Shown one piece after another: positions 1-64,000 of a DNA stretch of 64,000 nt (positions within the stretch are counted from its first letter, which is position 1; each line of letters opens with the position of its first letter). Origin of the DNA: Lysobacterales bacterium (GTDB taxonomy: Bacteria; Pseudomonadota; Gammaproteobacteria; Xanthomonadales; Marinicellaceae). Both the position numbers and the translations under genes were made by a program. The stretch spans positions 1 to 64,000 of the forward strand of contig JAMOMK010000026.1 in the NCBI GenBank assembly GCA_027067055.1, in the 5' to 3' direction. The notes beneath the pieces were generated by a model. That model was not told where the DNA came from. It searched no databases and saw only the letters and a list, made by a program, of their open reading frames with translations.

Positions 1-33
1 AAAAGCCTCAAGAGATTTTCTTGAGGCTTTTTT
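1..33 (+). terminator. Rho-independent terminator
   Basis: The stem AAGCCTCAAGA pairs with TCTTGAGGCTT around a short loop and is followed by a run of T. It would end a gene that lies to the left of the window. The A-rich left edge means it could also work on the other strand. Confidence 0.8.
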
Positions 34-94
34 GTTCGCTATAGAAATGCAAATATTAGAAGACTCTAATCTATAAATGATTTATAAAAAAATC

Positions 95-122
95 TTGACT
101 CTTTTTTTTACATGGCTAATAT
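95..122 (+). promoter_or_regulatory. Sigma70-type promoter with a T8 tract in the spacer
   Basis: TTGACT (95-100) and TAATAT (117-122) are separated by 16 bp. Transcription would start near 129, about 125 nt before the gene that follows. The spacer contains a run of eight T (102-109). One base gained there would make a 17-bp spacer, so promoter strength could change by slippage; that is an inference. Confidence 0.6.
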
Positions 123-255
123 AAAAGAGCAACTTGTTAATGGAAATTGCTAAAATTTGATAAACGTGAAGTAATCCCTCCATGAAATTGTGACCAAAAT
201 TGACATACTGGCTCTTAACACTTGTTGCATTTTTTTAATTAAAAAGGAGAAACAA

Positions 256-351
256 ATGAAACAAAATAAAATCTTAAATGCGCTCGGCTTTAGCCAGCAC
301 AACACAACACAACACAACACAACACAACACAACACAACACAACACAAATAG
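256..351 (+). CDS. Out-of-frame 31-codon reading from the best start of the phase-variable gene
   Basis: The ATG at 256 has a near-ideal Shine-Dalgarno site (AGGAG at 245-249, six bases away). Its frame runs through the CACAA repeats and stops at TAG 349-351, giving a 31-residue peptide. The long downstream frame is offset by one base. One more CACAA unit (11), or two fewer (8), would join this start to the long frame; nine units would again give an early stop. I read this as the OFF state of a contingency gene rather than as a real small protein. Confidence 0.6.
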   Translation: MKQNKILNALGFSQHNTTQHNTTQHNTTQHK

Positions 352-955
352 ACAATTTCTAAAACGACTAGTTCAGTCATGCCTATTTTTAACCCTAATG
401 ATTAGTACATCAAGCGTTATAGCACAATGCGAAGAGCAGCAGCAGGGTGTTGGGGTTGGGACAACGGACTCAGAATCTATTTTAGAAGGTTCCGTACAAG
501 AAGGTACAGAATCACTTTGGTCAGAGCAAGAAAACGGTGGCACTCTATTAAATTGTGATGAGATAATAGTAATAGGCAGACGCGGTCCTGGCTTTGGCGG
601 CGGCTTCGGTGGCGGTGGCGGCGGCGGTGGAAGTGGCGGTGGTGAAGGTGGCGGCGGTGGTGGTGGTTCTCCCCCTCCTCCAAGCCCTTTTGACCCAGAT
701 CCAAATCTTAATTGTAGTTCAAGTGCTGGCAATAGAGAAGCTGAAGCAATGAGAATATACAGAGCAAGGAGGCAAGTTATTTTTAATACATATTCAACTG
801 ACATCCTAAGAATTGCAGCATTAGGAGGAATATTGACTAACGGTTTGTCAATTGAATGGAGTTCAGGAGAAGAGGGGACTTTCCTTATAGAAGATAATTG
901 GATCAATGGTGGTGGATTGAATTCCATTACCGTCAGTGAAGTTACTTGTGATTAA
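278..955 (+). CDS. Phase-variable exported glycine-rich protein, unknown function
   Basis: This is the long open frame downstream of the CACAA repeat. In the window's configuration it can only start at ATG 278, which has no visible ribosome binding site, or further in. After the repeat-encoded NTTQH pentads comes a clear signal peptide: a basic stretch (RQFLKR), a hydrophobic core, and a likely cut after SSVIA, before QCEEQ. The mature part has the segment DEIIVIGRR, then an almost pure glycine stretch, a PPPPSP hinge and a mixed C-terminal domain of about 80 residues with cysteines near its start and at its end. I do not recognise a family. A gene starts ten bases after the stop, so the two are probably one operon. 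With one extra repeat unit, translation from 256 would run straight into this frame and export the protein. Confidence 0.7.
   Translation: MRSALASTTQHNTTQHNTTQHNTNRQFLKRLVQSCLFLTLMISTSSVIAQCEEQQQGVGVGTTDSESILEGSVQEGTESLWSEQENGGTLLNCDEIIVIGRRGPGFGGGFGGGGGGGGSGGGEGGGGGGGSPPPPSPFDPDPNLNCSSSAGNREAEAMRIYRARRQVIFNTYSTDILRIAALGGILTNGLSIEWSSGEEGTFLIEDNWINGGGLNSITVSEVTCD
298..347 (+). repeat. Ten perfect CACAA pentanucleotide repeats
   Basis: Positions 298-347 are exactly ten tandem CACAA units. They lie between the well-placed start codon at 256 and the signal-peptide codons of the long frame. Five is not a multiple of three, so slippage by one unit changes the frame. Pentanucleotide repeats in the signal-peptide region switch the neisserial opa genes in the same way. 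Confidence 0.95.
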
Positions 956-965
956 GGGTATTTAA

Positions 966-1862
966 ATGAAAAATAAAATTATCAAAATTATCAAAATTAT
1001 TTTTGGTATTTTGATATTGGCTGGTATCACTTCTTTCTTTTATTTAAGAAGTGGTACTAATAATATCAATATAACGGTTGAAGATTTAAAAAACACCCTA
1101 CAACCCGCTTCAAAAATTAATAATCCTACAAGTAATAAGCACGATAAATTAGCAAAGTATAAAGTTGCAAAACAGGATACATTTGTTAATTCACCAAATT
1201 ATGTGGCTGAACAGTATAATAAAATCTGTAGCAAAAGAGATGGTGAATTCATAGAAACTCCTAGAGTCGCTAGTCAATTTAAGCAAAAAAAACGAAATGA
1301 TATACAAATGAATGCGTATTATGCAGTAAATGAAAAGTGCAATGAGTGGAATGAATATTGGGACACATTGAGTGATAAAGAAAAGGAAGATTATAAAAAA
1401 AATATAAAAGAAAGCAGAGAAATGGAGTTGTTTTTTCAGAAAGCAGCTCATAATCATGATAGGTCAGCTCTTGAATTAGCTAGGTCAATTATATCTACAG
1501 GAGGAGATAGCTCGTTATTTTCTACTAATGTCTTAACCTATTTACTAAAAGTTGATATTGAGTTTAAAAGAGAAATTGCTAAAAGAATGAATGTAATTAA
1601 TCCAAACTTATATGCTCTAGGAATTACAAAAAAAACATCAGATATTGTAGGGTTATATGGATGTGCAGTTGACCCAGAACTGGGTTGCAATAGTGATTCA
1701 ATAGGTATTCTTTCACTATGTTCTGATTTTGGATTGATGTGTGGTAAATCATTTAACCAATATATTTTAGAAAGTACTACAGCAAATGAATATGATGATT
1801 TGCAGCAAATAGTAAATATAATTATTAGGCTGATAAAAGAAGATTTTTTTGATAGTAAATAA
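966..1862 (+). CDS. Membrane-anchored protein with C-terminal cysteine pattern, unknown function
   Basis: 298 residues. A basic N-terminus is followed by one hydrophobic segment (residues 10-26), which is either a membrane anchor or an uncleaved signal, so the rest should lie in the periplasm. The middle is charged and lysine-rich. The C-terminal third holds five cysteines in the pattern GC-x6-GC-x9-LC-x6-MC over about 30 residues, plus two cysteines earlier, which suggests disulfides. The start has AAGGG seven bases upstream. It sits ten bases after the glycine-rich gene, is probably cotranscribed with it, and may depend on its phase. I cannot assign a family. Confidence 0.75.
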   Translation: MKNKIIKIIKIIFGILILAGITSFFYLRSGTNNINITVEDLKNTLQPASKINNPTSNKHDKLAKYKVAKQDTFVNSPNYVAEQYNKICSKRDGEFIETPRVASQFKQKKRNDIQMNAYYAVNEKCNEWNEYWDTLSDKEKEDYKKNIKESREMELFFQKAAHNHDRSALELARSIISTGGDSSLFSTNVLTYLLKVDIEFKREIAKRMNVINPNLYALGITKKTSDIVGLYGCAVDPELGCNSDSIGILSLCSDFGLMCGKSFNQYILESTTANEYDDLQQIVNIIIRLIKEDFFDSK

Positions 1863-1940
1863 AGTTATTGGAGTTATTGGGATCAGATACTGTCTTAAAA
1901 ATCTACTAATATTTTAAATTATTTCACCTTTTTACATCCC

Positions 1941-1957
1941 TTGGGGCTTTGCCCCAA
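1941..1957. repeat. Short perfect hairpin
   Basis: TTGGGGC and GCCCCAA flank a TTT loop. There is no T run after it, so it is not a standard intrinsic terminator. It is more likely a small dispersed palindrome in the spacer before the transposase unit. The rest of 1863-2040 holds nothing I can name. Confidence 0.5.
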
Positions 1958-2040
1958 ACCCCAAAGCATTTATAAAACAGTAGAATGTTATGGTACAATG
2001 ATCTTGTGGTACAGGCAGAAGTGCCGATGACCATAAAGAA

Positions 2041-3083
2041 AAACAGGGGTCAAGTGACTTGTTCATGAATTAAAAATATTATACAATATCCCTATGCCAA
2101 GACCGCAAAGAATAGAGTATGAAAATGCCCTCTATCACGTTATGAATCGTGGCAGAGGTCAGCGAATGATTTTCCTTGATGAAAAGTATTACCATGCTTT
2201 TCTAGAAACATTGAATGAAGTACATACACGTTTTGGTTGTGTAATTCATGCTTATTGTTTAATGGGGAATCATTATCATCTTTTATTGGAAACTCCCAAT
2301 GCAAATTTATCAAGGATTATGCGTCATATTAATGGTGTTTATACTCAACGGTATAATCGATTAAAAAAAACAGATGGTCCGTTATTTCGAGGGAGGTATA
2401 AAGCAATACTGGTTGATAAAGATGAGTATATTATGCAATTAACTCGTTATATACATCGCAATCCAATTGATATGAAAAAGCCACTAGTATCGGATTTGGT
2501 CGATTATAATTGGTCAAGTTATCGTGCCTATATTAATCAATCAAAAACACCTAACTGGCTTTATCGAAAATTTACATATGAATTATTGGCTCATAAGAAT
2601 AAATATAGAGCTTATAAACAATTTGTAAACAATGAGACTGATGATGAGATTCAGAAAATATATGGTAAGAGAAATTTACCCAACATAATTGGGGCAAAGC
2701 CTTTTAAAACATGGGTCTATAATAAATTATTATCGGGCACAGCACCTGAAGAAAAAACAAGACTAATCAAACAACATATATCAATGGAAGCAATAGTTGA
2801 ATTGATTTCAACCTATTATCAATTGGATAATGAGATAATTACACAAAGGGCAGCTGGCAGAAAGTCAGAACTAGAGCCAAGAAAAGTTGCAATGTACTTT
2901 TGCCAAGAATTAAGCGGTAAATACCTAAAAGATATTGCACATTATTTTAATCTTAAACATATTGGCTCTGTAAGTTATCATACAAGCATGATTAGACAAA
3001 AGAGAAGAGGTGATAAAAAGTTTGGCAATAAAATAGATAAACTGGCAGAATTGATTCATGAACAAGTCACTTGACCCCTGTTT
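2041..3083 (+). mobile_element. Y1-transposase unit with perfect 30-bp inverted ends
   Basis: The 30 bases at 2041-2070 are the exact reverse complement of 3054-3083. Each arm contains the near-palindrome CAAGTGACTTG next to AGGGGT. Between them lies only one Y1 (HUH) transposase gene. The right arm overlaps the end of the gene, so the last codons and the TGA are part of the repeat. Immediately outside, a 16-bp sequence, TGACCCCTGTTTCCCC, occurs twice in tandem (3072-3087, 3088-3103). This fits a REP-associated transposase with its own REP-like hairpins. No target duplication is obvious. Confidence 0.8.
2094..3074 (+). CDS. REP-associated Y1 (HUH) tyrosine transposase with DnaA-like C-terminal domain
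   Basis: 326 residues. The N-terminal 150 residues match the Y1/IS200-like transposase fold: MPRPQRIEYENALYHVMNRG at the start, the metal-binding HUH motif in GNHYHLLLE (about residue 60), LFRGRYKA, and the nucleophile tyrosine in TRYIHRNP. The C-terminal 70 residues (RKSELEPRKVAMYFC, then KDIAHYFNLKHIGSVSYH) resemble the DnaA domain IV helix-turn-helix, which is known in one branch of these transposases. The enzyme should nick and rejoin single-stranded DNA at its flanking palindromes. No good ribosome binding site is visible before ATG 2094. The frame is intact, so it may be active. Confidence 0.88.
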   Translation: MPRPQRIEYENALYHVMNRGRGQRMIFLDEKYYHAFLETLNEVHTRFGCVIHAYCLMGNHYHLLLETPNANLSRIMRHINGVYTQRYNRLKKTDGPLFRGRYKAILVDKDEYIMQLTRYIHRNPIDMKKPLVSDLVDYNWSSYRAYINQSKTPNWLYRKFTYELLAHKNKYRAYKQFVNNETDDEIQKIYGKRNLPNIIGAKPFKTWVYNKLLSGTAPEEKTRLIKQHISMEAIVELISTYYQLDNEIITQRAAGRKSELEPRKVAMYFCQELSGKYLKDIAHYFNLKHIGSVSYHTSMIRQKRRGDKKFGNKIDKLAELIHEQVT

Positions 3084-3103
3084 CCCCTGACCCCTGTTTC
3101 CCC
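3072..3103 (+). repeat. Two tandem 16-bp repeats at the transposase-unit edge
   Basis: TGACCCCTGTTTCCCC occurs at 3072-3087 and again, identically, at 3088-3103. The first copy covers the outer part of the right inverted repeat and the stop codon of the transposase. The second may be scar or a partial end left by an earlier event. Confidence 0.85.
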
Positions 3104-3117
3104 CAATCAATACAAAC

Positions 3118-3795
3118 TTGCGACCCAAAAAACGTAACTATGGTGTACGAACTAGTGGAATGCGGGCAGGTAACCCAAAGACTAACCCCAATGCATTTTA
3201 TTGTATTCCACCCGAGTTGGTTATGGATTATATGCAGGATTATTTGAAATTTTACAATAATGACACTGATACACTTGATAAAGCGTTGTTTGCTTTATTG
3301 CAGTTTATCTTTATTCACCCCTTTAGAGATGGTAATGGTCGATTATCTCGATTGTTATTAATCAATATTGTGCAAAAACAATATGGTTTTGTCTTTGCGT
3401 CTTTATTGGCGATTTATCTTAAAAATATAGATAAAAAGGAATTCCATAATTGTATGAAGTATTACCGTGAAGGTGATATTCAACCTTTAAAGGGCTTTCA
3501 TGAAAAAGCCGTTAACTGGACTCACAAGAGCTACAACGAACTTTGTGGGTTGCTCTCTAATTATGAAAAGATGATTGGAGAAAAACAAATAGATTCTGAT
3601 GAATGCTATAAGCAGGTAATTGTCAAAACTCCGCTAAAGAGTACTAAAAAACTAGACTCAAGTATTTTTCAAGAACATAGTAAAAAGGGAAGTAATTCTA
3701 TTTATATTAACTCAGCATTATTAAGTGTCTTAAACCAATTTGATTATTATCTGCGTTTTGAATTAAGGACTTGTATGATGTCTGCTAAAGCGTGA
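3118..3795 (+). pseudogene. Truncated Fic-domain protein (AMP-transferase family)
   Basis: The Fic signature HPFRDGNGRLSR is complete at about residues 62-73, preceded by the PNAFYCIPPELV segment typical of these proteins. Fic enzymes usually transfer AMP to a hydroxyl of a target protein. Full-length class members have another 100-150 residues upstream; here the frame is open only from 3091, has just a TTG as start, and its upstream side is the repeat edge of the transposase unit. The last 20 residues look unrelated to the usual C-terminal winged helix. I infer loss of the 5' end, perhaps with an altered 3' end. A functional short form cannot be excluded, since the catalytic motif is intact. 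Confidence 0.6.
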
Positions 3796-3896
3796 TTAAA
3801 CCTAGTAAACTGACACAAGGAGCACACATAGGTACTCCACTACTTTTGTATGAGGAAGTTTAATAATCGGCAAGTTGCTCTATACTTCTTTTTCTT

Positions 3897-6800
3897 TCAA
3901 AACATCAAACTCGGATCACCCAATAAATTCCAATTAATCAACAAGTCATCATTGGGTTGTAGTTGTTGTTTGCTGGTTAATATAGCATTTCCTATGGTTT
4001 GTCCTTGGTTGTACATTTTGTCTAAAATAGTGACATTCATCGTTTGGTTACTCTGATAAAATCCCAGTACCATCGCTCCTTGAATGGCGACAGCTCCGTA
4101 TTCACCAGAAAACAGCCATTGGTGAGCTAAAGTGTTGATGCTTGGTGATTGGTAGTAGGTGGTATAACAACTCAAGGGTGATAAAATTGTGGGGTAAGTG
4201 CTATTGTTAAAATCACTAATGTGTTGAGCTTTTACAATGCCCTGATATGCCCATGATGTTGGGGAGCCGTGGCCGTCAAAGATGATGTTATCAATACCAT
4301 TATTCACTTGTTGTATTATATTGCTGCGCGCATTAACAATAGGGTTGGGGTCATTTGCAGCAAGGTAATCATCAATAAAAACACGAGAAACGGAACTTGA
4401 GTTCAAATTTAAGTCAGTTATTATGGAATTCACTTGTCCTGCAAAATCTGTATCATTTATGTCTTTTTGTTCAGCAATAAGCAGTGTTCTAAGATTGTTT
4501 TTTGGGTGGTTTTGTTGCCACTGAATAGTTTTGTTCACTATGTTGGACAAGTCTTGCTGAGTTCTGACTGGCCAACGACCCAAGGCAAAATCTGCTTGAA
4601 AATCATTGTTTATATCTGTATAGGGAAAGTCAGTAGGTGCGTAGTTAATTTGCGTACTTGTTTGGCGGTAGTTGGTTGGTATAAAACTTAAAGCATTGTT
4701 GTTGAGATAATCATTATAATCATACGTTTGTCCACCAACTAATAACACATAGTCAAAACTGTTCTGATTGTAGGCATCGGTTAAGAAGGATTGTAATGCT
4801 TGGGGTGTGTCGTAACCATAGCCATACTGTTGAACTATATCGTACCAATTAATAATTGTGGCTGAATAGCCTTGTTGTTGCTTTGATGCTATGAAATTTT
4901 GTAAGGTACTGTTAATGAAATTCGGGTGCGCTATAATCAAATAGTCTGCACTGCCGGTATTAATCGAAGGTAATGAAGTCGCTTCAATTAATGAAGGTCT
5001 GATGAGTTGGTTCTCAGTAGCAACCCAGTAATGGTTTTCATTGTTAGAATTAATACCAGTAAGGTAAAATCCATTATTTGTAGCGCTTTCAAAACTATTC
5101 TCAAATAATATATCGGGGTTAATGGTGCTATTTGGTAATTGTAACTGGTATAAATCGCCTGTTGAATTTTCAGCATAGGCAACTAAGTCTTGGGTAGAAA
5201 ATCCAGAAAGGTTAAACTGGGTATTTTGGCTGCTGTCATTAAACTCAAGCAAGTCATTAGTGGCAACTAAGTTTCTTTTATAAGCCAATTTTAACTTATC
5301 AAAATAAACCAAATCAGCAGCAAATCCAGTGTCATTAACGAGCTCGAAGTTAAGGGTGTTAATGCCATGTGTCAGTAATTGACCATTAATTGTCGTGCTT
5401 ATATTCCACTGGAATAATCCATCACTTCTTCCATCATAGATTGTGTTTTGGTTGACTGATACTTTTAAGTGGTGGTCAGGGTTGGTTTGAGGGTTTCCTG
5501 CAAAATTGGTTAGACCTAATAGCGTTAAATCCAGAGAGAAATCTTGTTGCAATTGGACGCTTTCATTTAATGTGAAATCAATGCTGTAAATGTCTCCATT
5601 ACCAGAATTATAGAGCAATTTTTCAAACCACGGATCGTCATAAGTACTGGCAAGGCTATAGCTGAGGTTTTTGTTTCTCTGCGTTGTTTCAATGTAATCA
5701 GATATGGTTGTAAGAGCTTCAGTGGCATTGTTTGTTGATGCCTCTTTGACAAGTTGAGAGTCTATGCTTAACTGATAAACTGAGTAGTCAAGATAAAGAG
5801 AGTCAGTAGAATTCACTTGCTTTACAAAAAAATCAATGTATTTTTCACCAGTTATTTTATCAGTTAGTATATTTCTAGCAATGGCAACTCCTTTGTGAGA
5901 AACGGCAATGTCTGTATCTGAATAACTGGTTAAATCAAATCCAAAAGGCAATAAGTCTGAACTATAAATGCGCATCAAACCAGGGTTTTTACTTTGGATG
6001 TTGATAATGCTAGTCGCGTTGTTAGCGGACTTGTTAATGCTTGCAATATGACGCAGTTGCTTATTTTCTTGTTGAATTTGTGCCCAATTGATTTTTTGTT
6101 CTTTTGGTTTTGTGCCATAGGCTTTGTTCAAATCATAGCTTCGATAAAAGTCTTCGTGACCATTAGTATTAACGGTAGATAGTTGAAACTTTTTGATGCT
6201 ATCAGTGAGATTAAACTCATGACTGTATTTAATTGGGCTTAAACTATTTATTGCCTTTGAGGTTATGAGGTTTTTATTAAGTTTACTCCACTTATTGTAT
6301 TTGTCTTGTATCCAAATATTATAGCCAACATTAAAGTGTTCTGATTCGCTAATCCAATTAATTGATAAGGTGTCACTAGTAATGACAGAGTTAATAAATG
6401 CAATAGTGACATCAAAGGTTTCCTCTGAGCCGAAGCTTGCTGTTACTGTGTTTACAGGGCATTGAGGGCTGACAATAGCAAGATTGGTGGTATTGAATGC
6501 TTGCCATGTTGTTCCAGCATTGGTACTAAATTGCAGGGTTGCTCCACCATCACAGCATTGTTCATAGCCAATATAACGAAGAACATGGTATCCCGTAGAT
6601 AAGGCTTGAGTGCCATAAAGTATTTCTTGTGAAGTGGCATAACTTGCCCAGGAATTACTCCACCACATATCATCAGCGGTGCCATTTGGAGCCCAGAGTT
6701 CTTCGATTACAGTATTGTCAACGTAAATACTGCCACCATCACCACTATCTCCTCCAAATCTAAATTCCCAAGTTGCTGCTGTAGGAACATTAAAAAACAT

Positions 6801-7403
6801 TTCAGAGGTATAAATTATTTCCATATTGTTAGAACCAACAACTCCAAATTGATTTTGATTATCAATCCCGGTGTAATCAGTAAAGTGAGTGCAGCCGTAA
6901 CCAGCAACACCATCTGCAGTTGTATCAAAAGTAGAATCTGCACTGGCTTGGGTTATGGGGTCAAATGTTGAGTTTTTCGTGTGGTACTTTACTCCTGTTT
7001 GTGAAAAAGTAGTGCCAGCATTAGCTGTTGTGGTTGCTGTTGCATTGTCATAATATAAATTAATGTCTCGACTGCCTGCTGCGGAAATAGCAGGAACACT
7101 GACCCAAACGATAGCTGTCATAGCAATAGCATCATAGTCTTCAAGAAAATGAGGAATTAGGGTTAAGTCATCTGTGTCAACAAACCGTATATCATCACCA
7201 TTGTTAGCCCAAACAAAATTTGGAGCATTGGTTGAATTTATTGTGAGTTTTACTTCGTAGCTGGTTACGGCAGTTGCAGAGGTGTTATTGACTGTTATTG
7301 GAACTTTATGATCCCAGTTACTATTCCACCATGCATGAACACTATTAGATAATGTCAATAAAAGTAAAGACAGTATTTTCAGTTTTAAGGTACTTGTTTT
7401 CAT
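3897..7403 (-). CDS. Secreted C25 (gingipain-type) cysteine peptidase with N-terminal DUF2341 domain
   Basis: 1168 residues from ATG 7403, chosen because GGAG lies seven bases upstream; an upstream in-frame ATG at 7430 would add nine residues before the signal. A signal peptide ends at SNSVHA. The mature chain starts WWNSNWDHKVPITV, typical of DUF2341, followed by a PA14-like beta region (about 150-310) with CC and a fibronectin-like stretch. The last 350 residues are a Peptidase_C25 domain: DYLIIAHPNF, the catalytic histidine in FDGHGS (about 1045) and the catalytic cysteine in LSCYTTYY (about 1079), ending NLLGDPSLMF as the family usually does. It should be an extracellular or surface protease. 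No separate C-terminal sorting tail follows the peptidase, unlike in Porphyromonas. An internal ILFENSFE near residue 780 recalls the IFxxGFE tag. Confidence 0.85.
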   Translation of the reverse strand: MKTSTLKLKILSLLLLTLSNSVHAWWNSNWDHKVPITVNNTSATAVTSYEVKLTINSTNAPNFVWANNGDDIRFVDTDDLTLIPHFLEDYDAIAMTAIVWVSVPAISAAGSRDINLYYDNATATTTANAGTTFSQTGVKYHTKNSTFDPITQASADSTFDTTADGVAGYGCTHFTDYTGIDNQNQFGVVGSNNMEIIYTSEMFFNVPTAATWEFRFGGDSGDGGSIYVDNTVIEELWAPNGTADDMWWSNSWASYATSQEILYGTQALSTGYHVLRYIGYEQCCDGGATLQFSTNAGTTWQAFNTTNLAIVSPQCPVNTVTASFGSEETFDVTIAFINSVITSDTLSINWISESEHFNVGYNIWIQDKYNKWSKLNKNLITSKAINSLSPIKYSHEFNLTDSIKKFQLSTVNTNGHEDFYRSYDLNKAYGTKPKEQKINWAQIQQENKQLRHIASINKSANNATSIINIQSKNPGLMRIYSSDLLPFGFDLTSYSDTDIAVSHKGVAIARNILTDKITGEKYIDFFVKQVNSTDSLYLDYSVYQLSIDSQLVKEASTNNATEALTTISDYIETTQRNKNLSYSLASTYDDPWFEKLLYNSGNGDIYSIDFTLNESVQLQQDFSLDLTLLGLTNFAGNPQTNPDHHLKVSVNQNTIYDGRSDGLFQWNISTTINGQLLTHGINTLNFELVNDTGFAADLVYFDKLKLAYKRNLVATNDLLEFNDSSQNTQFNLSGFSTQDLVAYAENSTGDLYQLQLPNSTINPDILFENSFESATNNGFYLTGINSNNENHYWVATENQLIRPSLIEATSLPSINTGSADYLIIAHPNFINSTLQNFIASKQQQGYSATIINWYDIVQQYGYGYDTPQALQSFLTDAYNQNSFDYVLLVGGQTYDYNDYLNNNALSFIPTNYRQTSTQINYAPTDFPYTDINNDFQADFALGRWPVRTQQDLSNIVNKTIQWQQNHPKNNLRTLLIAEQKDINDTDFAGQVNSIITDLNLNSSSVSRVFIDDYLAANDPNPIVNARSNIIQQVNNGIDNIIFDGHGSPTSWAYQGIVKAQHISDFNNSTYPTILSPLSCYTTYYQSPSINTLAHQWLFSGEYGAVAIQGAMVLGFYQSNQTMNVTILDKMYNQGQTIGNAILTSKQQLQPNDDLLINWNLLGDPSLMF

Positions 7404-7440
7404 ACTAAACTCCATGTGGGATAAACTCATACGATGGATA

Positions 7441-7468
7441 TTGTACTATAGTATCTCCTGGAGTACAA
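7441..7468. promoter_or_regulatory. Inverted repeat upstream of the C25 peptidase
   Basis: TTGTACT (7441-7447) and AGTACAA (7462-7468) are separated by 14 bp and lie 40-65 bp before the peptidase start. This could be an operator or part of the mRNA leader. The role is a guess. Confidence 0.35.
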
Positions 7469-7482
7469 AAAATGTTTTTATA

Positions 7483-7506
7483 ATGCGACCATGATCGCAT
7501 TTTTTT
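7483..7506 (+). terminator. Terminator-like hairpin in the divergent intergenic region
   Basis: ATGCGA and TCGCAT flank a six-base loop and six T follow. It reads as a plus-strand terminator, yet no plus-strand gene precedes it. It may stop antisense transcripts from the peptidase gene before they enter the next gene. Confidence 0.5.
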
Positions 7507-7576
7507 AATTTAAGTGTGAAAAATTAATAAAAACTAGCTAACCCCTAATTCAAAACAAAAATCTTATACTGTTTAT

Positions 7577-7605
7577 TTGACAAAAAGGAGTCAATAAGAT
7601 ATTTT
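7577..7605 (+). promoter_or_regulatory. Sigma70-type promoter for the P-domain gene
   Basis: A consensus TTGACA (7577-7582) is followed after 17 bp by TATTTT (7600-7605). The start codon is 50 bp downstream. Confidence 0.6.
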
Positions 7606-7654
7606 ATGAAACTATTAATTAATCATATAAACTTTTAAGAGAGGGTAAGATAGA

Positions 7655-8371
7655 ATGAGTAATAAATTTATTATTTTAATGGTATTGGTCTCATCATTTG
7701 CGATGGCAGAAACAAAACCAATATTTACAGAGCCAATGGCGGTAAGAGCTGGTGCTGCGGTGATTCCAGATAATGCTTATGATGGTACTATTGCAAGTAT
7801 GGAATGCCTTATAGTCCCAGGTCCAGGCGGTGATATTACTGATATGAATGTAGATATTGACTTAGAGCATACATGGGCAGGTGACCTGGTTATAAAAGTT
7901 GTTGCTCCAAATGCAGCTGTATTAACACTTCAAAGCAGAGCTGGTTTCGCGGAACCAGCTGATGATGGCACTGGTGGGTTTGGCGATAGTAGTGATTATC
8001 AAGCGGGTAGTATTATCAATTTTTCCAATGGTGGTGCAACTTCTGCTGAAGATGCGGGATCAACAATTATTGGTACTGACTTTATTTGTACTACAGATGG
8101 TTTATGTAACTACTTTCCATTTCCAGATCAAGGGCCTGGTACGGATTTTACAGATTTTGTAGGTATGGACTCAGCTGGTAATTGGCAGGTATGTATCGGT
8201 GATGCTGGTGGTGGAGATACTGGCAACTTCATTTCAGCAAATATCAATTTCACAGTTGCAGCCGTGTTAGCTCCGCCAACACCTGTTCCTTCAGTTTCTT
8301 TTTATGGTATTCTTTTGCTGATGAGTTTAGTAATTACTATGATGGTTTACAAACAAAAACGCAGAGTTTGA
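7655..8371 (+). CDS. P-domain (proprotein convertase-type) surface protein with IPTL/PEP-CTERM-like tail
   Basis: 238 residues. A signal peptide (MSNKFIILMVLVSSFAMA) is followed by a jelly-roll like the P domain of kexin/subtilisin convertases: DMNVDIDLEHTWAGDLVIKV, then FTDFVGMDSAGNWQVCIGDAGGGDTGNF. In other bacteria such domains sit after subtilases; here the domain stands alone. The tail is PVPSVSFYG, one transmembrane segment, then KQKRRV. This is the three-part layout of IPTL- and PEP-CTERM sorting signals, processed by exosortase-type enzymes. No exosortase is in the window. The protein is probably attached to the cell surface or passed into the matrix. A transcription terminator follows at 8659. 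Divergent from the C25 peptidase. Confidence 0.8.
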   Translation: MSNKFIILMVLVSSFAMAETKPIFTEPMAVRAGAAVIPDNAYDGTIASMECLIVPGPGGDITDMNVDIDLEHTWAGDLVIKVVAPNAAVLTLQSRAGFAEPADDGTGGFGDSSDYQAGSIINFSNGGATSAEDAGSTIIGTDFICTTDGLCNYFPFPDQGPGTDFTDFVGMDSAGNWQVCIGDAGGGDTGNFISANINFTVAAVLAPPTPVPSVSFYGILLLMSLVITMMVYKQKRRV

Positions 8372-8411
8372 TGTGGGTGAATTCGTAACTATGAACCTGG
8401 CATGTATCATC

Positions 8412-8431
8412 ATTCCTGACTTCACAGGAAT
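8412..8431. repeat. ATTCCTG palindrome
   Basis: ATTCCTG and CAGGAAT flank six bases, followed by GGCGGG. This resembles the dispersed cattcctg/caggaatgg palindromes of many proteobacterial genomes. A degenerate relative lies at 46014-46033 after rplA. Confidence 0.6.
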
Positions 8432-8471
8432 GGCGGGTAGGAAATGAAGAGTTAGTTACAACTTTTTTTAT

Positions 8472-8638
8472 TACCCAAATCCCGATATAGAAATGCGCTT
8501 GATAGTGCAAGTAACTGATGTGCATAGGAAATCAAGAAAAACTAAAGTCACCTCATTGGTGATGAAGCTTTTTCTGGGTTTTCTAGGAGCATCAAGGACT
8601 TGTGCTAGCATCGTATTTTCTATATCGGGATTTGGGTA
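8472..8638. mobile_element. 167-bp MITE-like palindromic element
   Basis: The ends are perfect 22-bp inverted repeats: TACCCAAATCCCGATATAGA plus AA at 8472-8493, mirrored at 8617-8638. Inside, the arms stay partly complementary down to a central TCACC-TCATT-GGTGA hairpin, so the transcript could fold into one long stem. There is no open frame. TA at both edges would fit insertion at TA by an IS630/Tc1-type transposase; that family is a guess. Confidence 0.7.
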
Positions 8639-8658
8639 TTAATAAAAGCTTTAAATAG

Positions 8659-8693
8659 AAATCTGTATGTGTAAAAAGCATACAGATTTTTTT
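8659..8693 (+). terminator. Rho-independent terminator
   Basis: AAATCTGTATG pairs with CATACAGATTT around a nine-base loop, followed by T. It ends the P-domain gene and may serve the esterase gene from the other side. Together with the MITE-like element and a short palindrome it accounts for the 383-bp gap 8372-8754. Confidence 0.8.
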
Positions 8694-8754
8694 GCATAAA
8701 TTTGAATAAACAACTTACTTGGAAGTAATGTTTTATTGGTAATCAGTTTTTTTT

Positions 8755-9594
8755 CTAGTCTTGATTAGTAAAAGTGCCAATTTTGCCCCAAGCTTTTTGT
8801 GGAAGATTGTAATCAATTTGATGTCCTCCACTAAATTCATTAATCCATAGGTTTTGATTATCAACCCAGCCTGCATTGATAAATACTTGGTGGTTTGAAC
8901 GGGATAAATTGCGCAAGTTAGGTCCGGAAGTATCAAATGTTCCAACAGAAATATAGAGGGGTATTTTTCGACTAGCTGAAAAAGGTGCATTGGTTCCAGC
9001 ATAAGCTTCAAGTACTCCAGCACTGACAATATAGGCAGCAAATTCTTGAGAGTTAAATAGCATCAAGGCATGTAAGATATGTCCACCAGCTGAAAAGCCG
9101 TGAGCATAAATACGTGTTTTTTCAATATTGTAGTAGCGGTACATATTCTCTAAAATCAAATCGAGAATAGCGACATCTCTATCAGGTACCCAACCACCGC
9201 CTAGTTCTCCAGTGGCAGCCTGAGCAACGACAATAAAATTATTGACATCACCTGTTGGTTGCCAAAAGTCCCGCATGGCTTTGGCATTGCTTGGGGCTGT
9301 TCCAGCACCAGCTGCACCATGCCATGTAAATAACAAAGGCATGGGATTATTAGGGGTATAACTTGGGGGAATCGAGACGTAATAAGTATAAGTTTTGCCG
9401 TTATAAGTCACATGGCGATTAAAAGTGCCAGGATAAGCACCGCGCTTACCGCTACTGGGTTGTGATACAGTTTGAAAATTGGCTTTAAAAAGTACATCAT
9501 TATTGGCGTGAAAGACATCATCTTCGGCAAAGCTGTTTGCCGAAAACAAAAAAATAATGAGAAGACTAAGTTTCTTTTTCCAATTTTTCAACAT
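8755..9594 (-). CDS. Secreted PHB-depolymerase/LpqC-type esterase
   Basis: 279 residues from ATG 9594, chosen because AGGG lies upstream and a proper signal peptide ([23 protein letters not shown]) then follows; a start at 9687 would bury that signal. The fold is an alpha/beta hydrolase of the esterase_PHB group: LFTWHGAAG as oxyanion loop, nucleophile serine in HGFSAGGH, a likely acid in [10 protein letters not shown] and histidine in SGGHQIDY. It should act outside the cell or in the periplasm on an ester whose identity cannot be read from sequence. The start overlaps the end of parC by 29 bp, so translation may be coupled. The mature start [16 protein letters not shown] faintly echoes the IFxxxFE motif. 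Confidence 0.82.
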
Positions 9595-11806
9595 TTCTAA
9601 ACCCTTTTGGTAGCAGACTACCACGTTTTGCGCGATAACCAAGGAAGTTTTGTAAATCATTCCACTTAATACGAATATAACGCGCACCTGCCCAAACTAA
9701 AAATGAATCATTTTCACTAACAACCAGCATATCAACCATTGTTTCATCACCGGCTTTTAATAATTTTGGCGGAATATTAATCATCTTATTGCCTTTGCCT
9801 TTGGTTAAGTGTGGTAATTCACGCACAGGAAAAGCCAACAAATGTCCTTGCGAAGTGGCACAAACAATAAAATCTTCATCAACATTATTAACTACTCTTG
9901 GTGGTAAAGTAGTAAAGTCGCCTTTGGGAACGGATATGGCGTGTTTACCTGCTTTTACTTTGGAGTATAGGTTTTCCATCTCGGTGATAAAACCATAACC
10001 AGCTGAAGATGCCATTAGCAACATGGTATCGGGTTTTTCACAGATTGTTGCGACAAATTGTGAATCCTCTGGCAACTTAAACTTGGTAGTTAAGGCTTCG
10101 CCTTGACCACGTGCTGATGGCAAGGTGTGTGATAGCAAAGAAAAAGCACGACCATAATTACTTAAGAAAACGGCATTGAGATTGGTGCGACCATAGGCAT
10201 GGTGTGCGTATTCATCACCTGATTTAAAGTTTAATTTACTTACATCAATATCATGACCTTTTGCAGCACGCACCCATCCAGCTTTGGACAAAATAATGGT
10301 GTTTGGTTCGTTTGGTACTAAGGAGGTTTCATCAAAGACTTTGGCTGCAGATCTGTCAACAATTGGTGAGCGACGTGCATCACCATGTAATTCTGTTTCT
10401 TCCATGATTTCAGTTTTGATCAGTTTTTTCAACTTAGCGCGTGACATCAAAATGCCAGTGATTTTGTCACGTTCCGCCATCAACTCCATTTGCTCGGTGC
10501 GGATTTTCATCTCTTCAAGTTTGGCTAAATTGCGCAACTTGGTTTCTAAAATGGCTTCGGCTTGAATTTCTGATAGCTTAAAGGTTTCAATCAGTACTTC
10601 TTTTGGGTGGTCTTCTTCGCGGATAATGCGAATCACTTCATCCAAGTCCAAATAAGCAATCAACAAACCTTCTAAAATATGCAAACGTGCATCAACTTTA
10701 TCCAGTCTTGTTTGTAAACGCCTACGAACAGTTTCGGTTCTAAAGGTTAGCCATTCGTGCAAAATCATCTTAAGGTTTTTAACTTGTGGACGTTTGTCCA
10801 AACCAATCATGTTTAAGTTAACGCGGAATGATTTTTCTAAGTCTGTTGTTACATACAAATGACTCATCAAACCTTCGTAATCAATGCGGTTAGAGCGTGG
10901 AATAATCACAAGTCTAAACGGGTTTTCATGATCCGATTCATCACGTAAATCTTCAACCATAGGCAGCTTTTTGGCACGCATTTGGTTGGCAATTTGTTCT
11001 AAAATTTTGGCAGGGCTGGCTTGATGAGGCAAAGCGGTGATTATAATATTTTTATCTTCACGCATATGTACACAACGCATGCGAATACTGCCTTTACCAT
11101 TAGTATACATCTCAACAATGTCTTTGCGTGGTGTAATGATTTCTGCAAAAGTTGGGTAATCAGGGCCCTGAATATGCTGGCACAAATCTTCGATAGTCGA
11201 ATCAGGATGGTCCAGAAGTTGAAATAAAGCCGCTGAGACTTCACGTAAATTATGTGGCGGTACATCGGTTGCCATACCAACGGCAATACCCGAACCACCA
11301 TTGAGTAAAATATTGGGTAATCGTGCTGGCAAAAATACAGGTTCTTGCAAAGTGCCATCAAAATTCGGTTGCCAGTCAACTGTTCCAAGCGGAACTTCTT
11401 GCAATAAAGATTTTGAATAAGACGTTAAACGTGATTCAGTATAACGCATGGCAGCAAAGGACTTGGGGTCATCGGGAGAACCAAAATTACCTTGACCATC
11501 AACCAATGGATAACGGTATGAAAAGGGTTGCGCCATTAACACCATTGCCTCATAACTGGCAGAATCACCATGTGGATGGTATTTACCAATGACATCACCA
11601 ATGGTACGTGCTGATTTTTTATGTTTTGACTTGGCAGATAAACCCAATTCACTCATAGCAAAGATAATGCGTCGTTGCACAGGCTTTAAACCATCACCAA
11701 CAAAAGGCAAAGCACGATCCAATACAACATACATGGAATAATCTAAATAAGCTTTTTCCGCATATTCGCCCATCGGCATGATTTCAAAATTTAATATTTT
11801 TGACAT
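9566..11806 (-). CDS. parC: DNA topoisomerase IV subunit A
   Basis: 746 residues, the normal length for gammaproteobacterial ParC. The N-terminal breakage-reunion domain has the catalytic tyrosine in [10 protein letters not shown]. The quinolone-determining region [14 protein letters not shown] keeps serine 82 and glutamate 86, the residues usually changed in resistant strains. The C-terminal half carries the beta-pinwheel repeats ([19 protein letters not shown]). With ParE it unlinks daughter chromosomes and relaxes supercoils. parE is not adjacent. The esterase gene begins inside its last codons. This is ParC rather than GyrA by length and by the start [20 protein letters not shown]. Confidence 0.96.
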
Positions 11807-11924
11807 TAATTACATAAGTTAAATTTAATTAATGTCTATTTTACACGCATCAGCAAAAGAGTGTATAAAAGCACAACAAAAAGGTAAAATTTAAGGGAGT
11901 GTTATTTGAAAACTCGATGCATGT

Positions 11925-11945
11925 GTAGAATGGGCTCCACCCATC
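11925..11945 (+). repeat. REP palindrome 1
   Basis: GTAG followed by the imperfect palindrome AATGGGCTCCACCCATC. It has diverged slightly from the other four copies. It forms an inverted pair with 12004-12024. Confidence 0.75.
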
Positions 11946-12003
11946 AAGGTAAAACTCTTACACAAAGCTTAGTGTGTATCCTTGAAGAAATCCGTATTGT
12001 TTC

Positions 12004-12024
12004 GATGGGCGCAGCCCATCCTAC
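12004..12024 (-). repeat. REP palindrome 2 (inverted)
   Basis: GATGGGCGCAGCCCATC followed by CTAC, so the GTAG head faces left. It is paired with 11925-11945, and the interval matches 12686-12783 in sequence. Confidence 0.8.
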
Positions 12025-12071
12025 GGGGAGAATTGAGTTTACTTTGGATTCAATATTAACTGGATGTTTGG

Positions 12072-12092
12072 GTAGGATGGGCTCTGCCCATC
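12072..12092 (+). repeat. REP palindrome 3
   Basis: GTAG plus GATGGGCTCTGCCCATC, five bases beyond the stop codon of the transposase gene. Confidence 0.8.
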
Positions 12093-12097
12093 AAAAA

Positions 12098-12634
12098 CTA
12101 ATGGTAATCTTTAAGTTGAGTAAAATCACACCACTCTTCATCATAAAAACCAGCAGAAACAAATTTTCTAAATGACGAAAACTCCCAATCGTAAGCTTTA
12201 TTCACTAGTCCATGTTTTACAGGGTTGTAATGGATATAATCGGTTAAATGATTTAAATCGATCTCATTACGGATGGTGTGTTCATAAAATCGCCTATGCC
12301 AGACACCACTTTCTCTTTTATTTACTTTACTCTGTGATATTTCCTCTAATAACTGTTGACGTAATTGAGTGGGTAAAATTTTTGTAAATGTCATTTTTAT
12401 TAATGAAATGATTTTTGGATAGTCAGCAATATGCTCTGGTTTTAAGATTGTATGAAAATGTTCAGGCATAATTGAGATGGCATAAATTTCATATCTAAAC
12501 TGTTTTTTGCACTGTTGTAAAGCTTGTTTGAATTCGGAAATATAATCAGTTAATAAACTGCGTTTGCGATTATTAATTGTAACAGTGATAAAAACATAAC
12601 TGTTTTCAACAAAGACTCTTCTAAAATTTGGCAT
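12098..12634 (-). CDS. REP-associated tyrosine transposase (RAYT)
   Basis: 178 residues, the usual length for a RAYT. It has the HUH motif in MPEHFHTILKP, the WHRRFYEHTI segment and the nucleophile tyrosine in DYIHYNPVKHGL. It differs from the transposase at 2094 in lacking the DnaA-like tail. GTAG-headed REP palindromes lie directly after its stop and on both outer sides, the arrangement in which RAYTs are believed to mobilise REP elements by single-strand nicking. The frame is intact. Confidence 0.92.
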   Translation of the reverse strand: MPNFRRVFVENSYVFITVTINNRKRSLLTDYISEFKQALQQCKKQFRYEIYAISIMPEHFHTILKPEHIADYPKIISLIKMTFTKILPTQLRQQLLEEISQSKVNKRESGVWHRRFYEHTIRNEIDLNHLTDYIHYNPVKHGLVNKAYDWEFSSFRKFVSAGFYDEEWCDFTQLKDYH

Positions 12635-12685
12635 AGTGAAATTATAGCATAAACATAATATTTATAATAAAAACTCGATGCATGT

Positions 12686-12706
12686 GTAGGATGGGCTCTG
12701 CCCATC
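12686..12706 (+). repeat. REP palindrome 4
   Basis: GTAG plus GATGGGCTCTGCCCATC, identical to copy 3. The preceding bases AAAACTCGATGCATGT are also shared with copy 1, so the whole pair was duplicated as a unit. Confidence 0.85.
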
Positions 12707-12762
12707 AAGTTAGGGCTCTTACTCAAAGGTAGTGCTACTATTTAAGAACTAGGTATATTTTC

Positions 12763-12783
12763 GATGGGCGCAGCCTATCCTAC
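12763..12783 (-). repeat. REP palindrome 5 (inverted)
   Basis: GATGGGCGCAGCCTATC plus CTAC. Its GTAG head supplies the TAG stop codon of the DUF3291 gene. Confidence 0.8.
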
Positions 12784-13244
12784 GGTGAGAATTTACTGTT
12801 TTCCGGTTCAAACGGTTTGGCAAATATAAATGCGTGGGCACTTGGGCCGTGTTCGCGTAAATAATCCAGGCGTTGTTTGCCTTCTTCAATACTTGGGATA
12901 TGACCTGCGGGTACCCACCACATGGCTTGGTGTTTTGGCACGATTTTGTTAAACCAGGCTTCGCGGTCTTGGATCAGCTCCACATGTGCCGTTCGATACA
13001 CGTAGTTTTTGAGTGAGTCTATATCTTGCCAAACACTCATATTAACCAATAATAACGGATCATCAAAAACACGAATAGAGGTGTTATCACCTTCTTCGGA
13101 TTGCATTCGCCAGACAAAACCATCGGCATTATCGGCTAGAGCATTGATTTCTTCTAATCTGTTGATAAAGCCCTGCATAACAGGCATGTCCATTTCATCT
13201 TGGGCTTGGGCAATATTGATTTGTGCAAGATTATATTTTTTCAT
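12780..13244 (-). CDS. DUF3291 family protein
   Basis: 154 residues. The start MKKYNLAQINIAQAQDEMD and the segments GFVWRMQSEEGDNTSI, SVWQDIDSLKNYVYRTAHVELI and HQAMWWVPAGHIPSIEEG are characteristic of DUF3291, a small cytoplasmic dimeric alpha/beta-barrel fold related to antibiotic-biosynthesis monooxygenases. Substrate and function are unknown. The stop codon TAG is formed by the GTAG head of a REP palindrome, so the C-terminus (after about FEPEN) may have been reshaped by REP insertion. It stands alone between the RAYT gene and a secreted-protein operon. Confidence 0.85.
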   Translation of the reverse strand: MKKYNLAQINIAQAQDEMDMPVMQGFINRLEEINALADNADGFVWRMQSEEGDNTSIRVFDDPLLLVNMSVWQDIDSLKNYVYRTAHVELIQDREAWFNKIVPKHQAMWWVPAGHIPSIEEGKQRLDYLREHGPSAHAFIFAKPFEPENSKFSP

Positions 13245-13324
13245 GGTTTGACCTATCAGTTTTGCCTATATTGGGAAATAGGTAGTATAACAAAGGATGC
13301 TTTATACGTTAAATAATGAGGCAT

Positions 13325-13356
13325 AAAAAAACCGCATAGAAGCATACGGTTTTTTG
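13325..13356 (-). terminator. Bidirectional terminator-like hairpin
   Basis: AAAAAACCG and CGGTTTTTT flank a 12-base interior with partial pairing. It lies 15 bp after the stop of the secreted-protein operon and would end it. Confidence 0.7.
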
Positions 13357-13370
13357 TTAGAATGGGATTT

Positions 13371-14432
13371 TTAGTAAACAAGAATCATTATCTGACCATT
13401 GTTTCCAGCACCAGAACTAGTGCTAAAACGAGCACAATTTAAATCAAGACCTGAGCCAGATATTTGACAATTAGCACTTTTCCCCGACAAATCATCCACC
13501 ACTGACACTTGATAAAACCTATTGCTGATATCGAAAGGAAAGGTGATTTTACACAATCCATTGACACCCGAGCTTGCAATGTTTGCCACGCCATTATCTA
13601 CGCCATTGTATTGTTTGAATATTGAAGGACTTGCTAATGAGCAGTTTGCATGAATCATAAATTTCATTTGACCATTGATTGGTATTCCACCACCTGTTTC
13701 TAGAGGTTGTTTGGTGTTATTAAGAAATTCGATGCCTTGATTCGCGCGAATGATAAGGTGGTCATCAACATCCTCTTCCAAATAGACAAAGTCACTATCA
13801 CCAAAATTCATTCTCGCACCATGACCAATGTTTCCACCATTAGTACCAATTAATCTCAATGCACGATTATTGTTTGCAAGACTTGCCTTAACGGTTAATT
13901 TGTGAGTTGCTGAGTTAACTAAAGTGCCAACAGCTGTATTACTTAAAAAGTAAATATCTTGTCCATCTTTTGTCCAAGGAGATAAATCAACAGGGCTAGC
14001 AGGTCCCCAACCACCTGTCGTGCTAAAGGTATAAACCTGACCATTTGTTGCTGTGCCATCAATCACCTTATGGGCATAAGGTACTGCTTTTAATTTCTGT
14101 CTAGGAGAGAGGTCTATAAATGCTCCTACACCAAGACCTTTTACTCTAATTTGCAAAAAAGTTGCATAGGCATCTAAACCTGCAACGCCGAGGTCAACAT
14201 CATCAATTGTAAATAGACCATTATTTACAGGTATAAGTAAATGTTCTGATACATTTGTTTTTGAAGTGCCTGCAGCATCAAAACCTTCAATTTGGAAGTT
14301 ATAGAGGCCGTTGGCAGGCATTCCACTGTCTAAAAGTTCACCTTGGTAGGTAAAAGTGTGGTCAATCTGTTGTGCTTGTGTAATTGAGATTATAAAAAAG
14401 CTAAGCAGTATTGTTGTTATATAAAGTTTCAT
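13371..14432 (-). CDS. Secreted protein of unknown function
   Basis: 353 residues with a cleavable signal (ends SITQAQ). The mature start HTFTYQGELLDSGMPANGLYNFQIEGFDA is a beta-rich module seen in many secreted bacterial proteins, in which a gained or lost sugar- or fibre-like domain follows; LSPRQKLKAVPYAHKV ends it. The remainder is beta-rich with four to five cysteines in the last 100 residues (HANCSL, GLCKITF, ANCQISG, LNCARF), probably two disulfides. It follows the small IFTNGFE protein by 17 bp in the same operon, which suggests a shared secretion route. I cannot name an activity. Confidence 0.7.
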   Translation of the reverse strand: MKLYITTILLSFFIISITQAQQIDHTFTYQGELLDSGMPANGLYNFQIEGFDAAGTSKTNVSEHLLIPVNNGLFTIDDVDLGVAGLDAYATFLQIRVKGLGVGAFIDLSPRQKLKAVPYAHKVIDGTATNGQVYTFSTTGGWGPASPVDLSPWTKDGQDIYFLSNTAVGTLVNSATHKLTVKASLANNNRALRLIGTNGGNIGHGARMNFGDSDFVYLEEDVDDHLIIRANQGIEFLNNTKQPLETGGGIPINGQMKFMIHANCSLASPSIFKQYNGVDNGVANIASSGVNGLCKITFPFDISNRFYQVSVVDDLSGKSANCQISGSGLDLNCARFSTSSGAGNNGQIMILVY

Positions 14433-14449
14433 TTTGTTTTCCCCTGGAT

Positions 14450-14713
14450 TTATTCAAATCCGTTTGTAAATATTAGTTCAGTTTGTGGTATACTTGCTTT
14501 TTCATGCCAAAATCCACCATTTAAAGAGTAAGTTCCTCCAGTTAATGCGTTACTGGCATCTACTTGAGCAATGCTTGTATTCATCGAATACACTCCTCCG
14601 CTCATTGACCCTCCCCCATTATTTATTGAGTGTTTTTTTATTTGGAATTGCGCAGAGGCCACGCTGGCAACCAAACAAAATATCAACACTGAATATATGC
14701 GTTTATATTTCAT
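14450..14713 (-). CDS. Small secreted protein with C-terminal IFTNGFE motif
   Basis: 87 residues. A signal peptide (ends VASA) is followed by QFQIKKHSINNGGGSMSGG, two imperfect GG-x-YS-x-N segments and LNGGFWHE, then ELIFTNGFE as the very last residues. Short proteins of this build, with an (I/L)F-x-(D/N)GFE end, are familiar to me from Marinicella and related Lysobacterales, where the end is a recurrent terminal motif; I cannot run the search here. It could be a recognition tag for export or anchoring. First gene of a two-gene operon. Confidence 0.75.
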   Translation of the reverse strand: MKYKRIYSVLIFCLVASVASAQFQIKKHSINNGGGSMSGGVYSMNTSIAQVDASNALTGGTYSLNGGFWHEKASIPQTELIFTNGFE

Positions 14714-14848
14714 ATTTATCTTCCGTTTTTATTGTTTGTATTTGTTAATACGCTGTATATAAAATTTTGGTGACAATTAATTTTGCTTATTTAACTTTTA
14801 ATTAACGTAGAATAGTTAAAATGGTGGTTGCTAAATTATTAGGGAACT

Positions 14849-15547
14849 ATGCACACAACTGTTGATGATTATCAATTAATCAGGCAATCACGCCAATCAA
14901 AAAGGTATATGGTTACTTTTCTGGCTTCAGTGTTGTTATTGTTTTTGTTGTTACTTGTTCCAGTAAAAATAATTATCGAAAGTAGCAAAGAACAAACCAT
15001 AGAACTCATCTTAAGCAAGCCACCAGTAGTGGCTGAAAAAAAAGTGAGTAAAGTAGCAAAAGTTGAAAAGCCAGTAAGCAAAGGGAAAAAAGTTATTGCA
15101 GCAGCTAAGGTAAAAAAGAAACTAGTTAAACAAGCCATAATCAAGAAGCCTGAGATAAAAATAGTTAAATTCAAAACCCCAATAAAAAAACCGATAATCA
15201 CAGTAAAAAAACAGCAACCATTACCAACAACCGCTGACTTATTAAACAGCATCAAAACACGCAAAACAGTTCAACTAAGCTCAGAATTTCAAGTCAAAAC
15301 AGGCCATGAAGATAACTATGTCTATAAAAGTGTTGAACAAGCTGAAATGTTTAAAGAGTTTAAATTAATAAATGAAGAGATTGACAAGCCACAATATGAA
15401 ATGAATTTTTATGCAGAAGGAATAGAAGGGTCAGTTGAACGATTTATGGATAAAATAACCTACAAAAAACGATTCACCACTAAGTATGGAACAAAAATAG
15501 ACTGTGCAGCAGTTGCCCTAGTCATTGTTGCATGCGGTTGGAAGTAA
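14849..15547 (+). CDS. TonB/TolA-like lysine-rich inner-membrane protein
   Basis: 232 residues. A short cytoplasmic head is followed by one transmembrane helix (residues 20-41), then about 80 residues dominated by K, P, V and A with repeated KKP/KPP units, then a C-terminal domain of about 110 residues ending in DCAAVALVIVACGW with two cysteines. The build (anchor, extended periplasm-spanning linker, C-terminal domain) is that of TonB or TolA, but I do not see the TonB YP motif, and no exbB/exbD is near. SD AGGGAA precedes the ATG. Convergent with ispA. Function unknown. Confidence 0.65.
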   Translation: MHTTVDDYQLIRQSRQSKRYMVTFLASVLLLFLLLLVPVKIIIESSKEQTIELILSKPPVVAEKKVSKVAKVEKPVSKGKKVIAAAKVKKKLVKQAIIKKPEIKIVKFKTPIKKPIITVKKQQPLPTTADLLNSIKTRKTVQLSSEFQVKTGHEDNYVYKSVEQAEMFKEFKLINEEIDKPQYEMNFYAEGIEGSVERFMDKITYKKRFTTKYGTKIDCAAVALVIVACGWK

Positions 15548-15565
15548 TGTTCATTGAAATAATAA

Positions 15566-16468
15566 TTAACTCTGTCTTGAAATAAGATAATTAGCTAAGT
15601 ATCTCAAATAACTACTATCCTGTGGTAAATAATGCAAAGTATCAACAGCCTTTTGTGAATGTTCAATTGCCGCTTGTTGAGAAGCTTGTAGACCCATCAG
15701 TGAAGGGTAGGTCGATTTATTATTGGATTCATCTGACCCAACAGGTTTACCAATCATCTCCTCATCACCAATAACATCAAGCACATCATCAATGATTTGA
15801 AAAGCCATACCAAAGTTATAAGCATAACTGGCAAGAGCCTTATTGATACGGTCAGTTTTTTTAGTTTTATTTTGGGAATATAATAAGCCAACCATCTCAA
15901 CAGAAGCCGCAATTAAAGCCCCTGTTTTTAATAAATGAATATTATCCATTTGCTCTTTGTTCAAATCTTTGTTTTCGGATTCTAAATCCTGTGATTGACC
16001 ACCAGCCATGCCATAAGCACCGCAAGAATAACTTAGTTTTCGAATCAACTTAACAACAACAGCGGAGTCAACTTCAGCAAGGCTCAAAGCCTCAAAAGCC
16101 ATGGCTTGCAAAGCATCACCTGCCAAAATAGCCGTGGCCTCGTCAAATTTTACATGACAGGTTGCTTTGCCTCGACGCACATCGTCATCATCCATGGCAG
16201 GCAAATCATCATGGATAAGCGAATAAGCGTGAATCATCTCAACACTGGCAGCAATATAATCAGCCCGGTTATTGTCAATACCCAAAGCCTCAGCAGTGGC
16301 ATAACTTAAAAGTGGACGAATGCGTTTACCTCCCGATAATAAAGAATAGCTCATAGCATCAATCAAACGGTTAGACTGGGCATAATTTTTAGCTAAAAAA
16401 TCAGCAAGAAATTTATTTATCCTATTCTGGTAGTGTTTATTTTTGTTGTTAAATCCTTGGTTGTCCAT
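15566..16468 (-). CDS. ispA: Polyprenyl (farnesyl) diphosphate synthase
   Basis: 300 residues. It condenses isopentenyl diphosphate with allylic diphosphates to make farnesyl diphosphate, the precursor of undecaprenyl phosphate and quinones. Both aspartate-rich motifs are present: DDLPAMDDDDVRRG (about residue 91) and FQIIDDVLD (about 230), plus GGKRIRPLL for diphosphate binding. It lies 52 bp after xseB, as in many gammaproteobacteria, but dxs does not follow; the downstream gene is convergent. The product supplies the lipid carrier used by the glycan locus nearby. Confidence 0.94.
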   Translation of the reverse strand: MDNQGFNNKNKHYQNRINKFLADFLAKNYAQSNRLIDAMSYSLLSGGKRIRPLLSYATAEALGIDNNRADYIAASVEMIHAYSLIHDDLPAMDDDDVRRGKATCHVKFDEATAILAGDALQAMAFEALSLAEVDSAVVVKLIRKLSYSCGAYGMAGGQSQDLESENKDLNKEQMDNIHLLKTGALIAASVEMVGLLYSQNKTKKTDRINKALASYAYNFGMAFQIIDDVLDVIGDEEMIGKPVGSDESNNKSTYPSLMGLQASQQAAIEHSQKAVDTLHYLPQDSSYLRYLANYLISRQS

Positions 16469-16520
16469 AGGTACGGTCAGTATGTTTGTGGTGTAATGAA
16501 ATGGTTGCAGTGTAAACTAA

Positions 16521-16721
16521 TTAATCAGCCTTTATGCTAGACATGAGTTTTTCAATTTTAGCCTCAGCCTCAGCCAAACTCTGCTGACACTCCCGCGTTA
16601 ATTTTACTCCTTTTTCAAAGAGTTTCAAAGATTCATCAAGGCTCAACTCGCCAGATTCCATTTTAGACACAATGGTATCAAGCTCTTGAACGGATTTTTC
16701 GAAGGTTTTACTACCACTCAT
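16521..16721 (-). CDS. xseB: Exodeoxyribonuclease VII small subunit
   Basis: 66 residues, normal for XseB. It has the family core FEKSVQELDTIVSKMESGEL followed by SLDESLKLFEKGVKLTRECQ. Several copies bind one XseA to form exonuclease VII, which degrades single-stranded DNA. It heads an xseB-ispA operon. A decayed copy of its first 27 codons and upstream region lies at 18344-18466. Confidence 0.94.
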   Translation of the reverse strand: MSGSKTFEKSVQELDTIVSKMESGELSLDESLKLFEKGVKLTRECQQSLAEAEAKIEKLMSSIKAD

Positions 16722-16889
16722 GATTTTTCCGATAATTATTTATAGTTGGTATTTTAACAGATAATAAAAATAGTTAACAATGAGCTAATAATAATAAATA
16801 GATTATCAAGAGTTTTGCAAAGGTCTTTTATTAACAATAGAGCTGTACATAAGCCTATAATCACGAAAAACATAGATTGAAAGTGAAAT

Positions 16890-16921
16890 AAATCACGTAT
16901 TACATATGAATAATGTGATTT
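16890..16921. promoter_or_regulatory. Inverted repeat upstream of xseB and the ATPase gene
   Basis: AAATCAC (16890-16896) and GTGATTT (16915-16921) are separated by 18 bp in the divergent xseB/ATPase spacer. It may be an operator; the half-sites point outward, so it is not a CRP consensus. Apart from this and the iterons, the 359-bp gap 16722-17080 shows nothing else. Confidence 0.35.
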
Positions 16922-16980
16922 AAGAGTCGTTTTAAGTGTGTGAAAACTAAAATATGACTAGGGCTGTATTTCCATGATTT

Positions 16981-17068
16981 GGTAATTGTTGGAAAATAAA
17001 TGTGTAATTATTGGAATTACTACATGTAAAAACTGGAATTAATGCTTGTAAATATTGGAATATGGTAA
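16981..17068 (+). repeat. Four direct repeats at exact 22-bp spacing (iteron-like)
   Basis: Core TGTAAnnAnTGGAA occurs four times, with GGAA at 16991, 17013, 17035 and 17057, exactly 22 bp apart, about two helical turns. The first copy is the most divergent. The array ends 12 bp before the ATPase start codon, so protein bound there on one face of the helix would control that gene. Confidence 0.8.
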
Positions 17069-17080
17069 TAAAGTCATACT

Positions 17081-18322
17081 ATGATTAAACGAAAAATGAC
17101 TAAAAAACTACTAAAGGCATTGAATAATTTTCGAATTGTCATGCTAAATGGCCCTAGACAATCGGGTAAAACCACATTGGTAAAACAAATTGCAGATGAC
17201 AAGCAAATGAGTTACATAACTCTTGATGAGCCTGACATGCTTGAGTTTGCACAATCAGATCCAGAGAATTTTTTAAACTACTATGCCAAAGAGCCGCTGG
17301 TTATTGATGAAATACAATTTGCACCAGAACTCATTGCCTACTTGAAAATTCGAGTTGATGAAAGTAATAAGAAAGGCCAATTTCTACTAACAGGTTCAGC
17401 AGACTTTATGCACATGCACCAAATAACTGAATCTCTTGCAGGAAGAATGGTTCGTTACAAGCTCTTACCACTTGCCAACGCAGAAATACACGGTAAATCT
17501 ATTAATATCATTGGTAAACTTTTTCAAAATGATAGTGCTCAAGTTCATCATAAGAAATCCTTAAAGAAAGTAATAGATGCAATAATTCAAGGGGGTTATC
17601 CAGAAATACTCAGTATAAACCAAGAGTTTCGGAATGACTGGTTCTCTTCATATATCGAATCACGGATTCAAAAAGATATACAAGAATTAAAAAGAATATC
17701 TCTATCTAAATTACATAAAATAAAGTCGTTATTGCAACTGTTAGCAACGTATGACTCGCAAATATTAAACTACAACACTATCGCAAAGAAATTGCAAATA
17801 TCAAATAAAACAGTTCTCTCTTACGTAGAGTTGTTGGAATCTATGTATATCATAAAAACAGTGCCTTCCTACCATGTTAATACGTCATTAAGAGTGATAA
17901 AATCACCCAAAATACATTTTATTGATACTGGTTTGGCATGTCATTTATTAAATGTAAATGCCCAAAAGTTATTTATAAAAAAAGACAGTTTATACGGAGG
18001 CCTAATAGAAAACTTTGTATTCAGTGAATTATATAAACAATCAACCTACTGCCAAAGCAGGGTAGAAATATATCATTTTAGAGACTTACGTAAAAAGGAA
18101 GTTGATTTTGTTTTAGAAAATTCAGAAGGTGGCATTATAGGTATTGAAGTCAAAGCTAAAGCCACAATCACCAAAAAAGATTTAAAAGGGATGCTAGAAC
18201 TAGCAAAAGAAGCCAAAGAAAATTTCATCAATGGAATAATCTTCTATGGTGGCAATAAAACTAAACCGATATCAATAGATGGACAATTATTTTATTGCAT
18301 ACCATTAGCTGTATTGGCGTAA
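17081..18322 (+). CDS. AAA_14/DUF4143 ATPase
   Basis: 413 residues. The N-terminal AAA domain has Walker A GPRQSGKTT (about 24-32), Walker B PLVIDEIQ and a sensor in LLTGSAD. The C-terminal DUF4143 domain has a winged-helix part (IAKKLQISNKTVLSYVELLES) and a PD-(D/E)XK-like core EVDFVLE...GIEVKA. These ATPases are common, often horizontally moved, and their role is poorly known; DNA or toxin-antitoxin-related roles have been proposed. The gene is single, with four 22-bp iterons right before the start and a broken xseB copy after it, which suggests a self-regulated, acquired cassette. No ribosome binding site is obvious. Confidence 0.88.
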   Translation: MIKRKMTKKLLKALNNFRIVMLNGPRQSGKTTLVKQIADDKQMSYITLDEPDMLEFAQSDPENFLNYYAKEPLVIDEIQFAPELIAYLKIRVDESNKKGQFLLTGSADFMHMHQITESLAGRMVRYKLLPLANAEIHGKSINIIGKLFQNDSAQVHHKKSLKKVIDAIIQGGYPEILSINQEFRNDWFSSYIESRIQKDIQELKRISLSKLHKIKSLLQLLATYDSQILNYNTIAKKLQISNKTVLSYVELLESMYIIKTVPSYHVNTSLRVIKSPKIHFIDTGLACHLLNVNAQKLFIKKDSLYGGLIENFVFSELYKQSTYCQSRVEIYHFRDLRKKEVDFVLENSEGGIIGIEVKAKATITKKDLKGMLELAKEAKENFINGIIFYGGNKTKPISIDGQLFYCIPLAVLA

Positions 18323-18343
18323 GAAAATATAGAAAAGCTCACC

Positions 18344-18425
18344 AAGACTCAATTCTCAAGAATCCATTTTAGACACAATAGTATCAAGCTCTTGAACGAA
18401 TTTTTCGAATGTTTTAGTGTTTGAC
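18344..18425 (-). pseudogene. Decayed duplicate of the 5' end of xseB
   Basis: Read on the minus strand from ATG 18425 this gives MSNTKTFEKFVQELDTIVSK, then MDS and a stop, then ELSLGEL, closely matching the real XseB start at 16721 (MSGSKTFEKSVQELDTIVSK). Similarity continues upstream of the ATG to a shared TATTTTAACAGA (16750-16761; 18455-18466). The rest of the gene is missing. The copy and the true gene are direct repeats on either side of the ATPase gene. Confidence 0.85.
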
Positions 18426-18493
18426 ATAGCTTTGACTGATTTCATATAAGTCGTTATTTTAACAGAAGTGGAGTAAAAGTGAAAAGAGATAAA

Positions 18494-19354
18494 CTATTTA
18501 GGGTGAGCAAAACTGTTTGTTAATATATCTATAAAATGTTTGCTGCCATTTAAATTTAAATGATCTTGATTCATAAAATACTCATCATGATTAAGGTACA
18601 ACTCTCTAAAATCATAAACCTTTAGTTTGTGGCTTCTAAATATTTCATCGGCATGAAAGCTATTGTTTTTTATGGTGTCATAATAAATATGAGTCAAGGG
18701 AAATTGAATGCCAATTAGTTCAATATTACTAATTTTGCACAAATCAATAATTTCTTCTAATGAAGAAGTTAAAGCAATGGATGGGTGAGTAAAATCAAAC
18801 TGATAGTTAAATCTTTCTTTTGAATTGTGGTGTTTTTGCTTCTTTGAAAGTAAAGACCATTGTTTCATCTCTGTTTTTTTTATGATAAAGGACTGCAAAT
18901 AAGACCGTATAATACCTCTTATACTTGGATTAAATAAAACTATGTATTTTTTTAAAGAGTTAATTCCTCCAGTAAATATAGAATCATAGTCCTCTTTAAT
19001 CATATAAAAAGCTGACCTTTCTAGGTTGTTAGTATTTTCTCTATAGGGTGATAAGCTATGGTCGTCAACAGAGATTATGATTTGTTTTACAGGAGTGTTT
19101 TTGACTAAGTACTTAACCTTACGTAGCATATCAAAATATGAATCGCTCGCAGCCGAAAAATTATAAATGCCAAGTTTTTGAGTTAATTGATTTAATGGTG
19201 TGCCGTGAGAATCCGCTAGTAAATAAGATGTGAATGTTAAACCCACCTTTTCATAATCTTTAAAATAGGTTTTATAAGTGATAGCATAGAAAACCATATT
19301 GATAACAAGTAATATAAATACGAAAGATGCAATATTGATAATAAATTTTTTCAT
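18494..19354 (-). CDS. SGNH-like protein, probable O-acetylation partner of the MBOAT
   Basis: 286 residues. One N-terminal transmembrane segment (residues 5-25) is followed by a periplasmic domain with an SGNH-type start, LLADSHGTP, and the late block NQDHLNLNGSKHF that would carry the DxxH pair. AlgX/AlgJ- and PatB-like proteins with this plan take acetyl groups passed by an MBOAT partner and place them on polysaccharide. It starts two bases after the MBOAT stop, so the two are a tight operon. The sequence is more divergent than AlgX; the acceptor glycan is inferred to be the one made by the neighbouring locus. Confidence 0.75.
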   Translation of the reverse strand: MKKFIINIASFVFILLVINMVFYAITYKTYFKDYEKVGLTFTSYLLADSHGTPLNQLTQKLGIYNFSAASDSYFDMLRKVKYLVKNTPVKQIIISVDDHSLSPYRENTNNLERSAFYMIKEDYDSIFTGGINSLKKYIVLFNPSIRGIIRSYLQSFIIKKTEMKQWSLLSKKQKHHNSKERFNYQFDFTHPSIALTSSLEEIIDLCKISNIELIGIQFPLTHIYYDTIKNNSFHADEIFRSHKLKVYDFRELYLNHDEYFMNQDHLNLNGSKHFIDILTNSFAHPK

Positions 19355-19355
19355 A

Positions 19356-20810
19356 TTAAAATTGGAAATAAATAAACTCTATTGACTCTGAAAAGTTTCC
19401 AAAGAAATAAATTGTCAGTACGATGAACAAATAAGCTGACCAACGAATTGGTTTGTTTAAATGATTTTGCAAATCTGCGAGTGCAAATTGCATATCCCTT
19501 CCAAGCCACTCTACAGCCATAAAAATGGTGATAAATATTAGTGTTAAAACAGCTTTTTTCATACCAGCGAAAACCGGTACAGTTAATAACGAGGGTGAAA
19601 ATATACCAAAAATATAACTCAATGCATGATTAATATTTTCTGCTCTAAAAAATATCCAAGCAAAAACCACCATCATAAATGTTAACAACATATGTATACT
19701 ATTATTAAAACCAGCAAAGTAACGACCACGAGCCACCACCTCTAAATGGTTTCTGTTTCTACTGGATAATAATAGTGGTATAAAATAAAATGCATTTAAT
19801 GCCCCCCAAACCATAAATGTCCAGTTAGCCCCATGCCAAAAGCCACTAACAATAAAGATAATAAAAACATTTCTGATTTTATTAGCCATACTGCCACGAC
19901 TACCACCTAATGGAATATAAACATAGTCTCTAAACCAAGTAGATAATGATATATGCCAGCGTCGCCAAAACTCTGCTATGTCACGTGAAAAATAAGGAAA
20001 AGCAAAGTTACGTTTGAGATTAAAACCAAATAGTTTTGAAGTGCCAATCGCAATATCTGAATACCCAGAAAAATCACAATATATTTGAAATGTAAAAAAC
20101 ACAGCACCCAAAACCAAAGTACTTCCTGAATAATCAGCGGAGTTATTAAAAATAAGATTGGCATAAATTGCACAGTTATCCGCAATTAAAATCTTTTTCA
20201 TTAACCCCCACAAAATTTGTCGCATACCATTAACAGCATTTTGATAGTCGAAAGTTCGTTTTTTATAAAATTGAGGCAATAAATTGGTAGCTCTTTCAAT
20301 TGGTCCAGCCACCAATTGCGGGAAAAAGCTGACAAAAGCACAAAAGGAAACAAAGTCCCTAGTCGGTTCTAACTTGTTTCTGTAGATATCAATGGTATAA
20401 CTAAGAGTTTGAAAAGTATAAAAGCTAATGCCAACAGGCAAAATAATGTCAAGTGAACTAGAGCTTACTTGAATGCCCATAAATGAAAAAGCTGCAACGA
20501 AATTATCTATAAAGAAATTAAAATATTTAAAAAAGCCAAGAAAGCCTAGATTGACTAAGATACTGACCCAAAGTAAAAGCCTTCTCTTTTCAGGTGTTTT
20601 TTGTTTTGATAAGGCTATACCAATAGAATAATCTACAATAGTACTAAATAATATCAAAGCAAGAAAACGCCAATCCCACCACCCATAAAAGACATAGCTA
20701 GCTACAACAATTAAATAATTTTGTACGTTCAGATTTTTATTAAATACAAACCAGTATAAAATAAATACAATTGGTAGAAATACGACAAAATCAATTGAGT
20801 TGAAGAGCAT
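19356..20810 (-). CDS. MBOAT O-acyltransferase (AlgI family)
   Basis: 484 residues with about ten to twelve membrane segments. Family blocks: NYFIV-type start LNVQNYLIVVASYVFYGWWD, SFYTFQTLSYTIDIYR, FFPQLVAGPI, EFWRRWHISLSTWFRDYVYIPLGGSR and the catalytic histidine in VSGFWHGANWTF. It moves acetyl groups from the cytoplasm to the outer face for transfer to a glycan. First gene of a leftward operon with the SGNH protein, divergent from the sugar-synthesis operon. Confidence 0.93.
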   Translation of the reverse strand: MLFNSIDFVVFLPIVFILYWFVFNKNLNVQNYLIVVASYVFYGWWDWRFLALILFSTIVDYSIGIALSKQKTPEKRRLLLWVSILVNLGFLGFFKYFNFFIDNFVAAFSFMGIQVSSSSLDIILPVGISFYTFQTLSYTIDIYRNKLEPTRDFVSFCAFVSFFPQLVAGPIERATNLLPQFYKKRTFDYQNAVNGMRQILWGLMKKILIADNCAIYANLIFNNSADYSGSTLVLGAVFFTFQIYCDFSGYSDIAIGTSKLFGFNLKRNFAFPYFSRDIAEFWRRWHISLSTWFRDYVYIPLGGSRGSMANKIRNVFIIFIVSGFWHGANWTFMVWGALNAFYFIPLLLSSRNRNHLEVVARGRYFAGFNNSIHMLLTFMMVVFAWIFFRAENINHALSYIFGIFSPSLLTVPVFAGMKKAVLTLIFITIFMAVEWLGRDMQFALADLQNHLNKPIRWSAYLFIVLTIYFFGNFSESIEFIYFQF

Positions 20811-20828
20811 TAAGGTTGTTGATTAATG

Positions 20829-20886
20829 ATAAGGTTAAGAACAGAAAATTTTAGCAAATAATTTTAAACTATACAATTAACCTTAT
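20829..20886. promoter_or_regulatory. Inverted repeat in the divergent MBOAT/fdtA spacer
   Basis: ATAAGGTTAA (20829-20838) and TTAACCTTAT (20877-20886) are perfect 10-bp arms 38 bp apart in the shared control region. They could bind a regulator of both operons; this is a guess. No JUMPstart/ops element was seen. Confidence 0.35.
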
Positions 20887-20971
20887 AAATCATAGAATAA
20901 TATTTAATATTGCATGAGTTTGGCTGTACAATATATTTTAATACAGTTACAAGAACCATCGGGATAATTTA

Positions 20972-21376
20972 ATGCAAAATAACACAGCCGAACTTAACGT
21001 GCTTGGTGATTACAGAGGTCAGTTGATAGCTTTGGAAGCAAATAAAGACGTACCTTTTGACATTAAAAGGGTGTTTTATATTTATGGCACACTTGATGGA
21101 GTTAAACGAGGCCAACATTCACATTATAAGACAAAACAGTTTCTAATAGCAGCATGTGGTAGTTGTAAAGTAACTTTAGATGATGGAAATAAAAAAGAAA
21201 CATTTATACTAGATAAGCCCAACAAAGGCCTTTTTCAAGATTCTCTAGTGTGGGGAACAATGCATGATTTTAGCTCTGATTGCGTTCTTTTGGTGTTGGC
21301 TGATAGTAAGTATAATGATAGTGACTATATCCGTAATTATAGCGACTTTAAAAAATTAATAAACAATGATTCATGA
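20972..21376 (+). CDS. fdtA: dTDP-4-oxo-6-deoxyglucose 3,4-ketoisomerase (FdtA/QdtA type)
   Basis: 134 residues, a single cupin. The signature [27 protein letters not shown] contains the histidine pair of sugar ketoisomerases. It turns dTDP-4-keto-6-deoxyglucose into the 3-keto sugar used next by an aminotransferase. FdtA gives a galacto product (Fuc3NAc), QdtA a gluco product (Qui3NAc); sequence reading alone does not settle which. It overlaps the acetyltransferase gene by 11 bp. The dTDP sugar source (RmlA, RmlB) must lie elsewhere. Confidence 0.85.
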
Positions 21377-21881
21377 ACTTGCAGACGTAAAGAGTAACAA
21401 TATTGGTGATGGTACGCGAATTTGGCAATTTTGTGTTGTGATGGAAAATGCAAAAATTGGTAATAATTGTAATATCAACGCACAAGTTTTAATTGAGAAT
21501 GATGTTGTTATTGGAAACAATGTTACCGTTAAAAGTGGAGTGCAACTTTGGGATGGAATTACAGTAAAAGACAATGTATTTATTGGTCCTAATGTTACTT
21601 TCACCAATGATTTTACTCCAAGAAGCAAGCAATATCCTGAAAGTTTCTTGGCAACCAATATTGAGCAAGGAGCATCAATTGGAGCAAATTCTACTATTAT
21701 TGGCGGAATTAGAGTAGGATCATACTCCTTGATTGGAGCAGGCAGTGTTGTTACTAAAAACATTGGTAACCAAGAATTGTGGTTTGGCAATCCCGCAAAG
21801 TTTCAAGGGTACGTTTGTAAATGTGGTAATAAATGTGATGCGGATTTAATTTGTTTGAAGTGTCAGGAAGCAAAAAAATGA
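21366..21881 (+). CDS. fdtC: Sugar N-acetyltransferase, left-handed beta-helix (FdtC/QdtC type)
   Basis: 171 residues made of hexapeptide repeats ([52 protein letters not shown]). The block [12 protein letters not shown] is characteristic of acetyltransferases that act on 3-amino or 2,3-diamino dideoxy sugars. The C-terminus has [16 protein letters not shown], a likely zinc-binding tail common in this family. It would acetylate the amine set by the next gene's product. The start lies inside fdtA, and the stop overlaps the next start (ATGA). Confidence 0.85.
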
Positions 21882-22978
21882 TTCCTTTTTTAGATATTAA
21901 AACAATCAACTCACAATATAGAAAAGAATTAATAGAAGCTTGCACACGAGTTATAGACAGTGGTTGGTATATTCAAGGCAAAGAGTGTGGATTATTTGAA
22001 AAAGAATTTGCCAAATATTGTGGAACGAAGTACGCCATTGGAGTAGCGAATGGACTAGATGCTCTAACCTTGATATTAAGGGCATATATGGAAATGGGCA
22101 TTATGAGAAAAGGAGATGAAATTATCGTCCCCTCTAATACTTATATTGCATCAATTCTTTCTATTTCAGAAAATGGTCTGATTCCTGTATTGGTTGAACC
22201 AAATATTGAAACATATAATATTAACCCGAAATTAATAGAAGAAAAAATTACAAATAAAACTAAAGCAATAATGCCAGTGCATCTTTATGGGCAATCCTGT
22301 GAAATGGATAAGATTAATTTGGTTGCTACCAAATACAATTTAAAAGTAATTGAAGACTCTGCTCAATCACACGGGGCTTATTTCAAAGACAAAAGATGCG
22401 GAAATTTAGGTGATGCCAGTGGGTTTAGCTTTTATCCTGGTAAAAACCTTGGGGCACTTGGAGATGGTGGAGCTATAACCACTAATGATAAAGAATTGGC
22501 GGAAGTAGTGATTGCATTGAAAAATTATGGTAGTCATAAAAAATATGAAAATCTTTATAAAGGTACAAATAGTCGATTAGATGAAATTCAAGCAGCAATA
22601 CTAAGAGTGAAGTTAAGTCATCTAGATAATGAAATTAACAAGAGACATGAAGTTGCTAAATATTATTTGGATAATATCACCAATAAAAAAATTAAATTGC
22701 CATGTTTATATGAAATAAATAACCATGTATGGCATGTTTTTGCTATTAAAACAAAGCAAAGGGATAAATTGCAAAAATACTTGTCAAACAATAATGTTCA
22801 AACATTGATTCATTACCCCATTCCTCCACATAAACAAAAAGCCTATAGTGAATGGAGTCAACTTAATTTCCCAATAAGTGAAAAGATTCACTCTGAAATA
22901 TTAAGCCTACCAATCAGTGCAGTACAAACAATACAAAATTCCAAATCAGTTGTTAAAACAATAAATGAATTTAATTAA
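21878..22978 (+). CDS. fdtB: dTDP-3-oxo-sugar aminotransferase, DegT/DnrJ/EryC1 family (FdtB type)
   Basis: 366 residues from ATG 21878, whose ATGA overlaps the previous stop; the upstream start at 21851 would only add nine residues from the fdtC frame. [18 protein letters not shown], then [16 protein letters not shown] and [11 protein letters not shown] are family motifs, and the PLP lysine lies in [16 protein letters not shown]. With FdtA and FdtC it completes dTDP-3-acetamido-3,6-dideoxyhexose. The end overlaps the flippase gene by 14 bp. Confidence 0.9.
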
Positions 22979-24215
22979 TACTTCATTATTGTCAGCTGTT
23001 TCAACAGTTGTTAAATTGATTAGTGGATTTGTTATAGTCAAGATTGTAGCTGTTTATGTTGGAGCTTCTGGTTTAGCATTTATCGGACAGTTTCAAAACT
23101 TTATTTCAATATTAATGAGCTTTGCTACAGGAGCAATTAACAGTGGTGTTGTTAAATATACTGCTGAATATAGAGAGGATGAAATTCAAAAACAAAAGCT
23201 ATGGAGTACAGCTATCCGTATAAGTTTAAGTGCTACATTCTTTGTATCACTCATGCTTATTCTATTCCACGATTATCTTTCAAATCTTTTTTTTAAAACA
23301 AATGAATATAGCTCACTATTTATAATTTTTGCAATAACACTGGTATTTTTTGTTTTAAACTCTCTAATGCTTGCGATTCTAAATGGGCAAAAAGAAATCA
23401 AAAAATTTGTATTGATTGGTATTATATCAAGCCTCATAGGTTTAATATTTACGGGTCTATTATCATACTATTTTGGCTTATACGGTGCATTACTCTCTTA
23501 TACAACAGGACAAGCCTTGGTGTTTTTCGTCACTTTGACTTTTGTCTTCAAAAGCAACTGGTTTAAAATAAAACTTTTTACAGATAAATTAGATAAGATT
23601 TATTTAAGAAAGCTAGGTGGTTATACGGCAATGGCAATGGCTTCAGCATTGACAGTTCCTATTTCAATGATGTTTATTCGTACATATATTGGCGAAAATA
23701 TAAGCTGGGAGGGTGCAGGATATTGGGATGCAATTTGGAAAATTTCAGCAGCATACCTTATGTTTGTCACAACAACGCTGGGTTTATATTACTTGCCAAG
23801 ATTGTCAGAAATAAAGGATAATCTTGAACTAAGAGAGGAGGTTTTAAATGGTTATAAAATTATAATGCCTATTGTGACTATAATCGCATTGGGTATATTT
23901 GTTTTGAAAGACTTTGTGATTATGATTCTGTTTACAAAAGAATTTATGCCAATGAAAGAATTGTTTCTCTACCAACTTATTGGGGATGTTTTGAAAATAG
24001 CGGGTTGGTTACTAGGTTATTTAATGGTTGCAAGGGCTATGACAAAACTATTTATTGTTACAGAAATATTGTTTTCATTAAGTTTTGTACTGCTATCTAT
24101 CTTTTTAATAAAACTTAACGGTCTTGCTGGTGTTACAATGGCTTTTGCTATAAATTATTTTGCATATTTATTAACAATGATATATATATTCCGTAATACT
24201 CTTAAGAAAATCTAA
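22965..24215 (+). CDS. Wzx-type polysaccharide flippase
   Basis: 416 residues with about twelve membrane segments. The N-terminus [39 protein letters not shown] matches the WzxE/O-antigen translocase branch of the MOP superfamily. It flips the undecaprenyl-linked repeat unit across the inner membrane. It shares a base with the first GT2 gene, in line with one long polycistronic message. Confidence 0.9.
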
Positions 24216-25078
24216 TGGGTAAACTACCACTAGTCAGTGTAATTGTCCCTAGTTACAATCACGAAAAATATATTGAAGAAACTATTGAAAGTATAGTTAA
24301 TCAAACATATAAAAATATTGAATTAATTGTTATTGATGACGGTTCAAAAGATAAATCACCAAAAATCATTGGCAAACTCTCCAAGAAGTATGGTTTTATT
24401 TTTTTACAGCACCCAAATAAGGGGTTGTCTGCCACGTTAAATATAGGTATAAAAAGGTCAACTGGCAAATTTATAACTGTGTGTGCTAGTGATGATATAT
24501 ATCTTAAAGATAAGGTTGAGAAACAAGTTGAATTGATGGAGCAAAATGAAGATTGTGCGATTTGTTATGGTAATACTATAAAGTTTGGGGATTCTAGAGG
24601 GACAGAGAAAATAAAAGTAAGGAACGCAAAAAGTGGTTTTGTTTTTAAAGACATACTATTCCAAAACTTTACCATGCCAGCCCCTTCTTGTATGTTTAAA
24701 AAAGAAGTTTTTGATCATATAGGTGGATTTGATGAAGACTTATTTGTGGAGGATTGGGATATGTATTTGAGGGTTACAAATAAATATAAAGCAATATATT
24801 TAAATAGGTTTTTGGTCTACTCTAGACGTCATAAGACGAATATTAGCTACCAAACATCTAAAATATTCAATGCAGAACTACAAACATTAAATAAATGGAA
24901 AGGTCATATATGTTATAAAAAAGCATATGTTTTATGGAAGCTTAAATGGTTTAATATTTATGCTCCGACAAAACACAAAAGGAAGGCATTTGCATACTTT
25001 ATCAAAAATATACAGTATTTTTATTATGTAAGATTTATAAAAGGTACTATAAAATTATTGTTTATAGGGTGGAGGTAA
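24215..25078 (+). CDS. Family 2 glycosyltransferase
   Basis: 287 residues. GT-A fold: VSVIVPSYNHEKYIEETIES, IDDGSKDKSP, the metal-binding ASDD and the catalytic-base region EDWDMYLRV. It adds one sugar to the lipid-linked repeat unit in the cytoplasm; donor and acceptor are unknown. Strongly similar along its length to the next gene, so the pair is a tandem duplication. Confidence 0.9.
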   Translation: MGKLPLVSVIVPSYNHEKYIEETIESIVNQTYKNIELIVIDDGSKDKSPKIIGKLSKKYGFIFLQHPNKGLSATLNIGIKRSTGKFITVCASDDIYLKDKVEKQVELMEQNEDCAICYGNTIKFGDSRGTEKIKVRNAKSGFVFKDILFQNFTMPAPSCMFKKEVFDHIGGFDEDLFVEDWDMYLRVTNKYKAIYLNRFLVYSRRHKTNISYQTSKIFNAELQTLNKWKGHICYKKAYVLWKLKWFNIYAPTKHKRKAFAYFIKNIQYFYYVRFIKGTIKLLFIGWR

Positions 25079-25954
25079 ATGAAGAAGACAATTCCAAAGG
25101 TTTCTGTGATTATTCCAAGTTATAATCATGCTCATTATGTAGTTCATTCAATTGAGAGTATAGTGAATCAATCATATGATAATATTGAATTAATTGTCAT
25201 TGATGATGGATCAAGTGACTCTTCTCCTAAGTTAATTAAAGAGTTATCAGTCAAGTATAATTTTATTTTTGTTCACCGATCTAATCGAGGACTTTCTGCT
25301 ACATTAAATGAGGGGCTAATATTGAGTACAGGAGATTATATTTGTATTTGTGCAAGTGATGATAAATTTAGACTAGATAGAATTTCTAAGCAAGTAAATT
25401 TTATGAATGATAATCCAGATATTGGTATGAGTTATGGAAAGGTGATTGTTATTGATGAGGAGGAAAAAGAGAATGCATTAGATATAAAAAACTCAAAAAG
25501 TGGCTGGATTTTTGATGATTTGATAATTAATCGATTTCATATTCCTGCGGTTACAACAATGATTCGTAGAAGCGTATTTGAAGCAGTTGGGAACTTCGAT
25601 GAAAGTTTATGGGTAGAAGATTGGGATATGTGGCTTAGGATTTCATATAAGTTTAAGGTTGGGTTCCAAAATGAATTTTTAACTTATTATAGACAGCACG
25701 ATACTAATATGAGTAGTAATGGTTTGAAGCTCTATGAATCAAAAGTAGGGGCATTAAAAAAATGGAAAAACCTTGATAATTACGATGAAATAATGCAAAT
25801 ATGGAGAGTTAAATGGTTTAGGTCTTTATCTGGAAACTATAAAAAAGAGGCAAAAAAATATTTATCTTATGCTTACAAAGACTTTTTTAATATTAATAGT
25901 ATTATTGGATTAATAAAATACTACTTTATGAAGGAACCAAATCATGATAAATAA
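25079..25954 (+). CDS. Family 2 glycosyltransferase (paralogue of the preceding gene)
   Basis: 291 residues. VSVIIPSYNHAHYV, IDDGSSDSSPKLIKELSVKY, CASDDKF and VEDWDMWLRISYKF follow the same order as in the previous protein; the two differ mostly in the C-terminal third. It starts at the base after the previous stop with GGAGG just upstream. The two enzymes may add similar sugars at different positions. Overlaps the next gene by 11 bp. Confidence 0.9.
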   Translation: MKKTIPKVSVIIPSYNHAHYVVHSIESIVNQSYDNIELIVIDDGSSDSSPKLIKELSVKYNFIFVHRSNRGLSATLNEGLILSTGDYICICASDDKFRLDRISKQVNFMNDNPDIGMSYGKVIVIDEEEKENALDIKNSKSGWIFDDLIINRFHIPAVTTMIRRSVFEAVGNFDESLWVEDWDMWLRISYKFKVGFQNEFLTYYRQHDTNMSSNGLKLYESKVGALKKWKNLDNYDEIMQIWRVKWFRSLSGNYKKEAKKYLSYAYKDFFNINSIIGLIKYYFMKEPNHDK

Positions 25955-27083
25955 AGTTACGACTTTTAGTGCGGTTAATAGTAAGGTTAACTCCACAGAC
26001 TCTAAAGTTTTATTACTAACTAATTTAATTGAGAAATCTCCATCAGGGGGACGGGAAATGTTGTGTAAATTAAATCATGACATACTCAAAAGTATATTTT
26101 CTGATAACTGTTTTGTTTTTGAGTTGCCAAAGAGTCCAATAAGTGGTTTGAAAGATATTGTTAATGCTTTTCGAGGCTATGTTGATGGTTTAACTCCGTC
26201 TAAAATGACAGAATTGTTTCAACTTGTTGAAGAAAAAAAAATTAATAAGATTTTTGTTGATGGTTCAAATTTTGGTGGTTTTGTTAAAAGAGTTAAAAAA
26301 CAATTTCCTGATATTCAGATAGCCACTTTTTTTCACAATGTAGAATCTAGATTTTTTTTGGGTTCATTCAAGCAAAATAAAACGCCCCGTTCAATGGCTG
26401 TGTTGATGGTCAATTATTTAGCAGAAAAAAAGTCGGTTAAATACAGTGATAAAATTGTTTGTATCAACCAAAGAGATAACGAGTTACTCAATAAAGTCTA
26501 TGGACGATACGCAACTGATTTATATCCTATGTCATTAGAAGATAAGCTGCCGTCTAATTATGAATCTTTACCTTTTGATGTTACAGAAAAGTTTGCCTTG
26601 TTTGTGGGCGGTACATTTTATGCCAATAAAGTTGGCATTTTTTGGTTTGTTAAACATGTTGTTCCGCATATTACTATTAAGACCTATGTTGTGGGACGAG
26701 GTTTTGAAAAATACAGAGAAGAACTAGAAGTTAATGATAAAGTCATCGTTATTGGAGGAGTGGAGAGTCTTGCTCAATGGTATCATGATGCCTATTTTAT
26801 TATTGCACCTATTTTTGATGGCTCTGGCATGAAGACTAAGGTTGCAGAAGCTTTGATGTACGGTAAAAAAATCATTGGCTCTGCTGAAGCCTTTTCTGGT
26901 TATGAAGGAGTTTTACAAGAAGCTGGTCGTGTATGTAATAAGCCAAGTGAATTTATTTTGGCAATCGAGAAAGCGGATGAAATGGTTAATGAAAAATTTG
27001 ATAAAGTGCTTCGTAGTATTTATATGAAAAACTATTCTTTGAAGGCTGCGAAACATCGACTTGAAAGTATAATGAATCAATGA
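25944..27083 (+). CDS. Family 4-like glycosyltransferase
   Basis: 379 residues with a GT-B fold. The C-terminal donor domain has FALFVGGTFYANKVGI, then PIFDGSGMKTKVAEALMYGKKIIGS, the phosphate- and sugar-binding block of GT4 enzymes. The N-terminal domain (SPSGGREMLCKLNHDI) is less conserved. It adds a sugar to the repeat unit; donor unknown. Overlaps neighbours on both sides. Confidence 0.85.
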   Translation: MINKVTTFSAVNSKVNSTDSKVLLLTNLIEKSPSGGREMLCKLNHDILKSIFSDNCFVFELPKSPISGLKDIVNAFRGYVDGLTPSKMTELFQLVEEKKINKIFVDGSNFGGFVKRVKKQFPDIQIATFFHNVESRFFLGSFKQNKTPRSMAVLMVNYLAEKKSVKYSDKIVCINQRDNELLNKVYGRYATDLYPMSLEDKLPSNYESLPFDVTEKFALFVGGTFYANKVGIFWFVKHVVPHITIKTYVVGRGFEKYREELEVNDKVIVIGGVESLAQWYHDAYFIIAPIFDGSGMKTKVAEALMYGKKIIGSAEAFSGYEGVLQEAGRVCNKPSEFILAIEKADEMVNEKFDKVLRSIYMKNYSLKAAKHRLESIMNQ

Positions 27084-28177
27084 GTAGAAAAATGAAAGTT
27101 ACATTCTTTACCGCCAGGTATTCACATTCTGGTGTGCCCTTGGCTCAAATTCGTTTAGCTAAATTATTTCAAAAAAAAGGTTATGAAATTGATTTTATTT
27201 TTGGTTATGTGCCCGATGATATGAACATGCCGATTTTAAAGAATATGAATGTTATTAACTTTAATAAACCACGAGTATATAAATTGTTTCGTAAAATTTT
27301 TAAGTATTTAGTTAAGAATAAACCCGATGTAATCATTTCTGCTGAAGATCATTTAAATGCTGTCGTTTTACTTTGTGCTAGAGTCAGTGGTTCAAAAGCT
27401 AAGATCAGCGTCTCATCTAGAGTGACACCATTCGATACTTATTCAAATAAAATTTTCACTAAAAGGTGGTTTTTAAAATATTTTATGCAATTTGTTGAAA
27501 GTAGAGCGAATGCTCTTGTTTGTGTCTCCAAAGATATGGTTAAACAGTATAAAACTATTTTTAAAAACTCTAGGCATCAATGTATTTATAATGTTGTTTA
27601 TGATAATAGTTCACAATCAAGAATGTCTGAAAATGTAGATGAGAGTTGGCTTGTTAATAAAGAAATCCCTGTCATTATCTCGGCGGGAAGATTGGCTCCT
27701 GAAAAAGGTCTGCTTGATTTGATATTGGCAATAAAAGAGTTATCTAAATCTAGGGAAGTTAGGCTGCTTATGTTGGGAGAAGGTCCGATGAGGAAGGAAA
27801 TAGAGGCTCTTATTAAAAAGGAAAACCTTAACGAAGTGATTAAGCTTATAGGCTTTCAAGAAAACCCTCTTAAATTTTACAGCAAATCTGATGTGTTTAT
27901 TTTATCTTCTTATGTTGAGGGATTGCCCAATGTCCTCATTGAGGCGATGATGTGTGGATGCACACCTGTCTCTACTAATTGTCCTACAGGGCCTGAAGAA
28001 GTTTTACAGAAAGAAAAATTTGGTTATCTTGTACCAGTGCATGATCCTATTGAAATGGCAAAGGGTATTGGTAGAGCGTTGGATGAGCCAATACCTGTAG
28101 AAATTTTAGCAGAAGGTGTTAAAAACTTTACTGAAGATGCTGTTTTTAAAAAGTATCAAGAAGCCTTGAATATATGA
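27080..28177 (+). CDS. Family 4 glycosyltransferase
   Basis: 365 residues, GT-B. The donor domain reads IPVIISAGRLAPEKGLLDLI, LLMLGEGPMRKEIE, LIGFQENPLKFYSKSDVFIL, SSYVEGLPNVLIEAMMCGC, which is a textbook GT4 series with the E-x7-E motif. It starts by a 4-bp overlap with the previous stop and ends the same way. Confidence 0.92.
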   Translation: MSRKMKVTFFTARYSHSGVPLAQIRLAKLFQKKGYEIDFIFGYVPDDMNMPILKNMNVINFNKPRVYKLFRKIFKYLVKNKPDVIISAEDHLNAVVLLCARVSGSKAKISVSSRVTPFDTYSNKIFTKRWFLKYFMQFVESRANALVCVSKDMVKQYKTIFKNSRHQCIYNVVYDNSSQSRMSENVDESWLVNKEIPVIISAGRLAPEKGLLDLILAIKELSKSREVRLLMLGEGPMRKEIEALIKKENLNEVIKLIGFQENPLKFYSKSDVFILSSYVEGLPNVLIEAMMCGCTPVSTNCPTGPEEVLQKEKFGYLVPVHDPIEMAKGIGRALDEPIPVEILAEGVKNFTEDAVFKKYQEALNI

Positions 28178-29424
28178 AAAAGAAGATTGCCATAATTACT
28201 CCTTTCCTTGCTAACGGCGGACTTGAAAAAGTTGCCATTGTTGGTGCACAGGAGTTGAGTAATTATTTTGATGTAACTTTGATAGTTATGGATACTTTTC
28301 ATATTGATTATCAGTATGATGGGAAGATGATTGATTTGAAAGTCTCATTGATTAGTCGCAATATCTTTAAAAGGTTATTCAATATTGTTAAATCTGTTTT
28401 TAAATTAAGAAAATTAAAAAAGCAACAGTGTTTTGATCTGATTATCAGTCATGGTGAATTGGCAAACCTTCCCAATGTTTTTAGTGGAGGTAAAAATAAT
28501 ATTCTTGCTATTCATGAGAATAGATTTGCTGCGGTGAAAGATGCACAAGGAAAATTTGTGAATAAAATTATACGGTATATTTATTCGTCTAAAAATATAT
28601 TTAAAATGGTCACTGTTTCTGAAGGTATTAGGAAAAGTTTTATTGAAAAACTTAACTTAAATGTGAGTAATATTACAACTATTTACAACCCTAATGATGT
28701 TGGTGAATTTAAGCAACTTGCCACTGAAAAATTAAATAAGTTTTCCTCAGTATTTAATTTTGATGTTTTATTGACATCTGGTCGATTGACACTTGCTAAA
28801 GGTCAGTGGTTCTTGTTACGAATTTTTAAAGATTTGAAAATTAATAACTCGGATATTAAGCTGGTTATACTAGGTGATGGAGAATTTAAAGAAAAGTTGA
28901 TTCAGTTGTCTAATGACTTGGGTTTGAAAACTTATTCTTGTTGGTCAAGTGATGAATTTAATGATAATTACGATGTATATTTTATGGGATTTGTTAGTAA
29001 TCCCTTTAAGTATGTGGCTCAGTCAAAATTATTTATTATGACTTCGTTATGGGAAGGATTTGGCAATACAATCGTAGAAGCAATGGCTTGTGGTACACCT
29101 GTTATATCAACGGCTTGTAAATCTGGCCCGAGTGAAATTATAAATCCAGTTCTAGAGAATGCAAATGAAATTGAGGAACCCGTCTATGATGGTTTTGGGG
29201 TGTTAATGCCTATCTTTACCAAAGAGTTTGTAAGTGCCGATGTAGATTTGGATGAACAAGAAGAGCTATGGATAAAAACACTTGAAAAATTATTGTCAGA
29301 TAATGAAGTGTTGCAAAATTACTCAAGAAAAGGCATCAAAAGGGCTGGTGATTTTCAAGTGAAACCTATAGTTACCGAGTGGAAACTATTGATTGATTCT
29401 GCTTTGAGATTATCATGTTCATAA
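28174..29424 (+). CDS. Family 4 glycosyltransferase
   Basis: 416 residues, GT-B. PFLANGGLEKVAIVGAQEL is the acceptor-side start; LTSGRLTLAKGQWFLLRIF, LVILGDGEFKEKL and TSLWEGFGNTIVEAMACGTP form the donor site. It belongs to the branch often annotated as N-acetylgalactosamine or galactosyl transferases, but the donor cannot be fixed here. A 36-bp gap separates it from the polymerase gene. Confidence 0.92.
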   Translation: MKKKIAIITPFLANGGLEKVAIVGAQELSNYFDVTLIVMDTFHIDYQYDGKMIDLKVSLISRNIFKRLFNIVKSVFKLRKLKKQQCFDLIISHGELANLPNVFSGGKNNILAIHENRFAAVKDAQGKFVNKIIRYIYSSKNIFKMVTVSEGIRKSFIEKLNLNVSNITTIYNPNDVGEFKQLATEKLNKFSSVFNFDVLLTSGRLTLAKGQWFLLRIFKDLKINNSDIKLVILGDGEFKEKLIQLSNDLGLKTYSCWSSDEFNDNYDVYFMGFVSNPFKYVAQSKLFIMTSLWEGFGNTIVEAMACGTPVISTACKSGPSEIINPVLENANEIEEPVYDGFGVLMPIFTKEFVSADVDLDEQEELWIKTLEKLLSDNEVLQNYSRKGIKRAGDFQVKPIVTEWKLLIDSALRLSCS

Positions 29425-29460
29425 GTTTGAGAATTAATCTGATTAAGGGCTGTTCATAAT

Positions 29461-30540
29461 ATGCTTAGTTATTACCTCTTATTTTTGATTCCCTTAGTGT
29501 TGGCTTGGTCAAAATCAAACTCAATGATTGCTATTAACAAACAACCAAGCACACAGTCAGGTCAAAGTTTATTTCCTTGGATTTTCATGGGTCTAATTTT
29601 CACGTTATTTATTGGCTATCGCCACGAAGTAGGTGGAGATTGGGGTACATACCTACGTCATTTCCAAGCAATGAGTTATTTTAACCTCGATGAAATTTTA
29701 AAGAGATCAGACCCTGGTTATTATTTGATTAATTGGTTCATGGCTGATTGGGGCTATGATATTTACTTAGTTAATATAATTTGTGGTGCTCTATTTATGA
29801 CTGGTTTAATTATTTTTGCGCGTCAACAACCCAATCCATGGCTTGCAATTACTGTATCTGTACCATATTTAATTGTGGTCGTCGCTATGGGGTATACCCG
29901 TCAAGGCGTTGCTTTGGGGTTTGTTTTTTGGGGGTTGGTAGCCTTAGAAAAACAACAGTTCAAACAATTTTTAATATTAGTTGCATTGGCAGCAACTTTT
30001 CACAAATCTGCTGTGTTGATGATTGGTTTGGGAATGTTTTTGCAAGGAAAAGGGAAGGCTATTCGATTTTTGGCTGTTGCATTTGTCGGTTTTGGTATTT
30101 GGAGTGCTTTTTTATCACAGCATCAACAACAGTTGTGGAATTCATACGTGACTGTTCAAATGCAATCCCAAGGTGCATTCATTCGTGTAGCGATGAACTT
30201 AATACCTGCTTTGATTTTTTTATTGTATAGAAAAGAATGGAAGAAGGAGTTTAAGGATTATTCCTTTTGGGTAATGATAGCTTTAGGTTCACTTGGGAGT
30301 GTGGTTTTAGTGAATTTTGCATCCACTGCTGTTGATCGAGTGGCTTTGTATTTTACCCCTATTCAAGTGGTTGTTTATTCTCGTTTGCCTTATTTGTTAC
30401 GAGATAAATTTAATCCACAAACAGTTACATTTGCTATTTTGGCATATTATGCATTAGTTTTGTATGTTTGGTTAAACTATGCCACTCATGCACGTTATTG
30501 GGTTCCCTATAGTAATGCCCTGTTTGATGGTGTTTTCTAG
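29461..30540 (+). CDS. EpsG family polymerase (Wzy-like)
   Basis: 359 residues with about ten membrane segments. The motif GYRHEVGGDWGTYLRHF and SDPGYYLINWFM are typical of EpsG, the capsule and exopolysaccharide polymerase family that joins flipped repeat units in the periplasm. It sits in the place of a Wzy gene, after the transferases. Its TAG stop shares the G with the next GTG start. Confidence 0.88.
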   Translation: MLSYYLLFLIPLVLAWSKSNSMIAINKQPSTQSGQSLFPWIFMGLIFTLFIGYRHEVGGDWGTYLRHFQAMSYFNLDEILKRSDPGYYLINWFMADWGYDIYLVNIICGALFMTGLIIFARQQPNPWLAITVSVPYLIVVVAMGYTRQGVALGFVFWGLVALEKQQFKQFLILVALAATFHKSAVLMIGLGMFLQGKGKAIRFLAVAFVGFGIWSAFLSQHQQQLWNSYVTVQMQSQGAFIRVAMNLIPALIFLLYRKEWKKEFKDYSFWVMIALGSLGSVVLVNFASTAVDRVALYFTPIQVVVYSRLPYLLRDKFNPQTVTFAILAYYALVLYVWLNYATHARYWVPYSNALFDGVF

Positions 30541-32483
30541 TGTGCGGTTTAGTCGGTTTTATTAGTAATCAACAACAAGACTCAGTTTTAGAGTCTATGC
30601 TTGAGGTTTTGGCTTATCGTGGGTCTGATGATTCGGGTTTTGTTGTTAATCAGGTTGCGGACAATTATGTCCATCTTGGACAAAATCGCTTAGCTATTCA
30701 GGATACTTCTAAAAAAGGACATCAGCCTTTTGTCTCTGATTGTGGCAATTATAATCTTGTGTTTAATGGTGAGGTTTATAATTTTAAATCCATCCGTGAA
30801 GAACTTGAAACATTAGGTCAGAGCTTTATATCGGGTTCTGATACTGAGGTGATTCTTTATGCTTATAAACACTGGGGAATTGAGTGTTTAGATAAGTTTA
30901 TCGGTATGTTTGCTTTTGCGCTTTTGGATAAGCACAAACAACAATTAACCTTGGTGCGTGATAGAGCAGGGGTCAAGCCCTTGTATTATTATCGTGGTAA
31001 GAATGAATTTGCCTTTGCTTCTGAATTAAAATCTTTTCATCAATTACCATCATTTACTAAAAAGTTAAACAAGTCTGTTTTGTCCTATTATTTTCAATTT
31101 GGTTATATTCCTGCTCCACATTCTGTTTTTGAGAATGTGTATAAGTTGGAAGCTGGGTGTTATTTGCAAATAGATATTTTAAAGGGGTCGGTACCCTTAT
31201 TAACAAATTCTTTTAATAAGGGCACTGACCCCTTTAAAATAACCAAATATTGGGATGTGGCTGAGCATTATAAAAAGGATAAGTTTGATGACAGTGAAGC
31301 CAAAATACTGTCAAACTTAGAAGAGTTGTTGACTGATGCGGTAAATTTGCGCATGGTGTCTGATGTGCCGGTGGGTGTGTTTTTAAGTGGTGGTTATGAT
31401 TCATCTTTAGTTACTGCTTTGTTGGCTCAAGATAAATCACGAAAACTGCACACCTTTACCATTGGTTTTGAAGATAAAAAATTCAATGAAGCCGAACATG
31501 CAAAAGCCATTGCAAAGCATTTTAATACTAACCATGCCGAATACTATGTCAGCAACCAAGACATGCTGGATAAGATTGAGTTGCTTCCCTACCATTATGA
31601 CGAGCCTTTCGCGGATAGTTCGGCTATTGCAACCATGATTGTTTCTGAATTGGCTAAAAAAGGTGTCACGGTTGCCTTGTCAGCAGATGGCGGTGATGAG
31701 TCGTTTTGCGGCTATACTAAGTACTTTATGTTGAAACGTTTTGAATCTACCTTTAACAGTTCAATCAAAAAAGGTGGTGTTAAAAGCCTATTAAATTTAT
31801 TCAGTGAAAAACAAGCCGAACGATTTAATGGTTGGCTGCCAAAAAAATACCAAGCTAGCAATATTCAAGATAAATACATAAAGTTTAAGCGAGCGATGGG
31901 GTCGCAGTCATTATCTGAAATGTTTTGCAACGCCTCATCTTATGTAGATAGCAATGATGTGGCTCGATTTTTGAAAGTTAAACCAAGCTTATTAGGTCGG
32001 TTTGAGTTTAATGATGAACTATCTTTTATGGATAACATGATGCTATGCGACTATCAGACTTTTATGGTTGACGATGTCTTAACCAAGGTTGATAGGGCAA
32101 CGATGAGTGTCAGTTTGGAGGGCAGAGAACCTTTGCTTGACCACCGGATTGTTGAGTTTATGGCACGTGTTCCCCTAGAAGTTAAGTATAAAAATAAACA
32201 GGGCAAGTATCTAGCCCGGAAAATTTTGTATAAACACATTCCACAAGCGATGATAGATAAGCCCAAGGCTGGTTTTCAAATTCCTTTGGTTGATTGGATG
32301 TTAACTGACCTTAAACGACTAGTTGATAAACATATCGATGGAACGCAATTAGATGATGAAATATTTGATATTTCTGAAGTGATGGCTATAAAGCGTGAGT
32401 TTTATAACGGCAATCATGTGTTGGTTAATGTTTTATGGTTTATTCTAATGTTCCAAATGTGGCGGGAGCAATGGGGTGTCTAA
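30540..32483 (+). CDS. asnB: Asparagine synthase-like glutamine amidotransferase with an in-frame palindromic insertion
   Basis: 647 residues from GTG 30540, so that the essential cysteine is residue 2 (MCGLVGF). The N-terminal glutaminase has RLAIQDTS, FNGEVYN and GSDTEVIL; the synthetase half has the PP-loop FLSGGYDSSLVTALL and ALSADGGDESFCGY. In sugar loci such enzymes often amidate uronic acids rather than make free asparagine; that role is an inference. Residues 213-234 are encoded by a 65-bp inverted repeat (31176-31240) not expected in the family. It lies between the two domains, in a linker, so the enzyme may still work. The stop overlaps the next start. Confidence 0.88.
   Translation: MCGLVGFISNQQQDSVLESMLEVLAYRGSDDSGFVVNQVADNYVHLGQNRLAIQDTSKKGHQPFVSDCGNYNLVFNGEVYNFKSIREELETLGQSFISGSDTEVILYAYKHWGIECLDKFIGMFAFALLDKHKQQLTLVRDRAGVKPLYYYRGKNEFAFASELKSFHQLPSFTKKLNKSVLSYYFQFGYIPAPHSVFENVYKLEAGCYLQIDILKGSVPLLTNSFNKGTDPFKITKYWDVAEHYKKDKFDDSEAKILSNLEELLTDAVNLRMVSDVPVGVFLSGGYDSSLVTALLAQDKSRKLHTFTIGFEDKKFNEAEHAKAIAKHFNTNHAEYYVSNQDMLDKIELLPYHYDEPFADSSAIATMIVSELAKKGVTVALSADGGDESFCGYTKYFMLKRFESTFNSSIKKGGVKSLLNLFSEKQAERFNGWLPKKYQASNIQDKYIKFKRAMGSQSLSEMFCNASSYVDSNDVARFLKVKPSLLGRFEFNDELSFMDNMMLCDYQTFMVDDVLTKVDRATMSVSLEGREPLLDHRIVEFMARVPLEVKYKNKQGKYLARKILYKHIPQAMIDKPKAGFQIPLVDWMLTDLKRLVDKHIDGTQLDDEIFDISEVMAIKREFYNGNHVLVNVLWFILMFQMWREQWGV
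31176..31240. repeat. Palindromic element inside the asnB-like gene
   Basis: The arm 31176-31203 pairs with 31213-31240 at 26 of 28 positions around a nine-base loop; the arm core is AAAGGGGTCGGTACCCTTAT. It is translated in frame. The core AGGGGTCA is shared with the ends of the transposase unit at 2041-3083, so it may be a relative mobilised by that kind of enzyme. Confidence 0.85.
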
Positions 32484-33603
32484 AAAAACCATCGCAATAG
32501 TCATCAATACTTCTTGGAACATTTACAATTTCCGTTTGGGATTGCTGGATGCTTTGCGTGATGAGGGTTATCGGCTACTTTTGATTGCTCCGCGTGATGA
32601 TTATTCACAGAAGCTTATGGACTTGGGGTTTGAATACCATGAGATCAAAATAAATAATAAAGGCACGAATCCATTTCAAGATTTGTTGCTTGTTTGGCGC
32701 TTTTCTAGGCTTTATAAAAAGTTAAACATAGATGTCATTTTACACTACACAATAAAGCCCAATATTTACGGGACTTTGGGCGCAAAATTGGTTGGAATTC
32801 CTGTGATAAATAATGTTTCGGGTTTGGGGACTGTGTTTCTCAATGATGGTTTGTCGTCAAAAATTGCACGTTTACTCTATCGGTTTTCTTTTAAATATGC
32901 GCATAAAGTTTTTTTCCAAAACCCGCACGACAGAAAACTCTTTGTGGATAAAAGCTTGGTTAAACAGGTGCAAACTGATTTATTGCCCGGTTCGGGGGTT
33001 AATACAATTCACTATAAACCCAGCACAAATAATTTAAAAGCAGAACCTTTTGTGTTTCTGTTTGTGGCTCGATTGATAAAGGATAAGGGTATTGTTGAAT
33101 TTATTGATGCTGCCAAAGAGTTACTTGCACACGGTGAAAATCATGTTGAATTTTGGTTGTTGGGCGATTTGTATTTGATTAATCCTACTGCTATTAATCA
33201 AGAGCAACTAGATGAGTGGGTCAAAACATCCGCAATTAAATACTTGGGGCATGTCGATGATGTGGCATCGGTGATGAATCAAGCAGGCTGCATTGTTTTA
33301 CCCTCTTATCGCGAAGGATTGTCGCGTGTTTTGTTAGAAGCTGCGGCTTTGGCAAAGCCAATTATCACCACCAATGTGCCTGGTTGTATGGATGTGGTAG
33401 ATGATGGTATTAATGGTTTTTTGTGCGAAGTTAAAAACAGTCTTGATTTATCCATACAAATGAAAAAGATGTTGGCTTTGGATAGCCATCAATTGCAAGC
33501 GATGGGTAAAAAAGGCAGAGCCAAGATTGAAAATGAATTTGATGAAGAAATTGTGTTTAAACAATATCTTCTAGTGATTGAAGAACTATTGGAAGGCAAG
33601 TAA
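32476..33603 (+). CDS. Family 4 glycosyltransferase (PglA-like)
   Basis: 375 residues from GTG 32476, overlapping the asnB stop. The start INTSWNIYNFRLGLLDALRDEGY and HYTIKPNIYGTLGAKLVGIPVINNVSGLG mark the branch that includes PglA and similar transferases acting early on undecaprenyl-linked sugars. The donor site is FLFVARLIKDKGIVEFI and PSYREGLSRVLLEAAALAKP. It may add the second or third sugar; exact linkage unknown. Confidence 0.9.
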   Translation: MSKKTIAIVINTSWNIYNFRLGLLDALRDEGYRLLLIAPRDDYSQKLMDLGFEYHEIKINNKGTNPFQDLLLVWRFSRLYKKLNIDVILHYTIKPNIYGTLGAKLVGIPVINNVSGLGTVFLNDGLSSKIARLLYRFSFKYAHKVFFQNPHDRKLFVDKSLVKQVQTDLLPGSGVNTIHYKPSTNNLKAEPFVFLFVARLIKDKGIVEFIDAAKELLAHGENHVEFWLLGDLYLINPTAINQEQLDEWVKTSAIKYLGHVDDVASVMNQAGCIVLPSYREGLSRVLLEAAALAKPIITTNVPGCMDVVDDGINGFLCEVKNSLDLSIQMKKMLALDSHQLQAMGKKGRAKIENEFDEEIVFKQYLLVIEELLEGK

Positions 33604-33703
33604 TTGTTGAGAAGTTTTTAGGTCACATTGAAATTTATTGCAACTGTTGTTGTATTTCTTTATTATTAACTCCTTCACTTAATTAAATTTAAAATCATCA
33701 ACT

Positions 33704-34759
33704 ATGAAAAAAGCAATCATTACAGGAATTACAGGGCAAGATGGCTCTTATTTGGCAGAATTATTACTGGAAAAAGGTTATGAAGTGCATGGTGTTATTC
33801 GTCGAGCCTCTGTTGCCAATACACAAAGAATCGAGCATTTGCTTGATGCAGGTGAGAACAGCGGCAAAAATATATTTTTACATTACGGTGATTTAACCGA
33901 CTCTTTATCCTTAAATGCAATAGTTGCCCAGGTCAAACCTGATGAGGTTTATAATTTGGCTGCTCAATCGCATGTAGCGGTGTCTTTTGATGCGCCAGAA
34001 TACACGGCAAATACCGATGCTTTAGGTACAGTTCGCTTACTTGAGGCTATTCGTATTAATGGTCTAGCTAAAAAGACACGTTTTTATCAGGCATCAACTT
34101 CGGAGTTATTTGGCGAGGTGCAAGAAGTGCCACAAACCGAAAAGACTCCTTTTTATCCTCGCTCTCCTTATGGCGTTGCTAAATTATATGCTCACTGGAT
34201 TGTCATTAATTACCGTGAATCTTATGGTATGTATGCCTGTAGCGGAATTTTGTTTAATCATGAGAGTCCAAGACGGGGTGAAACTTTCGTTACTCGTAAA
34301 ATAACCATTGAATTATCCCGTGTTTTACTGGGAGAACAAAAGTGTTTGTATCTTGGTAATCTAGATGCGTTGCGCGATTGGGGTCATGCGCGCGATTATG
34401 TCATGATGCAGTGGATGATGTTGCAACAGGACAAGCCAGAGGATTTTGTTATTGCTACAGGCCAACAATTTAGTGTTCGTGATTTTGTCAATGCCGCAGC
34501 CAAACATATTGAGGTGACTTTAGCATGGCACGGTACAGGCAAGTCGGAGTACGCAACTGTTGAGTCTATTGGTTCGGTAGAAATTGCAGCGAAGGTTGGC
34601 GATAAAGTCGTTGCGGTTTCCCCAGAATTTTATCGACCAGCAGAGGTTGAGTCATTGTTAGGCAATCCACAAAAAGCAAAGGATAAACTGGGATGGACTC
34701 CTGCCACTTCATTTGAGCAGTTGGTTGCCGAAATGATGCAAAACGATTTTCAACGTTAA
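33704..34759 (+). CDS. gmd: GDP-mannose 4,6-dehydratase
   Basis: 351 residues. NAD(P)-binding [23 protein letters not shown], catalytic S/T-E and YxxxK in [10 protein letters not shown] and [10 protein letters not shown], and the [11 protein letters not shown] segment typical of Gmd. It makes GDP-4-keto-6-deoxymannose, the precursor of fucose, rhamnose (D) or perosamine. The enzyme for the next step (fcl/wcaG, rmd or perA) is not in the window. It follows a 100-bp AT-rich gap that may hold a promoter. Confidence 0.95.
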
Positions 34760-34765
34760 TTTTGT

Positions 34766-35770
34766 ATGGCTAAAAGCGCACTGATTATTTTTCTTATAAC
34801 ATCTTTACTCATTTTTATATTGAGGAAGTTAGCATTAAAATTTAATTTAGTCGATCAACCTAATGTTCGTAAAATCCATCGAAAACCAATTCCCCTTGTT
34901 GGTGGGATTGCTTTGGTTATTTCATCAGGCATTGCTTTGGCTCTGCTTGGAGGCGTGGGTGAGTTTGCTTTGTATTTGTATTTGTCTGCTTGCTTGGTTG
35001 CTCTTATTGGGCTAATGGATGATGTTTATAATTTGTCAGCTTTGATTCGCTTTGCCGTTCAAATCGCCGCGAGCTTGTTTATTGTCTTTATGACAAAAGT
35101 CCAGTTGTTTTCTTTTGGTTATTTATTGTTGCCTTCATGGCAGATGAGTTTAGGTTTGCTTTCTATCCCCGTCACTGTTTTTGGCGTTGTTGGCGTGATA
35201 AATGCCCTTAATATGTCGGATGGTATTGATGGATTGGCTGCGATGACATTTTTGTTGCCAACTTTAACATTGGCTCTTTTGGCTAATGGCACAGATTTGA
35301 GTCATTGGCTGTTGTTGCTTTTGATAGCTCTCATTGTCTTTGTCATTTTTAATAAATCGAATAAGTTCAAACTGTTCTTAGGTGATAACGGTAGTATGTT
35401 TTTAGGCTTTTTGTTGGCGTGGTTGTTGGTGTATTTTAGTCAGCCTCCTATTTCTTTGATTAAGCCAGTTACTGCTTTGTTTTTAGTGGCTTTGCCGATT
35501 TACGATACAATATTTGTTATGTTACGGCGTATCATGAAAGGAGTTTCCCCTTTTAGACCAGATAAAACACACCTTCATCATTTGTTCTTAGTTAATGGTA
35601 TTTCCCAAAACAAGACTTTGTTTGCCATTGTCATAATGCAAGCATTGTTGATAGTCTTTGGTGTTTTTGTTATTAATCAATGGCAAGAGTTTGTTCAGTT
35701 CTATCTTTTTTTATTACTTTCGGTTGTGTACTATTTTAGTGTGAAAAAAATATGGGAAAAGACTGAATAA
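34766..35770 (+). CDS. WecA-family undecaprenyl-phosphate sugar-1-phosphate transferase
   Basis: 334 residues, about eleven membrane segments. Family blocks: NVRKIHRKPIPLVGGIAL, LMDDVYNLSALIRF, NMSDGIDGLAAM, GDNGSMFLGFLLAW and the cytoplasmic HLHHLF of the WecA branch (MraY differs here). It attaches the first sugar phosphate, probably GlcNAc-1-P, to undecaprenyl phosphate and so begins the repeat unit. Three bases separate it from the ligase-family gene. Confidence 0.93.
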   Translation: MAKSALIIFLITSLLIFILRKLALKFNLVDQPNVRKIHRKPIPLVGGIALVISSGIALALLGGVGEFALYLYLSACLVALIGLMDDVYNLSALIRFAVQIAASLFIVFMTKVQLFSFGYLLLPSWQMSLGLLSIPVTVFGVVGVINALNMSDGIDGLAAMTFLLPTLTLALLANGTDLSHWLLLLLIALIVFVIFNKSNKFKLFLGDNGSMFLGFLLAWLLVYFSQPPISLIKPVTALFLVALPIYDTIFVMLRRIMKGVSPFRPDKTHLHHLFLVNGISQNKTLFAIVIMQALLIVFGVFVINQWQEFVQFYLFLLLSVVYYFSVKKIWEKTE

Positions 35771-35772
35771 TC

Positions 35773-37206
35773 ATGAATAAACATAGGGTTAACTCTATTC
35801 AACAAAGAATTTTTTTTGGGTTATTCAATATTCTTATTCTTTTCAATCCTTTTCCTTTAGGCTCTAACCGTATCTGGGCTTGGTCACTTGAGGCGGCTTA
35901 TGCTGTTGTTATATTGTTGGCTATGATAGTTTGTTCACGATTTTTAAGTTCTTGTCATTTTAGTTGGCACCGGCTCAAAAAAATGCATTTGGAATTGAAG
36001 CTAATAGGGTTGTGGCTGTTGGTAATAGCACTTTATATCATTCCTTTACCTCTGTTTATTTTAACTGTGATTACTCCAAATGTTGCTCAAGCTTATGCTG
36101 ACCTTGGTTTGTCTTATGGCTATATGTCTTTAGATGTATACGCTAGCTATAAAATGTTGTTATTGAGTGGTTATTATACTCTGGTTTTTATTCTTGGAGT
36201 TGTTTTAATTAACTCTAGAAAGAGGATTACAATTGTTTTATTTTTGATGATGTTTTTAGGTGTTTTTGAAGCGGTTTATGGTATGTATTTAGTCTCTATT
36301 GGGCAAACAGGAACTTTGGTGCAGGTCAATTCGGTTTCTGTTATACACGCCTCGGGTACTTTTATTAATAAAAATCATTTAGTTGCTTTTTTGTCCTTGA
36401 GCTTTATATTGGGCATAGCTCTTCGATTCATTTTATCAAGAAAGGTAGTGGGGTATTCAGGGATGGGTTTAAACGAGCGGTTTATTCGCTTCATTGGTCA
36501 CCCAATACGTTTTTTAGATTTTGTCATGTTTTTAATCGTGGTTGGTATTTGGAATACACATTCACGAGCTGGCTTGGCATCGTTTGCGTTAGCTTTAGTT
36601 TTTTTCTATTCTTTATGGCTGTATTTTCTAAAAAATAAAAAAACAGGTGTTAAAAAACTATTTACTATTTCCTTGTTCTTTCTTGTGGTTTTGGTTTTGG
36701 TTTCTGATGATGTCAATTATTATATGCAATCCTTGGGGCAAAATTCTGAGGATAGAGGTGCTTATTTGATGGATTCGGCTGAGGGTCGTTGGTTAGCGGT
36801 TGATCAGGCTTTTACCCACATGCCAAAGTATTGGTTTTCAGGGGTTGGTCCTGGCGCTTACCAGGTGTTCTTTGTCAATCATCGAATACTAGAGCAGACT
36901 GCATATTTTGATCATGCGCATAATGATTATATTGAGTTCATTGTTGAGTTTGGTGTTCTTTCATTAATCCTTGGGACGCTAGTGGCTGTTTTCTTTTATC
37001 GCTTGTTTGTTTTTTCTCTGAGAACTAAAAGTGGGTTTTATAGGTTTATAACTATTTCAATAATATCATCTATTGTTTATATGTTGTTGCACGGAATCTT
37101 TGATTTTAATGCAAGGATTCCTGCCAATGTGGTGACAATAATTGTAGCAATTTCGTTGGTTTATGGCAAAACTGTGACTTTGAATCATGGAAGAGAGATA
37201 AAATAG
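35773..37206 (+). CDS. O-antigen ligase/polymerase family membrane protein
   Basis: 477 residues, about twelve membrane segments. The large periplasmic loop has the family pattern WFSGVGPGAYQVFF and FDHAHNDYIEFIVEFGVLS, preceded by HSRAGLASFALAL (PF04932). Such proteins ligate a finished glycan to lipid A core or to protein, or polymerise repeat units. With an EpsG protein already in the locus, this one is either the ligase or a second polymerase; sequence does not decide. Confidence 0.85.
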   Translation: MNKHRVNSIQQRIFFGLFNILILFNPFPLGSNRIWAWSLEAAYAVVILLAMIVCSRFLSSCHFSWHRLKKMHLELKLIGLWLLVIALYIIPLPLFILTVITPNVAQAYADLGLSYGYMSLDVYASYKMLLLSGYYTLVFILGVVLINSRKRITIVLFLMMFLGVFEAVYGMYLVSIGQTGTLVQVNSVSVIHASGTFINKNHLVAFLSLSFILGIALRFILSRKVVGYSGMGLNERFIRFIGHPIRFLDFVMFLIVVGIWNTHSRAGLASFALALVFFYSLWLYFLKNKKTGVKKLFTISLFFLVVLVLVSDDVNYYMQSLGQNSEDRGAYLMDSAEGRWLAVDQAFTHMPKYWFSGVGPGAYQVFFVNHRILEQTAYFDHAHNDYIEFIVEFGVLSLILGTLVAVFFYRLFVFSLRTKSGFYRFITISIISSIVYMLLHGIFDFNARIPANVVTIIVAISLVYGKTVTLNHGREIK

Positions 37207-37320
37207 TACATTTAGCTTGGATTTTGATTGTATCTACTGAATTGTTTGTTGGCTATCTTGAGTTATTTTTTAATTGTGAGAAAATGTTATGCCAATGTGT
37301 GATGTAACGAATAAAAGTAT

Positions 37321-38580
37321 ATGAAAATAGTTTTAAAACTGATGATGAGTCGTTTCGAAGTTTTCTTAAGTGTGTTAAGAGTCTGTGTTATTGCTGTGTT
37401 TTCATTGTCTGTATTTGGAAAGTCAGTAATTGTTGCACTATCGTTTATGGGAGGTTATGCAGTGGCACAACAAGACGGCTTGTCCTTGGGAAACTTTAAT
37501 GTGTTTCCAACACTTGGATTGAGCTATGGTTATGATGACAATGTTTCTTATTTATTTGATGAGAGCAGGGCAATTAGTTCTAATTTCTTTGTTTTCTCTC
37601 CAGGGCTAAGAGTTGAAGCTGAGGGTGAAAAAGTTAGTTTTTTTGGTCAGTATGATTACAGCAGAACGGCATTTAATTCAGATTCAAGATATAATTTTGA
37701 TAGGCAGCAGTTACTAGTGAAGTTGGGTTATTTTGCGTCAAACCGTTCCCGGTTAGAGGGTTCTGTTGAATACATAAATGGGTCGGATCGTATAGGTACG
37801 GGAAATCAACAAGGTGGTTTGATTGATCTTAATTTGGATCCAGATAAGTGGCGTTCAGTTGGTTTTGGTGGAAAGTGGCATTATGGCGGAGTTGGTGCAA
37901 AAGGTGCACTTGATTTCGGTCTTGGTTATATTGATAGACAATACGATAATAATGCTCAATTTACAGCGACTCGAAACAGACAGGCGCGGTATTTTGGAGT
38001 GACTTACTCCCATAAAGTTTCACCTAAGACTGGTCTTCTTGCCCAGATTAAAAGAACCAATATAGACTATGATGTTGCCAGTTTAGATAATAAAGAAACG
38101 CGTTTTATGTTTGGAGTGCAGTGGCAAGCCACGGGTAAGACCAGTGCGCGTGCTTTGGTAGGTTATTTAACTAAAGATTTTGATGAAGCGCAACATGATG
38201 ACTTTAGTGGCTTGGCGATTGAGACAGGGTTGACTTGGTCTCCAAGAAGTTATTCCATTTTTGATTTGTCATTAACCCGAGAAACAGATGAAACTAATGG
38301 TAATGGTTCTTATGTTCTTCGTAATACGGTCGATTTGGGATGGACTCACTTTTGGAAAGATCGTTTTAGCACAACAGCAAATATTGGACTATCGGATGAG
38401 ACTTATAAAGGCAGTTTAAGAAGTGATAGTTTGAATTTTTATGGAGTTTCCGCGAAATACCAATTTAGTGATTGGTTGGTTTCTGGTTTGGGTTATCGAT
38501 ACGATAACCGTAGCTCAAGTGTAAATGAATTTGAGTATAAAAACAACTCGTTACTATTGACTTTTGAACTATCAAAATAG
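37321..38580 (+). CDS. Outer-membrane beta-barrel of the polysaccharide export system (VpsM-like)
   Basis: 419 residues. An extended signal sequence ends near GGYAVAQ. The rest is alternating beta strands with aromatic girdles (LSYGYDDNVSYL, FFGQYDYSRTAFNSDSRYNF, QARYFGVTYSHKVSPKTGLL) and ends in a strand closing LLTFELSK. Barrels of this type stand beside Wza and Wzc in exopolysaccharide loci such as Vibrio vps and PEP-CTERM-linked clusters. It probably helps the polymer leave the cell. A promoter may lie in the 114-bp gap before it. Confidence 0.8.
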   Translation: MKIVLKLMMSRFEVFLSVLRVCVIAVFSLSVFGKSVIVALSFMGGYAVAQQDGLSLGNFNVFPTLGLSYGYDDNVSYLFDESRAISSNFFVFSPGLRVEAEGEKVSFFGQYDYSRTAFNSDSRYNFDRQQLLVKLGYFASNRSRLEGSVEYINGSDRIGTGNQQGGLIDLNLDPDKWRSVGFGGKWHYGGVGAKGALDFGLGYIDRQYDNNAQFTATRNRQARYFGVTYSHKVSPKTGLLAQIKRTNIDYDVASLDNKETRFMFGVQWQATGKTSARALVGYLTKDFDEAQHDDFSGLAIETGLTWSPRSYSIFDLSLTRETDETNGNGSYVLRNTVDLGWTHFWKDRFSTTANIGLSDETYKGSLRSDSLNFYGVSAKYQFSDWLVSGLGYRYDNRSSSVNEFEYKNNSLLLTFELSK

Positions 38581-38588
38581 TGTAATTT

Positions 38589-39095
38589 ATGCGAAACATT
38601 CAACTTATATTTTTATTGATTCTTAGCTTGCCTGCTCTATCTTATACAATTGGGGAGGGAGATGTATTGCATGTGGAAGTTTATGGTGAGCCTGAACTTG
38701 CTCTAGATTTGACGGTTGATTCAAGGGGGTTTGTTGAGTATCCATTTATTGGAAAACTACAGGTTAAAGAGGAAACGGTGGAGTCAATTAAGCAAGAAAT
38801 TGTTTTAATGCTTAAAGATGGCTATTTTGTTAATCCACAAGTGACAGTGGTTATTAAACAATACAAGCCTTATTATATTCAGGGAGAGGTTCGATCTCCC
38901 GGTTCTTATCCTTTTGAAGTGGGAATGACGGTGAGAAGAGCAATTGCTAAGGCGGGTGGTTTGACTGAGCGCGCAAGTAAGAAAAAGATATACCTCACAC
39001 ATGCTAATTCTGGCGCTTCAAAAGAGATAAAAGTTGATATGGATGCGAGTATTCTCTCTGGTGATGTTATTTTAATTAAAGAAAGTTTCTTTTAA
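38589..39095 (+). CDS. Polysaccharide export protein, Wza/VpsN family
   Basis: 168 residues. A signal peptide is followed by the Poly_export domain (YTIGEGDVLHVEVYGEPELALDLTVDSRGFVEYPFIGKLQV) and an SLBB domain (YYIQGEVRSPGSYPFEVGMTVRRAIAKAGGLTERA). It is much shorter than E. coli Wza (about 380 residues), has no C-terminal transmembrane helix and no clear lipobox, so it may need a separate outer-membrane barrel, perhaps the preceding gene. The next gene starts at the base after the stop. Confidence 0.9.
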   Translation: MRNIQLIFLLILSLPALSYTIGEGDVLHVEVYGEPELALDLTVDSRGFVEYPFIGKLQVKEETVESIKQEIVLMLKDGYFVNPQVTVVIKQYKPYYIQGEVRSPGSYPFEVGMTVRRAIAKAGGLTERASKKKIYLTHANSGASKEIKVDMDASILSGDVILIKESFF

Positions 39096-41288
39096 ATGAA
39101 TCCTCAATCAGAAAATATAGTCAAAGAATCCAATGCATTTGATATTAAGGATTTCATTGAGTTAGCAAAAAATCATTGGTTAATCATATTGACATTTGTT
39201 TTAACCACTTCTTTGTTCTCATTCTATCTGGCAATTAAAGCAAAACCTGTTTATCAAGCTTCAACAAGTTTAATGATTGAGCGACCTAGTCGAATGGGAT
39301 CTTTGGATCAACTGTTTGGAATGATGGGAATGAATTGGGAATTTTATCCTAATCAGATTCATGTTCTTAAATCAACACCAGTTGCCAAAAAAGTTGTCCA
39401 GCGTATTGGTGTTGAAAAATTTATCCCAAAACAGATTAAACTTAAATGGTATGAAAAGCTATTGCCTGGTTCGGTTGAAGACAATTATGCCGGCAAATCT
39501 GCAGATGAATTGTTCAACCTAGCTATTAAAAATGTTCAATCTACTATGGCAGTTTCTCAGTCAAAGGGAAGTGGTGTTTTTTATATTGTTTTTGACGATT
39601 ATGACCCATATCTAGCAACATTAAAAGCTAATGCTTTGGCAGAGTCTTACATAGAAGAAGTGATTGAGGTTGATATTAATGCAAAGCAACGCACTGGCGA
39701 AAACATATCCAAGCAATTGCCAGAGCTTAAAAAGAAAGTTCAAGAATCAGAACAAAAGCTAAAGCAATACCAAAGAAAGCATCAGATGTTTATGCCTGAG
39801 GGCGGTGATGATTTGGCTGTACAAGAGTTGACAGAGCTGAGTTCGCGAATTGGTGAACTGAAACGAAAAAAATTAAACTTGGAATCGGTCTATAGACGAA
39901 TAAAGAGTATGGGTAATAATTCCAAGCAATTGGCGAGAATTCCTGCGTTGCTGGATAAGCCCGAAGTAGTTCGGTTGAAAAATGAGTTGACTGATGTGCA
40001 ATCAGAGGTGTCTGGTTTGGCATTGGTTTATGGACCAAAGCACCCTAAGATGAAAAAAGTGGTTGAATTGCGACGCTTAACTCAATTGGAATATGATGCG
40101 GTTTTGCGTGTTGCAGCTGACTTAGTGGTTGCGGACTATGAATCAATTTCACAAGAAATTGTCCGTGAAGAAAGCGGTATTAAGTCTATTAAAGGAGAAA
40201 TTTCTTCAAATAATGAGCAGGCATTTGAATACAATTCCTTAAAGCGAGACTATAATTATAATAAGCAAATATACGACGCTTTTTTGAAACAATCTAAAGA
40301 AACTGATGCGATTAAAACCTCATCAGTGCAAACAATCAATGCACGTGTGATTAATAAGGCCACTGTTCCAAGTAGTCCTTACAAGCCCAATAAAAAAATC
40401 ATGATTGTTATTGGTGTCTTTATTGGGTTGCTATTGGGTATTGCGGTGTCGTTTTTAATGGAGCATTTTGATAATACTTTTAAGTCTTCCAGAGAGGTGG
40501 AAAGTAAAATTAATTTGCCTGTTATTGGCATGTTGCCAGATATTGATGAAAAAGATAGCGGCTCTTCTCCGGCTATGCAATTTGTTGAGAATACAAAATC
40601 TGCTTTCTCTGAGTCCATTCGAACCCTAAGAACCGGAGTGTTATTGTCGCTTCCAGATGTTGAAAATAAATCAATATTGGTGACCTCTACGGTACCGAGT
40701 GAGGGAAAGACTACAGTTGCAATGAATCTAGCGCATTCATTATCTCATTTAGGTGAAACCATATTGGTTGAGGCTGATTTAAGGCGACCAATGGTGAAAA
40801 AGAATATGGGTATGACGAAAAAGGCGGGATTGACAACCTTGTTGTCTGGAGAGGAGAGTTTTGCTGAATGTGTGACGGTGGAAAAGAGTTCTGGTAAGTT
40901 GCATATCTTAGCATCAGGAATGATTCCTCCTAATCCATTAGAATTATTATCATCAGATAAGTTTGATCTTCTTTTAAGTAAGTTGAAGAGCAAATATAAG
41001 TTTGTTGTTATCGATTGTGCGCCGGTAATGGCGGTTAGTGATGCGTTGGTTTTATCTCAAAAAGTAGATGGCGTGTTGTTTGTCTTGAAAAATGATTCCA
41101 CACCATCACAATTGGTTGAAAGTGCAATCACTCGACTTAGGCGCTCTTCAGCCAAAATAATCGGTGTTGCGATGAATAGGTTGAGAGTGAGTAAGGCTAA
41201 ATATGGGCGATATTATAAGTATGAGGGAAGCTATTATGGCCACTATGGCTACCATGAGGAACAGAAGGGAAGCTCAAAACAAGCTTAA
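39096..41288 (+). CDS. Polysaccharide co-polymerase with BY-kinase domain (Wzc/VpsO family)
   Basis: 730 residues. The Wzz domain begins with one helix (WLIILTFVLTTSLFSFYLAI), then a long periplasmic coiled coil (about 200-400), a proline-rich VPSSPYKPNKK and a second helix. The cytoplasmic kinase has Walker A TVPSEGKTTVAMN, Walker A' LVEADLRRP and Walker B FVVIDCAPV. The C-terminus is a tyrosine cluster (YGRYYKYEGSYYGHYGYH), the site of autophosphorylation that controls chain length and export. Linked with Wza just upstream. Confidence 0.94.
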   Translation: MNPQSENIVKESNAFDIKDFIELAKNHWLIILTFVLTTSLFSFYLAIKAKPVYQASTSLMIERPSRMGSLDQLFGMMGMNWEFYPNQIHVLKSTPVAKKVVQRIGVEKFIPKQIKLKWYEKLLPGSVEDNYAGKSADELFNLAIKNVQSTMAVSQSKGSGVFYIVFDDYDPYLATLKANALAESYIEEVIEVDINAKQRTGENISKQLPELKKKVQESEQKLKQYQRKHQMFMPEGGDDLAVQELTELSSRIGELKRKKLNLESVYRRIKSMGNNSKQLARIPALLDKPEVVRLKNELTDVQSEVSGLALVYGPKHPKMKKVVELRRLTQLEYDAVLRVAADLVVADYESISQEIVREESGIKSIKGEISSNNEQAFEYNSLKRDYNYNKQIYDAFLKQSKETDAIKTSSVQTINARVINKATVPSSPYKPNKKIMIVIGVFIGLLLGIAVSFLMEHFDNTFKSSREVESKINLPVIGMLPDIDEKDSGSSPAMQFVENTKSAFSESIRTLRTGVLLSLPDVENKSILVTSTVPSEGKTTVAMNLAHSLSHLGETILVEADLRRPMVKKNMGMTKKAGLTTLLSGEESFAECVTVEKSSGKLHILASGMIPPNPLELLSSDKFDLLLSKLKSKYKFVVIDCAPVMAVSDALVLSQKVDGVLFVLKNDSTPSQLVESAITRLRRSSAKIIGVAMNRLRVSKAKYGRYYKYEGSYYGHYGYHEEQKGSSKQA

Positions 41289-41302
41289 ATGGTAAATTCA
41301 AA

Positions 41303-41956
41303 ATGATAAATCGATTGGGCTGGTTATTTGTTTATGTTATTTTGCTGTCTTTTTTGGTATTGATGGTTCTTATGTTTAAGTCAAGTTTGAACTATGAGGC
41401 AAGTAGGGTCGAATATAGACTAGATACACAAAATCCTAAAGAGTTATTGCCAAATAGTGCAGACTTGGAGTTTTCTTCATACGTAAGTATAAGCCCTAAT
41501 CAAGTGGAGTTGTTAACTAGGGTGTTCTTAACTGTATCAAAAGAAAAGTCATTTAGGTATAGTGAAAGTATGGCGGATGCATATCTCAACTTGTTAAAAA
41601 TAAGACCTTCTTGGCCTTATTATTATTCGGGTTTGGCACAAATTAAAAAAATTGAACAAAATGATTTCAATCCTTCTATAAATAAAGCTATAATGCTCGC
41701 CCCGTTCGAAAGGAAGGTTGTTGATAGTGTTTCACAACTTCTATTTTCTGAATGGGAAAGCATTGATTCTGTTATGAAAAAGAAGATGTTGGTGTATTTA
41801 TCCAGTCAAGATAATGGAAAGATTGAAGGATTGATTGGCGTGGCTTTAAGGTTTGCGCGTTTGTTTGAATTTTGCGATTATTTGTATGAGAGCAAACGAA
41901 AAGAGTTTCAAGCATGTAAGCGTGAATTTTGGCAGCCATTAATGGGCACTACTTAA
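41303..41956 (+). CDS. VpsP-like polysaccharide biosynthesis protein
   Basis: 217 residues with one N-terminal membrane helix (residues 6-28), then a helical periplasmic domain (NLLKIRPSWPYYYSGLAQIKK, then NKAIMLAPFERKV) that looks TPR-like. Position after barrel, Wza and Wzc genes, size and the WPYYYSGLA segment fit the VpsP group of Vibrio-type loci. Function in export is not established. It is the last gene of the glycan locus. Confidence 0.65.
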   Translation: MINRLGWLFVYVILLSFLVLMVLMFKSSLNYEASRVEYRLDTQNPKELLPNSADLEFSSYVSISPNQVELLTRVFLTVSKEKSFRYSESMADAYLNLLKIRPSWPYYYSGLAQIKKIEQNDFNPSINKAIMLAPFERKVVDSVSQLLFSEWESIDSVMKKKMLVYLSSQDNGKIEGLIGVALRFARLFEFCDYLYESKRKEFQACKREFWQPLMGTT

Positions 41957-42035
41957 GATATAGATTAATCATGTTAGTTTAAATTGACTTGGTTTGGGCT
42001 TTAATAGATTAAATGCAAAAAAATAAAAATATAGG

Positions 42036-42064
42036 TTGACATGGGTTGGACTTTCCGTGAAAAT
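42036..42064 (+). promoter_or_regulatory. Promoter of the tRNA-tuf operon
   Basis: TTGACA (42036-42041) with a 17-bp spacer and GAAAAT (42059-42064) ends 20 bp before tRNA-Tyr. The -10 is imperfect; the -35 is consensus. Confidence 0.55.
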
Positions 42065-42083
42065 GCCTTGCTTTATTTGAGCC

Positions 42084-42168
42084 GGAGGGATACTCAAGCG
42101 GCCAACGAGGGCAGACTGTAAATCTGCTGTTTCTAACTTCGGAGGTTCGAATCCTCCTCCCTCCACCA
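42084..42168 (+). tRNA. tRNA-Tyr (GTA)
   Basis: Acceptor arms GGAGGGA/TCCCTCC, a long variable arm, anticodon GTA in ACTGTAAATC, T loop GGTTCGAATCC and an encoded CCA. Confidence 0.97.
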
Positions 42169-42178
42169 TATTCGAAAG

Positions 42179-42215
42179 AACAGGTTGTCATTAAGATAGC
42201 CTGTTTTTTGTTTTG
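42179..42215 (+). terminator. Terminator-like hairpin after tRNA-Tyr
   Basis: AACAGG and CCTGTT enclose a partly paired interior and are followed by a T run. It lies between tRNA-Tyr and tRNA-Gly, so it may partly stop the operon or mark a second transcription start for Gly-Thr-tufB. Confidence 0.65.
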
Positions 42216-42231
42216 TGTAAAAAGTGCCTGT

Positions 42232-42305
42232 GCGGGTGTAGTTTAATGGTAGAACTTCAGATTTCCAATCTGACTACGAGGGTTCGATTCCCTTCACCCG
42301 CTCCA
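42232..42305 (+). tRNA. tRNA-Gly (TCC)
   Basis: Acceptor GCGGGTG/CACCCGC, anticodon loop TTTCCAA, T loop GGTTCGATTCC and encoded CCA. Confidence 0.97.
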
Positions 42306-42320
42306 AAGCTATTTAGGTGC

Positions 42321-42396
42321 GCCCATATAGCTCAGTCGGTAGAGCACTTTCTTGGTAGGGAAGAGGTCACTGGTTCGACTCCAGTTATGGGCACCA
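42321..42396 (+). tRNA. tRNA-Thr (GGT)
   Basis: Acceptor GCCCATA/TATGGGC, D loop AGCTCAGTCGGTAGAGC, anticodon loop TTGGTAG and encoded CCA. The order Tyr, Gly, Thr, tufB is that of E. coli. Confidence 0.97.
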
Positions 42397-42496
42397 TGAT
42401 AATAGGTGTGGCTTTGTCTCAATCAAAAAGTTAATTATTTAAAGTTTTAAGGTAGATGCATTAAAACGAAACATTTAAACATAGTGGAGTACAGCA

Positions 42497-43687
42497 ATGT
42501 CTAAAGAAAAATTTGAACGCAACAAACCGCATGTAAATGTGGGAACAATTGGTCACGTTGATCACGGTAAAACTACATTGACAGCAGCACTTACAAAAGT
42601 AGCGGCTGAATTACAAGGTGGTGAATTCAAGGATTATGATCAAATTGATAATGCACCTGAAGAACGCGAGCGTGGTATTACAATTGCTACAGCACACGTA
42701 GAATATGAAACAGAAGGTCGTCACTACGCACACGTAGATTGTCCAGGCCATGCTGACTATGTTAAGAACATGATTACTGGTGCGGCACAAATGGATGGCG
42801 CTATCTTAGTAGTATCAGCTGCTGATGGTCCAATGCCACAAACACGTGAGCACATTTTATTAGGTCGTCAGGTTGGCGTACCTTACATAGTAGTATACAT
42901 GAACAAATGTGACCAAGTTGATGACGATGAGTTGTTAGAATTGGTTGAAATGGAAATTCGTGAATTACTTAGCGATTATGATTTTCCAGGTGATGATACA
43001 CCTATGGTTATGGGATCTGCACTTAAAGCACTAGAAGGTGATGAAAGTGATATTGGTGTTCCATCAGTTAAAAAATTATTAGATGTACTTGATGATTATA
43101 TTCCTCAGCCTGAGCGTGATATTGATCAAGCATTCTTGCTACCAATTGAAGATGTATTCTCAATTTCAGGTCGTGGTACAGTTGTAACGGGACGTGTTGA
43201 GCGTGGAATCGTTAAAGTTGGTGAAGAATTAGAAATCATCGGAGTCAGAGATACGCAAAAGACAGTATGTACTGGTGTTGAAATGTTCCGCAAATTGCTA
43301 GACGAAGGTCGTGCAGGTGAAAACGTGGGTGTTTTATTACGTGGAACTAAGCGTGATGACGTTGAACGTGGTCAAGTATTGGCACATCCTGGTTCAATTA
43401 ATCCGCACACAACATTTGAAGCTGAAGTGTATATCTTATCAAAAGATGAAGGCGGACGTCACACTCCATTCTTCAAAGGATATAGACCACAATTTTACTT
43501 CCGTACAACAGACATCACTGGCGCTTGTGAGTTGCCAGAAGGTGTTGAGATGGTAATGCCTGGTGACAACGTTAAGATGGTTGTTACTTTGATAAATCCA
43601 ATTGCGATGGAAGAAGGCTTGCGCTTTGCGATTCGTGAAGGCGGACGTACAGTTGGTGCAGGTGTTGTTGCTAAGATTTTTAAGTAA
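42497..43687 (+). CDS. tufB: Elongation factor Tu (first copy)
   Basis: 396 residues. GTP motifs [17 protein letters not shown] and NKCD. It brings aminoacyl-tRNA to the ribosome. Position after three tRNAs makes it the tufB copy. The protein is identical to the copy at 58946; the DNA differs at six silent sites only, all after 43491. SD GGAG lies before the ATG. Confidence 0.98.
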
Positions 43688-43714
43688 GTATTAGCGAAAG
43701 AAAGTTAAGGTCGG

Positions 43715-43767
43715 GCCAGCAATTTTAATTGTTGGCTTTGGTCGCTCTAGGATTTTAATCCTATTTT
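43715..43767 (+). terminator. Two consecutive hairpins after tufB
   Basis: GCCAGCAAT/ATTGTTGGC (43715-43736) and TAGGAT/AATCCTA followed by TTTT (43748-43767). The second looks like a weak terminator, leaving tRNA-Trp to be made by read-through, or the pair may guide RNA processing. Confidence 0.6.
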
Positions 43768-43775
43768 AATGAAGT

Positions 43776-43851
43776 AGGCCAGTAGCTCAATTGGCAGAGT
43801 GGCGGTCTCCAAAACCGTAGGTTGTGGGTTCGATTCCCTCCTGGCCTGCCA
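43776..43851 (+). tRNA. tRNA-Trp (CCA)
   Basis: Acceptor AGGCCAG/CTGGCCT, anticodon CCA in GGTCTCCAAAACC, T loop GGTTCGATTCC and encoded CCA. Confidence 0.97.
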
Positions 43852-43892
43852 TTAAAATTCTAGATTAATAGTTTAAATAAGGTGTAATAAGA

Positions 43893-44261
43893 ATGAGTCA
43901 AGCAGAAGTAACAAGTTCAATTGGTGAAAAATTACGTTGGTGGTTAGCAATTGCCGCAATTGTTGCTGGTGTTGTTGGTAATTTGTATTTTGAAGACGAG
44001 TTAGCTACCATTTTACGTGTTCTTATCTTGTTTGGGGGTATAGCCCTTGGCGCAATTATTGCCGCTACTACACAAAAAGGTCGCGACTTTTTTGCCTTTG
44101 TTAAGAGTTCAAATATAGAAAGACAAAAGATTGTTTGGCCAACACGTAATGAAACTTTGCAAACAACTTTGGTTGTCATTGTTGTCGTTATTATTATCGG
44201 CTTGTTTTTATCATTGGTCGATTTCTTTTTTAGCTGGTCTGTCAGCTCTCTCTTTGGATAA
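43893..44261 (+). CDS. secE: Preprotein translocase subunit SecE
   Basis: 122 residues with three membrane helices, the gammaproteobacterial form. The conserved amphipathic part is FVKSSNIERQKIVWPTRNETLQTTLVV. It clamps SecY in the SecYEG channel through which the exported proteins of this window pass. nusG follows after 11 bp. Confidence 0.96.
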   Translation: MSQAEVTSSIGEKLRWWLAIAAIVAGVVGNLYFEDELATILRVLILFGGIALGAIIAATTQKGRDFFAFVKSSNIERQKIVWPTRNETLQTTLVVIVVVIIIGLFLSLVDFFFSWSVSSLFG

Positions 44262-44272
44262 CGGAGTAAACC

Positions 44273-44809
44273 ATGTCTAAACAATGGTATGTAGTTCATG
44301 CTTACTCAAACTTTGAACATAAAGTTGTTAGGTCTTTGCAAGAAAGGATTGAAAGGCTTGGTATGGAAGAGCATTTCGGTGAGATTCTTGTGCCAACAGA
44401 AACTGTTATTGAGATGCGTAAAGGTCAAAAAAGGCAAAGTGAAAGAAAGTTCTTTCCTGGTTATGTTTTGGTCGAAATGGATATGAATGATGCCTCATGG
44501 CATTTAGTTAAAGAAACAAATAAAGTTCTTGGTTTCATTGGAGGAACAAAAGAAAAACCTGCTGCTATTACTAAAAAGGAAGCAGATGCAATATTGCAAC
44601 GTGTGCATGATGGAGAAAATGCGCCTAAGCCAAAAATCTTATTTGATATTGGTGAAGTTGTTCGAGTGGTTGATGGTCCGTTTAACGATTTTAACGGTGA
44701 AGTTGAGGATATTAATTACGAAAAAAGTAAAATTAGAGTCGCAGTTTCAATTTTTGGTCGTTCAACTCCTGTGGAGTTGGGTTTTGCTCAAGTTGAAAAA
44801 ATAAGATAG
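44273..44809 (+). CDS. nusG: Transcription termination/antitermination factor NusG
   Basis: 178 residues. NGN domain ([37 protein letters not shown]) and KOW domain ([21 protein letters not shown]). It binds RNA polymerase and links it to Rho or the ribosome. Confidence 0.97.
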
Positions 44810-44820
44810 TTTATTAAAAA

Positions 44821-44858
44821 TGATGGGGAGCTTATTGAAAATAAGCGTTTGAACCCGG
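44821..44858 (+). promoter_or_regulatory. Probable L1-binding leader of the rplKA operon
   Basis: TGGGGAGC-TTATTGAAAATAAGC-GTTTGAACCC forms a hairpin (44830-44846) with an asymmetric internal loop and an outer GGG/CCC pair. In gammaproteobacteria L1 represses its own operon by binding a leader of this type; the assignment rests on position and shape. Confidence 0.6.
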
Positions 44859-44868
44859 AGAAAATATA

Positions 44869-45303
44869 ATGGCTAAAAAAGTCGAAGCTTATATTAAGCT
44901 ACAAGTGCCTGCTGGTCAGGCCAACCCAAGTCCTCCAGTTGGTCCTGCATTGGGTCAGCATGGTGTGAATATCATGGAGTTTTGTAAAGCATTTAATGCC
45001 AAAACTCAGTCTACAGAACAAGGTCTTCCGACTCCTGTTGTCATCACTGTTTATAATGATAGAAGTTTTTCATTCATTATCAAAACACCACCTGCAGCTA
45101 TTTTAATTAAAAAAGCATTGGGTCTTAAAAGTGGTAGTGGTCGTCCAAATACTGAAAAAGTTGGAACAATTACTCGTGCACAAATGGAAGAGATTGCAAA
45201 AACTAAAGAACCGGATTTAACAGCAGGGTCTATGGATGCAGCTGTACGAACAATCGCTGGTACTGCTCGCAGTATGGGTGTTAATTCTGAAGGAGTTGAA
45301 TAA
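44869..45303 (+). CDS. rplK: 50S ribosomal protein L11
   Basis: 144 residues. [32 protein letters not shown] is the invariant L11 N-terminal block; the C-terminal half binds the GTPase-centre rRNA. The stop overlaps the first base of rplA. Confidence 0.98.
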
Positions 45304-46001
45304 TGGCTAAATTAGGTAAGCGTTTAAAAGCTATTCGCGAAAAGATTAATCCTGAAGAGACTTATGTGATTGATGAAGTCATCAAAATCTTAAGTGATAA
45401 TTCAAAAGTTAAATTTGATGAGTCTGTTGATGTTGCCATTAAACTTGGTGTTGATGCAACTAAATCAGATCAAGTTGTACGTGGTGCAACCATTATGCCA
45501 GCTGGAACAGGTAAAAATATCCGTATTGCAGTATTTACACAAGGCCCTAAGGCCGATGCTGCTAAAGAAGCAGGTGCTGATTTTGTTGGTATGGATGATT
45601 TGGCTGATGAAATTAAAGGCGGCATGATGGATTTTGATGTTGTTATCGCATCTCCAGATGCTATGCGTGTTGTTGGTAAACTTGGTACTGTTTTGGGTCC
45701 TCGTGGTTTGATGCCTAATCCTAAAGTTGGTACAGTAACACCAGATGTTGTTACAGCAATCAAAAACAACAAAGCTGGTCAAGCTATGTATAGAATCGAC
45801 AAAAATGGAATTATCCATACTATGATTGGTAAGGTTAGTTTTACTGTTGATTCATTAAAAGAAAATTTAGATGCATTATTAAAAGATTTGATTAAGAAGA
45901 AGCCTTCTGGTGCTAAGGGTAAATATATCCAAAAAGTTGTTATTTCAACTACTATGGGACCTGGCATTGAAGTTGACCAATCAAGTCTTGATTTAAAATA
46001 A
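45303..46001 (+). CDS. rplA: 50S ribosomal protein L1
   Basis: 232 residues. [18 protein letters not shown] is the family signature. Builds the L1 stalk and represses the rplKA operon by binding its leader. A degenerate ATTCCTG palindrome lies 12 bp after the stop. Confidence 0.98.
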
Positions 46002-46013
46002 AAACACAATGTC

Positions 46014-46033
46014 ATTCCTGCGTAAGTGGGAAT
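46014..46033. repeat. Degenerate ATTCC palindrome
   Basis: ATTCCTGCG and GTGGGAAT are partly complementary. Same family as 8412-8431. It lies at the start of the rplA-rplJ spacer. Confidence 0.45.
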
Positions 46034-46077
46034 CTAGTGAAAAATTTGTAAGAAATTTTGAGGGCTGTCATTATGAT

Positions 46078-46175
46078 AGCCGTCAAAGACCGCAGGTGAA
46101 ATTTGATATAAATGGCTTAAGAGTTGTTTACTAAAGTTTCTTAATTTCCTGCGTAGATGGTGAAGTCTTGACAGC
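46078..46175 (+). promoter_or_regulatory. L10 leader of the rplJL operon
   Basis: AGCCGTCAAAGACCGCAGGTG (first part 46078-46097) and CCTGCGTAGATGGTGA (about 46148-46163) match the paired blocks of the L10 leader known upstream of rplJ in E. coli, where the L10-L12 complex binds and represses translation. Confidence 0.75.
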
Positions 46176-46273
46176 TTGTTAATAGTTAATATTAATGTCT
46201 TTCAAGGCCGCCAAAGTCCTGGATGTAGAAATACAGAAGGGTTTGTTTGATACGTTTATCAAAGGAGGTAAAC

Positions 46274-46801
46274 ATGGCTCTAAGTCTAGAACAGAAGAAA
46301 GCTGTGGTTGCTGAGATTGCTGGCGTTGCAGTTAATGCACATTCGTTAGTTGTTGCAGAATATGCGGGTATTACGGTAGAAGATTTTACCGAGATGCGCA
46401 GTGAAGCAAGAAAAACCGGTGTGTATTTAAAAGTTGCAAAAAATACTTTAGTTAAACGAGGCGTACAAGGTACGGAATTTGAATGTGTGGCAGATTCGTT
46501 GGTTGGTCCAATGATATATGCTTTCTCAATTGAAGACCCGGGTTGTGCTGCTCGCTTAGTTAAAGATTACGCTAAAAAGAACGATAAGCTAATTACTAAG
46601 CTTGTATCAATAGGCGGTAAAATGTTTGACGCTTCCGAATTAGGAAGATTGGCATCATTACCAACTAAAGATCAGGCAATTAGCCAATTGATGAGTGTTA
46701 TGAAAGCACCTGTCGAGAAGTTTGTTCGTACACTTGCAGAACCTACAGTTAAAATGGTTCGCACAGTTGCAGCAATTCGCGATCAAAAAGAATCTGCTTA
46801 A
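46274..46801 (+). CDS. rplJ: 50S ribosomal protein L10
   Basis: 175 residues from ATG 46274, chosen because AGGAGGT lies four bases upstream; an in-frame extension to 46247 would cover that site. MALSLEQKKAVVAEIAGVA and VAKNTLVKRG are typical. It anchors L7/L12 dimers on the ribosome and represses this operon. Confidence 0.97.
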   Translation: MALSLEQKKAVVAEIAGVAVNAHSLVVAEYAGITVEDFTEMRSEARKTGVYLKVAKNTLVKRGVQGTEFECVADSLVGPMIYAFSIEDPGCAARLVKDYAKKNDKLITKLVSIGGKMFDASELGRLASLPTKDQAISQLMSVMKAPVEKFVRTLAEPTVKMVRTVAAIRDQKESA

Positions 46802-46865
46802 CTTAAATTTTTTTAAGCTAAGTATAATAATTTAATATTTAATAAAATAATTTTGGAGAATAAAG

Positions 46866-47243
46866 ATGGCCGTTTCTAAAGACGATATCTTGGAAGCAAT
46901 TTCTAACATGAGTGTTATGGAAGTTGTAGAATTAATCGAAGCAATGGAAGATAAATTTGGTGTAACTGCAGCAGCTGCTGTAGCAGTTGCAGCTCCTGCT
47001 GCAGGCGGTGACGCTGGTGCTGCTGAAGAGCAAACTGAATTTGACGTTGTAATGTCTAGTTTTGGCGACAAAAAAGTTGCTGTAATTAAGGCTGTACGTG
47101 GCATTACTGGTCTTGGCTTAAAAGAAGCTAAAGACATGGTAGAAAGTGCTCCGGTTACAATTAAAGAAGGCGTTGACAAAGCTGAAGCTGAATCTGTTAA
47201 GACTCAGTTAGAAGAAGCTGGTGCTCAAGTAGACGTTAAATAA
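46866..47243 (+). CDS. rplL: 50S ribosomal protein L7/L12
   Basis: 125 residues. N-terminal dimer part, an alanine/glycine hinge ([19 protein letters not shown]), and the C-terminal factor-binding domain ([20 protein letters not shown]). It recruits elongation factors to the ribosome. Confidence 0.98.
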
Positions 47244-47263
47244 GTAAGTAGTTACTTATTAGC

Positions 47264-47299
47264 ACTAAAGGCTAGTGGTTTTTATCACTGGCCTTTAGT
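47264..47299 (+). promoter_or_regulatory. Attenuator/processing hairpin between rplL and rpoB
   Basis: ACTAAAGGC-T-AGTG pairs with CACT-G-GCCTTTAGT. There is no T run. E. coli has a partial terminator and an RNase III site at the same place, which sets the ratio of ribosomal protein to RNA polymerase. Confidence 0.65.
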
Positions 47300-47458
47300 C
47301 GCTTAAGAAATAAGATATTTTAATCGCAAGATAATGCATGATCTGTTCGGTTAAAATCAGGGAAGAAGTTGATGTTTAAATAATATCAAGAATTGGATTC
47401 GGTACAGCTGATTTAATAATCAGTTTATATAAATTTATATTGGTAGGTGGCAGTTGTT

Positions 47459-50400
47459 ATGAGTTATTCATTCACTGAAAAGAAAAGAATACGTAAAGAT
47501 TTTAGTAAAAGTGAAGTGGTTGTGGATGTTCCATTTTTGCTTAAAACTCAAGTAGAATCATATAATAAATTTTTAGGGTTGGTTGAAGAGGCAAAGTGTG
47601 GACTAGATGAAGCACTTAATTCTGTATTCCCAATTGAAAGCTATTCTGGTTACGCAAAGCTAGATTATGTAAGTGTTAAAGTAGATAAGCCTGTTTTTAA
47701 TGTTGTGGAGTGTAAGTTAAGAGGACTAACTTATGGTGCGGCAATTAAAGCTAAAGTACAATTGATTATTTATGATAAAGAAAGTTCGGCACGTAAAAAG
47801 AAATTAAAATATGTTAAAGAACAAGAGGTTTATTTAGGTGACCTACCATTAATGACACCAAATGGAACTTTTGTTATCAATGGTACTGAGCGTGTCATTG
47901 TTAATCAATTGCATCGTTCGCCAGGTGTTTTCTTTGATCATGATAAAGGTAAAACACACTCTTCAGGAAAGTTGCTTTATTCGGCTCGTATTATTCCTTA
48001 TCGTGGTTCATGGTTAGATATTGAGTTTGATCCAAAGGACAATGTCTTTGTTCGAATTGATAGACGCAGAAAGTTACCTGCAACTATTCTTTTGCGTGCA
48101 TTAGGTTATGAAACTGAAGAGATTCTAGATTTGTTTTTTGAAAAAGTTAGCATTACTTTGAAGAAAGAAGGCGCTTCTATGAAGCTTGTTCCTGAGTATG
48201 TAAAAGGTGAGATTTTCGACTTTGACATTAAAGATGGTAACAAAATCATTGTACCAAAAGGTAAGCGTATAACTGCACGACACGTTAAAATGTTGGGGAA
48301 ATCTAAAATTTCCGTTATTGGTTTGGATGATTCCTACTTGTTTGAAAAAACTATCGCACATCAAATTGTACACAAAGAAACTGGTGAAGTTATTGTTGAA
48401 CCTAATGCAGTAATTACTGAAGAGCTGCTAGAATTATTACGCGAAAACGGCATAAAATCATTTAATATATTGCTTGTTAATGATTTGGATAATGGTCCAT
48501 ACATGTCTACTACCATTAATGTGGATCCAACACGTTCACAAATGGAAGCATTAATAGAAATTTATCGCATGATGCGTCCTGGTGAGCCGCCAACAGAGGA
48601 TTCATCTAAGGCTTTGTTTGAAGGGATGTTCTTCAATGCTGATAGATATAACTTATCTGAAGTTGGCCGGATGAAATTCAACAAACGTTTAGGCCGTGAA
48701 GAAGTTATTGGTTCTAGCATCTTGAGTAATGAAGATATTGTTGATGTAATGAAAGAATTGGTAAATATCAGAAATGGCTTAGGTGTTGTTGATGACATTG
48801 ATCACTTGGGAAATCGACGTGTACGTTCTGTTGGTGAAATGGCAGAAAATGTATTCAGAGTTGGATTGGTTCGTGTACAACGTGCTGTTAGAGAGCGATT
48901 GACAGTTGCTGATTCTGAAGGATTGTCTCCTCAGGATTTAATCAATGCAAAACCTATTGCCGCTGCTGTTAAAGAATTTTTTGGTTCTAATCAGTTGTCA
49001 CAATTTATGGATCAAAACAATCCATTATCAGAAATCACACACAAGCGTCGTATTTCAGCTTTAGGCCCTGGTGGCTTGACACGAGAGCGTGCTGGCTTTG
49101 AAGTGCGTGATGTTCATACAACGCATTATGGTCGACTATGTCCGATTGAAACTCCAGAGGGACCAAATATTGGTCTGATTAACTCACTAGCTGTTTATGC
49201 ACAAACAAACTCCTATGGCTTTTTAGAAACACCATACCGCAAGGTTGTTGATGGTGTAGTTACCGATGAAGTGGAATATTTATCGGCAATTGTTGAGGGT
49301 GAATTTCCAATTGCTCAGGCCAATGCAAACATAGATGGTAAGGGTAAATTATTGGACGAATTTGTCGTTAGTAGACATTTTGGTGATGTAACTTTAATTC
49401 CTCCTTTGGAAGTAAAGTATATGGATGTATCTCCGAAACAAATTGTTTCTGTAGCAGCTTCTTTAATTCCGTTTTTAGAGCACGATGATGCAAATAGAGC
49501 CTTGATGGGTTCAAACATGCAACGACAAGCGGTTCCAACATTAATTGTTGATAAACCTTTAGTTGGCACAGGTATGGAAAAAATCGTTTCGCGTGATTCA
49601 GGTGTGACAGCTATGGCTAGACGACCTGGTGTTATCGAAATGGCTGATGCCTCAAGAATTGTTATACGTGTGGATGAAGAATATATTGGTGAGAATGATC
49701 CAGGTGTGGATATTTATAACCTAACTAAATATACACGTTCAAATCAAAACACATGTATTAATCAAAAAACACTGGTTAATATTGGAGACAGAGTTGATGT
49801 CGGTGATGTGCTTGCAGATGGTCCTTCAACTGACTTGGGTGAATTATCTTTAGGGCAAAACATGCTAATAGCATTCATGCCTTGGAATGGTTATAACTTT
49901 GAGGATTCAATTCTAATCTCTGAAAAGGTTGTTAAAGAAGATAGATTTACGACTATTCATATTGTTGAACTCACTTGTGTGGCACGTGATACTAAGCTTG
50001 GAACAGAGGAAATTACAGCAGATATTCCAAATATCAGTGAAAGTGCATTAACAAAGTTAGATGACTCTGGTATTGTTTATGTAGGTGCTGAAGTTGGTCC
50101 AGGTGATATTTTAGTTGGTAAAGTTACACCAAAAGGTGAAACGCAATTAACACCTGAAGAGAAATTGCTTAGAGCTATTTTTGGTGAAAAAGCACTGGAT
50201 GTTAAAGATACATCTTTAAAAGTATCAGGCAGTACATTTGGGACTGTTATTGATGTACAGGTGTTTACTCGTGATGGAATTGAAAAGGGTAATCGCGCTG
50301 AGAAAATCGAACAAGAACAACTAGAGCAAGTTAGAAATGACATGAATGATCAGTTTAGAATTATGCGTGGCGTAATTCAACAACGTCTACATTCAATCCT

Positions 50401-51520
50401 GGTTGGTCAAAAAGTTGTGAAAGCTCCTGATTTAAGAAAAGGCGCTGTCATTACTGAAGAGTACCTCAAAGGTCTTGATGCTTCGCAATGGTTTGATGTC
50501 AAAGTTGCAGATAGTAAAATTGCCGAGCAAATTGATTCAATGGCTGAACAAATTGACCGTCAGAGAAGTATTTTTGACGAGAAATTTGAAGATAAAAAGC
50601 AAAAAATCACTTCAGGTGACAACTTGGCTCCTGGTGTTCTTAAAATGGTTAAAGTTTACTTGGCTGTTAAGAGGCGTATTCAACCAGGTGATAAAATGGC
50701 TGGCCGTCACGGAAACAAAGGTGTAATTTCAATGGTTGTTCCTGAAGAAGATATGCCCTTTGACAAAAATGGCCGTCCAGTAGATATCGTACTGAATCCA
50801 CTTGGTGTGCCGTCTCGAATGAATATTGGGCAGGTTCTTGAAGTACATTTAGGTTGGGCTGCACGAGGACTTGGCGATAAAATTACGGATATGATTGAAA
50901 AGAATCAATCAGCAAATGAATTGCGCGCATTCTTATCTAAAATTTACAACTTAGATGGAGATAGAGTTGATTTAGATACATTTAGTGATGATGAAATCTT
51001 TGAGCTGTCAAACAATCTTAAAGCTGGTGTGCCAATGGCTACACCTGTATTTGATGGAGCTGAAGAAAAGCACATTAAAGCATTGTTAGAACTAGCAGAT
51101 TTGCCAACTAGCGGTCAGGCAGTATTGTATGATGGTCGTACGGGTAAGCAATTTGATAGGCCGGTAACAACTGGGTATATGTATATGTTGAAACTAAACC
51201 ACTTAGTAGATGACAAAATGCATGCACGTTCTACAGGTCCTTATTCGCTTGTTACGCAGCAACCATTGGGTGGTAAAGCTCAGTTTGGTGGTCAGCGTTT
51301 TGGTGAGATGGAAGTGTGGGCATTAGAAGCTTATGGCGCTGCTTATACACTGCAAGAAATGTTAACTGTCAAATCAGATGACGTTATAGGTAGAAATCAG
51401 ACCTATAAGAACATCGTCGATGGTCGACACGAAATTGTTGCTGGAATGCCAGAGTCATTTAACGTACTTGTTAAAGAAGTACGTTCTTTGGGCTTAAACA
51501 TTGAATTAGAAAACGAATAA
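47459..51520 (+). CDS. rpoB: RNA polymerase beta subunit
   Basis: 1353 residues from ATG 47459 ([15 protein letters not shown]), the start that aligns with other RpoB proteins; a GTG at 47447 would add four residues. The rifampicin region reads [34 protein letters not shown] with wild-type D, H and S residues. The C-terminus LNIELENE is normal. Confidence 0.98.
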
Positions 51521-51544
51521 CTACAGGAAAAATAGGAGAAATAC

Positions 51545-54500
51545 ATGAAAGATTTACTAAAACTATTTAATCCACAAAAAGAAGTCCAGGACTTCGATGC
51601 GATTAAAGCGAGCCTAGCACAACCTGAGTTAATTCGATCGTGGTCTTTTGGTGAAGTCAAAAAGCCAGAAACAATAAACTATAGAACGTTCAAGCCAGAA
51701 CGTGATGGGTTGTTTTGTTCGGCTATTTTTGGACCGATAAAAGATTACGAATGTTTATGTGGTAAATACAAGCGCATGAAACACCGTGGCGTTGTTTGTG
51801 AAAAATGTGGAACAGAAGTAACGTTATCTAAAGTAAGACGTGAGCGTATGGGACATATTGCATTGGCAAGTCCAGTGGCTCACATTTGGTTCTTAAAATC
51901 ATTGCCTTCGCGTATTGGTTTAATGTTAGAAATGACATTGCGTGAGATTGAAAGAATTCTTTATTTTGAATCTTTCGTTGTAACTGACCCAGGAATGACT
52001 GACCTTGAAAAGGGATCATTGTTAACTGATGAACAATACACAGCGGCTATTGAATCATGGGGAGATGAATTCTCTGCCAAGATGGGTGCTGAAGCCATTT
52101 ATGATTTGTTGAAAGAAATAGACTTAAACAAGCAACTGATTCAATTTCATGAAGAAATCGAGTCAACTCGTTCTGTGACTAAAATTAAACGTTTATCAAA
52201 ACGAATCAAGCTTTTTGATTCATTTGTCAAATCAGGAAACCGTCCAGAGCATATGATAATGACGGTGTTGCCAGTATTGCCACCAGAATTACGCCCATTA
52301 GTGCCTTTGGATGGCGGTCGTTTCGCAACTTCAGATTTGAATGATTTATACCGCCGTGTAATTAACCGTAACAACCGTTTAGGTCGCTTACTGGATTTAC
52401 ACGCACCAGATATTATCGTACGTAATGAAAAACGTATGCTGCAAGAATCTGTCGATGCCTTATTGGATAATGGTCGTCGAGGACGCGCGATTACAGGTAC
52501 AAATAAACGCCCGTTGAAATCTTTAGCAGATATGATTAAAGGTAAGCAAGGTCGTTTCCGTCAAAACTTACTGGGTAAGCGTGTCGATTATTCTGGTCGT
52601 TCGGTTATTGTTGTTGGACCAACCTTGAGATTGCATCAATGTGGATTGCCAAAGAAAATGGCATTAGAGTTATTCAAGCCTTTCATTCTTGGTAAGTTAT
52701 TACAAAATGATTATGTGTCAACGATTAAAGCAGCTAAACGCAGTGTTGAAGATGAAACTCCTGAAGTATGGGATATACTTTCAGAGGTTATTCGTGAACA
52801 CCCAGTTATGCTTAACCGTGCACCAACATTGCATAGATTAGGTATCCAAGCTTTTGAACCAATCCTAATTGAAGGTAAAGCCATTCAATTACATCCATTG
52901 GTATGTACTGCATTTAATGCCGATTTCGATGGTGACCAAATGGCGGTACACGTCCCATTATCAATTGAAGCTCAGTTAGAAGCACGTACATTGATGTTGG
53001 CAACTAATAATATCTTGTCACCAGCTAGTGGCGAGCCAATTATTGTTCCTTCACAGGATGTTGTATTGGGTTTGTATTATATGACTCGCGAATTAATCAA
53101 CCAACCTGGTGAAGATATGATTTTCGCTAACGTTGATGAAGTTCAACGTGCTTATGATAATGCCAAAGTTACCTTACAAGCAAAAATAAAAGTTCGTCTT
53201 ACTCAAGTAACTTTCGATGAAGATGGCGAAGAAATAGAAAATACCAGTATTATAGATACGACAGTTGGGCGTGCTTTGTTAGCTACAATCCTTCCAAAAG
53301 GTATGGACTTTTCAAACTTGAATGTTGTTTTATCTAAAAAGAATATCTCAAAACTATTAAATACTTGTTACCATGAAATGGGTGTTAAGGATACGGTAAT
53401 ATTTGCTGATCAATTAATGTATACAGGTTTTAGATACGCAACTTATGCTGGCATGTCAATTGGTATTGATGATTTAATTATTCCTGATGAGAAGAAGACC
53501 ATTCTTGCTGATTCAGAAAAAGAAGTTATGGCGATTCAAGGACAATATACTGATGGTTTAGTAACAGCAGGTGAGCGTTATAATAAGGTTATTGATATCT
53601 GGTCACGAGCTAATGAAGAGGTGGCGAAATCAATGATGGATGCATTGGGTACGGATGAAGTTATCAATAAAGAAGGTAAGAAAATTCGCCAAGATTCTAT
53701 GAATTCGGTATTTGTAATGGCTGATTCTGGTGCAAGGGGTTCCCCTGCTCAGATGAGACAGTTATCAGGGATGCGTGGATTGATGGCTAAACCTGATGGG
53801 TCAATTATTGAATCGCCGATTAAAGCTAACTTCCGTGAAGGCTTGGATGTCATGCAGTACTTTATCTCGACTCATGGAGCGCGAAAAGGTTTGGCAGATA
53901 CAGCACTTAAAACGGCTAACTCTGGTTACTTAACACGTCGCTTGGTTGATGTTGCACAGGATGTGGTTATTGTACAACATGACTGTGAGACTATCGAAGG
54001 CATGAATATGCAAGCAATTGTTGCTGGTGGTGAAGTGGTTCAGACCCTTGGTGATAGAGTTTTAGGGCGTATTGTAGCTATCGATATTTTCAATAATGAG
54101 AATAGTGAAACGCCAATTATTCCGCAAGGCACTTTAATTGATGAAAGTTGGGCTGAAGTTATTGAATCACAAGGTGTTGACTCTATTAAAGTGAGGTCCC
54201 CAATTACATGTGAGGCTAAAACAGGTATCTGTGCGAGTTGTTATGGACGTGATTTAGCACGTGGCAAGTTTGTTAGTATTGGTGAAGCAGTAGGTGTTGT
54301 TGCGGCACAATCTATTGGTGAGCCAGGAACGCAGTTAACCATGCGTACCTTTCATATTGGTGGTGTTGCATCAAAGCAAGCAGCAAATAATCAAATACAG
54401 ATTAAAGCAGATGGTATTGCTAAGTTACACAATATTAAAACTGTTAAAAATAAAGATAAGAAATTAGTGGCAATTTCTCGTTCTGGAGAATTATCAATAC

Positions 54501-55759
54501 ATGAAAAATCAGGCAAGGAAAAAGAAAGATATAAAATTCCTTATGGTGCGCTAATTGGAGTAAATGATGGGGCTAAAGTTAAGGGTGGAGATATTCTTGT
54601 AACTTGGGATCCGCATACGCATCCAATTGTTACAGAAGTTGCAGGTGTTGTTAGCTTTATTGATTTCCAAGACAATGTAACGGTAGAAGAAAAGCTGGAT
54701 GAGTTGACGGGATTAACTAGTTTTGTGATTACAGATCCTAAAACACGTGGTTCCAAGGGCAAAGACATGCGTCCAATGGTACGCTTGGAAAATAAACGTG
54801 GTAAAGCGATTATGATTCCTGGTACTGATATTCCTGCACAATACTTCTTGCCACCAGGTGCAACCATCAATATTCAAAACGGACAAGAAGTAAAAGTTGG
54901 TGACTTCTTAGCAAAAATACCACAAGAATCTTCCAAGAATAGAGATATTACCGGTGGTCTTCCTCGTGTTGCTGACTTGTTTGAAGCGCGTAAACCTAAA
55001 GATGCAGCATTGCAAGCAGAGGCAGCAGGTGTGGTTTCGTTTGGTAAAGAAACTAAAACAAAAAATAGGCTGGTTATTACAAATTCTGAAGGTGAAAGTA
55101 CTGAGAAGTTGATACCTAAGTGGAGACAAATTATTGTCTTTGAGGGTGAGCATGTAGAAAAAGGAGAAGTCATTGTAGAAGGAGAGCCTTCTCCACATGA
55201 TATCTTGAGGTTGCAAGGTGTAGAAAAGTTAGCTAATTACTTGGTCAACGAAATTCAAGATGTTTATCGTTTACAGGGTGTTAGAATTGATGATAAACAT
55301 ATAGAGACTATAATTCGTCAAATGTTACGTAAGGTTGAGATTGTCACGCCAGGTGATTCTGATTTATTGAAATCTGAACAAGTAACTCTTAAAGAAGTAA
55401 CTGCATTGAATAAAGATATTTTGAAGAAGGATGGTATTCCTGTTGAGTTTGAGTTGCAGTTGTTAGGTATAACAAAAGCTTCTTTGGCAACTGAGTCATT
55501 TATATCAGCAGCCTCTTTCCAAGAAACAACGCGTGTATTGACTGAGGCTTCGGTTCGTGGCAGTAAAGATTACTTGAATGGCTTGAAAGAAAATGTCATA
55601 GTTGGGCGTTTAATACCTGCAGGTACAGGTTTAGCATTCCATCAAGATCGTAAAAAATCACGTGAAGATATGCTTAAATCAGACTTAATGAAAGTTGAGT
55701 CAGAATCTTTGATGGAAGAGTCTTTAGTCGACGATTCTGCAATGTTAATGGAGGAATAG
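51545..55759 (+). CDS. rpoC: RNA polymerase beta' subunit
   Basis: 1404 residues. N-terminal zinc finger [20 protein letters not shown], active-site [12 protein letters not shown], and the second zinc site ([19 protein letters not shown]). The normal proteobacterial length. 24 bp after rpoB, one operon. Confidence 0.98.
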
Positions 55760-55799
55760 TCGATTATTAATGTTTTTAATTAAATATTAAAAACAATGC

Positions 55800-55828
55800 T
55801 TGACTAAAGTGGGGGTAATCACTAAAAT
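55800..55828 (+). promoter_or_regulatory. Sigma70-type promoter of the str operon
   Basis: TTGACT (55800-55805), 17-bp spacer, TAAAAT (55823-55828). A terminator-like hairpin begins only 17 bp further on. Confidence 0.7.
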
Positions 55829-55844
55829 CCCCGTTCTAAATTTC

Positions 55845-55878
55845 GACAGGCTGACTTATTTGGCCTGTCTTTTGTTTT
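55845..55878 (+). terminator. Terminator hairpin in the rpsL leader
   Basis: GACAGGC and GCCTGTC enclose an 11-base loop and are followed by TTTTGTTTT. It can end rpoBC transcripts, but as it lies after the promoter at 55800 it would also act on str-operon messages, as an attenuator. Confidence 0.75.
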
Positions 55879-55901
55879 CTATAAGGTAAAGAAAAAGTAA
55901 T

Positions 55902-56276
55902 ATGGCAACAATAAATCAATTAGTAAGAAAGCCAAGAAAGCCAAAGGCATATAAAACAAATGTACCGGCTTTAGAAGCGTGTCCGCAAAGACGTGGTGTG
56001 TGTGCTCGTGTATATACGACAACACCTAAGAAGCCTAATTCGGCTTTACGTAAAGTGGCTCGTGTAAGGTTGACCAATGGCTTTGAAGTAACAAGTTATA
56101 TCGGTGGTGAAGGCCATAATTTGCAAGAGCATAGTATTGTTTTGATACGTGGTGGTCGTGTAAAGGATTTGCCTGGTGTTCGTTATCATGTCGTTCGTGG
56201 TGCTTTGGATACAGCTGGTGTAAGTGACAGAAAGCAAGGTCGTTCTAAATATGGAACTAAGCGTCCTAAGGGATAA
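55902..56276 (+). CDS. rpsL: 30S ribosomal protein S12
   Basis: 124 residues. [21 protein letters not shown] keeps the lysine (K43 region) and [12 protein letters not shown] keeps K88, both changed in streptomycin-resistant strains, so wild type here. First gene of the str operon. Confidence 0.98.
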
Positions 56277-56324
56277 TTAGAGTATTTCAAGGGGTTTTCC
56301 TTTGAGAGAAGTAAATAAGGTTAA

Positions 56325-56801
<477 letters not shown>

Positions 56802-56831
56802 GATAATAAAGAAAAGATAAAGGAAAGAGTT

Positions 56832-58907
56832 GTGGCAAGACAGACACCAATAGAGCGGTATCGAAATATTGGTATTATGGCTCACATAGATGCGGGTAAG
56901 ACCACAACAACAGAAAGAATTTTATATTACACGGGAGTGTCACATAAAATAGGAGAGGTTCATGATGGCAATGCCACTATGGATTGGATGGAGCAAGAGC
57001 AAGAACGTGGTATTACGATAACATCGGCAGCCACCACCTGTTTTTGGTCGGGAATGGATAACCAGTTTGAGTCGCACAGGGTCAATATCATTGATACCCC
57101 TGGACATGTCGACTTTACCATTGAGGTTGAAAGGTCTTTAAGGGTTTTGGATGGTGCAGTTGCAGTTTTCTGTGCTGTTAGTGGTGTTGAGCCACAGTCC
57201 GAAACTGTTTGGAGGCAAGCAAATCGTTACAAAGTGCCAAGACTGGCTTTTGTTAATAAGATGGATAGGACTGGCGCAGATTTTGATCGCGTTGTGGAAA
57301 ATATGCGAGAAAAATTAGGTGCTAATGCAGTGCCGGTACAGTTGCCAATTGGAAGCGAAGAGGATTTTGTTGGATTGGTTGATTTGCTAAGGATGAAAGC
57401 AATCTACTGGAAAGAAGATGATATGGGAATGGAATATGAGGCTAAAGAGGTCCCAGCTGATATGTTAGTCAAATGCGAAGCGGCAAGAGAATTTATGATT
57501 GAATCTGCTGCTGAGGCCAACGATGAATTGATGGATAAATACTTGGAAGAAGGTTTATTAACAGATTCGGAAATTCTTCAAGGCTTACGACTGCGTACAA
57601 TTAATAATGAAATTGTATGCTGTTTGTGCGGATCTGCGTTTAAAAACAAAGGCGTGCAAGCGATGTTGGATAAGGTTGTTGAGTTTCTCCCTTCTCCATT
57701 AGATGTTCCTGCTATCACTGGCTTAAATGAAAAAGGTGATTTGGAAGAACGTCATCCAGACGATAAAGCGCCATTTGCTGCTTTAGTGTTTAAGATAGCT
57801 ACAGATTCCTTTGTTGGGACCTTGGCTTTTTTAAGAGTGTATTCTGGAACAATGAAAACTGGCGATATGGTTTATAACCCTATCAAAGGTAAAAAAGAAC
57901 GTATAGGTCGACTGTTGCAAATGCATTCTAATTCTCGTGACGAGGTTAAGGATGTTTATGCAGGAGATATAGTTGCGGTTGTTGGAATGAAAGATGTAAC
58001 AACTGGTGAGACGCTTTGCACGGCAAAGGCAGTGATAACGCTGGAAAAAATGGAATTTCCAGAGCCGGTTATTGCAGTTGCAGTAGAGCCAAGAACTGCT
58101 GCAGACCAAGATAAGATGGGCCAAGCTTTGGAAAAGCTAGCTCAAGAAGATCCTTCTTTTAGGGTCACTACTGATGAAGAGTCGGGGCAAACAATAATCG
58201 CCGGTATGGGCGAGTTACATTTAGATATCATCGTGGATCGAATGAAGCGCGAGTTTAAAGTTGATGCAAATGTTGGTAATCCACAAGTGGCTTATCGTGA
58301 AACCATATCGAAAGCTGTTGAGCAGGAAGGTAAGTTCATTAAACAGTCGGGTGGAAAAGGTCAGTATGGCCATGTAAAAATTAGATTAGAACCTTTAGAG
58401 CAAGGTGCAGGTTACCAATTTGCTAATGAAATTAAAGGTGGAGCGATTCCTGGTGAGTTTATTCCAGCTATCGATAAAGGTATGCAAGAGCAAATGCAAA
58501 ATGGAGTTTTGGCAGGTTATCCTGTTGTTGATGTGAAAGTAACATTGTTAGATGGTTCTTTTCATGAAGTGGATTCAACTGAAATGGCATATAAAATTGC
58601 AGCATCCATTGCTTTTAGAAATGGTGCATTAGAGGCTAAGCCAGTAGTGCTTGAGCCAATAATGAAAGTAGAGATTATTACCCCTGAGGAATACATGGGT
58701 AATGTGGTAGGAGATGTGAATAAAAAGAACGGTAATTTAGAAGGTATTGAAGAGACGGTATCTGGAAAAATCATCAAAGCTTTTATTCCGCTATCAAAAA
58801 TGTTTGGTTACGCAATGGATTTGCGGTCAGCCACGCAAGGTCGAGCTAACTACTCGATGGAATTTGATCATTATGAGATAGCATCTGATAATGTATTTAA
58901 TAATTAA
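56832..58907 (+). CDS. fusA: Elongation factor G
   Basis: 691 residues from GTG 56832 with AAGGAAAG upstream. GTP motifs [24 protein letters not shown] and NKMDR; the domain IV tip has [10 protein letters not shown]. It drives translocation. Single EF-G in the window; the position in the str operon identifies it. Confidence 0.98.
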
Positions 58908-58945
58908 GTAATTGTAATAAACATATTTAGCAGAAGAGAAATAGA

Positions 58946-60136
58946 ATGTCTAAAGAAAAATTTGAACGCAACAAACCGCATGTAAATGTGGGAACAATTG
59001 GTCACGTTGATCACGGTAAAACTACATTGACAGCAGCACTTACAAAAGTAGCGGCTGAATTACAAGGTGGTGAATTCAAGGATTATGATCAAATTGATAA
59101 TGCACCTGAAGAACGCGAGCGTGGTATTACAATTGCTACAGCACACGTAGAATATGAAACAGAAGGTCGTCACTACGCACACGTAGATTGTCCAGGCCAT
59201 GCTGACTATGTTAAGAACATGATTACTGGTGCGGCACAAATGGATGGCGCTATCTTAGTAGTATCAGCTGCTGATGGTCCAATGCCACAAACACGTGAGC
59301 ACATTTTATTAGGTCGTCAGGTTGGCGTACCTTACATAGTAGTATACATGAACAAATGTGACCAAGTTGATGACGATGAGTTGTTAGAATTGGTTGAAAT
59401 GGAAATTCGTGAATTACTTAGCGATTATGATTTTCCAGGTGATGATACACCTATGGTTATGGGATCTGCACTTAAAGCACTAGAAGGTGATGAAAGTGAT
59501 ATTGGTGTTCCATCAGTTAAAAAATTATTAGATGTACTTGATGATTATATTCCTCAGCCTGAGCGTGATATTGATCAAGCATTCTTGCTACCAATTGAAG
59601 ATGTATTCTCAATTTCAGGTCGTGGTACAGTTGTAACGGGACGTGTTGAGCGTGGAATCGTTAAAGTTGGTGAAGAATTAGAAATCATCGGAGTCAGAGA
59701 TACGCAAAAGACAGTATGTACTGGTGTTGAAATGTTCCGCAAATTGCTAGACGAAGGTCGTGCAGGTGAAAACGTGGGTGTTTTATTACGTGGAACTAAG
59801 CGTGATGACGTTGAACGTGGTCAAGTATTGGCACATCCTGGTTCAATTAATCCGCACACAACATTTGAAGCTGAAGTGTATATCTTATCAAAAGATGAAG
59901 GCGGACGTCACACTCCATTCTTCAAAGGATATAGACCACAGTTTTACTTCCGTACAACAGACATCACTGGCGCTTGTGAGTTGCCAGAAGGTGTTGAGAT
60001 GGTAATGCCTGGTGACAACGTTAAGATGGTCGTTACTTTGATAAATCCAATTGCGATGGAAGAAGGCTTGCGCTTTGCGATTCGTGAAGGTGGACGTACA
60101 GTTGGTGCAGGTGTTGTTGCTAAAATCTTTAAATAA
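58946..60136 (+). CDS. tufA: Elongation factor Tu (second copy)
   Basis: 396 residues, the same protein as tufB. The str-operon position marks it as tufA. The DNA is identical to tufB up to base 995; the six differences (first at 59941) are all synonymous. Upstream and downstream flanks differ, so it is a true second gene. Confidence 0.98.
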
Positions 60137-60173
60137 GATTTTATATAAACAAAAAATAATTATTAATTAAAAT

Positions 60174-60199
60174 AGTGTGCATGGCGAGAAGCTGTGCAC
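60174..60199 (+). promoter_or_regulatory. Hairpin in the rpsJ leader
   Basis: TGTGCA and TGCACA enclose about 14 bases, 21 bp before the rpsJ start. The leader (84 bp in all) is too short for the E. coli type of L4-controlled S10 leader; a role in regulation is possible but unproven. Confidence 0.35.
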
Positions 60200-60220
60200 A
60201 AAACTACAGAGGCGACGGTA

Positions 60221-60532
60221 ATGGCCGAACAGAAAATAAGAATTAGATTAAAAGCGTTTGATCATAAATTGATTGATCAATCAGCTGGAAGAATCGTAGA
60301 GACTGCAAAGCGTACAGGTGCTCAGGTAAAAGGACCAATTCCTTTACCGACACGTATTGAGCGTTACACAGTATTGACTTCTCCACATGTAAATAAAGAT
60401 GCACGTGATCAGTATGAAATAAGAACGCATAAGCGTCTTGTTGATATCGTGGATCCAAATGACAAAACAGTAGATGCCCTAATGAAATTAGATTTAGCAG
60501 CTGGTGTTGACGTTCAAATCCAACTATCTTAA
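60221..60532 (+). CDS. rpsJ: 30S ribosomal protein S10
   Basis: 103 residues from ATG 60221 ([16 protein letters not shown]), the usual start, with GAGGCGA before it. [19 protein letters not shown] is the conserved block. First gene of the S10 operon. S10 also partners NusB in antitermination. Confidence 0.97.
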
Positions 60533-60544
60533 GGAGTATAGGAA

Positions 60545-61171
60545 ATGACTATCGGACTTATCGGACAAAAAGTAGGTATGACAAGAGTGTTTTCTGATGA
60601 AGGAAATTCTACTCCCGTTACTGTAGTAAGTATTGCAGATAACATTGTATCTCAAGTCAAAACAATTGAAACTGATGGCTATAGTGCTATTCAAGTTTCT
60701 ACTGGTGCAGTAAAAGCATCAAAAGTAAGCAAGCCTTTGGCTGGTCACTTTGCAAAAGCAGGTGTTGAAGCAGGTAAAGACGTAATGGAATTCAGAACAG
60801 ACGAAGCTCAAGAAATTGGTTCTAAGTTAGATATCAGTATGTTTGAAGCGGGGCAGAAAGTAGATGTTACTGGTCGCTCAAAAGGTAAGGGCTTTCAAGG
60901 TGTAATTAAACGTTACAACTTCCAAATGCAAGATGCAACACACGGTAACTCTGTTTCACATAGAGCACCAGGTTCCATCGGGCAATGCCAAACTCCAGGA
61001 CGAGTATTTAAAGGTAAAAAAATGGCGGGGCACATGGGTGACAGAAATGTTACGACTCAAAATCTTGAAGTAGTAAGGGTAGACGCAGAAAAAGGTTTAT
61101 TGCTTATTAAAGGCGCAGTACCAGGTGCTAAGAATTCAAGAGTAATCATTAAACCAGCTGTTAAAGCTTAA
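60545..61171 (+). CDS. rplC: 50S ribosomal protein L3
   Basis: 208 residues. [23 protein letters not shown] at the start and [33 protein letters not shown], which contains the glutamine that is methylated in E. coli. SD AAGGAG precedes the ATG. Confidence 0.98.
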
Positions 61172-61181
61172 GGAGATGATG

Positions 61182-61787
61182 ATGGAAATTAAAGTAGCAG
61201 GCAAAAAAGCCAATGTTGAAGTTTCTGATGAAGTTTTCAACAGAGATTATTCAGAAGCATTAGTACACCAAGTTGTGACAGCATTTTTAGCAGGTGGTCG
61301 TGCAGGTACAAAAGCACAAAAGAACCGTTCAGCAGTTAGAGGTGGTGGTAAAAAACCATTTAAACAAAAAGGAACAGGTCGTGCACGTGCAGGTACAATC
61401 AGAAGCCCAATTTGGGTTGGTGGTGGTAAGACTTTCGCAGCAGCGCCAAGGGATCACTCTCAAAAAGTTAACAAAAAAATGTATAGAGCTGGTATGAAAT
61501 CTATTATTTCTGAATTAACACGTTCAGAGCGTATGGTTTTTGTTAATAGTGTCTCTATAAAAGAAGGTAAAACTAAGGAAGCCGTTAAGTTCTTAGCTAA
61601 ACATAAAATGACTAAAGGAACAATCGTAGTTGATGAGATTACTTCTGAATTAGTGTTGGCAACACGTAACATTCCAAATATATACGTTACTGATGTTAGG
61701 TCACTTGATCCGGTATCTTTAGTATCTTCTGAAAAAGTTATTATGACAGCAGCAGCTGCAGAAAAAGTACAGGAGTGGTTATCATGA
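61182..61787 (+). CDS. rplD: 50S ribosomal protein L4
   Basis: 201 residues from ATG 61182, the third of three tandem ATG codons and the best spaced from AGGAG (61171-61175). The loop KPFKQKGTGRARAGTIRSPIWVGGG lines the exit tunnel. In E. coli L4 also represses this operon. Confidence 0.95.
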   Translation: MEIKVAGKKANVEVSDEVFNRDYSEALVHQVVTAFLAGGRAGTKAQKNRSAVRGGGKKPFKQKGTGRARAGTIRSPIWVGGGKTFAAAPRDHSQKVNKKMYRAGMKSIISELTRSERMVFVNSVSIKEGKTKEAVKFLAKHKMTKGTIVVDEITSELVLATRNIPNIYVTDVRSLDPVSLVSSEKVIMTAAAAEKVQEWLS

Positions 61788-62080
61788 GTTTAAATAACTT
61801 ATACACAACAGTATTGGCACCAATTATTTCTGAAAAGAGTAATAGAGTTGGTGAACAATCAAATCAATATGTTTTCCAAGTTGCGGTTACATCAAGTAAG
61901 CAACAGGTAAAAGCAGCTATAGAGAAGCTTTTCTCAGTAAATGTTGAAAATGTACAGATTTTAAATGTAAAAGGTAAAACAAAATCATTTAAAGGTAAGC
62001 CAGGCAAGCGTCCAGATTGGAAAAAAGCTTATGTTAAGGTTCAATCAGGTCAATTAATTGACTTCGGTACTGCGGAATAA
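61784..62080 (+). CDS. rplW: 50S ribosomal protein L23
   Basis: 98 residues from ATG 61784 (MSLNNLYTTVLAPIISEKS), overlapping rplD by 4 bp with AGGAG upstream. It sits at the tunnel exit, where SRP and trigger factor dock. Confidence 0.97.
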   Translation: MSLNNLYTTVLAPIISEKSNRVGEQSNQYVFQVAVTSSKQQVKAAIEKLFSVNVENVQILNVKGKTKSFKGKPGKRPDWKKAYVKVQSGQLIDFGTAE

Positions 62081-62093
62081 TTAGGAGATAATC

Positions 62094-62921
62094 ATGGCAT
62101 TAATCGTATTAAAACCAACTTCCCCAGGCCGAAGAGGCACGGTAAGAGTTAAGAGAGATGGCCTTTATAAAGGTGGTCCTCATGAGGCGTTAGTTGAAAA
62201 GAAATCAAAAACTGGCGGTAGAAATAATAACGGTAGAATTACGACACGTCACATAGGTGGTGGTCATAAGCAGCGTTATAGAATCGTTGACTTTAAGCGT
62301 AATAAAGATGGAATTGTAGCTAATGTTGAACGCATTGAATATGATCCAAATCGTACGGCTTACATTGCATTGATATGTTATGCTGATGGCGAGAGACGTT
62401 ATATTATTGCTCCAAAAGGATTGGAGGCAGGTATGTCGGTACAATCAGGGAATAATGCGCCAATTAAACCAGGTAATGCATTGCCTTTAAGTAATATTCC
62501 ATTGGGTTCTGTTGTGCATTGTATTGAAATGAAGCCAGGAAAAGGCGCTCAAATTGCTCGTTCAGCTGGCGCAAATGTTCAGTTGGTTGCACGTGCTGGA
62601 ATGTACGCAACACTGAGATTAAGGTCTGGTGAAATGCGTAAAGTTCCTGCTGCATGTAAAGCGACTTTGGGTGAGGTATCAAATGGAGAACACAACCTTG
62701 AAAAATTAGGTAAAGCTGGCGCTAGTCGCTGGAGAGGTGTTAGGCCTACTGTTCGTGGTGTTGCCATGAATCCAGTAGATCATCCACATGGTGGTGGTGA
62801 AGGCCGCACATCAGGTGGTCGTCATCCTGTGACTCCTTGGGGTATGAAGACCAAGGGTTATAAGACTCGTAAAAACAAGCGTACAGATCAGTATATTGTA
62901 CGTCGTAGAAACAAAAAATAG
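62094..62921 (+). CDS. rplB: 50S ribosomal protein L2
   Basis: 275 residues. [26 protein letters not shown] holds the conserved histidine near the peptidyl-transferase centre. [20 protein letters not shown] is the RNA-binding start. Confidence 0.98.
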
Positions 62922-62931
62922 GTAAATAGAT

Positions 62932-63201
62932 ATGCCACGTTCTCTGAAAAAAGGTCCTCACGTAGACCATCATTTAATGAAAAAAGTACTCAAGGCTGTT
63001 GAGGAAAATAACAAAAGACCAATTCAAACTTGGTCACGTAGGTCAATGATATTGCCGGAAATGGTTGGGTTAACAATCGCTGTACACAATGGTAGACAGC
63101 ATGTTCCAGTACTAATTTCTGAAGAAATGGTCGGTCATAAATTAGGTGAGTTTTCACCAACACGAACTTTTAAAGGCCATCAGGCTGATAAAAAATCATA
63201 A
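62932..63201 (+). CDS. rpsS: 30S ribosomal protein S19
   Basis: 89 residues. [19 protein letters not shown] and [22 protein letters not shown] are the family blocks. Part of the 30S head, pairs with S13. Confidence 0.98.
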
Positions 63202-63215
63202 TATAGGTGATGAGT

Positions 63216-63551
63216 ATGGAAATTACAGCAAAACATAATAGAGCTGCAATATCGCCACAAAAAGTGCGATTAGTAGCAAACCAAGTGCGCGGCATGCAGG
63301 TAGAAAAAGCTGAACAATTATTGTCTTTCAGCCCTAAAAAAGCAGCACATTTAATTAAAAAAGTATTGATGTCTGCGATTGCAAATGCAGAGCATAACGA
63401 AGGACTTGATGTTGATGAGTTAATCATCAGTACTATTACAGTAGATGAAGGCCCGACTTTAAAGCGTGGAAGAGCACGTGCAAAAGGAAGGGGAACAAGA
63501 ATATTAAAAAGAACCAGCCATATCACTGTGAAAGTGGCTGAAGCATCATAA
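63216..63551 (+). CDS. rplV: 50S ribosomal protein L22
   Basis: 111 residues from ATG 63216 ([19 protein letters not shown]); GTG 63207 and ATG 63210 are in frame but would overlap the AGG site. Tunnel protein with the beta-hairpin [19 protein letters not shown]. Confidence 0.95.
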
Positions 63552-63562
63552 AGGTAATATTA

Positions 63563-64000
63563 TGGGTCAAAAAGTACATCCAATTGGAATTAGACTAGGT
63601 ATATCGAAGCCTTGGAATGCAACTTGGTATGCAGAAAAGCATGTTTTTGCAGATCAATTAATTAAGGATATTAAAGTAAGAAAATACTTAAGAAAAGAGT
63701 TAGCAAATGCTTCAGTCAGTCAGATTGAAATTGATCGTCCTGCAAATAATGCGCGCGTTACAATTCATACGGCAAGACCTGGTATTGTTATTGGCAAAAA
63801 AGGCGAAGATATTGAACGTTTAAAGAAAACCGTATCAAAAATGATGGGTGTTCCAACTAACGTAAATGTTGCAGAAATCAGAAAACCTGAATTAGATGCA
63901 GATTTAATAGCTCAAGGTATTGCATCTCAGCTAGAAAGGCGTATTATGTTCCGTCGCGCCATGAAGCGTGCAGTAAGTAGTGCAATGAGGCTTGGAGCTC
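63563..64000 (+). CDS. rpsC: 30S ribosomal protein S3 (3' end outside the window)
   Basis: The first 146 residues are present: [24 protein letters not shown], then the KH domain with [14 protein letters not shown]. The frame is open to the end of the window. Helicase-side protein of the mRNA entry. Confidence 0.97.

Follow-up and report, generated by a model that had tools for sequence, protein, structure and literature searches.

Microsatellite switches within signal-peptide codons have been described mostly in host-adapted pathogens. In the Neisseria opa genes, a pentanucleotide array (CTCTT) occupies part of the signal-peptide codons and turns the gene ON in one of three copy-number classes, with several loci present per genome and a reported under-representation of in-frame copies (PMC13183285). 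Helicobacter pylori oipA (PMC10564699) provides a second example in which a slipped-strand switch acts on the 5' region of an exported protein, here through dinucleotide CT repeats in the 5' coding region of an outer-membrane protein. Neisseria MafB/MafI polymorphic toxin-immunity systems (PMC4287609) combine a signal peptide and a shared N-terminal part with a variable C-terminal part, and have an adjacent partner that changes with the effector as well as cassette exchange between conserved flanks. The locus analyzed here, which a partner gene follows, lies within a window of 64,000 nucleotides of a Lysobacterales bacterium (contig C26 from base 1; 145 contigs totalling 3.42 Mb make up the genome). 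It shares the opa logic (i.e., array position, an ON state predicted for one in three copy-number classes, multiple loci in each genome and in-frame copies below chance) without membership, as both the unit and the protein differ: the unit is CACAA and itself differs between loci, and the gene 1 product, from different bacteria, has no Pfam match to opa or porins and no predicted beta barrel. Similarly, the predicted slipped-strand switch resembles that of oipA, which differs in repeat type, outer-membrane product and bacterium, while the features shared with MafB/MafI are found here in small proteins with no recognised toxin domain and an array in the leader.

Near the start of the window (Table 1), the initial annotation had described ten CACAA repeats behind a well-spaced Shine-Dalgarno sequence and ATG 256, a stop at 349, and a signal-peptide and Gly-rich frame that is one base off. 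Each of these features was recovered, with all ten units perfect and the long frame at phase +1 relative to ATG 256, whose own frame currently reads MKQNKILNALGFSQHNTTQHNTTQHNTTQHK. When the unit number was varied in silico from 3 to 15, arrays of 5, 8, 11 and 14 units produced 224-239 open codons, whereas all other counts (including 9 and 10) led to a stop after 21-43 codons, in agreement with the earlier arithmetic that 8, 11 or 14 units would join the frames and 9 or 10 would not; with 10 units, as in the window, the stop falls at codon 31. The length of the array is far beyond chance, as the longest period-5 run in the window measures 50 nt compared to a maximum of 16 nt across 60 dinucleotide-Markov shuffles, and a repeat scan found no 4-7-mer arrays of more than 3 units elsewhere in the 64 kb. 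Ten CACAA units in 5' coding sequence also exceed the cut-off of 5 units used for pentanucleotides in a phasome survey (PMC5953494). The region preceding the array (198-281) shares 77% DNA identity with a leader query based on paralogues.

Overall, the locus, one member of a multi-copy family of the genus that has relatives in further families of the order, is very probably a simple-sequence contingency locus. The ten CACAA units, placed among the codons for the n-region of a predicted Sec signal peptide, would hold the reading frame, and units would be gained or lost through slipped-strand mispairing, the presumed mechanism. One copy-number class in three would join the Shine-Dalgarno sequence and ATG to the signal peptide, so that the protein is made and exported (ON), while the remaining two classes would stop early (OFF), the window representing an OFF state. 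Gaining or losing one copy would turn the exported protein on or off, and we infer that such switching would occur within a population.

Table 1 Features of the array locus and its downstream genes in the window.
Feature	Position	Strand	Basis or remarks
5' leader	198-255	+	DNA conserved among same-genus paralogues, GTTGCATTT ... AAAGGAGAAA
Shine-Dalgarno AGGAG	245-249	+	Six bases 5' of ATG 256
Shine-Dalgarno-led frame, present OFF state, 31 codons	256-351	+	Stop TAG 349-351
Gene 1 open frame, 225 aa from ATG 278	278-955	+	Phase +1 relative to ATG 256
Putative hypermutable array (CACAA)x10, 100% perfect	298-347	+	Repeat search; ON predicted at 5, 8, 11, 14 units
Gene 1 predicted signal peptide after array, NRQFLKRLVQSCLFLTLMISTSSVIA, likely cleavage before QC	347-424	+	Read from sequence; aligns with paralogues KRLVQS...MAQC
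DEIIVIG motif and Gly/Pro-rich linker	563-700	+	Sequence, comparison with paralogues
C-terminal alpha-beta domain	668-952	+	Model pLDDT mostly 70-95; no PDB match
Gene 2, N-terminal membrane anchor and helical Cys-containing domain (LYxC...C...C)	966-1862	+	Conserved partner of gene 1
Fic gene without about its first 125 residues	3106-3795	+	Intact homologues downstream of related array loci

Relatives were represented by one assembly per species, many of which are MAGs, with the named relatives labelled Lysobacterales, Gammaproteobacteria or uncultured Alcanivoracaceae. Searching them with gene 1 recovered several matches that coincide with or adjoin pentanucleotide arrays. Within the genus, a common layout is seen at 15 loci, namely a Shine-Dalgarno-led ATG, an array of 3-20 units (long arrays, e.g., the 20-unit one, may be mis-assembled) and a signal-peptide core. 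The units at this homologous position include CACAA (x10, window), AGCAC/GCACA (x3 to x20), AGAAC (x10), ACAAC (x5), ACAGC (x4), the tetranucleotide AAGC (x11) and one compound array (GCACA x6 followed by GTACA x6). Because the units differ at a homologous position, it is the array and not its sequence that is kept. At least five different units at the same site are natural evidence of selection for an unstable array rather than for a particular sequence, and the recurrence of this design at many loci of related bacteria, with other repeat letters, points to a maintained switch rather than an accident. At least three loci are found in the window's own genome, where AGCAC x7 (C123) is OFF, like the window array, and AGAAC x10 (C74) is ON. 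Across the genus, two loci are ON, seven are at phase +1 and six at phase +2, leaving 13 of 15 out of frame; the deficit of ON loci compared to the expected 5 (one third; binomial P about 0.08) resembles that reported for opa (PMC13183285). The same switch logic would operate at many loci, in an unrelated gene family of uncultured bacteria known from MAGs. In the sister genus g3, the relatives that were read (L086 and L088) carry an ordinary signal peptide that lacks an array.

The gene 1 product appears to be exported, with an architecture of signal peptide, [DE]xxVxVxG-like motif, Gly-rich linker and C-terminal domain. Its AlphaFold model has low overall confidence and consists of helices and a small alpha-beta domain with no barrel; for the C-terminal domain, two helices and three strands are predicted with fair confidence. 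Neither the gene 1 model nor that of gene 2 matched folds in the PDB, and no useful family was identified for either gene in Pfam, NCBIfam or PADLOC. Sub-threshold profile matches (HMG box, Specificity_I and similar) were rejected as chance, and a literature search for repeat-encoded peptides gave no match. An EEVIVxG motif located 3' of the signal peptide (window 563-585 and relatives) resembles a TonB box. The gene 2 family is present in four families of the order, and its product, whose helical domain has conserved cysteines, is membrane-anchored and probably faces the periplasm. In the cassettes read, gene 2 overlaps or closely trails gene 1, so that gene 2 may likewise be lowered by an OFF array through lost translational coupling.

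A second locus group presents, in order, the same leader, other exported proteins, other membrane-anchored proteins and a Fic gene. Two of the genus loci, G004:C197 and G009:C64, are ~95% identical at the leader end and at the Fic end, while the effector mature part and partner between these conserved ends have no similarity. Flanking Fic genes are 90-94% identical across loci carrying unrelated effectors, and the same leader and signal precede several unrelated C-terminal parts. Among the few loci available, related effectors pair with related partners, and the two loci whose effectors differ have different partners as well, but the partners at G000:C123 match a family with an effector that shows no clear relationship. 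At the sequence level, this arrangement is the signature of effector/partner cassettes that are exchangeable between conserved flanks. A copy of the leader with a short ACAGC array was also found before a subtilase (PF00082), out of frame, in G003:C160 (L053, 1-1055, minus strand), which is possibly a phase-variable protease; not all cargo need therefore be toxins.

That partners change with effectors between nearly identical Fic genes suggests that gene 1 and gene 2 could form a polymorphic effector/immunity system subject to phase variation. Together, the partner gene and the interchangeable C-terminal parts indicate a phase-variable system spread over several loci that may serve competition, and such a set of exported proteins with cognate partners serving competition is a tentative reading that we place somewhat below an even chance. 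More doubtful is the specific proposal that uncultured Lysobacterales-related bacteria possess a novel class of polymorphic effector/immunity modules with antibacterial activity, made of small Sec-exported, Gly-rich, bacteriocin-like proteins, possibly bearing a TonB box (E-E-V-I-V-x-G) and each switched by its own signal-peptide microsatellite; no toxin domain was found in Pfam, NCBIfam or PDB folds. If true, random switching would split a clone into producing and non-producing cells that differ in their effector sets. A different role, which is compatible with the switch, is that of a surface antigen or adhesin whose switching would allow escape from phage, predators or hosts. The outer-membrane adhesins opa and oipA are among the known signal-peptide phase-variable genes and the subtilase carries the same leader, which makes this role quite possible, if short of probable, given that the model predicts no barrel, that no Pfam adhesin domain is present, and that, in the cassettes read, gene 1 adjoins a membrane-anchored partner gene, which varies along with the effector.

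With respect to the switch itself, the array could instead be a neutral microsatellite in a dispensable n-region that has no regulatory role, with translation of the protein beginning, in the present state, at ATG 278 or another internal start. ATG 278 lies 5' of the array in the signal-peptide frame, so weak expression from it is possible and may provide some gene 1 product in the window locus only; an in-frame ATG or TTG is also present in G010:C157 and G000:C123. However, no Shine-Dalgarno sequence is visible for ATG 278, whereas that of ATG 256 is strong and conserved family-wide, and 10 of the 13 OFF loci have no ATG, GTG or TTG upstream of the core in the signal frame. Furthermore, a change in unit number would also shift ATG 278 out of frame, and the presence of different units at one site argues for selection on the array, making neutrality improbable compared to a contingency switch.

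Evidence for the contingency switch also comes from a direct comparison of orthologues. G009:C64 and G004:C197 are orthologous over 543 nt (95.8% DNA identity) with a nearly identical leader and 3' flank, and their arrays differ by exactly one AGCAC unit (7 units, ON, and 6 units, OFF, respectively). Unit number in related genomes, a check named in the initial annotation, does vary, and a constant number was not seen. Simple dN/dS estimates (Nei-Gojobori) for the downstream frames were 0.165 for this ON/OFF pair and, for two pairs in which both copies are OFF and dS is high, 0.166 (G009:C87 and G010:C53) and 0.10 (G003:C82 and G000:C123). The downstream frames are under purifying selection, even between OFF copies, so they serve though unread now, as a reversible switch predicts. 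These values count against OFF copies being decaying pseudogenes frameshifted by random array growth, an explanation that the 13 out-of-frame loci would otherwise favor, but one that is also at odds with downstream frames remaining open for >100 to ~300 codons and with an ON/OFF pair whose sole frame difference is one array unit; we regard it as highly improbable. Programmed ribosomal or transcriptional slippage that bridges the frame on the repeat, with protein made in every state, is the least credible explanation. Repeated tracts can promote slippage and many loci are out of frame, but neither the CACAA nor the AGCAC arrays contain a homopolymer or a slippery heptamer, and two loci need no shift at all, being in frame. 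In addition, the OFF loci fall into both phases (7 at +1, 6 at +2), which a single fixed shift could not accommodate.

A frame switch governed by repeat number is, by comparison between loci, well supported. The original proposal of an opa-like contingency switch acting on a non-opa exported protein gains support from the 15 array loci, the ON/OFF orthologue pair and the conserved unread frames, and can be extended to a multi-locus family that reaches beyond this family of the order and includes a partner gene and interchangeable C-terminal parts. Of 299 genomes of the order, 10 contain long CANCA-type arrays. In G048 (another family) and G160 (a third family), the array directly follows the ATG, is out of frame with the signal peptide, and is succeeded by a gene 2 of the same kind, while G132 carries an 11-unit array after an ATG at a contig end. 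Array matches in G211 and G295 were set aside because their layout differs. In G048:C262 (L187, 2394-5749), the gene 1-gene 2 cassette is tandemly duplicated with an array in the first copy only.

Contigs C54 (L051 end) and C197 (L052) of G004 share an exact 99-nt overlap that ends inside the array. This may reflect assembly-graph branching caused by unit-number polymorphism or by paralogous leaders, and the overlap was rejected as proof of length polymorphism since identical paralogous leaders can also break a contig. Near another array locus (L011, 2762-2986), a short reading frame encodes a tandem nonapeptide repeat (SVVGDGSNV).

Downstream of gene 2 in the window, a Y1 (IS200-like) transposase (2094-3074) that carries a DnaA-type HTH domain at its C-terminus lies between gene 2 and Fic, and its insertion may have truncated the Fic gene. 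The repeat search also identified two exact tandem copies of a 16-bp unit (TGACCCCTGTTTCCCC) at 3072-3103, where the transposase gene ends.

What the first reader, a model, noticed from the sequence alone, without database searches (positions are those of the whole stretch)
31176..31240. Palindromic element translated in frame inside an asparagine synthase-like gene
A 65-bp hairpin element with 28-bp arms sits between the two domains of the enzyme and adds about 20 residues (213-234) without breaking the frame. It recalls the Rickettsia palindromic elements that insert in genes and are tolerated as protein loops. Its AGGGGTCA core is shared with the ends of the transposase unit at 2041-3083, so the two may be one mobile family, found here in a coding region.
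Basis: partly seen in the sequence, partly recalled or inferred. Interest (0 to 1): 0.72.

Follow-up and report, generated by a model that had tools for sequence, protein, structure and literature searches.

The report
Translated mobile palindrome in asparagine synthase-like gene
A short mobile DNA palindrome, of the kind moved by REP-type (RAYT) transposases, sits in frame inside an enzyme gene and adds a floppy loop to the protein; related bacteria carry the same palindrome translated inside two other genes, and in one of them its middle has flipped over between close relatives.

Summary
A 67-bp hairpin (31175-31241, 29-nt arms, fold z = -9.5) lies in frame in a 647-aa AsnB-like gene. It is the strongest inverted repeat in the window. 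Homologues without it are about 14 residues shorter there, and the model shows a disordered loop between two domains.

It is one of a family: inverted pairs of AAAGGGGTCAGTACCCTTT around a variable 15-45 nt spacer, found in 9 of 11 congeners (half-sites) and other Gammaproteobacteria. The same sequence forms the ends of a 228-aa RAYT transposase unit, so the pairs fit the published 'TIR dimers' (GGGGWSAS) of TIR-associated tyrosine transposases. The window's own RAYT (2041-3083) is a cousin with different ends, not the exact match.

Three protein genes carry translated copies: asnB-like, sufD (empty sites in relatives) and murL. At same-amino-acid codons the arms are 92% identical against 59% in the rest of the genes (p = 6e-6). 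Between two congeners with about 98% identical murL, the 44-nt spacer is reverse-complemented (38/44) in frame. Arm homogenisation plus spacer inversion is the published signature of replication template switching.

It behaves like a Rickettsia palindromic element but is a different family. New variant of a known kind.

The parts
31175..31241 (+). palindromic element (TIR dimer): arms 31175-31203 and 31213-31241, 9-nt loop
31181..31198 (+). left terminal-repeat core AAAGGGGTCGGTACCCTT
   Evidence: matches genus-wide core AAAGGGGTCAGTACCCTT
31218..31235 (-). right terminal-repeat core, read on the minus strand AAAGGGGTCAGTGCCCTT
30540..32483 (+). asparagine synthase-like amidotransferase (647 aa) with the element translated in frame between its two domains
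   Evidence: Pfam GATase_7 49-167 and Asn_synthase 260-642; model with insert residues 219-228 disordered
2041..2071 (+). left inverted terminal repeat of the window's RAYT unit (AAACAGGGGTCAAGTGACTTGTTCATGAATT)
   Evidence: cousin terminal repeat, shares GGGGTCA only
2094..3074 (+). RAYT transposase, 326 aa, Y1_Tnp plus Bac_DnaA_C tail (cousin, not the exact-match transposase)
3054..3083 (-). right inverted terminal repeat of the window's RAYT unit

Best explanation
The palindrome is a non-autonomous miniature element: two copies, in inverted orientation, of the terminal repeat of a REP-type tyrosine transposase (a 'TIR dimer', REPIN-like), put there by a RAYT/TIRYT transposase acting in trans. 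It landed in the linker between the glutaminase and synthetase domains of an AsnB-like enzyme, in a frame and length that kept the gene open, so it is translated as a floppy loop and tolerated. Afterwards replication template switching at the hairpin kept the two arms alike and let the spacer change or flip, while the protein outside stayed put. Shown: repeat family, identity of arms with RAYT-unit ends, in-frame copies in three genes, empty sites in sufD, a 60-bp dimer identical at two loci of another genome, one in-frame spacer inversion, excess conservation of arm codons. Inferred: transposition in trans by this transposase, template switching as the maintenance process, and neutrality for the enzyme.
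For: Copies with the same arms and mostly unrelated spacers in own genome: C36:27699 between sufB and sufC, C104:47651 after trpS, C104:65147 in murL, C36:26665 in sufD. Half-sites in 9 of 11 congeners, reversed-pattern control 0; 37 contigs with exact dimers in a scan of 84,980 species, nearly all labelled Gammaproteobacteria, none clearly outside. An intact 228-aa RAYT in congener G007 is flanked by AAGGGGTCGGTACCCTT and its inverted, slightly decayed partner; 23 of 30 RAYT units examined (29 related ones plus this one) have a GGGG[T/A]C-type 5' end, and L272 has AAAAGGGGTCAGTACCCTTT at both ends. In sufD the dimer adds about 26 residues in G000, G003 and G007, with the plain site intact in G009, G006, G010 and G002. 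Identical 60-bp dimer at two loci with unrelated flanks in a Leucothrix MAG. Arm codons conserved 35/38 against 817/1395 in the rest of the genes. murL spacer inverted between G009 and G003, 38/44 matches, z = 9.3, against z = 0.9 direct, in genes 97.6% identical downstream of the element. Complementarity extends beyond the conserved core with copy-specific sequence, about 10 nt outward and 4 nt inward. Loop disordered in the model: pLDDT below 50 at 219-228, mean 87.8.
Against: No intact exact-match transposase was found in own genome and no transposition was observed. In asnB and murL the site is not a clean insertion: total linker length grew by only 14 residues or not at all. Spacers of copies within the genus are mostly unrelated even at orthologous sites, which simple copying of one element does not explain. 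G008 holds a decayed dimer at the sufD site although it groups with species that lack it, so loss, repeat insertion or gene exchange must be invoked. Two papers support template switching in principle (PMC8604942, PMC8794818); neither concerns these elements.
Confidence: 0.77

Rival explanations
1. The hairpin is kept by selection as a working nucleic-acid structure (an mRNA stability, processing or attenuation hairpin, or a protein-binding site), and its coding copies are incidental.
For: The sufB-sufC spacer holds the dimer in six congeners with identical cores, diverged spacers and paired changes in the flanking stem; a seventh (G006) holds a dimer of another REP family at the same place. 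Copies sit just after trpS in several congeners. Arm codons are conserved beyond the gene average.
Against: The gene sets do not share a function, sufD and murL orthologues without it or with decayed copies exist, and inside a translated gene ribosomes would melt the mRNA hairpin. Template switching also yields paired changes without selection. No Rfam family reached its gathering score; the weak hits are generic hairpins.
Confidence: 0.15
2. The shared sites are insertion hot spots: the elements at one orthologous site were inserted independently in each lineage, perhaps into short palindromes, which explains unrelated spacers and opposite orientations.
For: Spacers at the same site are often unrelated or reversed between close species; copy-specific palindromic flanks; G008 sufD.
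Against: sufD copies of G000, G003 and G007 share the same two arm departures and alignable spacers (z 5-8), and trpS spacers align directly among three species (z 4.8-7.4), so single insertions are kept for long; asnB copies share the GGTCGG arm variant. The empty sufD site shows no palindrome.
Confidence: 0.2
3. The palindrome is an invertible cassette flipped by a site-specific recombinase, giving two alternative loop peptides (phase variation).
For: In-frame spacer inversion in murL between congeners; the asnB element also stays open when inverted (ILKGSVPLLKEFVNKGTDPFK).
Against: One inversion among the comparable pairs, 14% diverged, and no recombinase was sought or found next to the copies; template switching explains it without an enzyme.
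Confidence: 0.05
4. The insert is ordinary protein sequence and the DNA palindrome is chance or a codon effect.
For: The AsnB linker varies in length among homologues.
Against: z = -9.5, best inverted repeat of the window against random maxima of 12-13, same arms at other loci.
Confidence: 0.01

Closest known systems
TIR dimers of TIR-associated tyrosine transposases (TIRYT, 'TIRtrons'; PMC3733652, subclass 2.1 discussion in PMC6006769)
   Same: Terminal repeats with the GGGGWSAS motif (here GGGGTCAG) flank a Y1 RAYT gene; free copies occur singly, as inverted dimers and in clusters.
   Different: The passages read list intragenic GTAG and CGTC repeats but no TIR dimers translated in genes, no orthologous retention of such dimers across species and no spacer inversion. 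The supplements were not read.
REPINs / GTAG REP doublets and intragenic REPs (PMC3116915, PMC3733652)
   Same: Inverted pair of short self-complementary repeats moved by a RAYT; dimers inside ORFs encode 20-30 residues in several species.
   Different: No GTAG tag; low copy number; spacers not conserved between copies.
Rickettsia palindromic elements (RPE; Ogata 2000 and 2002, as cited in PMC10969869 and PMC3733652)
   Same: Palindromes inserted in frame in unrelated genes and tolerated as loops.
   Different: RPE-4/-6 carry CGTC tags and have no known transposase; other RPEs are about 150 bp with a conserved peptide. Here 47-75 bp, GGGGTCAG ends, RAYT association, different class of bacteria.
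Template switching at inverted repeats (PMC8604942 in yeast genes; PMC8794818 for RNA hairpins)
   Same: Arms kept alike, paired changes in stems, spacer inversion inside coding genes.
   Different: There the repeats are ordinary short ones; here they are the arms of a mobile element in bacteria.

Membership tests
TIR dimers of TIRYT/RAYT transposases | terminal repeat with GGGGWSAS motif | tested here: met
   family consensus GGGGTCAG; the left arm of the window copy has GGGGTCGG, one departure
TIR dimers of TIRYT/RAYT transposases | same repeat flanks a Y1 RAYT gene in inverted orientation | tested here: met
   G007 unit L154 and L272; own-genome C121 keeps the 3' end only
TIR dimers of TIRYT/RAYT transposases | free copies organised as inverted dimers | tested here: met
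TIR dimers of TIRYT/RAYT transposases | bound and moved by that transposase | not testable with these tools
   indirect only: identical dimer at two loci with unrelated flanks
GTAG REP / REPIN | GTAG (or GGAG) tetranucleotide at one end | tested here: not met
   arms read in full
Rickettsia palindromic elements | in-frame insertion in unrelated genes | tested here: met
   asnB-like, sufD, murL
Rickettsia palindromic elements | RPE sequence (CGTC tag or conserved RPE peptide) | tested here: not met
   arms end in GGGG/CCCC and spacer peptides differ between copies; RPE sequences themselves were not aligned
Template-switch product | arm homogenisation and spacer inversion | tested here: met
   one inversion
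Asparagine synthase (AsnB) | GATase plus Asn_synthase domains | tested here: met
   best NCBIfam full-length score is the XrtA amidotransferase model, below its cut-off, so the exact substrate is open

The most novel reading that the evidence does not exclude
A mobile palindrome acts as a built-in diversity cassette in proteins: arms are held constant by template switching while the coding spacer between them turns over and flips in frame much faster than the rest of the gene, possibly within populations, giving exposed loops a private mutation rate.
Probability: 0.2. Interest if true: 0.78.

Novelty: new variant of a known kind. Interest (0 to 1): 0.52.

Why it matters
Translated palindromes were described mainly for Rickettsia and for GTAG/CGTC repeats. 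Here a third kind, tied to an identifiable transposase, is translated in three conserved genes of uncultured Gammaproteobacteria, with empty, filled and decayed sites side by side. That makes a direct test possible of how selfish DNA enters proteins and how a palindrome survives there. The spacer inversion in murL shows that the same hairpin can rewrite a protein loop in one step.

Tried and rejected
Chance palindrome: rejected. Member of the window's own transposase family in the strict sense: rejected, ends share only GGGGTCA. AGGGGTCA at 30968 as a further copy: rejected, it encodes the conserved GVKPL motif of AsnB. General spacer flipping at sufB-sufC: not found, spacers there are mostly too diverged to tell and the best alignments are direct. 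asnB spacers of G000 and G003: neither orientation aligns. Clean insertion model for asnB and murL: not supported by lengths. Long ORFs across copies in GC-rich contigs L103 and L116, and an N-terminal overlap in L121: not counted as translated copies. Spacer lengths looked grouped (47-55, 58-62, 67-75) but this was not tested and the search window capped the length at 75 for most copies. Literature searches with GGGGTCAG as text and for small inversions at hairpins found nothing useful. The 2002 RPE paper is not held.

Full report
What is there. The inverted repeat lies at 31175-31241, a base wider on each side than reported: two 29-nt arms (two mismatches, one of which pairs as G-U in RNA) around a 9-nt loop. 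It folds 9.5 standard deviations better than shuffled sequence and is by far the strongest inverted repeat in the window. The ORF 30540-32483 reads through it. The protein has GATase_7 and Asn_synthase domains and lies among sugar-polymer genes. A structure model from 31 sequences is confident overall (mean pLDDT 87.8) except in a few stretches; the insert, residues 219-228, is below 50 and lies between strands 207-212 and 232-236. The insert is therefore predicted to be a disordered loop between the domains.

Insert or not. The best homologues without the palindrome have 13 residues between conserved YL and YW; this protein has 27. The congener G003 (86% identical protein) has the palindrome at the same place with perfect 15-nt cores, a different spacer and the same flanking peptide pattern KGSVPL...KGTDPF. 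Both share the variant GGTCGG in the left arm, so one ancestral event is likely. In G003 the right arm matches that variant, in G000 it does not.

The family. In own genome (3.42 Mb, 145 contigs) the same arms occur as dimers at four other places: between sufB and sufC, after trpS, in murL and in sufD, besides single half-sites. In the genus, 9 of 11 genomes hold half-sites, with zero matches to the reversed pattern. A scan of 84,980 species found 37 contigs with exact dimers, nearly all with gammaproteobacterial labels. Most copies are intergenic. The MurL type and the order-mates fit Xanthomonadales; this placement is inference.

The transposase. In congener G007 an intact 228-aa RAYT (Y1_Tnp) is flanked by AAGGGGTCGGTACCCTT and an inverted, slightly decayed partner. 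Of 30 units examined (29 related RAYT units from the class plus the G007 unit), 23 have a GGGG[T/A]C-type 5' end, and one (L272) has exactly AAAAGGGGTCAGTACCCTTT at both ends. Own genome keeps only a truncated copy, on C121. The RAYT in the window (326 aa with a DnaA-type tail) has the related but different end GGGGTCAAGTGACTTG. Di Nocera and colleagues described such units as TIRtrons, with TIR motif GGGGWSAS and free TIR dimers (PMC3733652); a later survey places most of them in RAYT subclass 2.1, part of which has the DnaA-type tail (PMC6006769). Mobility as a unit is suggested by an identical 60-bp dimer at two loci with unrelated flanks in one Leucothrix MAG.

Translated copies. Three genes carry the dimer in frame. 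sufD: G000, G003 and G007, decayed in G008, absent with an intact site in G009, G006, G010 and G002, adding about 26 residues. murL, fused to murD: G000, G009 and G003, decayed in G010 and G004; here total linker length is not larger than in species without it. asnB-like: G000 and G003. The MurL and SufD gene trees disagree about G003 and G009, so gene exchange within the genus, or mixed MAGs, is possible.

What keeps it. Among codons with the same amino acid, arm codons are identical in 35 of 38 cases against 817 of 1395 elsewhere in the three genes, Fisher p = 6e-6, one species pair per gene. Species share history, so this is evidence of slower change, not of its cause. Across 43 distinct copies, base complementarity runs past the conserved core, about 10 nt outward and 4 nt inward, with copy-specific sequence, well above re-paired controls. 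At sufB-sufC the stems of G004, G002 and G000 differ by paired changes. In murL, G009 and G003 are 97.6% identical downstream of the element, yet their 44-nt spacers align only when one is reverse-complemented (38 of 44, z = 9.3), giving loop peptides KSINPPTKTLLSKDL and KSFNNKALADEFVDL between constant GVSTL and RVLTP. The whole element is shorter than a typical read, so misassembly is unlikely (inference). Arm homogenisation plus spacer inversion is what template switching does at inverted repeats in yeast genes (PMC8604942), and template switching can also maintain RNA stems (PMC8794818).

What stays open. Why spacers are unrelated between copies and even between close species at one site (G004 murL against G009) is not explained by template switching alone; repeated insertion, gene exchange or loss and gain may contribute. 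No activity of any transposase was shown. Whether the loop changes the enzyme is unknown.

Verdict. The finding is real and of a known kind (TIR dimers of RAYT-type transposases, working like Rickettsia palindromic elements), in a variant that I did not find described: translated in several conserved genes across species, with an in-frame spacer inversion.

Noticed in passing
window 12004-12095 and 12688-12783: Two doublets of another REP family (GTAGGATGGGC...GCCCATC) on both sides of a small Y1 transposase-like gene at 12098-12634 (minus strand, 178 aa): a likely GTAG-type REPtron.
   Followed up: partly
L202 (G006), spacer before sufC: G006 has a dimer of the GATGGGC..GCCCATC family exactly where six congeners have the GGGGTCAG dimer, as if the sufB-sufC spacer attracts or needs a hairpin.
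   Followed up: partly
L228 (G004) against L227 (G009), murL linker: Genes about 95% identical in DNA but the palindrome spacers are unrelated; spacer turnover is far faster than the gene.
   Followed up: partly
L133 (G009:C16, about 3595-4105): Cluster of six half-sites with leftover RAYT gene ends between them, looking like internally deleted RAYT units (dimers in the making).
   Followed up: no
L094:4252-4311 and L111:420-479: Identical 60-bp dimer at two loci of one Leucothrix MAG with unrelated flanks: recent movement.
   Followed up: yes
L289, trpS downstream, G000 against G003: Inside the spacer GCATGCGC in one species reads GCGCATGC in the other, a possible nested 8-bp inversion.
   Followed up: no
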